Origin: Crossaster papposus
Taxonomy: Eukaryota; Echinodermata; Asteroidea; Velatida; Solasteridae
DNA: 64,000 nucleotides
Assembly (NCBI GenBank): GCA_037893245.1
Contig: JBAIAA010000781.1
Coordinates: 310,001 to 374,000, forward strand
Reading direction: 5' to 3'
The notes under the pieces: generated by a model
Seen by the model: the letters and a program-made list of their open reading frames with translations, nothing else
What the model was told of the DNA's origin: nothing
Database searches by the model: none
Part shown: one piece after another, positions 1 through 64,000 of the stretch
Position numbering within the stretch: position 1 is the first letter of the stretch
Layout: each line of letters starts with the position of its first letter
Translations under genes and position numbers: made by a program

Positions 1-302
1 ATTGCTTTTCTTGTCAACTACATGTACAACGATTACCCTCTAAAGGTTCCCCTTGACTTTCTTGCTAAATCCAACTAAGTCCAACGGTGACTCAAAAGTT
101 CCCTGCTCAATGCAACACAGGCAAAAACAAAAACAAGTTATTGAACGTATACATGTAAAACGACTTGCCTGCTAAATCCAACTAGGATCCAACCGTCTTA
201 CTTTTTCTGTTTGCTGCTGGATCTAACAGAGTCCAACTGACCAGTAACCGAACATAATGCGATTGCGTTCCGGAATTATTGGTAAAAAATGGGTTGACTG
301 CT

Positions 303-830
303 CAATCCGTGTACAGGATTGCCTAGTGGTCTGGACTCTGGAGCATTAAATTCGTTGTCTGTGGGCAATTCCGCACATTGTGGGTTCAAGTCTAGCCTGG
401 GCAGGGGCAGATCTGCCTTGCCAGTGCTGGGGGTAATTATGCTGCGCGTGTACCCTTGAGCAAGGTACTTTGTCACTCTTTGCTTCTATCCACCCAGGAG
501 TAAATGGTTACCTGTGAAGGCAGAGTTGGTTATTGTGGTTGATTCAGCTGCTTTGCGCCAAATTGGCAGCATCCAGCTGTAATATACTCCCTAGAGAGCT
601 GACGAGATACCGGTAGTATTTGGAATATTTCAGCGGCCCAATAATGATGTAACGCCTGAGCACCTGGTGGGGGGGGGGGGGGTGTGGGGGGGGGGGGTGT
701 GGGGGGGGAGGGGGTGTGGGGAGGGGGGGGGGGTGTGGGGGGGGGGGGGGTGGGGGGGGGGGGGGGTGGGGGGGGGGGGGGGGTGTCTGTCTGGTGGATA
801 CGTGCTTATAGAACTACCTACAACTTTTAT
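303..830 (+). repeat. tRNA-derived SINE (family 2), interrupted by G-rich DNA
   Basis: The stretch has an A-box-like start (TGCCTAGTGGTCTGG), a B-box-like GTGGGTTCAAGTC, then a body with CCTTGAGCAAGGTACTTTG and a 3' part with GTCTGGTGGATACGTGC. The same order of blocks recurs at 38540-39180, so this is a dispersed family. The 3' part here is separated from the body by a G-rich run. The family name is not known to me. Confidence 0.5.
668..783 (+). repeat. G-rich low-complexity tract
   Basis: Runs of G interrupted by single T or TGTG. Open reading frames here are only glycine/tryptophan low complexity and are not genes. The tract sits inside a SINE copy and probably expanded by slippage; its length is likely to be unreliable in an assembly. 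Confidence 0.9.
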
Positions 831-1507
831 GATGAGCTGCGTGTAGTTTTTGGAAAGAAGACAACCTGCTAGTCATCTTTAGGAAAAGACAGTCTGAAGA
901 TGAATTTGTTGGCGAGACAAGAATGCTACAATGATCTCAGGATAAATCAACTAGAGCAACTTATGGGCTAATTCAATGTTGCCTGTTTTTTAAGTTTAAG
1001 CATGGATTTTGATACGATTAGTGTTGATAAAAATCTTGTTGACACTGTTGACTACCGGTATGTATAGATGGGGAACAGGTTGGCGTAGCGGTTCTTTCCT
1101 CGCCTTCCACTGTTGTGACCAATTGGTTGTGACACGGGAATGAAATCCCACCTGGGCCAACATGTGGGTTTTTCCTCCAATCACTAAAACTGTGATTTTC
1201 ATCCACATCTTCTGCCAAGGGGCCTAGCTAGAATAAGAATTCTTCCACGGTTGATCCATCTCACGGAATTCTTGCCGGCCAGTAGGGGCTAGACTGGCAC
1301 CCACATATTCACTGGTCTAGTGTCCCAGCCACCGAGCAGGGGGGTCTGGGGCCCGTAGGCTAGGCCCTCAATTGTTGAGGTCTAGGGGCAAAGCCCGGGA
1401 ACATAGTATAGATTAGAACGGAGTGATGTCACTTTTTAATTCGATGCTAAATTTGTTTTTGGCGCTGAAATGTTTTCAACATTTTGTAATTTTTAGTTAC
1501 AATTTCC
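831..1507. other. Intergenic, no gene seen
   Basis: No supported gene. Around 1080-1180 there is a minus-strand tRNA-like motif with GTGGGATTTCATTCCC, probably a decayed SINE. The rest is unassigned. Confidence 0.4.
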
Positions 1508-1750
1508 TTAACCTGGGATTATTTTTGACATTGACCGGACCGAGGTGCGGGATTGTTTTTCCTGAATCTCGATCCGAGACGGGTTCAGGCCGGGTAGCAC
1601 ACCCTGATATTTCCGGCCTCGTTTGCTGCAAGCCGGTCGCCGACCTATTTCTGGCCTTGCTTGTGACTTGTTTATTCGCCATTCTTTTTAAATTCCGAAA
1701 AAATTGTACAAAATTGCATGTACGCACGTCCTCCGACGCGAACTTGTTTG
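1508..1750 (-). mobile_element. Degenerate TTAA-flanked MITE (family M1)
   Basis: It aligns by eye with the cleaner copies at 5500-5741 and 7308-7549 in the same order: GGGATTATTTTT, CTCGATCCGA, GGGTTCAGGCCG, AGCACACCC, TTCCGGCCT. The terminal repeats are eroded. An open frame of 125 codons over it is accidental. Confidence 0.5.
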
Positions 1751-1799
1751 TAATTGTAATATTTCAATTGTCTACATCGAAAGTCTCCACTACAATGTA

Positions 1800-2937
1800 G
1801 AAGAAATGAGCATTAATACTTGTTTTCACCTAAATATAACAATAATTTATATATTTAGCGTTTGTCAATTAACATTAACGTTCTACTACTATAGTATAGG
1901 AAGTTCACACAGGTTCTTGTTGCTACGTCGGGGCAGCGGAGAGCGGCGAGATCACCGGGCGATCCGAGTAATGGGCAGTCGGCGTGCAACAATTCACAAA
2001 GCAACAATTTACAAAGCATAGGCCTATCAAAATCTTTTCCTACCTCGATTATACGTCATGAATGCGCAATGTTTAAATGTTTTCTCGCTAATGATTTGTT
2101 TAATAATACCGAATAACGGTATATGTTTGTGATATGGTGGTAGAATTATGCCTAGTACTATAGACAATTTCACACACAAACAAAGTATTTTTTGCCAGAC
2201 AACACAATTATCACATTAACAAATAGTAAATACTACAGAAAAGACTACATTATTTCTCCACGCTTTATAAAACAACCACGAAGAATACCGACTTATTTAT
2301 ACCCCATAAATCGACAAAATCATGGTTATTCTCTTCCGACTAACTTCAAGAAACCTACACTCAACCATGCTGGATTGGCAAACGGTTTGAAGCATTCATT
2401 TTCCCATTTCATCTGCACGTACCGACCCTTACCCATGTGGTCCAAAGATCTCCATCAAAATGGCTCAGCATTGCTGAAGAAAACTCATGGCAAGCTAACT
2501 GCCTTTCTTTTGCATGCTATACACAGTTGACAAAAGAGATTCCACAAATTTGCATTTGGATACAATATCACACTAAAGCTTGTGTGTGTGCTTTGACAAG
2601 GTCAAAGGTCGCATGCAAATAGGAGGCGTGGCTAATAAAATCACATTGTGGCTACATGTTGTGCATTCTTTTGACACAAGCAATATGTAGTACAAATATA
2701 AATGTACACATTTATGTACATGTACATCATGTATCGATGGCTGATAAGTCAAATGCAACTTTTGTGTAGAATTTAGCAGAGAACTTGAAAGGTGTTCAGA
2801 TATTTCCAATATTTGTCCACTTTTTAGACTGTTTCTTATCGAAACATTTGTTGAAAATCGCTTGATGTCAATACAGCATTAAAAAAAACCACATTTGTAT
2901 CAATAATTTCAAGTCTGTGCCCTATGTGCCTCATAAA
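1800..2937. other. Intergenic, no gene seen
   Basis: AT-rich non-coding sequence. Short open frames lack splice context and any recognisable protein family. Confidence 0.4.
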
Positions 2938-3174
2938 TTAACGAGTTCGCACCAGAGGACGTATATAGCACGCCAAAGTTTTCCCCAGATCCATAACAGA
3001 CGAGGCATAAACAAAGCCGGAAATGTCTGTCGGCAGCGAGCAATTAAGGCCGGAAATGCGTGGGTGTGCTTCCCGGTACCATCAGCCTGAACCCGCCTAG
3101 GATCGAGTTTCGTTAAAAATATCCCAGCGCCTCGGCTCGGTGATGTTAAAATAATCCCGGCGCGAACTGGTTAA
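2938..3174 (+). mobile_element. TTAA-flanked MITE (family M1)
   Basis: It starts TTAACGAGTTCGCACC and ends GGCGCGAACTGGTTAA, so it is bounded by TTAA at both sides with an imperfect terminal inverted repeat. Internal blocks (GACGTATATA, CCGGAAATG, GGGTGTGCTTCCCGG, GATCGAGTTTCGTTAAAAAT) are shared with the other M1 copies. TTAA flanks are typical of piggyBac-type insertion; no transposase is present. Confidence 0.75.
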
Positions 3175-3439
3175 GATGAACTGCCAGTAGTAAATGCTTG
3201 TTAAAAAAACCAGGGACCTTAGTATAAATTTTAACACAAATGCAGATAGTATACAGTCACAATTTAATCATGAGCAGAATTTGTACAAAAGTTTGTATCA
3301 AAATTCAAACATCGAGCAACCGGAATATCAAGTATATATGTACCGGTACATATATGTAAAAGGAAATATGTTGCAAATTGGGGTTTCATATTGCAAGTTG
3401 TGCCAATCGATTAGTGATTTTACAGCCAAATTTGATCAG

Positions 3440-3745
3440 CAGAAAGCCATGATGATGATGATGATGATCATTCATTTGTAAAGCGCCATCTATCTAGTTG
3501 CCTATTCCGAGGCGCTGCCAGGAACACCGGGGCGAACCCCTTCTCTTAGCGAAGAGTGTTACTGGGTTCTTTTACGTGCATTACACAACGCACGGGACCT
3601 ACAGCTTTACGTCCCATCCGAAGGACGAAGCAATAGTGGTTTAATTGCCTTGCTTAAGGACACACGTGTCGACACCGGGACTCAAACCCACGCTCTGCGG
3701 AACAGAAATACGAGTTCTTAACCGCCCGGCCACGACACTCCACAT
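3440..3745 (-). repeat. tRNA-derived SINE (family 1), minus orientation
   Basis: Read on the minus strand it has a tRNA-like head with A-box-like TGGCCGGGCGG and B-box-like GGGTTTGAGTCCCGG, a body containing CCTTAAGCAAGGCAATTAA and GGACGTAAAGCTGTAGGTCC, and ends in an (ATC)n tail, seen here as (GAT)n at 3449-3470. The plus-orientation copy at 62484-62735 and a fragment at 31346-31500 match it. Confidence 0.75.
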
Positions 3746-4281
3746 AGGTCCAAAGCTAATTCCAATACTATTCCTGAAATTAAGGTTGCCTCGACATAAA
3801 GTGTGGCATTTTTTATGGGATCGAGTCATGATCATTACGCTGTGTATATTAATTTTTGCCTCATTACAAATATCAACAAGCAGCCTCATTTAATTCCATG
3901 TGTTATGTGTTTCCATGCACTCGATACACAACTCTATCTGTTATCATGGAGGATTACTTCATGGTTGTATTCATTGCAGAGGCAGTACAGACCATGTTTG
4001 CCTAATTGTTACAGTGAAGTCAAACAAGGGTCAAGTCAACCACATTATCAAAACTGCCCAGTGAATAATGGCAAGAAAGGACCAGTCATTGTTCATCGTG
4101 GTGTGAATTAAGACATGTACTTGTGACGGTGTAATTTACATAGATTGGTCATAATTTCAACCTTTCTCTGAATGTATGGCCATCAATTTCGAAAGAATGA
4201 GTGGATGCTAAATTCTTAAGTGAATTCATCATTACGTGAATCAGCGCACGCAGTCTATAAATACGACACATGTATGCATAT
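3746..4281. other. Intergenic, no gene seen
   Basis: No gene or clear element supported in this interval. Confidence 0.4.
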
Positions 4282-4475
4282 TTAACCAGTTCACATCCGA
4301 GCACGTGTAAAAATGCAATTTTTTTTTTTGGGCTGACGAATAAACACGTCACAAGCAAGGCCAGAAATATATCTGTCAGCAACTGGCTCACTGCGAGCCA
4401 GTCGGGAGATGTTCGGAGATGCCCACAGATGCCAGATCGAGGTTCATGACAAAACATCCTCAGTCTGGGTCTAGT
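4282..4475 (+). mobile_element. Degenerate M1-family MITE
   Basis: It begins TTAACCAGTTCACATCCG, a mutated M1 end. Weakly similar blocks follow: GAATAAACACGTCACAAGC, GGCCAGAAAT, CTGTCAGCA. The right end is lost. Confidence is limited by divergence. Confidence 0.4.
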
Positions 4476-4691
4476 CAATATAAATATTCAGTCAATAAAA
4501 TATGGCGGCACATTTGCAAAACATACATGTAATTTGACAAGATTTTGATGAACAGACCATATCACACATATCAAAATCAATTCTCACACTTGCACAAGTT
4601 TTAGTCGTAATCACACGCCTAACGCTCGACTTTAATTCAAGTCAAATCATCTTTGGCCGTTCAACATGTCAAAATGGACAGTTGATGAACA

Positions 4692-4965
4692 CGCATCTTG
4701 GGGCCCAGAAGCCAATTTCATAAAACATGCAAGCACACAAATTGCTTAGCATGCAAATTCTTCCTTGGGAAAAAAACATTAAGGTTACAAATAAAATATT
4801 TAGGTGATGTTTATCATTTGTGACTGATAATATTCAGCTGGTTTTTGCTTAGCATGAAAGCACATGAAGTTTTGGCTGGTAACCTGTTTTTACTTCGAGC
4901 AAAGCTATTTTTGTGCTAAGCAAATAGACGTGCTCACATGTCGTATTAAATTAGCCCCAGGTTGC
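4692..4965 (+). mobile_element. Degenerate CAATTTCAT-type MITE (family M2)
   Basis: It shares with the better M2 copies (14431-14673, 39289-39530, 44184-44420, 63668-63914) the blocks GCCAATTTCATA, TTGCTTAGCATG, CAGCTGGTTTTTGCTTAGCATG (split over positions) and TTGGCTGGTAACCTGTTTTT. The ends are eroded. Confidence 0.55.
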
Positions 4966-5368
4966 ACAGAACATTCCCACACGTATTTGTTATACCGCTC
5001 GCTACACGCAACTCCTGAAAGTGTGGTAGATGTACAGTGTCAGATCTCGGCGGTGCAGGCGGACTAACAAGTAACGACTAATTACCAACTCATTTCAAGT
5101 CTAGCCTAGTGAAATTGTTCTAAAAAATATATTTCGAGGTTGTTTTCAAGACCAAAAAAGACAAAAATAGGTTTCAACAAGCGTCTTTGACAAGCGTCTT
5201 TTTTTTGTATACACTTCAACAATGAAACAATTCAACAGTATTCATCATGTATTTTCTACACACCAATTGCTACTGCATACATAATGTACTTGTACTACAC
5301 TATGATATGTACAGCATGTACTTGGTACAAAATCAATTTCCATTTATACATGTATACATGTACATTAA

Positions 5369-5960
5369 GGCATAAAAAAAAAAATGTTATGTTGGCGTAA
5401 AGGGCCCAAAAAAATAGGGTAGGTAGGTCGGGAATCTTTTTTTTTTTTTTTTTTTTTTTCTTTCTTCCCAGCAATGAAAATGATATGTTGTCTAATTGTT
5501 TAACCAGTTCGCGCCGGGATTATTTTTACATCGCCGAGCCGACGGGCGGGATTATTTTTAACGAAACTCGATCCGAAGCGTGTTCAGGCCGATAGTGCTG
5601 GGTAGCACACCCACGCACTTCCGGCCTTGCGCGCTGCTGACATACATTTCCGAACTTGAACTTGGCGTATTTATTCGTCATCCGTTTTGAATTTGGGGAA
5701 ATTTTTGCGTTTATATACGTCATCCGGCGCGAACTGGTTAAGCCGGTAGTGATACACGATAGCGTGTCCAGGTTCAATATTTTCACAATCCACACACACA
5801 ACAATGAGAAACGGTCAGAAATGGTTTCAAACGTATTTATAACTAGATTTATATACATTTTAATCATTAAATTTCGTCCCTTGAAAAAAAAATATCAAGG
5901 GTCGGCCGTATTTTTAGGGTCGGTCGGGTTACGCCAACATAACATTTTTTTTTTATGCCT
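5369..5960. mobile_element. Inverted-repeat element with nested M1 MITE
   Basis: The left end reads AGGCATAAAA then ATGTTATGTTGGCGTAA; the right end carries the reverse complement TTACGCCAACATAACAT then ATGCCT. Inside are inverted blocks GGGTAGGTAGGTCGGG and GGGTCGGTCGGGTTACG. An M1 element at 5500-5741 has jumped into it. No coding capacity. Confidence 0.7.
5500..5741 (-). mobile_element. TTAA-flanked MITE (family M1), nested
   Basis: It starts TTAACCAGTTCGCGCCGG and ends CCGGCGCGAACTGGTTAA, a near-perfect terminal inverted repeat with TTAA flanks. Orientation is opposite to the copies at 18277, 23157 and 26461. It lies inside the inverted-repeat element at 5369-5960, so it is the younger insertion. 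Confidence 0.85.
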
Positions 5961-6431
5961 AATTAACCTTATAACCCCTTGAATATCTCTACTAGAAGGT
6001 ATCTTGTGTTGGACGTGGCTCATCAGTGGAGGTATCCTATTAAATCCGTCAAATTCCTGCAGTACTGCGACAGATTTTACAATCCTCAATCCATCTAAAT
6101 CCCCAGTTTTCAAAAGATGGAGGTATCCTAAATCCGCCAAAATTCTCTAAAACAGGGGTATGAATATTGATGGATTCTCAGTGAAGTGATTTAAATTAAT
6201 AACCAAATTAACATGTAGTTTTCTACACACAATCATAATCATACATACTTATAGATTCCTGAAAGCAAACAAAACTGCTTTCTAATTACTGTACATGGCT
6301 AGTCAAAAAAGAAGGTGACCAAAACAGAAAAAAAAGGGCCCACTTAATTTTAATATAAAAAATACAGGGATAAAGAACCTGACATTTTCTAGTAACTGTA
6401 AAACTTTCACATTGTTTTCTCACTCCAATTT

Positions 6432-6730
6432 ATAGGTAGGATACACCATCGGTAATTGCTTGAACTATCAGGAATGGCTAGATTTGGGGGTTGTATTTTA
6501 TAGTAAATATCGTTTAACGGACCTAGCTGTTCGAAGTTTTAAAATCAAGGATGCCAAGGAAATCGCCGTCCGGCGATCAAGATTTTATAAAGTTAAATTT
6601 TTCGAAACAATTCTAGGATATCATTTCGCTGGATGCCTAGAATCATTATTTACTTTCAAATAAGTATGACATTTCTTAATATTTCGGTAGTAATTTTTTT
6701 GTTGGTATCTGCAAATGGTTATCCTACCTT
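6432..6730 (+). mobile_element. GGTAGGATACACCAT MITE (family M3)
   Basis: The left end is TAGGTAGGATACACCATCGG and the right end contains ATCTGCAAATGGTTATCCTACC. Internal blocks GTTGTATTTTATAGTAAATATCG, ATCATTTCGCTGGATGCCTAG and TTACTTTCAAATAAGTA recur in other M3 copies (23651-24042, 35484-35878). The 67-codon open frame over it is accidental. Confidence 0.7.
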
Positions 6731-6764
6731 TAATACAACGATCACAAATTGATCACCCAACAAT

Positions 6765-6913
6765 CCTAACCCGGCCTCCAGGGTATTTTGGCTAGAAACC
6801 CTGCCAGACGCATCAGATTGCGTACTTTGTCACATTGACTTGTGTGCAGAGTGCAGCAAGGTCAAGCAGTCACCACAGATGCACTGTGCTGGGTCTGGCA
6901 GGGATAGGGTTAA
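6765..6913 (+). mobile_element. Telomere-like-ended TTAA element, family A
   Basis: It runs from ATCCTAACCC to ATAGGGTTAA. The body contains GGTATTTTGGCTAGAAACCC, CATTGACTTGTGTGCAGAG and CACCACAGATGCACTGTGC, also found at 15799, 21242, 30937 and 33455. The ends resemble CCCTAA/TTAGGG telomere repeats. Confidence 0.75.
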
Positions 6914-7307
6914 AAACCGTGAAACATGAATGGTTTCCCACCTTGTAAAAAAGATAAATCCGTAAGTATGGATTAATTTTAGTAATTCTTTTTTTCACAT
7001 GATCCGAAAAACATGCCTAATTGTTTTTAAAGTCGCCTTTTTCTTTGACTCACCCTGTAATAGTTTATCAGTTAAAAAAAATCTTTTTTAAAGAAACTAA
7101 AAATTCTGAGCACACATAATTGCACAACATTAAAAACAGGGCGAGGTATCAAGGTTTTTCTCCATACAAATAGACTGGCTAATTCACTATTTAAAGGTGC
7201 TCAGGTCGACCTTGCAATGACGAAGAACCGTCGGTGACTGACTTTTCAAGATAAAGCTGGAAACAAACTAGTCGCCAATTTTAAACTAGTCGCCAACTGC
7301 GACGGTA

Positions 7308-7549
7308 TTAACCAGTTCGTGCCGGGATTATTTTAACATCACCGAGCCAAGGGGCGGGATTATTTTCAACGAAACTCGATCCGAAGCGGGTTCAGGCCGC
7401 CAGTACCGAGAAGCACACCCACGCATTTCCGTCCTTGCTCGCTGCTGACAGGCATTTTGGGCCTTGCTCGTGGCGTGTTTATGCGTCATCCGTTTTAAAT
7501 TTTGGGAAAACTTCGCGTTTATATTCGTCATCCGGCGCTAACTGGTTAA
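7308..7549 (-). mobile_element. TTAA-flanked MITE (family M1)
   Basis: It starts TTAACCAGTTCGTGCCGG and ends CCGGCGCTAACTGGTTAA. The interior aligns block for block with 5500-5741. The 67-codon open frame across it is accidental. Confidence 0.8.
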
Positions 7550-8103
7550 GACGATGGGCACCAGGCGACGCTAACAAGGCGACGGCTAAACAAACAGCGG
7601 GCGTCACCATGGAATGTCGTTAGACTATTCATCAGCATGCTTTTCTATTGTTAAAGAAGTCACACGACTGTCTATTTAGCAATGGAGTCATTGTCGCGTA
7701 GTGAGTGACATTTATAGTTGCCATTATTTTGCGTCAGTTTTGTGACCCGAGCATTGCTTTTCTGCTTGATACCGACGGTCCCGTTGCGGCACAAGCAAAT
7801 CGTTGGTCGACCTGATGTTAACCAGACGAGACGCAAACAAATTGTCACAAAAATGTCTAGATTCTGAGCAATTTCTTTGCTTCACATGCCTAATTTTAAA
7901 CAAAAATAATGCAAAACAAGCCAATGATCCTATGGGCCTGTAGTATGAGTATAATTATACTCAAATTTATCCAAGCTGAAATATTGCATATAAGTGTCTT
8001 TTTTCATTTTACAGTTTCTACTATAGTATGTAGACTATAGTATGACTTAAAAATATTTGGCTATGGGCTCTGTGTACATGCTCAAACTATAGAGCATTTA
8101 GCA

Positions 8104-8256
8104 CTTTTTAACCCTAACCCTTCCACAAACAGCAAAGTGCAACAGGTGGACCTGATGGATCTCTCGCAGTAAGCAAGGTTGACACTTTGACAAATGATGC
8201 AATCTGATGCATGTGGAAGGCAACTCACAGAATATCCTTGGGGGTTAGGGTAAGAT
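8104..8256 (+). mobile_element. Diverged telomere-like-ended element, family A variant
   Basis: The boundaries are ACCCTAACCCTTCC and GGGGGTTAGGGT. The interior shares only the general order with family A (AAGCAAGGTTGACACTTTGAC; GATGCAATCTGATGCATG). Confidence 0.5.
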
Positions 8257-8995
8257 GCACTGCCTGTGCGAACTGGCTCGCGCGATTCTACGACGAAGTA
8301 CACACGACAAATTTTACTTTGAATGTTCGCAAAGCCACAGCGTCTTCACGTGATCGCATCATCAGGCGTCGTCGTCGGCGTCGTTGTCGTCAATGCATAT
8401 CAATGTCACTCCAAACGGTCTCCCAACACCCCAGCTTCCTTGCCATTGCGGGGGTACTTGCGCACAGAGCCCATGGCTGGCAGTGACTTTCCTACGGGAT
8501 GCGCATTCCCATCCACGGACGTTGCCCGTCTTTTTTAAAATAGCAATAAATAATTGTGGCAAGCTTCATAGAAATTATGAATGCTACTGCTGGGACTTCG
8601 GAGTTCCTTTAAAACTCAAACAATCCCCATCCAGGCATCCAGTCAAACTGCAACACCAAGGTTTGTTGGAATCTGTTAGGATGGGTACTGGACCCCTAAA
8701 CTGATTGACTTTCACACTGGGAATTACAGTAGGCATAACTCCAGAATCAGAGTCTAACAGTTTGTGTGTACAGTTTTCCAGGCGGTTTAAGAATTTGCAA
8801 GAATGGGTATGGTTCCTAGTAAATTACACTAGGTAGCTTGGGTTAATAATTGCAGTTAGTGGACAAAGCCTTCATTATTTCAACACGTAGATCATGGATG
8901 TTGCACTGACAACAATTTATAAAATTTCGAAATATAGGTTTAAATTGTGCAGAAGTTTTGCCCTTGCTTTCGCCAAAGCCAGGAGATTACAAGGC
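8257..8995. other. Intergenic, 3' flank of the Myb/SANT-like gene
   Basis: Contains a short CGTCGT-rich patch near 8365-8395. Several overlapping open frames on both strands have no family match and no splice support. The lower part probably holds the 3' UTR of the minus-strand gene ending at 8996. Confidence 0.35.
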
Positions 8996-9874
8996 CTACT
9001 TGACATAGGTGATGGTCTGTAGTCCGTTAGCATCCAATACGGCGTGCTTGATCAGGTTTAGTTCGTCCACAATAGTGGCCAATATATGGTTCTGGTTCTC
9101 CATTAGCTTCAAGAAGCGTTCCTGAAAGTCTGTTGTGGTCGTCCCAAAGATTCCGTCCGATTTGGGTTCTTCCGGATGTTTTTGCGAACCCCTTGCGGCA
9201 TCACTAGCATGTGAATGTCGAGGTGATGTCTCACCATTTTCGACGATGACCCTCTTAGATGGTTTTTCGGCGGGTACATTCTCCTCACTCGAATGAAGCA
9301 GTTCCTCCTCAGCTCCTTGCGAGTGCAGATCAGGTTCTGAGTCACCATCTACATGGTCTGCAGCTTCTTCATAACCTACATGAATGAGGCTCTCTTGCTG
9401 GGCGTGGGGTGCCGAGACCGAAGTCCTACGTCTCTTACTCACCACAGCTTCTGGTAAGTGTTTACGCTTCCCATCGCTGCGACTCGTTATTGTCTTCGGT
9501 TGGAAGCTCCCCGAGGCTTCCAAATCATCTTCTGGTTTTGAGGGCATGGCACCTAGGTAGTACATCTGGTAATACTCTTCGTAGAGAGCGTAGATCCGGG
9601 CAGAGCCTCGCAGCTTCCGTTCAGGTAGTTTACCACCTTCTTCACAAGTTTCGGCTTGCAGCAGGATGTCTCGGTAGGCTCTGCCTATCTTCTTGAGGAA
9701 GTTCTGTACCACCAGGCCGTCAGTTCCCATGCAAGAGCCCAGCATGTCATAGAATTCGTCCATGCGACGAAGCTCTTTCGCCATAAGGTAGTCGCGGTAG
9801 GAGTTCCGCAGCAGGATGAAGAACTCCTCTACCTGCTCCCGGCCCCACATGAATCTTTTGTTCATTTTGCTGTC
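8996..9874 (-). CDS. Myb/SANT-like (trihelix) DNA-binding protein, last exon
   Basis: The exon is a single open frame on the minus strand. A good splice acceptor (TTTTATTCCAG) precedes position 9874 and the first in-frame ATG is at 9865, giving 289 residues ending at a TAG at 8996-8998; an upstream exon, probably non-coding, is therefore expected. Residues about 5-75 look like a three-helix Myb/SANT fold: a helix starting at MWGREQVEEFFILLRNSY, a second around RMDEFYDMLGS, and a third with FLKKIGRAYRDILLQ. A basic stretch KRKHLPEAVVSKRRR looks like a bipartite nuclear localisation signal. The middle is acidic and serine-rich, and the C-terminus has an amphipathic helix (ERFLKLMENQNHILATIVDE), as in many MSANTD-type proteins, where it may dimerise. 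I infer a nuclear DNA-binding protein; the exact family and target are unknown. Confidence 0.7.
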   Translation of the reverse strand, partial: DSKMNKRFMWGREQVEEFFILLRNSYRDYLMAKELRRMDEFYDMLGSCMGTDGLVVQNFLKKIGRAYRDILLQAETCEEGGKLPERKLRGSARIYALYEEYYQMYYLGAMPSKPEDDLEASGSFQPKTITSRSDGKRKHLPEAVVSKRRRTSVSAPHAQQESLIHVGYEEAADHVDGDSEPDLHSQGAEEELLHSSEENVPAEKPSKRVIVENGETSPRHSHASDAARGSQKHPEEPKSDGIFGTTTTDFQERFLKLMENQNHILATIVDELNLIKHAVLDANGLQTITYVK

Positions 9875-9899
9875 CTGGAATAAAATGCCGAACAAAGCT

Positions 9900-10969
9900 A
9901 GTCAAAGTCAGAGTATTCGAAGTCTCAAACCAAGATCAGTTTTAAGAACTTAATTTGCAAGTTCTGATCCTTCTAGCCGGATCCTTCCAGCATAAATAAC
10001 CCCATCTGCCTCGGCCCTTTTGGCTGAAAACCATCCTTATTCTTTAAATAAATTCTCAAACAATCACTGTATTTAGTTCGAGAAAGCCACGTTAATTAGA
10101 TCCAAAAGTAAAGTGGATCGTTCCAGTACACGAATAACGCGGGCCGTAGCATTAATGCAATAATTTTTGTTACCATGCAAGAACCACACAAAATCCCACA
10201 ATAACAAACGACAAAAAGCCTGTTTAATAATATATTAATCATCACAAACTCCATGTAAATCTTGCTAAAGCCAACATAATTCAATAAAAAGAATGCTTGT
10301 TGAATCGAATATAATCTCTTGTGCATTAATCCCTGGACTTCATCAACAGCAACTGTTGGCTGTTAAATCTTGTTGGATTCAGCAGGGTCGGGAACATTTG
10401 TGAATGACCTCCCCTGGAAAGCTTAAATTCTTTAATCGATGACCTCGGAGTGTTGCAGACTGCCCAGGCATTCATCGACAAACGCGGTGCAATCAGCGGC
10501 TTACGAGGCTTATTTATCTAAGATCATTTGTTTTGCTTCGCACCGACATTGGGTTCTGGGCGGTCCAAGTTACATCGGTTGTCAGAGTAAAGTCCTTTGA
10601 TTATAGAAAAGACACAATGGCATTATGATTTAGTTTGTTGGCAACATGCTGCACATTTAAGTTTGCACGCTTCAACTCCACTCATTCTTGGCTTGTAAAA
10701 AGTAAAATAAGGAACCCTTAAAGTATTTGGGAACCTCCTCCCGTAGAAAAACTTGATGTTAAACATTTTGTCAAGTCAAAAATGTTTAGGGTCCGGCTAT
10801 AGGTATACTCTAGTGAAGGTACTGTTTGTGGTCAAATGTCTTTCGGTCAGACTATTACTCAGAGTCAGACGTCAACTTGTGACTTGGACATCTTCCAGTT
10901 TCACCAACTTTAAGTTGGAAGAGAGTTTAACTTATTCAAACTTTGGTAGCGTTTTAGTCCCAGGGTCTA
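9900..10969. other. Intergenic / upstream of Myb/SANT-like gene
   Basis: Probably contains the first intron and 5' exon(s) of the minus-strand gene, but I cannot fix their boundaries. No other gene is seen. Confidence 0.3.
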
Positions 10970-11037
10970 TAACCCTAACTCCCTACTGCCTTTTACTACA
11001 TGTACTGGACCAAATTTGCCAAAATCCACTACTCACT
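10970..11037 (+). mobile_element. Fragment of telomere-like-ended element, family C
   Basis: ATAACCCTAACTCCCTACTG followed by CCTTTTACTA matches the left end of the longer element at 30519-30940. It is truncated at the M1 fragment that follows. Confidence 0.45.
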
Positions 11038-11236
11038 GCAGAGCCGACGCGCAGGATTATTTTTAACAAAACTTGATCCGAGACGGGTTCAGGCCGGGAA
11101 GCAAACCCACACTTTTCCCGCCTTGCTCGCTGCTGACAGACATTTCCGGCCTTGCTCGTGGCGTGTTTATGCGTCATCCGATTTAAATCTAGGGAAAACT
11201 TTGCATTTGTATACGTCATCCGGCGCGAACTGGTTA
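11038..11236 (-). mobile_element. Truncated M1-family MITE
   Basis: It lacks the left terminus but keeps the M1 interior (GGATTATTTTTAACAAAAC, CTTGATCCGAGACGGGTTC, CATTTCCGGCCTTGCTCG) and the right end CCGGCGCGAACTGGTTA. Confidence 0.7.
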
Positions 11237-11758
11237 GATAATGGAACCACCACTGATGAAGTGGTGGATGATGTTGATATACTAGTACACAGCAGAACTG
11301 CATGATAAATAAAATTAATCAAATTCCCTCAGCAACGCTTCAGGCCTCCTGGCCCAAGTCCATAATCTATTCGTCACCTCCCTCATAGATTTGGGAAGGT
11401 TAGGGTTAAATTAAAGAGACTGGTTTGGGATTTTGTTGCTGATGCAGCAAGTTCGACATGGTCTGACAAATAGCGATCAAACCACTATGCCAGAGGCGCC
11501 ACTGTCAACAAGATCACATCCAGGCACAGGCTTTTTGGCACAGGAACCGGAAAACATCCAAACATACCTGACCTGACGCCAACTATTTAGAATTTGAGTT
11601 ACTGTGTGCGTGTCAAGGTATGCTCGGAATTTCTGAGGTCCAAGTGCAGATCCAACTACTACTAGAGATGCAAATCCAGTCCTGGATAAAACATTTTGGC
11701 AATTTCAGCCCTAACGTCCTACTCCTAGACATTCGTTTGGGGGTACAGTACACTGTGG

Positions 11759-12330
11759 CTTGGGCGAAGTGGGGGCCTGGGCGAAGTGGGGGCCTGGGCG
11801 AAGTGGGGGCCTGGGCGAAGTGGGGGCCTGGGCGAAGTGGGGGCCTGGGCGAAGTGGGGGCCTGGGCGAAGTGGGGGCCTGGGCAAAGTGGGGGCCTGGG
11901 CAAAGTGGGGGCCTGGGCAAAGTGGGGGCCTGGGCAAAGTGGGGGCCTGGGCAAAGTGGGGGCCTGGGCAAAGTGGGGGCCTGGGCAAAGTGGGGGCCTG
12001 GGCAAAGTGGGGGCTTGGGCAAAGTGGGGGCTTGGGCAAAGTGGGGGCTTGGGCAAAGTGGGGGCTTGGGCAAAGTGGGGGCTTGGGCAAAGTGGGGGCT
12101 TGGGCAAAGTGGGGGCTTGGGCGAAGTGGGGGCTTGGGCGAAGTGGGGGCTTGGGCGAAGTGGGGGCTTGGGCGAAGTGGGGGCTGGGCGAAGTAGGGGC
12201 TGGCGAAGTAGGGGCTGGCGAAGTAGGGGCTTGGGCGAAGTAGGGGCTTGGGCGAAGTAGGGGCTTGGCCTTGCCCTTGGGCGAAGTGCAGGGGCTTGGC
12301 CTTGGGCAAGGTGGGCATAGGGCTTGGGCC
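11759..12330 (+). repeat. 17-bp GC-rich minisatellite
   Basis: Unit GGGCGAAGTGGGGGCCT repeated about 25 times, then degenerate copies to about 12330. Because 17 is not a multiple of 3, every frame on both strands stays open and gives long glycine- or proline-rich translations with a 17-residue period; these are not proteins. Variants are ordered along the array: GCGAAG then GCAAAG then GCGAAG again, and CCT changes to CTT about half-way. Confidence 0.95.
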
Positions 12331-12690
12331 AAAGTAAGAGCTTGGGGATTTGGTCGGACCTCTACAAACTTTGCTAGTCGACGGTAAAACGTTAACATTA
12401 AACGTTATGCAAAAAAAAAATTGAGATATTTATTAATAATTAATAATATTTATAAACAAACTCCCGGACCCTAGTCCCAAATCAAATGCCCACAATTAAT
12501 GCATTGCATTGCAACAAATTCAACAAAGACTGGAGAGAAATCAGGTATGACTATCTATATAATATTGTGCATAATCTGAAAATTCTGGGCAGGGCCTGTA
12601 CGTACTGCAATACTTACCAAAGTTAAGATGAGTTAAAATCTTGTAATTTCCCCTCAATATCTAATTTTCTGAGAAGTGTTGTTCGCATGG
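12331..12690. other. Intergenic, no gene seen
   Basis: AT-rich spacer between the minisatellite and the TRAM1 upstream region; no feature supported. Confidence 0.4.
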
Positions 12691-24210
<11,520 letters not shown>

Positions 24211-24311
24211 GAAACCAACGCTTTTTTCCCTCCCGTTTTTAGCTTTAATGTCGTTTTACTTTTCCGTCGTATATCCATATTTTTGTGCAGTAATGCGATG
24301 TAGCAAGTTTT

Positions 24312-24622
24312 TGAGTATTCTTGCTCTTGTCCTAGGCATCCAGCAAAATGATTGCGATAGATATCCTGTAATTATTCTGAAAAATAGAATTTTATAAAGA
24401 AAAATTCGCGATCGTCGGACGGCGATTGCGAAAAAACACAAATAACAAAAGAATAACTGCTCGACGCCGGTTGAACAAGCGCTGTTTTTCGTGCTTTTCT
24501 CGGCATCCCTGATTGTAAATTTCGGACAGGTCAGTTAAACGACATTTACTATGAAATACAACCCCCAAAATCTACCTATTCATAATTTACCAATTACCAA
24601 TGCTGTATCTTACCTTTAACTG
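24312..24622 (-). mobile_element. M3-family MITE fragment, minus orientation
   Basis: Matches the M3 right part in reverse (TAGGCATCCAGCAAAATGAT, AACTGCTCGACGCCGGTTGA, CAATGCTGTATCTTACCTTT). It begins about 100 bp after the TRAM1 stop codon, so it may lie in the 3' UTR. Confidence 0.65.
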
Positions 24623-24628
24623 ACAAAT

Positions 24629-25292
24629 TTAAAGAGTACTTGAAATTCAAAACTTTAATATGGCGAAATATACATTTTAATAATGCTGAATACTTAACAA
24701 CTGCAAAAACTTCATATTTGTTTATGTTCGTTCATTAATTGTGACCCTAAAATAAAAAGCAATATGCGCCGTGCCCCGCCCATAGAAGATGACGTCACGG
24801 TAAGAATAGAGCGTGGCTGTACCAGGCTAAGCCTAGCCTTGAATACAAGGCTATGCTGTATCCGCAACGTGGGATCATCGTTTGCCACAACACTAAACGT
24901 GTACGTAGCCCGCAATGCACTATTATACATACTTTGCTGGTTCTCATGCGCGCGGGGCGTGGGCGCGCACAGCGGTACGGTGTACGCGTGTATGATTAGT
25001 ACATATAATGCATTGCGGGTTATGTACAGTACAAACGATGATCCCACGGTGTGGATACAGTGCAGCCTTGTATTTAAGGCTAGGCTTAGCCTGGTATAGC
25101 CACGCTATATTCTTACCGTGACGTCATCTTTTGTGGGCGGGGCACGGCGCATATTGCTTTTCATTTTAGGGTCACGATTAATGAGCAAACCTAAACAAAT
25201 AAGAAGTTTTTGCAGTTGTTAAGTATTCAGCGTTATTAAAGCGTATATTTCGCCATATTAAAGTTTGGAATTTCAGTTACCCTTTAAGGTTA
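24629..25292. mobile_element. Long inverted-repeat element, about 660 bp
   Basis: Arms of about 300 bp face each other. Matched blocks include AACTTTAATATGGCG / CGCCATATTAAAGTT, TATGCGCCGTGCCCCGCCCA / GGGCGGGGCACGGCGCATA, GATGACGTCACGGTAAGAAT / its complement, and TGCATTGCGGG near the centre. Each arm holds a full TGACGTCA (CRE) site. The two overlapping open frames are mirror artefacts of the palindrome. Confidence 0.85.
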
Positions 25293-26460
25293 TGTGCCCT
25301 CCACATGGCCACCATTCCCGCCTTATCATCTCAACTTGTCACAGTGCTGATTTCAGTACCTTTCATAACTGTCTTGTTTGTTCAGTCATTCATGGCAATG
25401 ACATAATGAACCTTATATTGGACAGAGGACATTCTACTCTTTCCAACGACATTTTTTTTTTTTTTCTGGAATATTTAGTATTTTTGCAATAATATGAATT
25501 TGAAAATGGTATACTTTTTGAAGAGACACCCAGTAACAAAAACAACACAAATTTCAAGCTGATTTTAAGCTTTGCTGTTTAATTGTACTGCGTTGTCCAC
25601 ACGATCGACATTTCTAATCCACAACTAGTAAACGGTTTAAATTAAATAACAAAAAGCATGTTTTTTTCTTTTTTTTTTTTTTTTCGCTTGAAAAATTGGT
25701 TTCAATATGCTTATTTGTTATTTTTTTTTTTATAGATTAGTTTCTTAATTTCTTTCCATTTATATTTGTTTTTGTTGTTTACGCTTTCTCCTTTTTAAAT
25801 TTGTTGTGCTCGATTTGTTTCCATTTGTAAATAATGTACAAAGTATTACATTATATTCACATTGTGCACATTACATCTTCATAAACATCATCTGAAAGCA
25901 ACAATCAATATTTGTTAAAAACTCTAAGCTCGCAATTATAGTGTACAAGCTTAAAAACTTGTTAGTTTTCATTGAAACAATTTTTGTTCTCGTCATACAG
26001 TAGTTCCAGCATATGAAATGTTGAATTTTGGTGTTTTGGAAATTTCTTTAAAAAAACTATTCTTCTAAGTTTTTGTTGTTGTACAAAAAAAAGTATCTTT
26101 TTAAAAAGGAAAGGCAAAAAAACAATAATAATCATATTTTGTTTGTATGGTACAGTATTAAACGTATTGATTGAAAAGTGGTCATTTTTCGTTTTTGAAT
26201 TGTTGATCACTTTTGTAAGTGCGTATATTCACATAGTCGTAGGGCTGAGCAATTCGAATAATTGAATATTGCAAAATTTTGTTTACACCCGAAGGTGCAT
26301 TTTCATTTAAAAAGTTTGTCATGAACGTTTTATCGCAGGAATAATACAAACAATCAATGTTTAAAGGGTTCTTGTGTAGATGTTTCTATCCTACATTTAA
26401 ATTCTCCTTAAAATACAGAATTTTGTATCTCGATTGGGCACTTTTATGGCGGAATACCCT
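25293..26460. other. AT-rich intergenic DNA
   Basis: Long T and A runs; no gene or repeat family recognised. Confidence 0.4.
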
Positions 26461-26702
26461 TTAACCAGTTCGCGCCGGATGACGTATATAAACGCAAACA
26501 AATTCCCAGATTCAAAACGGATGACGCATAAAGACGCCAAGTTCAAGTTCGGAAATGTATGTCAGCAGCGGGCAAGGCCGGAAATGCGTGGGTGTGCTTC
26601 CCGGCACTATCAGCCTGAACACGCTTCGGATTGAGTTTCGTTAAAAATAATCCCGCCCGTGTGCTCGGCGATGTTAAAATAATCCCGGCGCGAACTGGTT
26701 AA
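26461..26702 (+). mobile_element. TTAA-flanked MITE (family M1)
   Basis: It starts TTAACCAGTTCGCGCCGG and ends CCCGGCGCGAACTGGTTAA, with intact inverted repeats and TTAA at both ends. Confidence 0.9.
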
Positions 26703-27295
26703 ATATCAAATAAACTTTCTGAATGCAGTTGTGACTATGTTTATCTTCGTATTTCTATTAATTGAAAATTTAATATTTGATAATCTTTTGAATATTCAAA
26801 TATTCGGTACAGCCCCACATAGTTGTTAGTAAATGTTATTTAACGTAGCTTTAAGTAAAGTCATAAGTTGTATGCTTAATTCAATGAGTTAAAACGTGAA
26901 AATAATAGGCTTACGTTTGTGGATTTAAAATTATCTGTCGCATTGAATTGAAATTGCTTGCTTTGAATGCATATCTTTGTTAAAAATAAAATTAATTGTG
27001 TTTATGACCCTTTAATTATTAAAAACGAAACATTTACCTTAAAGTTTGTAATTTGATGTAATTCACAGTTTAGTAATTATATGTGTAGATTTTTAATCCA
27101 AATTGGAATTGTTCCCATTTGCCATGTTTACCTAATATTCATTTTAGCACCTTTTTAAATTTCTTTTAAGACATTTCAGGCAACAGAATTTATTAAATAC
27201 AAACCATGGTCTAACATAACGAAAGCAATCTTGCAAATTGTGTGGGATAGAACCAAAAAGGCCGTTTACTGAACTCAGAGGCTCTGTTCCGACTG
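26703..27295. other. AT-rich intergenic DNA
   Basis: Nothing supported here; it is the flank of the 140-bp satellite. Confidence 0.4.
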
Positions 27296-29230
27296 CATCA
27301 CAATTGCCAAACTGCTACAGCTGAGACGAACGTGGTGTTGGGATACCGGTGGCTTGTTACTTTTGTTAAACACAGTCTCCATTCCGACTTTATAAACAAA
27401 ACTGCATTAACGAAACCGATGCTGAAACAAAGTTGTGGTATGGATAACGACATATAAAAAGGACGGCCCTTACAAATAGCGCCCTCTAGAATATTAGTTC
27501 GTTTACTGAACACAGGCTTCGTTCCGACTTTATAAACAAAACTGCATTAACGAAACCAAAGCTGAAACAAAGTTGCGGTATGGATAACTCCATATGAAAT
27601 TAACGGTCCTTACAAATAGCGCCCTCTAGAATATTAGACCGTTTACTGAACACAGGCTTCGTTCCGACTTTATAAACAAAACTGCATTAACGAAACCAAA
27701 GCTGAAACAAAGTTGCGGTATGGATAACTCCATATGAAATTAACGGTCCTTACAAATAGCGCCCTCTAGAATATTAGACCGTTTACTGAACACAGGCTTC
27801 GTTCCGACTTTATAAACAAAACTGCATTAACGAAACCGATGCTGAAAAAAGTTGTGGTATGGACAACGCCATATGAAATTAACGGTCCTTACAAATAGCG
27901 CCCTCTAGAATATTAGACCGTTTACTGAACACAGGCTTCGTTCCGACATTATAAACAAAACTGCATTAACGAAACCAAAGCTGAAACAAAGTTGCGGTAT
28001 GGATAACTCCATATGAAATTAACGGTCCTTACAAATAGCGCCCTCTAGAATATTAGACCGTTTACTGAACACAGGCTTCGTTCCGACTTTATAAACAAAA
28101 CTGCATTAACGAAACCAAAGCTGAAACAAAGTTGCGGTATGGATAACGCCATATGAAATTAACGGTCCTTACAAATAGCGCCCTCTAGAATATAGACCGT
28201 TTACTGAACACAGGCTTCGTTCCGACTTTATAAACGAAACTGCATTAACGAAACCGATGCTGAAACAAAGTTGTGGTATGGACAACGCCATATGAAATTA
28301 ACGGTCCTTACAAATAGCGCCCTCTAGAATATTAGACCGTTTACTGAACACAGGCTTCGTTCCGACATTATAAACAAAACTGCATTAACGAAACCAAAGC
28401 TGAAACAAAGTTGCGGTATGGATAACTCCATATGAAATTAACGGTCCTTACAAATAGCGCCCTCTAGAATATTAGACCGTTTACTGAACACAGGCTTCGT
28501 TCCGACTTTATAAACAAAACTGCATTAACGAAACCGATGCTGAAACAAAATCGTGGTATGGATAACGCCATATGAAATTAACGGTCCTTACAAATAGCGC
28601 CCTCTAGAATATAGACCGTTTACTGAACACAGGCTTCGTTCCGACTTTATAAACGAAACTGCATTAACGAAACCGATGCTGAAACAAAGTTGTGGTATGG
28701 ACAACGCCATATGAAATTAACGGTCCTTACAAATAGCGCCCTCTAGAATATTAGACCGTTTACTGAACACAGGCTTCGTTCCGACATTATAAACAAAACT
28801 GCATTAACGAAACCAAAGCTGAAACAAAGTTGCGGTATGGATAACTCCATATGAAATTAACGGTCCTTACAAATAGCGCCCTCTAGAATATTAGACCGTT
28901 TACTGAACACAGGCTTCGTTCCGACTTTATAAACAAAACTGCATTAACGAAACCGATACTGAAACAAAATCGTGGTATGGATAACGCCATATGAAATTAA
29001 CGGTCCTTACAAATAGCGCCCTCTAGAATATTAGACCGTTTACTGAACACAGGCTTCGTTCCGACTTTATAAACGAAACTGCATTAACGAAACCTATGCT
29101 GAAACAAAGTTGTGGTATAGACAACGGCATATGAAATTAACGGTCCTTACAAATAGCGCCCTCTACAATATTAGACCGTTTATTAAACACAGGCTCCGTT
29201 CCAACTGTATTACAATTGCCAAACTGCTAC
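27296..29230 (+). repeat. 140-bp satellite array with higher-order structure
   Basis: About 13 monomers, with ACACAGGCTTCGTTCCGAC starting near 27512, 27652, 27792, 27931, 28071, 28210, 28350, 28490, 28629, 28769, 28909 and 29049: a period of 139-140 bp. Each monomer contains AAATAGCGCCCTCTAGAATA. Variants repeat as groups of three (about 419 bp): monomers at 28210-28489 and 28629-28908 share the same order of GACAACGCC, GATAACTCC and AAAATCGTGG forms. Diverged half-units flank both ends. Confidence 0.95.
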
Positions 29231-29640
29231 AGCTTAGACTAAGGTGATGTTTTGAAAGCGGCTTTTTACGCTTTTAACAAACACAGGCTCTGTTCCGACT
29301 TTATAAACAAAACTGCATTTACCAAACACAGGCACATTTACCAAACACAGGCTATGTTTAGACTGTATCACAATTGCCAAATGCTACCTCTGAGACGAAG
29401 CTTGAGTTTGGTAAACAGCATGTTAAGCTTTTACCAAACTCAGGCTCCATTCCGACTCTATCACAATTAAACAAACTGCTCTGGCTGAGACGAAGTTTGG
29501 TAAACAGCGTTTTGCCAAACTTCGGGCCTTCGTCTTCGTCTTCGTTTTGGCTTTGGGTGATTTTAAGCTCCCAACTTCGGGAACTCCAGCTACGAACGTA
29601 GAGACGAACTATGGTTTAGATAACGGCCATGTGTTGTTGA
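29231..29640 (+). repeat. Diverged satellite-like sequence upstream of CCDC43
   Basis: Repeats of ACCAAACACAGGC and TTTGGTAAACAGC, related to the flanks of the 140-bp array but irregular. They run into the probable CCDC43 promoter. The first 29500-29737 bases contain short TCGTCTTCG repeats. Confidence 0.55.
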
Positions 29641-29737
29641 ACTGGTGCCCGTGCCTCAAGAGCTCTTACAGTTGCAGAAATCAAATGCTTTGTGCGTCAA
29701 ATCGTCGTGCGCCAGTGGTTATACTAAGTGCCGAAAT

Positions 29738-32700
29738 ATGGCTGTCGCCATGTGCACCGGTATTGACTTCGAAGACTGGCTCTCCAAACGACTAAAAGAC
29801 ATCAATATTGACGATGAAGTGTTCGGTTCTTACATCCTCGGGGTCGTCGACACGGACGACTCGACGGACGAGGAAAAGATGGAGACACTGAGGGATATTT
29901 TAACTGAGATAACCGTGAGTAAAACCAGTTGCCCATATTCCGGACAAGCCCAAAACCGATGAAAGTAACTCATTCGTTTATTTTACTGTGAACTGGTCCC
30001 GTTTTTCGGCTAGATATGCATGATATGTGCAGGAAGATATGCATGCAACACACAACCTTAAAAAAACACCCTGCACCCTACAATTTTCAGATATCATAAT
30101 AAAGCCAGAACATTCATTGCCAAAATATTGAGAAAAAAACACATTTTATTTGGGACAAAGTTTTTTTAATTTTGTTAGAAAATGTTTTTGACTGAGTGAA
30201 CTCTCTAGAATATTAGGCTTTGTACACAAATTCAGAAGTGGAGTCACGATACTACATTCTTTCCAACATTCAGGGAGTGGTTCCTGGTCAAATATATATA
30301 TCTGCCTTCTTCAAAATGTTTGTATTGTGACAGGAGGAGCCAGTTGAAGAAACATGTCAAGACATCTTGAAACAATGGCAAGCAACCCACAGCCAGATGA
30401 AACAAGAAAACGAAGCAATTAAAAGAGGTACAATTTTATAAAATGTAATTTGCGTTTTCTTATAGGACGACTTTTTCATAGTTCTATATTAAAGGTAAGA
30501 TACACCATTTGCAGATTATTAACCCTAACTCCCTCACGGCTTTTACTAGAATTAGAAAGTATCCTGAATCCGCCACAGTCCACCAATTTTGGTTTGCAAA
30601 AACTGCTGGTGTCGTGAGTCCATCAGACTCCACCAGTATGCATTCTGGAGAGATCCTGAGTCCATCATACTCCACCAGCAAAAGTTTGATGGACTGTGAC
30701 GGATTCAGGATACCTAGGTGGCATACACAAAATTGCAGTGCGTTTCTCCATAGAGTTCATCACAGTCCATCACTTGAATTTCTGTATCCTAAATCCATCA
30801 CACTCCTGCAGTAACGCTAGGCTTAAAATCCTCAATCCATCACACTCCTCCAGTTGGTTCAATATGGAGGTATCCTGAATCCGCTAAAATCCTCCAAAAC
30901 AGGAAATGGATTTTGATGGACTCAGGGTGGTTAGGGTTAATCCTAACCCTCCAGGGTATTTTGGCTAGAAACCCTGCCAGACGCAACAGATTGCATACTT
31001 TGTCACATTGACTTGTGTGCAGAGTCCAGCAGCAAGGTCAAGCAGTCACCACAGATGCACTGTGCTGGATCTGGCAGGGTTAGGGTTAAGAAATATCTTA
31101 CTTTATATTTGAAATTAAATAATAATTCTAGGCATCCAGCAAAATGATTGCGCTAGATATCCTGTAATTGTTTTCCGAAAAAGAACAACTGCCCGACGCT
31201 GGTTGAAAACATCTCGGGATCCATGATTGTAAAACTTAGGTCAGGTCAGTTATTATTACTATAAAATACAATCCCCCAAATCTACCAATTCCTGATAAAT
31301 CAAGTAATTACCAATGGTGTATCCTACCTTTACATTCACCCAGTCCTTTATTATTATTAGGATTCCTCAAAAGCGCCCAAGGCACTGTAAGCTCGTAAGC
31401 CTGAAGAAACCAGTAGGAGGATGAACGAAATGCTAGAAACACCGGGACGAACCCCTTCTCTTTAGCGATAAGTGTGACTGGGTTCCTTTACGTCCTGAAA
31501 AATTGTTTTCTTCGACGCCCCGAATAGCATCAAGATATATTCTTTCCAACAGCCCTACCACGCTCTCCTATATTGACTGTTCCTCGCTTCTTCCTTTTTT
31601 CTCTCCAAAAGACGAGCCTTCCACAGATGCCAAGATGTCTTCCATCATGGAGCGGCATGCAACCACACAGAACAAGAAGGAGAACATCGGCTCCAGGGAC
31701 AGCCAAGACAAGAAGAGGTTACTGGCTCGTTACGCTGAGGTCGCGGAGGGCGACAGCAGATATCCTTTGATATACAGCTGAGCGAGTACTCGCGAGTAGT
31801 TTGCGCTACTTTGGTACTCGTCCAGGCACGAGTAAAGCAGATACCTTAACCCTAACCCCCTAGGCCTTACTTTGGGCTAAAGAACTGCGTACTACAAAAT
31901 ACTACTTAGTATTTTGTAGCACTGGGTCTCTCCGTGACTGATGATTGGGTGTGTACTTGACAGAGTACAGATACTGCCAACTACAAAATACTAATAGTGG
32001 CAATACAGGTCAGTAATACTTACCTGGCAAAAAATGCAGTAGTCCAGCCTTGACCCATTGCTGTGTCCCAAGTGACATTTTTTGCTGTAGAGTTTAGAAC
32101 ACCTTACACAGCATACATGGGCCATGGGTGAAGTACCAAATACTAAAAATTACTACAGGCATTGCACAGAAGTCAGTGAGAGTACTGCATACTACTTTTT
32201 ACTACTAGTAGTAAAAAGTAGCATTAGGTAGGGTTAGGGTTAATAACAAAACAAAGTATCTCAAAGACTTCAAATACATGTACTTTGTGCATTATACATT
32301 TTTTGGATAAGCAGCTAAAGTCCCACCTTGGTTTTCTTTAGGCCAAACAAAATAAACAATGTTTACGCTAACGGCTTGAAAACAAATCCAGGTAGGTTGG
32401 TAGGGAAATAATTTTATTTTGTCAATTATTTTTGTTTTTATTTCAGTCATTCTAGTTATTGTTGGGGTGGTTAACTTTCCTTAACTCTATATTTACTGAC
32501 GATGCTAATCAGGAGGACGATGGGCCAACGAGGTCGGAAGAACGTATCCTTTACAATAGAGTGTTATCTGTGGAGGTAATATTGGGGTTAGAATTTAATT
32601 GAAGGTCTATAATGATTTGCTTCAGCATCGCTGCCAAAGCAAATATTGTTTTTGGTAGGCGGACTGAATTCTGCCAGTTTCAGTGATTTTGTTTTTTGGG

Positions 32701-33375
32701 GAAGGGGGGTTTCCATATGATTTGCACAGAGTTGTTGTGACCACACACTTTGGCACTTTGCAAAGTTGCCTGATAGGTCGAAGTAGGGACAAATTAGTGA
32801 TGTCCCTGTCCGAATTTGTTTCCTACCTTCAACTGGTGGACACAAATTCAGGTCACTTGTGCCTAGTACAGAAGTCACTAGTACAATTGTACCAGGGTCG
32901 TAGTCGAGTCCCTGCAAGTCCGTTCACAAGTCCCTTCGTGAAGGCAGTCACAAGTCCCTTCCTAAAGGTAGTCACAAGTAACTGGATGAACAATGACAAA
33001 GGAATGCCTTTGTCAAAGCTGATTTGAATAGCTTGTGATTTGAATTGGAACTGAAGGACTTGTGATGGACTTGCAGGGACTTACAGGGACTTGCAGGGAC
33101 TTGTGGTGGACTCGACTACATCCCTGAATTGCACTAGTTGAACAAACGTCAATTTGTTAATTTCCTGAAGTGTTTTGTGATCAGTGTTGATGGCGCCAAA
33201 CGTGAACAAGGAGAGCGTGGACCGCGCCGCGAGGGAGCAACGCGAGAAACAGAAAGCAGACTCCGAGAAGAAGCGCGAGGCGGATCGGCAGCAGCGCGAG
33301 GAGAATCGCCTGAAGGCGCTGGAGCGTAAGGAGAAGGAGAAGAAGAGGACCCAGAAAGGCGAGAAGCGAAGATAG
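29738..33375 (+). CDS. CCDC43: Coiled-coil domain-containing protein 43 (CCDC43), complete
   Basis: Exons 29738-29914, 30334-30427, 31612-31759, 32497-32543 and 33185-33375 join in frame to 218 residues (human protein 224). The N-terminus has the family signature: WLSKRLKDINIDDEVFGSYI followed by LGVVD and EEKMETLRDIL, a small helical region. Then come EETCQDILKQW, the conserved KKRLLARYAEV before an acidic stretch (SSDDANQEDDG), LLMAPNVNKESV, and a long charged coiled coil ending in LERKEKEKKRTQKGEKRR, nearly identical in type to the vertebrate C-terminus. ATG 29738 is the first in-frame start giving the normal length; a second ATG follows four codons later. Introns 3 and 4 have minor-spliceosome signals (see separate entries); only the AC acceptor of intron 3 keeps the acidic stretch in frame. 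The molecular function is poorly known; a cytosolic or nuclear location is not evident from sequence. Confidence 0.93.
30519..30940 (+). mobile_element. Telomere-like-ended TTAA element, family C
   Basis: It starts TTAACCCTAACTCCCTCACG and ends GGGTGGTTAGGGTTAA in CCDC43 intron 2. The interior has repeated words such as TATCCTGAATCCG and TCCATCACACTCC and is imperfectly palindromic. Its right TTAA is shared with the family A element that follows. Confidence 0.7.
30937..31089 (+). mobile_element. Telomere-like-ended TTAA element, family A
   Basis: It starts TTAATCCTAACCCTCCAGGG and ends CAGGGTTAGGGTTAA, immediately abutting the family C element through a common TTAA, in CCDC43 intron 2. Confidence 0.8.
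31120..31334 (-). mobile_element. M3-family MITE fragment
   Basis: Matches the M3 right part in reverse (TAGGCATCCAGCAAAATGAT, ACTGCCCGACGCTGGTTGAA, CCAATGGTGTATCCTACCTT). The left part is missing. It lies in CCDC43 intron 2. Confidence 0.65.
31346..31500 (-). repeat. SINE family 1 fragment
   Basis: Tail ATTATTATTAGG, then AAAAGCGCCCAAGGC, ACACCGGGACGAACCCCTTC, GTGACTGGGTTCCTTTACG. This is the 3' part of the SINE at 3440-3745. It ends about 110 bp before CCDC43 exon 3. Confidence 0.6.
31760..31769 (+). promoter_or_regulatory. U12-type AT-AC donor of CCDC43 intron 3
   Basis: Exon 3 ends ...GACAGCAG and the intron begins ATATCCTTTG, the minor-spliceosome donor motif (ATATCCTTT). There is no usable GT here. 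The matching branch motif TTCCTTAAC lies at 32477-32485 and the intron ends with AC at 32495-32496, about 12 bases after the branch adenosine. Confidence 0.85.
31846..32243 (+). mobile_element. Telomere-like-ended TTAA element, family B
   Basis: It starts TTAACCCTAACCCCCTAGG and ends GGTAGGGTTAGGGTTAA, in CCDC43 intron 3. Compared with 13693-14138 it lacks about 45 bp of the middle part. Confidence 0.8.
32477..32496 (+). promoter_or_regulatory. U12 branch site and AC acceptor of CCDC43 intron 3
   Basis: TTCCTTAAC exactly matches the minor-intron branch consensus, and AC at 32495-32496 closes the intron. The downstream AG at 32511-32512 would shift the reading frame and break the junction to exon 5. 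Confidence 0.85.
32544..32553 (+). promoter_or_regulatory. U12-type GT donor of CCDC43 intron 4
   Basis: The intron starts GTATCCTTTA, matching the minor-spliceosome donor GTATCCTTT. The intron ends with AG at 33183-33184, and TTCCTGAAG at 33162-33170 is a partial match to the branch consensus at a suitable distance. Confidence 0.75.
32894..33125. mobile_element. Inverted-repeat MITE with ACAAGTCC words
   Basis: Ends CCAGGGTCGTAGTCGAGTCC and the complementary GGACTCGACTACATCCCTG. The arms are filled with CACAAGTCC / GGACTTGTG words. It lies in CCDC43 intron 4; a related fragment is at 63915-63985. Confidence 0.7.
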
Positions 33376-33454
33376 CAGAGGTGGTTAAAGGCAAGAGTAA
33401 GATGTAAGTCATGATGTGCTAACCCGAAACCGAGCCAACCCAACCCGAAACTGC

Positions 33455-33604
33455 ATAACCCTAACCCTGCCAGATCCAGCACAGTCCATCTGTGGTGACT
33501 GCTTGACCTTGCTGGACTCTGCACACAAGTCAATGTGACAAAATATGCAATCTGTTGCGTCTGGCAGGGTTTCTAGCCCAAATACCCTGGAGGGTTAGGG
33601 TTAA
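33455..33604 (-). mobile_element. Telomere-like-ended TTAA element, family A
   Basis: It starts ATAACCCTAACCCTGCCAG and ends GGAGGGTTAGGGTTAA. It begins about 80 bp after the CCDC43 stop codon, so it may be transcribed in the 3' UTR. Confidence 0.8.
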
Positions 33605-35147
33605 TGAAGAACAATACAAAGTGGCTCATATAGAAGCAGACAAGCTAGCACTACCCTGAGGCCAAAACTACCTCTACCATTGGATGGAGAATCTTTCTGG
33701 AAGAAAAATGATATATATCTCGATTTGGGCTAGTAGTTTTAGCTCCAGCCTGTATTTTATGAAGCAGTCCGGAGTCCTTTCGCATCCAAAAATAACTCTG
33801 GTTTAAGTAATTCTCGGTGTGAAAGGACCAAACTTCACTTCACAAAATAGGTCTGGTCCGGTTGTTTCTGGGCCACCCTCTATAAGGCAGAGGAACCCCC
33901 CCCCCCCCCCCCCCCCCCCCCCTCCATCACCCTCCTTCTCACTTTTGTGTTGGTCATTGTGTTCCTGGACGCTCAGGAATTGTTTTTAAATGTGTAAGGT
34001 AACAACAAGTGGAAACAGTGTTCATAAAATATAGGACGATTTGTCCAAGCCAAATGTTCAAATTTTGGGTGGTTAGGGACGTTGTTTTTTTCTTAGTTTG
34101 TTTTGTCAAGTCGGTTTGGAGAGTTCAAATCGATTTTAGTTCGGATTCGGTTTATATCTATAATCGGGGTTCCTACCGCATCTTGGAAAACCTGGAAAAG
34201 TCAGGGAATTTGAGGATAACAAAATGCCTCAAATAAAGGAAAACTCACTCACTCGATTAGCCTAAAAGAGAAAGTGGTCAGTCTGTCATATTTTGTCTTG
34301 TGGCCAAACAGCGTATCCACTGGATGATTGGCTATTGTGGATTTTTGTGGAAATCCCTTTTTATTTCTCTTTAACCAGGTGTCAAATATTGGATATAGGT
34401 CGAAATGATTATCCTGAAATTAATGAAATTTCATCAAGGAAAACTAGGGTGAAAAATCATGGAATTTTGTTTTCTTGAATTGGTGGGAACCCTGATAATA
34501 TTTAGGGTCGGTTTGGCTTGAATTAAAGAATGTCCACCTTTTGAGTCGTTTCTCCGACTTAAACTACGTCTCTTTTACACCCATTGTCAATAACTTCAAA
34601 GGATCAAACATTTTGATTCTTACTAATGCTTAAAGGTATGAGATGAATTAAGTCCATTGTTCAGTGGTACGAGCGCTACTAACTTGGGTATGTGAAAGCT
34701 TTGTCCTGTCTGGTTCCATGTTGCGTAACCAAACAATATAATTAAGGTTGGGTTAAATAAGGGTGTTTCAAATGCCCAGTATGTTGGACATCGAAGTCAT
34801 TTGAGGGTATACATTCTAGTGCGTCGGGTGTGTCTATGCCAACTCCGCTAAAATGTCTTCCAGTGACGATCCGTACATATTTTGTGAGTAGGAATACGTT
34901 TGGAGATATGTTGTCACCCTCAAGAACTGACTCGCCAATTTATTTCGATGGCGATTCAAACCAGTATTTTGAGACCTATCTAATGAGGATTTATACACCA
35001 ATGATGATTTATACTCTATTGAGGATTTATATACTAAAGCGGCAGATTCAGAGGTCTGTACATTCTTAAAAAGAATGTACAGTAAACTCTACATTCTTTA
35101 AAATAATCGACACTTTTCTGAATAGAGTGACGTCACAAGAGTAATTT
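33605..35147. other. Intergenic, no gene seen
   Basis: Contains a poly-C tract at 33898-33921. The rest is AT-rich and unassigned; the short open frames have no support. Confidence 0.4.
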
Positions 35148-35396
35148 AATGAGCTAGATAGCCTGTAATTGTTCCGAAAAAATGAATTTTATTAAAAATA
35201 ATCGCCGGATAGGTGATCGAGAAAAAAACAAGAACAACATATAAACCACTGCCCGACAATGAACACCGTTTTTCTGGCTTTTCTCAGCATCCATGATCGT
35301 CAATTAAATTATATTTACTATAAAATACAACCCCCCCCCCTAAATCCACTCATTCATGATATTCCAAGCAATTGCCAGTGGTGTATCCTACCTTTA
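35148..35396 (-). mobile_element. M3-family MITE fragment
   Basis: Matches M3 in reverse (GATAGCCTGTAATTGTTCCG, ACCACTGCCCGACAATGAAC, CAGTGGTGTATCCTACCTTT). Confidence 0.65.
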
Positions 35397-35483
35397 AATA
35401 ACTTGGGCAATTTTGTTTACAGTTTTGCTTACAGCTTATTGCTTACATTTGCTTACAGCTTACCGGTAATTACTAAATGCAGT

Positions 35484-35878
35484 TAAAGGTAGTATACACC
35501 ATTGGTAATTGCTTGAATTATCATGAATGGGTAGATTTGGGGGGTTGTATTTTATAGTAAATATCGTTTAACTGACTTTTCCGAAGTTTTACAATCATGG
35601 ATGCCGAGAAAAGCACGAAAAACAGCGTTTGTTTTCAACCGGGGTCGGGCAGTTATTCTTATGTTATCTTTGTTTTTTCGCTCTCGCCGAACGGCGAGAG
35701 CGAATTTTTCTTTATAAAATTCATTTTTTTGGAATAATTACAGGATATCTAGCGCAATCCTTTTGCTGAATGCCTAGAATCATTATTTACTTTCAATTGA
35801 GTAAGATATTTCTTAATAATTCGGTAGTAAATATTTTCGAAATTTGCAAATGGTGTATACTACCTTTAACTCAATTGA
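35484..35878 (+). mobile_element. GGTAGTATACACCAT MITE (family M3), full length
   Basis: It starts TTAAAGGTAGTATACACCAT and ends CAAATGGTGTATACTACCTTTAA. The ends are inverted repeats with TTAA. A central palindrome CGCTCTCGCC / GGCGAGAGCG is present. Confidence 0.8.
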
Positions 35879-36116
35879 AATTGTACATAAATGTAAATGT
35901 ATAATAAAGCATTTATTAATAGGTATTTATCCAAAGCAGAACATGCATCGTTGTTTATACATGTAGCAATTAAATAATGAGTAGAACAAATATTATTATT
36001 GTCTTATTTGTTGTATGATTGCCTTGGAATGTCCAGTAATCGGAAAAGATAATTTATTTGATAAGGGTGTATAGCTTATCAAATCCCGTTAAATCTTCCA
36101 AAAGCTTGATCGAATT

Positions 36117-36735
36117 TTGACGGGGAAAAGGCTAATGTCTTCAGCTCGGCAAAGAACCTCCTCGAGAAGAGAGAGAACCTCCTCGAGAAGAGAGAGAACC
36201 TCCTCGAGAAGAGAGAGAACCTCCTCGAGAGGGGAGAGAACCTCCTCGAGAGGGGAGAGAACCTCCTCGAGAAGGGAGAGAACCTCCTCGAGAAGGGAGA
36301 GAACCTCCTCGAGAAGGGAGAGAACCTCCTCGAGAAGGGAGAGAACCTCCTCGAGAAGAGAGAGAACCTCCTCGAGAGGGGAGAGAACCTCCTCGAGAAG
36401 GGAGAGAACCTCCTCGAGAAGAGAGAGAACCTCCTCGAGAAGAGAGAGAACCTCCTCGAGAAGAGAAAGAACCTCCTCAAGAAGAGAGAGAACCTCCTCG
36501 AGAAGAGAGAGAACCTCCTCGAGAAGAGAGAGAACCTCCTCGAGAAGAGAGAGAACCTCCTCGAGAGGAGAGAGAACCTCCTCGAGAAGGGAGAGAACCT
36601 CCTCGAGGGGAGAGAGAACCTCCTCGAGAGGGGAGAGAACCTCCTCGAGAGGGGAGAGAACCTCCTCGAGAAGAGAGAGAACCTCCCCGAGAAGAGAGAG
36701 AACCTCCTCGAGAAGAGAGTCAACCTCGTTATGGA
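36117..36735 (-). repeat. 21-bp minisatellite derived from FAM167 coding end
   Basis: About 27 units; on the plus strand each reads roughly AGAACCTCCTCGAGAAGAGA plus one base, with GGG/GAG variants. Since 21 is a multiple of 3, both strands show long open frames (RERTSSR or RRFSLFS repeats), which I do not regard as genes. The minus-strand unit matches the codons for the conserved FARRFSL end of the adjacent FAM167 gene, and both flanks also match that gene. Confidence 0.9.
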
Positions 36736-37365
36736 TCTCCTTGAGAGGTTTTGATTATGTGTATTCTGTAGCCGATACAATCCTGGAAAACAACCAAACC
36801 ATTGGGCTTGAACCCCCCCCCCCCCCCCAAAAAAAAAAAAAAAAAAAAAAAAAATACCAACAAAACTATAAAAAAACCACAATTTCTGACAGGATAAAGG
36901 TTAATGCCTTAAGATCAGCAAGAACCTCCTTGCAAAGAGGTTCAACCTTGTCATTGTCTCCTTGAGAGGTTGAGATTATGCGTGGTTTGTAGCAGAATCA
37001 ATTATAAAAACTCTAAACCTCTAGGTTTAAAGAGGGCTGAATCCTACAAGTTCACCAAAAACCTCCGACAGGTAAAAAGTCAATGTCTTTAGTTTATCGA
37101 GAACCTTCTAGATTAAATCCTGAAATTGTTAAACCTCCGGGTTTGAAGACTAATGAATCCAACAAGATCTTCCAAAACCTCAGGATAAAAGTATTTAGCT
37201 CAGCGAGAAACTCCTGGCGAAGAGGTTTATCCTGGTCACGTCCGCGTCATTGAAAGGTTTCTCCAGGGCCAGCAGCAACCCGTTGCTCCCGGAACGGCGG
37301 GCCGGGTTGCACAGGGCCGGCTTGAACTGTGAAGAGTCCCTGTTCTCGTGGGCGCACTGGTGTCT
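36736..37365 (-). pseudogene. Decayed tandem copies of the FAM167 3' coding end
   Basis: Read on the minus strand, 37350-37195 is a clear copy of the last about 50 codons of the gene above it: PALCN, LALEKPF, INLFARSFSLS, then a stop, with several substitutions, including the loss of the final cysteine. A second, poorer copy at about 36985-36890 keeps CAACCTCTCAAGGAG and GGTTGAACCTCTTTGCAAGG. Another lies at the border of the 21-bp array (36755-36720). A poly-C/poly-A tract is at 36812-36854. The copies follow the gene's stop codon, so they are probably transcribed as 3' UTR or are silent. Confidence 0.75.
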
Positions 37366-38459
37366 TCAGCACAGCGAGAACCTCCTGGCGAAGAGGTTCA
37401 ACTTGGTCACACCCACGTCCTTGAGGGGTTTCTCCAGGGCCATCGTCAGCCAGTTGCCCCGGAACGGCGGGTCACACAGGGCCGGCTGGACTTGGGTGGA
37501 GTCCCGGTCCTCGTGGGCGCATTCGGTCGCCGCGTCGATCAGCTCACGGTGCTCGTGGTGGATCCTCTGCAAGCGGAGCTGTTGGATCTCGGAGCGGAGC
37601 CGCATCAGTTGGATGGCCAGCCGGTGGTCTTGGGATTTCATCTCGATCTGAAGAAGACAAAAAATGGCCGGAGTAGAACATTTTCTTTCTAGAAATGTGG
37701 AGCTTTCTATGAAGACATTCTATGAGCGTGTTTGCCTGTGGTCCCGTGTGGTTTTTCAAACCCTGGCTTCAGCTTTGTCACCGGCTAAAGCCCATTACTA
37801 AACTGCATGAATGAAGCCTGAGATGAAGACGGGGTCGGGGTTTGGAAAATCATTAATATCTTTAAAACAAGTAAGTATTTCAACAGTATTTTCGTTGGTT
37901 ACTTTTTGGATATTGCAAAAGGTACATTCCACCTATAGCTCGCGGGATCGCAAATTTTTCCTCATTTTATTGGACTTACCAGTTCTTGTCGCACCCAGTG
38001 CATTTTCTCTTCAAATCTTTCCCGTCTCTCTTTAAATTCCCGCCAATCATCCTTCTCGCCATCGCATTGGTCGTTCTTTGTGTTCCCGTTTAAGCCCCGC
38101 CACTTTGGCAAGTTTTCGCACCACTCGATATAGGACGGTCGTCGGATGATCAAGTTGAGACGCGTGGCCATGGACTTGAGCTTGGCTAGCTCGTCTTCGT
38201 TATCCGATGACTGTTCGCCGTTACACTTGGAAGTCGGTGGCGGGGTGTATTCCAGTGAAAGTATGTTGGTTTGGTTGTACTGCGAGTTCGTGGGCGCCAG
38301 TCTTTCTGGAGAGCCCTGCGTTGAGGTGTCGTTCTCTTCGATGGTTGAGAGGTCAGTGGATGCACCGCGTTTCAGGAAACTCCCTTCTCTGGGGCTGGTT
38401 GGGGGCGAGATGGTTATGGAAGGAATGGCGTACGGAGACATGGTTTGGGATGGGCCCAT
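37366..38459 (-). CDS. FAM167A: FAM167 family protein (FAM167A/B-like)
   Basis: Two coding exons on the minus strand, 38459-37980 (exon reaches an acceptor at 38471) and 37647-37366, join phase 0 with GT-AG borders to 253 residues; human FAM167A has 214. The first exon is serine/threonine- and proline-rich at its start and ends with the family block DELAKLKSMATRLNLIIRRP then SYIEW, followed by a charged helix and HWVRQEL. The second carries HRLAIQLMRLRSEIQQLRLQ (coiled coil) and the hallmark end LKDVGVTKLNLFARRFSLC before the stop. Start ATG 38459 is the first ATG after the acceptor; a 5' non-coding exon is expected upstream. The vertebrate proteins (DIORA-1) have no settled biochemical function. 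Whether it is equally related to FAM167A and FAM167B is not resolved. It lies next to the GATA4/5/6 gene on the same strand, as in vertebrates. Confidence 0.9.
37748..37855 (-). mobile_element. Small inverted-repeat element in FAM167 intron
   Basis: Ends GTTTTTCAAACCCTGGCTTC and GACGGGGTCGGGGTTTGGAAA are imperfect inverted repeats. The interior, read in reverse, resembles 53586-53690 (TTCATGCAGTTT). Confidence 0.5.
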
Positions 38460-38539
38460 AATCAATGAGATCTGTTGGAGACAACGAAAGATACAATTAA
38501 CTACAACTAGCTTGAAGAAGCATGTTCCCTTAGCATAGA

Positions 38540-39180
38540 GTGACGTGGCATCGTGGCCCGGAGCATTGTATTTGCGGTTTACAGGTCATTCTGCACGTTG
38601 TGGGTTCGAGTCCACCCTGATGGGGGTGTACCCTTGAGCAAGGTTATTTGTCCCTCTTTGCTTCTCCCCAACCCAGGTGTAAATGGGTACCTGTGAGGGC
38701 AGAGATGGTTGTGGACAATTTGGGCCAAGTTCGATCAAGGACTATAGTTAACTATAGTTTGACTAACTCTGATCGAACTCAGGCTAGTCGACGATGGTTG
38801 GACTATAGTCTAGTCGACTATTCACGACCAGCCTACCGCGGTTGGTCGCATCGATGGTAACCAGTAGCCGCTTTAATAGCACAGTACAGAGAGGACCAGT
38901 TTGGCAGTTATCAGAAAAATGACACGACAATAGTTCGACTATAGAGTTGTTCGCACTTCAACTTCAGTGCGCATGCCCTAATGACGTCACGAACTAACCA
39001 TTAGTTAACTATAGTTCCTTGATCGAACTTGGCCCTAGCTGATTTTTGCCGAAAATGAGACGGTACTGAGATGTTATTTGGAATGTTTCATTGGTCCAAT
39101 GAGCAGGTAATAATGATAATAGTGCCTTGATAGTCGTCTGGTGGATACGTGCGCTTTACGGTAAATACGCATGTGTGGTT
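38540..39180 (+). repeat. tRNA-derived SINE (family 2), split by a MITE
   Basis: Head GTGGCCCGGAGC and TTGTGGGTTCGAGTCCACC, body TACCCTTGAGCAAGG and CCCAGGTGTAAATGGGTACC, then the 3' part with AGTCGTCTGGTGGATACGTG. It matches the copy at 303-830. An inverted-repeat element at 38722-39036 is inserted in it. Confidence 0.65.
38722..39036. mobile_element. Inverted-repeat MITE nested in SINE
   Basis: GGGCCAAGTTCGATCAAGGA at the left faces TCCTTGATCGAACTTGGCCC at the right, a perfect 20-base match. Inner blocks ACTATAGTTAACTATAG recur near both ends. Confidence 0.85.
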
Positions 39181-39288
39181 ATGAAAATGCAAGATGTTGG
39201 AAGCTATGTCTGCCCCGGCGTGGACAACCTCGCTCTAAGGCCCGTGACACCGGATATGAGTCTCGTACTACACGCGTATACAACTAGG

Positions 39289-39530
39289 GCCAATTTCATA
39301 GAGCTGCTAAGCACAACAATTTGCTTAGCATGAAATTTGTCTTTGGCAAAAACAAGGTTGCAGACTAAATTTTCACGGGATCTTTATTGTTTTCGATTGA
39401 TAATCAGCTGGTTTTTGGCTTAGCATGAAAAACCTGTAGAATTTTGGCTGGTAACCTGTTTTTAATGAGCAAGACTTTTTGGTGCTAAGCAAATTTTTTG
39501 TGCTTAGCAGCTCAATGAAATTGGCCCCTG
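39289..39530 (+). mobile_element. CAATTTCAT-type MITE (family M2)
   Basis: It starts GGGCCAATTTCATAGAGCTG and ends CAGCTCAATGAAATTGGCCC. Inner blocks GATTGATAATCAGCTGGTTT and AATGAGCAAGACTTTT are shared with 63668-63914 and 44184-44420. Confidence 0.85.
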
Positions 39531-39703
39531 AAGTGTTGAATCAACATTATAAGTGTGCAGTCAGTGACTACTCTTAAAAGTTGGGATTTCAACCATGATG
39601 AATTCAACACATTGAGTGTTGAATTCATCAGTTTCATGTATGGAATTTTGAATTGTTTAAGAGTATTCACTGACCGCACACTTATAATGTTGATTCAACA
39701 CTT
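39531..39703. mobile_element. Inverted-repeat MITE
   Basis: AGTGTTGAATCAACATTATA faces TATAATGTTGATTCAACACT; AAGTGTGCAGTCAGTGA faces TCACTGACCGCACACTT. A further palindrome, TGAATTCAACAC / GTGTTGAATTCA, sits in the middle. It abuts the M2 element. Confidence 0.85.
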
Positions 39704-41639
39704 TATTTGCAAGCGTGTAGGTATAAAAACAACTCCAAAAAGAGTAAAATGAAGTTAAAAACTCGCTGTAAAAAAGAAAAATTTCACTCCTTTGAGGAGC
39801 CATATTACGGATATAGCTTTTTTTTTTTCCTTTTTTAAAATATTTTATTTAATATTGTTCCTTGATGTTCCTTGATATAAGAGAGAGGCAATTTCACCTT
39901 TTTTGGAGTAGTTTTATAAGAGACTTTTTTCTTTTTGAGAGTGAGCTCCTATCTCTAACATTTAGAGAGTTTAACCAGATCCCATGGTATAGACCTCCAT
40001 TCGTAGGCGTGTAAGACCGCTGTACTCCCCATACGATACATCTACGCCACGGTAACGGATCAAGAGTCAACAACATTTTGATTCAGGTTCTCTCTATAAC
40101 TCCAGAATACCACAGCTTTGCGCAAGTTTTGATGGCCAACTTTATTTAGTCGATCCTCCACCAACAAATTGCCGCCCCGAAATCCCAAAAGAAAAAAGTC
40201 TGAAACATCCTACCTTCATTGTGTTGAGTACCGGTAATGCCTCTATTGAGACCATTTGCGATTCCGTATTCGAAGACCTCTCATTTGCACACACAGTACA
40301 GTACATGTACACACAGTCTCAAAACGTCCAGAGAATTTACACGGCGATGTCCAAAAATCGTAGAGATGCACTTAAAATGTGGACGAACCATAGAGCAAGG
40401 AACGTTGCTCTATGGATAACACTGAGTACATTGATACACAATGTTACTGTTGCTTGGTGATCAGCACTTATACACACCTGAGCAAACATTTTGAAATTTA
40501 AACTCCCTGGGAGAGACAAAAATAACGAGCCTGTAGGCAGCCAGCCGTGCCTACGACTGGTGCCGCATTTGGGGTGTCCTTGGTTGAAGAGTTTATAGTG
40601 TCCGTTCAAAAATTAACATAAAAGAGCAGATTATCCGAATGGTAAACGAGGTGTCAACAGCTGTGTCTTAAGCAATGTGGACTCGTACCTTACGGAATAT
40701 AATCCTCACAAACGATTTATCATCCACTCAAGCACGCGAGATACAATAGACGAGTTTGTTTTCTCATAGCCCAAATTGAATGATACCCCAGTTCGCCACA
40801 GTGATACCTTTTGTGGACCAGTGAGCTGTTCTTAATGTGAATTCAAGCGTGGGTCCAGCTCTTAGAAAACTAGGGTAATATACGAGCCTCGTAATAATTA
40901 CCCAACCCGACCCCCAAAACATCTGAGTCCGCTTACAAATCTGTTGTCATTCTGTTTATGTTCACATGTATGTACGAGCAATCCGATACCGGTGTTATGT
41001 GAAATTTGGACTACCCTGAAATCAGTCCTCTATTTTACCTGTTATGGTTAGCCGCATGAACGGCACACGCCACTCGATTTGTATTAGCTCCAGTTAGGCA
41101 TGCGTAGAAGTGACACAGAACGTCATCTATATAGTTGTTGTCAATATACCCAGTGTCTCATACTTTGGTTATACATCACAGTAAGGCAAAGCGACTGCGT
41201 GGATAAGTGCAAGACTAGGTCTTGAATAGAGAAGGGACCAAATCAACTAACATTCTATCTTTCCTTCTTATTCCTCCATGATGTACTATAGTTCACGCGT
41301 GGTTCACGGAAGCAGCATTGAATTGTTTCAGTCAACAGTCTGTGGATTTCGTGGTTATTACAATCAAAAACATCCTCGACAAGGTTCAATACGCAGAAAT
41401 GTTTGTCGTGGTTTTGCTGAACCTTTCAGAAAGCTGCCGTACTCGGGAAACTAATGTTGCAAGTTTCCAAGTACATGTGACGTGTGGTTTTTATTGCGTT
41501 GGTTTTTGGCACGATACCAAAACCAATTAAAGTCACTCAAAACTAACCAGTGTAGCGGTAATTATTGTGTTTTTCAAGGCACTCATGTACCAAACCCAAT
41601 TTTCCCTTTAAACTTGTTCTATGGTTAAAAATAACCCAT
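39704..41639. other. Upstream of FAM167, no coding exon seen
   Basis: Probably contains the 5' exon and promoter of the minus-strand FAM167 gene, but no boundary can be fixed. It holds a perfect hairpin at 40389-40416 (CCATAGAGCAA / TTGCTCTATGG). Confidence 0.35.
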
Positions 41640-41745
41640 AAGAAAATGTGTAAAAGAAAAAGTCAAACGTTAATCGGATTCGAACCGCAGACCTTTCGAT
41701 CCATAGCTCTCCTCTCTACCAACTATATGCTATTGGCGAGTTGGT
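41640..41745 (-). repeat. tRNA-like sequence, minus orientation
   Basis: On the minus strand, TAGTTGGTAGAGAGG is A-box-like and GGTCTGCGGTTCGAATCCG contains a B-box. The stems do not pair well enough to call a functional tRNA gene; it is probably a SINE head or tRNA pseudogene. Confidence 0.4.
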
Positions 41746-42149
41746 TGAAGAAGCCGTTCTTTATAATTCTTTATAATTCTTTATAGTTCTTTAATGTATA
41801 CGAGTTGCCATTGCTCTATTTCATGATTGTACATTCCTGCACCACCCAGCTCCTGAAAAAATATCGCCAACCGCTACAACACATTGGTACAGCTATAGTT
41901 ACTATACACCAATTACTCTCATAAATCCCGAACGGCCACCTTGCATTCTCGCCCTTTCCCCTGAAACCTCGTAAATTATTTTACAGTTGGCTAGCATTAT
42001 GTTGTTTCAGCACCGTAGCTAGAATTTTCTAGATCGCCTATATCTCTCTGCCTATATATATATAATGTATATTCTGGCTCGCCTGTTAATGTTTAATTTG
42101 CCTGTCCCTATCTGAAATTTACTTTATATTAATACTATACAGTTTAAGC

Positions 42150-43030
42150 AGGAGAGTGCAATGGCTTAGTGGTAGGAAACCTGGCTCACAACTTACTGGT
42201 GGTGGGGTCGATTCCCGCTGTTTATGCTCAACCGTGCATTGTTTTGTAACTTTATATTACTTAGCTACCGAAGGTTTATAATTCAAGTCAAATCAATCCT
42301 CAGTAGGGAGACCGCAGTGGTCTGTAGTGGAAGGCACCTTTAACCAGGTGGTCGTGGGTTCGATTACCCCCGTGCACCCAATATTACAATTTACATTGTT
42401 TTACTTTATATTACTTAGCTATACCGAATGTTTATAATTCAAGTCGAAGCACTTTTAGTATGGAGAGCGTAATGGCCTAGTGGTAGGCACCCTGACGCTC
42501 AACCTGATGGTGGTCGGTTCGATTCCCACCCTGGACCCAACTGGGCATTTTACTTCTATTTACTTTACATTACTTAGCTACCGAAGGTTTATAATTTAAT
42601 TCGAAGCTATCTTAGTATGGAGAGCGTAATGGCCTAGTGATAGGCACGCTGACGCGCAACCTGATGGTGGTCGGTTCGATTCCCACCCTGGATCCAACTG
42701 GGCATTTTACTTCTATTTACTTTACATTAATTAGCTACCGAAGGTTTACAATTTAAGTCGAAGCAATCTTAGTATGGAGAGCGCAATGGTCTTGTGGCAG
42801 GCACCCTGACGCTCAACCTGATGGTGGTCGGTTCGATTCCCACCCAGGATCTAACTGGGCATTTTTCCTCTTTTTACTTTACATTACTTAGCTACCGAAG
42901 GTTTATAATTTAAGTCGAAGCTATCTTAGTGTGGAGAGCGTAATGACCTAGTGGTAGGCACCCTGACGCTCAACCTGATGGTGGTGGGTTCGATTCCCGC
43001 AGTGGATCCAACGTGGCATTTTAAGTCTTT
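42150..43030 (+). repeat. Type 1 tRNA-like tandem repeats, left arm
   Basis: Six units, the last four at a strict period of 156-157 bp. Each has A-box TGGCCTAGTGG (a full match to TRGYNNARNNG), B-box GGTTCGATTCC, and a TTTT run about 20 bases later (GGGCATTTTACTT). The anticodon stem does not pair, so these are not canonical tRNA genes. The spacer reads TTACTTAGCTACCGAAGGTT. Confidence 0.85.
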
Positions 43031-43095
43031 TTTTTACTTTATATTTTTTTATTAAAAAGAGTAAAATTCCATTTTATTTTATTTTATTTAGTTAA

Positions 43096-43265
43096 CTAGC
43101 CGAGTGATAGCGGTTCGAGTGATAGCCGCTCGAACCGCCGCAGGTTTCCCCGCTGCCAGTCGTTTCGCAGTCCAGGTGCCGCGCCCGGGCTGGAACCCCG
43201 TACCCTCCGCCTTCCAGACGACACCCTTACCACTTGCGCTATCTGGGTCCCCCCGTCATAATCGC
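43096..43265 (-). repeat. Type 3 tRNA-like unit, left arm
   Basis: On the minus strand GACCCAGATAGCGCAAGTGG gives an A-box-like TAGCGCAAGTG; the B-box position is GGTTCCAGCCC, diverged. The inverted partner is 47430-47610. Confidence 0.65.
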
Positions 43266-43329
43266 ACTCTTTATACTTAAAACCCTTAGAATCACTTAAA
43301 TCACCTAAATAAATCGAAAATGAAATACA

Positions 43330-44040
43330 CGCCATCACCCGGATTCAAACCCGGGAGGTTGCGTTAGAAAGTCCCGTATGTTACCGCTACGTTACCGCTA
43401 CGCCACCGGCACTTCCTGATTCGATTTTCGAATTTTTAATATATAAACCTCCGATTTGTACTTAGTCATTTTAACGAAAACAAACTTACCGCAACCGTTT
43501 CAGGATTCGAACCCGGGAGGTTGCGATCGAAAGTCCCGTACGTTACCGCTAGGCCACCGTCACTTCCGGATTTGATTTTCAAATTTTAAATATATAAACC
43601 TTCGATTTGTACTTAGTCATTTTAACGAAAACAAACTTACCGCAACCGTTTCAGGATTCGAACCCGGAAGGTTGCGATCGAAAGTCCCGTACGTTACCGC
43701 TAGGCCATCGTCACTTCCGGATTTGATTTTCAAATTTTAAATATATAAACCTTCGATTTGTACTTAGTCATTTTAACGAAAACAAACTTACCGCAACCGT
43801 TTCAGGATTCGAACCCGGAAGGTTGCGATCGAAAGTCCCGTACGTTACCGCTAGGCCACCGTCCCTTCCGGATTTGATTTTCAAATTTTAAATATATAAA
43901 CCTTCGATTTGTACTTAGTCATTTTAACGAAAACAAACTTACCGCAACCGTTTCAGGATTCGAACCCAAAAGGTTGCGATCGAAAGTCCCGTAAATTACC
44001 GCTAGGCCACCGTCACTTCCGGATTCGATTTTCGAATTTT
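43330..44040 (-). repeat. Type 2 tRNA-like tandem repeats, left arm
   Basis: Five units at 150 bp on the minus strand, each with A-box TGGCCTAGCGG, ACTTTCGATCGCAACCT, B-box GGTTCGAATCC and, about 30 bases later, a T-run within GTTTTCGTT. The outermost copy has an internal duplication of TTACCGCTACG. Confidence 0.85.
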
Positions 44041-44183
44041 AAATATATCAAACTTCGATTTGTACTTTAAATTGTGTTTTACTAAAATGCACAAAATAAA
44101 CAAGCACAAATAATAGCGCCTTGCTTTTGTTGCAGGCCAAGCAACAATGGAAGGGAGGAAACAAGGCGTCGCCCTAAGCCTTG

Positions 44184-44420
44184 GGGCCAATTTCATAGAG
44201 CTGCTAAGCACAAAAATTTGCTTAGCATGACAATTTGTCCTTGGCAAAAACAAGGTTACAGACCAAATTGTCGCCTGTTCTTTATTGTTCTGGATTGATA
44301 ATCAGTTGTTTTTTTGCTTTGCATGAAAAACACGTATAATTTTGGCTGGTAACCTGTTTTTAATGAGCAAGACTTTTTTATGCTAAGGTTTTGCTTAGCA
44401 GCTCTATGAAATTGGCCCCT
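44184..44420 (+). mobile_element. CAATTTCAT-type MITE (family M2) nested in foldback arm
   Basis: It starts GGGGCCAATTTCATAGAGCT and ends AGCTCTATGAAATTGGCCCC. It splits the left arm only, so it arrived after the arms were formed. Confidence 0.85.
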
Positions 44421-44499
44421 GATCCCCGAGTGACCAGTACGTGCCTTGAACCTGTACTATAGTACAGTCAACATAATAATGCTCGGTCAACACTCATAT

Positions 44500-45470
44500 C
44501 TGCCCACCATTTTTGCATAATTATAATATTTTGACCTAATCTGCATACAAATGCAAGGCTAACCTCTTATCAATTAATTCAAGGGACATTTGAGACATTT
44601 TTGCATAATTATCATATTTTTTGCATAATTATCATATTTTGACCTAATTTGCATACAAATGCAAGGCTAACCCCTTATTAATTTATTTAAGGAACATTTG
44701 AGACATTTTTTCATAATTATCATATTTTGACGTAATTTGCATACAAATGCAAGGCTAACCTCTTATCAGTTAATTAAAAGGACATTTGAGACATTTTTGC
44801 ATAATTATCATATTTGTTGCATAATTATCATATTTTGACCTAATTTGCATACAAATGCAAGGCTAACCCCTTATCAATTAATTAAAAGGACATTTGAGAC
44901 ATTTTTGCATAATTATCATATTTTTTGCATAATTATCATATTTTGACCTAATTTGCATACAAATGCAATGCTAACCCCTTATCAATTAATTTAAGGGACA
45001 TTTGAGACATTTTTCATAATTATTATATTTTGACGTAATTTGCATACAAATATGCAAGGCTAACCTCTTATCAATTACTTTAAGGGACATTTGAGACGTT
45101 TTTGCATAATTATCATATTTTGACCTAATTTGCATACAAATGCAAGGCTAACCTCTTATCAATTAATTAAAAGGACATTTGAGACATTTTTGCATAATTA
45201 TCATATTTTTTGCATAATTATCATATTTTGACCTAATTTGCATACAAATGCAATGCTAACCCCTTATCAATTAATTTAAGGGAGATTTGAGACATTTTTC
45301 CATAATTATCATATTTTGACCTAATTTGCATACAAATGCAAGTCTAACCTCATCAATTAAATAAAGGGACATTTGAGACATTTTTGCATAATTATCATAT
45401 TTTTTGCATAATTATCATATTTTGACATAATTTGCATACAAATTCAAGGTTTGAGACATTTTTTGACAAA
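44500..45470 (+). repeat. AT-rich tandem repeats in the foldback centre
   Basis: About ten units of 85-125 bp. Each has TTGCATAATTATCATATTTT (one or two times), then AATTTGCATACAAATGCAA, a near-palindrome containing octamer ATTTGCAT, then GGCTAACC and AAGGACATTTGAGACA. Not inverted; it forms the loop between the two arms. Confidence 0.9.
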
Positions 45471-46074
45471 ATCATTTACAAACTTTTTGTTTTCGCAGAC
45501 ATGTATTTGTAAGGCTAACCCTAATGTTGCCCTAATTTATTAATTATGCAAGGTTAACCCCTTATAAATGTTTAATTTGTGAAAAAGTGAAATTGTATAG
45601 GAAAGGCAAAGTTATTAATTACAATTTTGAATTTAAATATAAGAAGAAATGTTGGCAAACTTTAAGAAAAATGTTAACCATCCCTTACAGTTATTAATAT
45701 TTGAGAAAAATGTCAACTTGGCCAATTTTAATATAAACAATTTATGATTTTGCTTTGAATGATTTGAAAAACCGCCCCAAAGTGACTGACTGTACAGGTT
45801 CAAGGCACGTTGGTCACTCGGGATCAGGGTTCAGGGCTTAGGGCGCCGCCTTGTTTCCTCCCTTTTATGGTTTCTTGGCCTTCGTGTTACATGAATGGAC
45901 AGGGAAGGAAGCGGTTGGGCCGGGAGAACCGAGAGCACAGAAGAGTCCTCAGGAGCCGCTGGGCAATTTACGTCTCAGTGGAGTTGAGTTCATTGTAATT
46001 CCGGCCGCTGATTGCTCGGTCCCGACGGGAGTACAAATTGAAGGTTGATATATTTAAAATTCACAAATCTAATC

Positions 46075-47345
46075 CGGAAGTGAAGGTGGCCTAGCGGTAA
46101 CGTACGGGACTTTCGATCGCAACCTTCCGGGTTCAAATCCTGAAACGGTTTCGGTAAGACTTTTTTTCCGTTAAAATTACTAAGTACAAATCGAAGGTTT
46201 ATATATTTAAAATTCGAAAATTGAATCTGGAAGTGACGGTGGCCTAGCGGTAACGTACTGGACTTTCGATCGCAACCTTCCGGGTTCAAATCCTGAAACG
46301 GTTTCGGTAAGATTTTTTCGTTGAAATGACCAAGTACAAATCGAAGGTTTATATATTTAAAATTCGAAAATCGAATCCGGAAGTGACGGTGGCCTAGCGG
46401 TAACGTACGGGACCTTCGATCGCAACCTTCCGGGTTCGAATCCTGAAACGGTTGCGGTAAGATTTTTTTCGTTAAAATGACTAAGTACAAATCGAAGGTT
46501 TATATATTCAAAATTCGAAAATCAAATCCGGAAGTGACGGTGGCCTAGCGGTAACGTCCGGGACCTTCGATCGCAACCTCCCGGGTTCGAATCCTGAAAC
46601 GGTTGCGGTAAGATTGTTTTCGTTAAAATGACCAAGTACAAATCGAAGGTTTATATATTGAAAATTCGAGAATCCAATCCGGAAGTGGCGGTGGCCTAGC
46701 GGTAACGTACTGGACTTTCGATCGCAACCTTCCGGGTTCGAATCCTGAAACGGTTGCGGTAAGATTGTTTTCGTTAAAATGACTAAGTACAAATCGAAGG
46801 TTTATATATTTAAAAATTTAAAATCAAATCCGGAAGTGACGATGGCCTAGCGGTAACGTACGGGACCTTCGATCGCAACCTTCCGGGTTCGAATCCTGAA
46901 ACGGTTGCGGTAAGATTTGTTTTCGTTAAAATGACTAAGTACAAATCGAAGGTTTATATATTGAAAATTCGAGAATCCAATCCGGAAGTGGCGGTGGCCT
47001 AGCGGTAACGTACTGGACTTTAGATCGCAACCTTCCGGGTTCGAATTCTGAAACGGTTGCGGTAAGATTGTTTTCGTTAAAATGACTAAGTACAAATCGA
47101 AGGTTTATATATTTAAAATTCGAAAATCGAATCCGGAAGTGACGGTGGCCTATCGGGAACGTACGGGACTTTCGATCGCAACCTTCCGGGTTCGAATCCT
47201 GAAACGGTTGCGGTAAGATTGTTTTCGTTAAAATGACTAAGTACAAATCGAAGGTTTATATATTTAAAATTCGAGAATCGAATCTGTAAGTGCCAATGGA
47301 CAAGCGGTAACGTACGGGACTTTCGATGGCAACCTCCCGGGTTCG
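46075..47345 (+). repeat. Type 2 tRNA-like tandem repeats, right arm
   Basis: Nine units at about 150 bp (starts near 46075, 46225, 46375, 46527, 46677, 46829, 46979, 47129, 47281). Same A-box, B-box and downstream T-run as the left arm. Open frames on the minus strand across them are repeat artefacts. Confidence 0.85.
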
Positions 47346-47429
47346 AATCAGGGGGATGGCGTGTATTTTATTTCAATTTCTTTAAGTGATTTAAGTGATT
47401 CTAAGGGTTTTAAGTATAGAGAGTGCTAC

Positions 47430-47610
47430 TATGACGGGGGGACCCAGATAGCGCAAGTGGTAAGGGTGTCGTCTGGAAGGCGGTGGGTACGGGGCTCCAG
47501 CCCGGGTGCGGCACCTGGACTGCGAAACGACTGGCAGCAGGGAAACCTGCGGCGGTCCGAGTTCCGCGGAGGTTCGTGCGGCTATCACTCGAACCGCTAT
47601 CACTCGGATA
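47430..47610 (+). repeat. Type 3 tRNA-like unit, right arm
   Basis: GGACCCAGATAGCGCAAGTG and GGAAGGCGGTGGGTACGGGG mirror 43096-43265, with a few changes. It ends in CTATCACTCGAACCGCTATC, the partner of the left-arm border. Confidence 0.65.
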
Positions 47611-47689
47611 GTTAACTATATAAAATAAAATAAAATAAAATGGAATTTTACTCTTTTTAATTAATAAAAATATAAATTAAAAAGAAGTA

Positions 47690-49075
47690 AAATGCCCACT
47701 GCGGGAATCGAACCCACGACCATTAGGTTGAGCGTCAGAGTGCCTACCACTAGGCCATTCCGCTCTCCATACTAAGATAGCTTCGCCTTGAATTATAAAC
47801 CTTCGGTAGCTAAGTATATAAAGTAAAAACAAGTAAAATGCATTGCAGGAATTGAACCCACGACCATTAGGTTGAGCGTCAGAGTGCCTACCACTAGGCC
47901 ATTCCGCTCTCCATACTAAGATAGCTTCGCCTTGAATTATAAACCTTCGGTAGCTAAGTATATAAAGTAAAAACAAGTAAAATGCATTGCAGGAATTGAA
48001 CCCACGACCATTAGGTTGAGCGTCAGGGTGCCTACCACTAGGCCATTGTGCTCTCCATACTAAGATAGCTTCGCCTTGAATTATAAACCTTCGGTAGCTA
48101 AGTATATAAAGTAAAAACAAGTAAAATGCACTGCAGGAATTGAACCCACGACCAATAGGTTGAGCGTCAGGGTGCCAACCACTAGGCCATTCCGCTCTCC
48201 ATACCAAGATAGCTTCGCCTTGAATTATAAACCTTCGGTAGCTAAGTATATATAAAGTAAATAGAAGTAAAATAACCAGTTGGATCCATGGCCGGAATCG
48301 AACCCACAACCATTATGTTGAGCGTCAGAGTGCCTACCACTAGGCCATTCCGCTCTCCATACTAAGATAGCTTCGCCTTGAATTATAAACCTTCGGTAGC
48401 TAAGTATATATAAAGTAAATAGAAGTAAAATAACCAGTTGGATCCATGGCCGGAATCGAACCCACAACCATTATGTTGAGCGTCAGGGTGCCTACCACTA
48501 GGCCATTGCGCTCTCCATACTCAGATTGCTTTGATTTTAATTAAAAACCTTCGGTAGCTAAGTAATACAAAGTAAATAGAAGTAAAATAACCAGTTGGTT
48601 CCATGGCGGGAATCGAACCCAGAACTATTAGGTTGAGCGTCAGGGTGCCTACCACTAGGCCATTGCGCTCTCCATACTAAGATAGCTTTGATTTTAATTA
48701 AAAACCTTCGGTAGCTAAGTAATATAAAGTGAACAATAAATAAAATGGATGGTTGCGTTCACAGCGGGAAACGAACCCACCACCATCAAATTTAGCGCTA
48801 GGAATTCTACCGCTAAGACATTGCACTCTCTCTGCTTAAACTGTTTGGTATTAAAATATAAAGTAAATTTCGGTTAGGGAGAGGCGAATTAAACATAAAC
48901 AAACGACTAAGTCCACGCACATGCGCCGTTGTATGATTCGGAAACTAAGTATATAATATAAGAAGTGAAATATCCTGCTGGGTCCACGGCGGGAATCGAA
49001 CGCGGCACCTTCAGGGTGAGCGCCAGTGTGCCTACCGACATGCCATCGCACTCGTCCTGCTTAGAGTGTTTGGAA
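47690..49075 (-). repeat. Type 1 tRNA-like tandem repeats, right arm
   Basis: Nine units on the minus strand; B-boxes (seen as GGAATCGAACCC or close) near 47706, 47850, 47993, 48139, 48295, 48453, 48610, 48770 and 48992. Periods are 143-146 bp in the inner half and 157-160 bp in the outer half. The last unit (48975-49075) lies beyond the symmetric part of the palindrome. Confidence 0.85.
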
Positions 49076-50384
49076 TTACATGTAATATAAAAAGATTCGG
49101 TTTCATTTGCATAATTAAACAAAAAGTAAAGTCAGTAATAGCCTGCAGCTAGCGCAGCAGTGCTGACAGATTTTTGACCAAGTTGGCGCGCATGCGCTCT
49201 TCTTGCTTAAAGGTCTCGTCCACATTCGGGACATGACTTGTATTGATAACAAAATGTTAAGATAGCGCGCATGTCAATTTCACTTTTGCGCTCTTGCTAA
49301 CAAATATATTTGCCCATATTTTTGGACAACATTTCATTTTACTCGCAAATTAAAAATTGTATAAGTTATAACCTTGCATTTTTATTAAATTTGCCAAAAA
49401 TTTCATTTTTCTCGATTTAAAAATTATTAGAGGTTAACCTTTCATTTTTTATTGAATTTGGCCAAAATTTCATGTTTCTCAAACATTACAAATTCTAAGG
49501 GGTTGATCTATTTTTTTAAAATAAAAATTGCCCCAAAACTACATTTTTTCCTAAAAATTTTTAAATAATATTAGGCAACATTTTAAATAATATTAGGCAA
49601 CATTTTATTTCAATAAATCATAAAATATGCGTGTTAATTTGTAGTGTAAATATTAGCTAGAGTAACTCCACCCCCCCCCCCCCCTCCTTTGCTAAAAGAT
49701 ATAACCAGACCCCCTTAAATGTAACACTACTGCTCAATCATAAGGTTTAAAATCGAATAACACTAACTTGTAACTTGCAGAACTGTGTGAACTTACGTCT
49801 TGGCACCGCGCGTTTATAGCCTTGTTGGTGATGGAGGAATATCGCCGACTAAGACTCACTGAACTGCATCCTAGAAAACTGGGAATTTGGTTCCTAACTT
49901 ACGTCTCCATATTTTGACAAATCCTGCCGGGATACAACGCTGCCGAGACGACAGCGTTTAACTTACAAAGAAACTTAAAATTCCTAACATTTAGAGCAAG
50001 ACATGAGACGAAAGAAAACCCCAACCTCTCTTTTGTGGAGGTACGGTCATTGTGTTTGCGAAATGTTGCGGTTTCTTAGGAATTCTTTTCAGGTTTTTAA
50101 AGGGGGGGGGGGGGGGGGGGGGTGGGGGGGGGGGGGGGGTTAGGTAACAATAGTCTAGAGCGCATATAGGTATGGGGGACTAAGGGGGGAGTCCCTCGGT
50201 CTCATATCGTGCTGGGTATAATTCATATACGTGCCCACGTAACGGCGCTCAGCCAAGCGAAACGAATCGCGTGTCGCCAGCAGAACTACTTTTGAGTGTC
50301 CTACACAACAGAAACCAATGGAAACGGTAAACTCTTTCATCCAAATAACAACTGTTCATAAAGGTGTCACCCTGAGTGATACAT
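49076..50384. other. AT-rich intergenic DNA
   Basis: No gene supported. Includes a poly-C tract at 49670-49684 and a poly-G tract at 50101-50139. Confidence 0.4.
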
Positions 50385-51070
50385 TAAAATGAAGAGCAAA
50401 TGATGTGCTTTCTATCTGCATGTGAACAAATTTTACCTGAATTCGGGTCCTTGAGAATCATTTCGCAGGATTGGGTCACCAAAACGCTTAGCCTGACGGA
50501 TCGCTTCCACCAATACTCAATTGTTGAAGAATGCGAAGCAAACATAACAAGAGGGCGCTATAAGTCGCCACAAGCGGGCGCTATATACACGCCCGTAAAA
50601 CTGACTTTTGTGATAAAAATACATTAAAATGAAGAGCAAATGATGTGCTTTCTATCTGCATGTGAAAAACGTTTACCTGAATTCGGGTCCTTGAGAATCA
50701 TTTCGCAGGATTCGGTCACCAAAACGCTTAGACGGATCGCTTCCACCAATACTCAATCGTTGAAGAATGCGAAGCAAACATAACAAGAGGGCGCTATAAG
50801 TCGCCACAAGCGGGCGCTATATACACGCCCGTAAAACTGACTTTTGTGATACATTATAAAAATGAAGAGCAAATGATGTGCTTTCTATCTGCATGTGAAA
50901 AACTTATACCTGAATTCGGGTCCTTGAGAATCTTTTCGCAGGATTCGGTCGCTAAATGCTTAGACGAATCGCTTCCACCAATACTCAATCGTTGAAGAAT
51001 GCGAAGCAAACAAGAGGGCGCTATAAGTCGCCACAAGCGGGCGCTATATACACCGCCCGTAAAACTTATT
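50385..51070 (+). repeat. Three tandem copies of a 230-bp unit
   Basis: Copies begin at about 50387, 50627 and 50860 with AAATGAAGAGCAAATGATGT, and contain TCCTTGAGAATCATTTCGCA and AGTCGCCACAAGCGGGCGCT. They differ by small indels. Non-coding. Confidence 0.9.
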
Positions 51071-53585
51071 TTGTGTGTGAAAAATTAATAAGTAAAAGAA
51101 CATTATACATTTACCCATTTCACTTTGCACATTGAGCTAAAACGAGTACGTTGAACTCCACATCAATAACAAATCAATCGTATAAATCCTACATTTTAAC
51201 AGGAATCACAGAAAACAATTGGTAATTTAATTTTCATCTTATATTTATTGTGACCAATAGTTTATTGACGAACAGAACAAAATTATTTTGGTTCGTAAAA
51301 CAAATTTTGGTAGTAATAATAGCACCGCATCAGAGAATTCGGTCGAGTCCAGTTTAACCCGGATACTGATTACCGATAGAAATTTAATTAATATACAAAC
51401 ATTTTGTATTAATTTGTTATAAGTATAAAATATGGATCGGAGTTACATGTATTAAAAGAAGCACACATCATCAACATGTTCAAAAAATGAACGCTTTGGT
51501 TTTCAATTATTCGGCGATAAATGTGACAAAATTACAATGTTTGAATGGTATCGAATAGTTTGAAAAAATCAATACCTTAAAACGACAATTGCATATGAAG
51601 AGTCGATACTGGCACCGTATTATTATGTACATGTACAGTGTTATAGATGCTTTAATGTGGGGTTTTTTCTCTTAAAATTACGGGAAAATATGTTTTTTTC
51701 TTGGCAATTTTTAACGAGACTTTTGTTAGGTACATGAACACAATTATCTCATGCGTCGGAAGTTTTAGGTGACGCCCAAAAATGTACTCGCTAAATTACC
51801 CGAATAACAAAAATGCACTTGCTAAGGAGTTTTTTTGTATTGTCGTCAAACTGTCTTAAACAAAAATTTGAAAAAAAGATTACCTAGGTTAATCGATATT
51901 AACATTCACGTAAGGTTCCTAAAAATATACCAAATGCTTCAAATTAAATCAACACCTGATATATACCAATATATTTAGAAGGAACCATTTTACCTTGGTA
52001 TTAATAAAATGTTAATTTATTAGGAACAAATTTGGAGCAATAAAATTGAGTTGATTTTGTCATGTATACGTAATAAAACTCCTGTATGATGTACGTATTC
52101 ACATTGGTCCTCTATGTACAAAACGGTGAACGAGTTATTAAAATATTAGAAATAGTAACCAAAATTCCACATCCTAAAACTAAAAAAAAGGTGGACATCA
52201 GAGTTACAATTTTTTGGGTGCGTGTCAACATAAATAGTTATTCATAAAACTGCCGTCGGGTGTGTAATCAATCACCCAATAAGCCCCGCCCCGTGATCTT
52301 CTGACCAATCACGACCTGGTGAAATGTCAGACGTCGTGCAACAAAAACCAGGGACCATTGATACGCGTACGGGATACGTAAGAAAAAAGTTAAATCACTA
52401 TTTGTCCTTATAATTTATTCAGTTTTACGTTATACATTTCAACATTTTGATATGAAAAGTAAATTGCCGATAGTGTACAAGATGAAACAACAACGCAAAA
52501 TTGTTATTTTATAGGCGAATTTATCGACCCGCATACGTTTCCCGTACGCGTATCAAATCTAACGTACCCTAATGTCTGATGTGCGTACAGGTACACGCGC
52601 GCGTATGCAAATCAGTGTGTGTAGATGCCAACGTGCGCACAACAAGGGCGGGGCCTAAATGAATCGGTCTGGTAGACTTGTACCAGTCCATCGAGCAAAA
52701 TCTCCATGATCCTCTAAAATAATTAACAACATATTTTAAATTAAATAAATCGAGGGCTCACAATAATTAACCATTGCACACACTTACAAACTCGCAACAA
52801 AAAAACCTAGAAATTACACAAAATCAAGGTTCTCGAACTAAACTGTTATTCATCTGTTTTCTAATCTACTATCAAGTAATTCGGCAAGATCTCTCGTAAT
52901 CTGTCGGAAAAATTAAAGATAAATCTTTACATTTTCCGTTGTTAGTTCGAGGCGAAGTTTATATGGCGATTAACAAAAATCACTGTACAATGAAAAGTAC
53001 TTAATAAAATGTATGTTTAGGCAAAAAGGTAATTTAAAAGTTTCGAATCGGCCGCTGTTTTTTTCCCGGTTTTTTTCTCAGAATAAAAACAAGCAAACTT
53101 ATTTTTAAAATATCTACTTCTCATAATTTGTTTTTTGTTAATTTAAAAACTGGCTGTCCGCAGAATTTGAAAATGTGGCGCGAATGCAAAGGCGTTGTAG
53201 AAGATCTTAAAAGAATAAAAATCCATATGAAACCGCACAGAAGTTAAAAGGCTTAAATTTAAAAAGAAAAGAACCATTATTAACAACAAAATCGTCGCCA
53301 TACAATTATCTCAACAAATATAGCGGTTGAATAAATAATTTATCTTATTTAAAACTGACCAATCACAGGTAGGATATAATACACATTCACATGAAGTTGA
53401 AGTTTTAAATTAAAAAAAACGCGATGTTTCCATTAAAAAAGGAAACATTTGCATGGTTGACAAAAGTTTAAAGAATGAAAATTATCAAGCTTTTTCTAAA
53501 TTTCATTTCTCACTTTAGATTCTGGGGTTCTCTAAGCATACAACAGCCGTCGAAATTAACTTTGGGCAGCCAGAAGATCGAGAGC
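51071..53585. other. AT-rich intergenic DNA, possible GATA 3' flank
   Basis: No gene supported. It contains an inverted repeat at 52355-52545 (TTGATACGCGTACGGGATAC facing GTACGCGTATCAA) next to a short GC-box/CCAAT patch at 52270-52320 (CCCCGCCCC, CCAATCACG). The 3' UTR of the GATA gene could extend into the upper part. Confidence 0.4.
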
Positions 53586-53690
53586 AAGGGCCGTTTTTCA
53601 AACCCCAGCTTCGTCCCCGCTTGGGCTTTGTTCATGCAGTTTGTAAAAGGTGATGGAGACTCATCTGGGGTTTGAGAAAAACGGCCCAAG
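53586..53690. mobile_element. Small inverted-repeat element
   Basis: GGGCCGTTTTTCAAACCCCAG faces CTGGGGTTTGAGAAAAACGGCCC with one mismatch region; about 100 bp in total. The same family is seen at 37748-37855. Confidence 0.75.
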
Positions 53691-54289
53691 ATTTTCAAAG
53701 AGAACTTGAAATTGACTTGAAAACTCTTTACATACAAAACCAAGAAAAACAATTACGGTATAATATCAATATTTACAGCAGAACAGAGATTTTCGTTTCT
53801 TTGGTTTTGTAACTAATACGGTACTCTATCAAAAAAATAGCACATTTTACTAATGCAAACGATGATCACTTCTTTGGTAATAATTCTAGTCCGCCATGTT
53901 GTATACAAAACTGGCATCAACTTTGGTTTGACAGCTGTATGGTATAGCGCCCTCAATCGACTGGGAAGGCACTTTGGAAGTCACGATGATATAAATTAAG
54001 TACTTTATTACATGTACAACACTTCATTTTAATTTCTCTATATTATGAATTTTCTTTAAATAACAAAAAATCTATCTATTTTGTTGTTATGTCTGTTCAG
54101 CTGCCGTTCTCTGTTACAAGAAATCAAAACTGAAACTAGACTTTTTGTTTCCCTTATTTGCATTAAAATCAAACTATTTTTTATCTGTAGAGAATATTGA
54201 GTTCTATCGTCACTTTCAACGATTCATTAAACGAGTAATTATAAGAAATGTATAATTGTCTCAATTGTATGTATTCAAAGTATTTGTTT

Positions 54290-54477
54290 GTAAACCGTCG
54301 GGCAGTTGCAATTTGTATTAATGTTTTGTTTCGCGTTTGCCGACCGGCAAATTTTGGAACAATGACAGGATAACTAGCGCAATCATTTTGCTGGATAGAA
54401 TCATTATTTACTTTCAAATCAGTAAGGTATTTCTTAATAATTCGGTATTACAATTGTTTTGATGTCTGCAAATGGTT
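54290..54477 (+). mobile_element. M3-family MITE fragment below the GATA stop codon
   Basis: Matches the M3 right half (AATGACAGGATAACTAGCGC, AATCATTTTGCTGGAT, CTTTCAAATCAGTAAGGTAT, GTCTGCAAATGG). It ends 50 bp from the GATA stop codon and is therefore likely in the 3' UTR. Confidence 0.65.
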
Positions 54478-54526
54478 AAGGCGACTTGGACATTTTTACA
54501 ACTCGGAAATATTTCTCTACTTGTCG

Positions 54527-63450
<8,924 letters not shown>

Positions 63451-63667
63451 CTAATAAGCAGCCTCGGTGGTCGGAGATGGTGTGATATGGAAATTAGACT
63501 CGCTATTATCGCTATTATTGGTTAAACCTTCTCATGTGACCGGTCTCTCTCCTAATTATCTTGATGCGCAATATATTCTACCAACGAATCCGTATTTTAT
63601 AGAGTCTGAAATTCTGCTACAACGGAACTCCAGCCACACTCCAGATTGGCTATTATGTAATGAACAA

Positions 63668-63914
63668 GGGCCAGTTTCATAGAGCTGCTAAGCACAAAAA
63701 TGTGCTTAGCATGAACATTTGTCCTTGGCTAAAACAAAGTTACAGACCAAATTTTCACGTGATCTTTATTGTTTTCGATTGATAATCAGCTGGTTTTTGG
63801 CTTAGCATGAAAAACCCGTATAGAATTTTGCGTGGTAACCTGTTTTTAATGAGCAAGACTTGTTTGTGCTAAGCAAAATGTTTGTGCTTAGCAGCTCAAT
63901 GAAATTGGCCCCAG
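63668..63914 (+). mobile_element. CAATTTCAT-type MITE (family M2)
   Basis: It starts GGGCCAGTTTCATAGAGCTG and ends CAGCTCAATGAAATTGGCCCC. It lies upstream of the GATA N-finger exon, within an intron that continues past the window. Confidence 0.85.
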
Positions 63915-63985
63915 AGGTCTCTGCAAGTCCATCACAAGTCCTTCAGTCTCAAGTCAAGTCACTAGCTATTCAAAATGACCTGTTA
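63915..63985. mobile_element. Fragment of the ACAAGTCC inverted-repeat family
   Basis: CTGCAAGTCCATCACAAGTC then CTTCAGT and AGTCACTAGCTATTCAAA repeat, in reverse, the right part of 32894-33125. The rest is beyond the window. Confidence 0.5.
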
Positions 63986-64000
63986 CAAAATCATTCCTTC

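Follow-up and report, generated by a model that had tools for sequence, protein, structure and literature searches.

A mirrored pair of tRNA-like repeat cassettes around an AT-rich satellite in Crossaster papposus

The window, as we call the whole 64,000-nucleotide stretch of Crossaster papposus DNA that was analysed, carries two inverted arms at 42–49 kb. Sequence comparison within the window places them at 42084–44067 and 46030–48901, with an identity of about 80–94%. The arms are built from three types of tRNA-like unit (T1, T2 and T3) and enclose a satellite core (CR). The features are as follows.

42084–42150, + strand: left-arm outer edge (EDGE), a variant T1 spacer; inverted match to 48833–48901, found among T1 units elsewhere
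42151–43044, + strand: left-arm T1 array, 6 tRNA-like units of ~157 bp each; BLAST with one T1 unit, 6 A+B box pairs
43092–43319, − strand: left-arm T3 module, junction allele F1; sequence search and junction comparison
43341–44067, − strand: left-arm T2 array, 5 units of ~151 bp; sequence search, A+B pairs
44134–44457, − strand: left inner edge, a CIN copy (dispersed repeat) interrupted by a MITE; inverted match, repeat search
44180–44425, + strand: MITE inserted into the left inner edge, which the right edge lacks; comparison of the edges
44508–45449, + strand: AT-rich core satellite CR, 88/108-bp units; tandem repeats, genome search
45792–46021, + strand: right inner edge, uninterrupted CIN repeat; inverted match, repeat search
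46030–47349, + strand: right-arm T2 array, 9 units; sequence search, A+B pairs
47371–47615, + strand: right-arm T3 module, junction allele F2, imperfect B box; sequence search, junction comparison
47670–48862, − strand: right-arm T1 array, 8 A+B pairs (7 good units, one degenerate); sequence search, A+B pairs
48833–48901, − strand: right-arm outer edge (EDGE); sequence match
48961–49081, − strand: extra degenerate T1 unit beyond the palindrome, B box at 49002; sequence search
49060–49300, + strand: R49, also found beyond the T1 arrays of L012 and of the C551 stretches, with 30 bp only at C691

The left arm reads T1(+), T3(−), T2(−), and the right arm T2(+), T3(+), T1(−), where the T1 array proper ends at 48721 and a degenerate unit follows to ~48862. 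The mirrored order of the modules, on which the original prediction was based, is borne out by the alignments: 42151–44067 matches 46634–48516 in inverted orientation with 85% identity over 1954 columns, and 42084–43044 matches 47960–48901 with 80.6%. The longer T2 blocks are mostly 91–93% identical between the arms. Module number is unequal, as had also been noticed (B boxes in the left and right arm: 6 and 8 for T1, 5 and 9 for T2), and T3 is single in each arm. The left-arm T2 unit adjoining T3 is truncated immediately 3' of its B box. Allowing at most one mismatch per box, we counted 29 A+B pairs inside 42085–48905 and 7 in the rest of the window, against 0 in three single-strand mononucleotide shuffles. 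The right-arm T3 is missing from these 29 pairs because its B box is too imperfect.

The inner edges also match in inverted orientation (44134–44183 with 45832–45881, 88%; 44417–44457 with 45792–45829, 93%), in agreement with the prediction; the MITE interrupts the left one. The outer edges match each other as well, but they are not the ends of an element, because the same sequence also occurs within or next to the T1 arrays of loci L012, L021, L022, L023 and L024. On the right side, homology with other loci continues past the palindrome edge to ~49264. An assembly artefact caused by a missed adapter was rejected, since the arms are only 80–94% alike and differ in copy number.

Scoring all 40 T3 candidates in the 1.02-Gb assembly gave 40 copies, spread over 19 contigs and 33 loci; 35 of the copies are near-full. 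It turned out that 33 of these 35 lie within a cassette of fixed orientation, T1(+)–T3(−)–T2(−). At base level, the junctions on both sides of T3 are common to all 24 near-full copies that were read, so the cassette has one origin; at L022 there is a deletion beside T1 at the T3 junction. Two of the five T3 fragments have neither T1 nor T2 listed adjacent. We rejected T3 as a SINE, its ATAAA-rich tail notwithstanding, since 33 of the 35 near-full copies are cassette-bound with common junctions. A search with T1, which skips very common words, listed array loci only and no dispersed SINE. Across the window plus the 20 stretches that were read first, we counted 133 T1 and 135 T2 units, so there are probably some hundreds genome-wide.

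The loci are clustered in part. Five T3 loci lie on the 820-kb contig C781 (0.03 expected) and five on C499 (0.06 expected), while the dispersed control repeat CIN gave 37 loci on 32 contigs (40 of 217 candidates scored, list merged by hand). However, 13 of the 19 contigs carry a single T3 locus each, and therefore the spread was not purely local. The cassettes have no common outer end, and their flanks vary (EDGE, a ~550-bp flank, a TRIM segment).

The two arms of the palindrome differ in how closely their modules are related. For T2, mean identity between left and right is.938, versus.867/.871 to other loci, and the T2 units of the two arms intermix in a poorly supported tree of 64 of the 118 units. 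For T1, mean identity between the arms is.853, versus.828/.852 to other loci, and in a tree of 77 of the 117 units, also poorly supported, right-arm T1 units cluster with those at C781:659–664k, 611k and 150k. The T3 junction alleles differ too (F1 left, F2 right). We rejected the view that one entire arm arose from the other by a simple, recent inverted duplication, since T1 and T3 of the two arms belong to different sub-lineages. The intermixed T2 units together with the separate T1 arrays and T3 junction alleles point to two diverged inverted cassettes with a homogenised centre.

Our main reading, to which we give a probability of about 0.7, is that a composite T1(n)–T3–T2(n) cassette of one origin occupies ~33 places, and that here two such cassettes, each from its own sub-lineage, flank a CR core in opposite directions. 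The cassette would have arisen once and then been copied, with regional duplication probably contributing more than transposition. Within it, T1 faces T3 and T2, and T2 often adjoins a CR array. The inner part of the palindrome (T2 and the inner edges) may have been duplicated or homogenised by gene conversion, and the outer part apparently was not. The suggestion of a palindrome formed around a tRNA-derived satellite came close to this result; what is added is the single origin of the arm, a cassette present at 33 loci.

The units may be three kinds of tRNA-like RNA polymerase III (pol III) transcription unit. The consensus of each type contains A and B boxes and, 47 nt upstream of the A box, a TATA-like element; the B box of T3 is imperfect in many copies, including the right-arm one. 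Both boxes have at most one mismatch in 107 of the 117 distinct T1 units and 106 of the 118 distinct T2 units, and TTTT occurs within 34 nt 3' of the B box in 115 and 113 of them, respectively. These are not intact tRNA genes, a candidate that we rejected: ARAGORN (bacterial code) found 0 tRNA genes in the window, and the consensus folds of the units are not cloverleaves. Rfam, searched at E up to 10, returned three hits, none near its cut-off. Against mononucleotide shuffles, the fold energy is ordinary for T1 (z = −1.1) and T2 (+0.8) and low for full T3 (−3.1). Double changes in the predicted stem number 2 and 1 of 117 for T1 and 1 and 1 of 118 for T2, and broken pairs exceed them in both types. 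With so few double changes and ordinary T1 and T2 fold energies, a strongly covarying structured RNA was also rejected.

In the main reading, each unit would, on sequence grounds, be transcribed by pol III from the TATA-like, A and B elements into a short RNA ending at the T run, and selection would keep the promoter. In T1, the upstream, A and B columns have a between-locus diversity of.086 versus.207 for the rest, and none of 156 circular shifts is as low. Diversity in T1 is lowest in these promoter columns. T2 shows a weaker signal (.089 versus.164; 5 of 147 shifts as low): the A box has an average diversity of.148 (49th percentile), and spacer columns are conserved as strongly as the promoter. 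The exact terminator words show no special conservation (38th and 17th percentile of windows).

The arrays could instead be a selfish composite satellite, in which the promoter columns only look slow because the arrays are young and homogenised and because of alignment effects, and transcription is irrelevant. We regard this as a serious alternative, though somewhat short of an even chance. The equally conserved T2 spacer and the unremarkable terminator words fit it, and the double changes give little sign that RNA pairing has been kept. Against it, the T1 promoter columns are clearly slower, and three dissimilar unit types have the −47 element in common, which by eye was not seen at that distance in the flanks of ten host tRNAs. 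Rather doubtful in our estimation is the stronger proposal that T1, T2 and T3 are co-amplified, undescribed families of pol III small-RNA genes, kept by selection on transcription in an ancestral cassette and doubling as TFIIIC landmarks at the side of a satellite.

If transcribed, the units would form a system of multicopy pol III RNA genes with TATA and A/B promoters, assembled as one cassette of single origin from three unlike tRNA-like kinds; narrow full-text literature searches returned no such system for echinoderms. If not transcribed, the cassette offers a clear example of a composite satellite that spreads as a fixed block and forms a palindrome, and with a homogenised centre between distinct outer arms, gene conversion in satellite palindromes can be measured. 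Units with pol III promoters had been considered undescribed in such arms. The cited section of PMC10702118 already describes tandem repeats with a tRNA-like part and pol III promoters in amphibians: OAX (Xenopus), PolIII/TAN (Cynops) and Rana/polIII. They resemble our arrays in their tandem A/B-box units, whereas here three unlike unit types with opposed directions form one fixed-order cassette. The rodent 4.5SI and 4.5SH RNA genes, according to the portion of PMC10137851 cited here, have A and B boxes and a TATA-like box at −31/−24. T1 and T2 share with them the boxes, the TATA-like element and the T-run terminator, with a start site predicted from DNA; in contrast, the T3 B box is imperfect, and any RNA from the present units is putative. 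The same portion places 4.5SH genes in 4–5 kb tandem repeats, to which the tandem repeat unit of 4939 bp at C551 may be compared.

The core is an abundant satellite (1209 first-look genome candidates, best 18 scored), and the T2 array of a cassette adjoins CR in 12 of the 19 T3-bearing stretches read. Arrays of TFIIIC sites beside CR could form a chromatin boundary, similar to the B-box IR elements at the fission yeast mating-type region. The 29 A+B pairs in inverted arms flanking an AT-rich satellite are consistent with this, as is the T2–CR adjacency. In the cited part of PMC4502379, the IR-L and IR-R elements contain five B boxes, and in S. pombe these boxes help to give the elements their boundary activity; the likeness lies in the inverted B-box-bearing elements, and a boundary role here is putative. 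However, at C781:512k, C849 and C700:650k the array lies on one side of CR only, a T2 fragment alone lies beyond CR at C669, and 12 of the 15 CR contigs listed (best 18 of 1209 candidates scored) are without T3. We therefore consider a boundary unlikely.

The least probable explanation is a new non-autonomous foldback transposon, with terminal inverted repeats of tRNA-like tandem units and the other loci as one-armed derivatives. It would explain the mirrored arms with their matching inner and outer edges and unequal modules, the cassettes at 33 loci, and the facing T1 arrays also seen in L012 and at C691. At L016, the C499 end, CR turns from + to − and the contig then ends inside the satellite, so a second palindrome is possible there. 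This locus also has the long, internally tandem-repeated inverted arms of foldbacks of the FB, TU and Tetris type. However, of seven close T3 pairs (within 20 kb), one, the present pair, is mirrored, and no dispersed copy of the whole foldback was found among the 40 T3 copies: the arm recurs at 33 loci, the mirrored pair without a clear second. Five loci read through CR (C781:512k, C849, C700:650k, C669:959k and C691:1502k) have no mirrored cassette beyond it; at C691 there follow a T2 run, one T1 unit and the 30 bp of R49. The T2/CR junctions vary between loci (by eye). We saw no target-site duplication at 42085/48905, where no word is shared, and nearby the two sides have at most an AT-rich 8-mer in common (42059/48950). 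Seven selected ORFs near cassettes gave TRIM-NHL and GDSL lipase matches in Pfam or nothing, and no transposase. With an outer edge that is internal to arrays elsewhere, the suggested new foldback element is not supported.

The section of PMC4079207 cited here describes the foldback Tetris of Drosophila virilis, with three structurally complete copies and satellite-like arrays of its own repeat. Tetris and our locus are alike in their inverted arms with tandem repeats and in the satellite-like arrays of the same repeat, whereas here there is one mirrored pair, with no target-site duplication seen. In Tribolium madens, satellites form frequent macro-dyad symmetries that are putatively (peri)centromeric, as the cited part of PMC13081366 describes. 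There, as in our palindrome, satellite arrays lie as kilobase-scale inverted subarrays; here this is seen at one locus and with pol III-type units.

The mirrored structure at 42084-48901 is real and well built. The order and strands of its modules confirm that two inverted arms carry the same modules in reverse order. These are three tRNA-like unit types (T1, T2 and T3) with an A box and a B box.

42084-42150: outer edge of the left arm
left arm: T1(+) - T3(-) - T2(-)
core between the arms: AT-rich satellite (CR)
right arm: T2(+) - T3(+) - T1(-)
48833-48901: outer edge of the right arm
49060-49300: sequence R49, outside the right arm

Box pairs (A+B) number 29 inside this structure and 7 in the rest of the window, and none was found in three mononucleotide shuffles (one strand). 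Outside the window, the CR satellite is abundant: a first look at the genome gave 1209 candidates, of which 18 were scored. Other repeats of the window are as follows.

27369-29210: tandem array, 13 copies of 140 bp, 94% matches
41686-41721(-): isolated A+B pair, tRNA-like but of a different type, close outside the left arm and downstream of TATAAAGAA repeats
49327-49519: ragged AT-rich repeat of ~67 bp, also found after the CR array in the genome stretches L033 and L019
3688(-), 38603(+), 62496(+): other tRNA-headed, SINE-like repeats with a common CCTTRAGCAAGG stretch past the B box
44180-44425, 4711, 14431, 39287, 55316, 63668: six copies or parts of a MITE family with ends GGGGCCAATTTCATAGAGC

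The assembly (1.02 Gb, 1841 contigs), in which the window is C781:310001-374000, was searched with the modules. It turned out that the arm, a cassette T1(n)-T3-T2(n), is what recurs there, and not the whole palindrome. With 40 of its 49 candidates scored, the T1-arm query hit at least 68 places, which fall into 33 loci and 17 contigs. All 40 candidates of the T3 query were scored; its 40 matches form 33 loci, spread over 19 contigs. Five of the 40 T3 copies are fragments. In 33 of the 35 near-full copies, T3 is flanked by T1 and T2 on opposite sides, always with the same orientation; the exceptions are C499:211k, without a listed T1, and C1744, without a listed T2. Both T3 junctions agree at the base level in all 24 near-full copies read, which include non-independent ones (four tandem copies at C551, two at C1); L022 has a deletion beside T1 at the T3 junction. 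At the two junctions, the T2 unit is cut immediately past its B box, and the ATAAA-rich tail of T3 joins T1 tail to tail. Since the near-full copies read have these junctions in common, the cassette evidently arose once. Unlike the T3 junctions, the T2|CR junctions are of several kinds (by eye). Among the stretches read, L020, L026 and L027 carry T1 arrays without T3. TRIM-NHL genes adjoin T1 arrays at L019:235-2262 and L027:8372-10000, and their segments are common to L009-L011 and L020.

This conserved three-unit pol III-type cassette is a more interesting finding than the foldback reading. In the consensus of each unit type, a TATA-like element (GAAGGTTTATA; TAAGGGTTTTA in T3) lies 47 nt upstream of the A box. 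If this element corresponds to -31/-24, the start would fall at the G-rich 5' end, with the A box at about +12. Of 12 host tRNA flanks retrieved, two (L040, L047) come from a bacterial-looking contig, C8. The element was absent at this distance, by eye, from the remaining ten, which include five near-copies of one tRNA-Lys unit. In T1, the promoter columns change most slowly, and none of 156 shifts gave so low a value. For T2, where 5 of 147 shifts did, the signal is weaker; the T2 A box is average and the spacer as conserved as the promoter. The exact upstream, A and B box words rank at the 86th, 90th and 93rd percentiles of windows in T1, and at the 88th, 49th and 89th in T2. Past the B box, 115 of 117 T1 units and 113 of 118 T2 units have a T run, whose exact words are not conserved. 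In the predicted stem, double changes are few and broken pairs outnumber them. No cloverleaf was found for the units.

How did the palindrome form? We infer that two diverged cassettes came to lie in inverted order and that their inner part was duplicated or converted. The T2 units of the two arms have an identity of.938, compared with.963 and.935 within single arrays. In a tree built from 64 of the 118 T2 units, those of the two arms are interspersed. Identity between the T1 units of the arms (.853) barely exceeds that to other loci (.828,.852). In the T1 tree (77 of 117 units), the right-arm units cluster with C781:659-664k and 611k, and the outer three of them with C781:150k. The T3 tree is a star; support is low in all three trees. 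The T3 junction allele is F1 in the left arm and F2 in the right, and one other copy is mixed. The inner edges, formed by the dispersed repeat CIN, match at 88% and 93%. This comparison is weak, because the matches span just 50 and 41 bp and other CIN copies match the right inner edge at 75-85% (over ~100-240 bp). The left inner edge contains a MITE that is missing from the right and that entered later.

FB and TU are foldback elements, as is Tetris. One of the two readings offered by the original prediction was a new class of non-autonomous mobile element of foldback form. This reading was not borne out: as far as loci were read, there is no foldback family, and an element class is not supported. 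Of the seven T3 pairs separated by less than 20 kb, the one in the window is inverted and the other six are direct, including a 4939-bp tandem at C551. A target-site duplication was looked for at the window palindrome, and none was seen. The outer edge is a spacer occurring among T1 units at other loci and not an element end. On the right side, another T1 unit and R49 extend the homology to ~49264, past the palindrome. Five loci were read across the CR array into other DNA, and no second mirrored locus was seen in them. C781:512-518k, C849:436-445k and C700:649-659k hold a single cassette only, and C669:959k has a T2 fragment on the far side. On the far side of CR, C691:1501-1512k carries T2 units, which are not mirrored, a single T1 unit and a 30-bp piece of R49, but T3 is missing there. 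A second palindrome may exist at the end of C499, because the CR array reverses direction there and the contig then stops. In L012, T1 arrays face each other around a single T3-T2.

The promoter design predicted for our units is also that of the rodent 4.5SI and 4.5SH RNA genes (PMC10137851), and the already described pol III repeats of amphibians are likewise tandem and tRNA-like (PMC10702118). In S. pombe, boundary activity depends in part on B boxes (PMC4502379). Satellite subarrays occur in inverted order in Tribolium (PMC13081366), and the arm repeats of the Tetris foldback turned into a satellite (PMC4079207).

C479 carries a long tRNA-Lys gene array (anticodon TTT), in which many spacings are multiples of ~572 bp. 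L039 is one unit of it, and L041, L045, L048 and L049, on other contigs, have similar flanks. C8 (5.3 Mb) is probably a bacterial contig; its COX1-like frames are open across the whole domain, one of them 682 aa long. The mitochondrial COI on C1841, whose appearance suggests an echinoderm host, has a frame that is open under genetic code tables 5, 9 and 13. Only table 9 (AAA = Asn, AGR = Ser), the code of echinoderms and flatworms, yields the residues that we take to be conserved.
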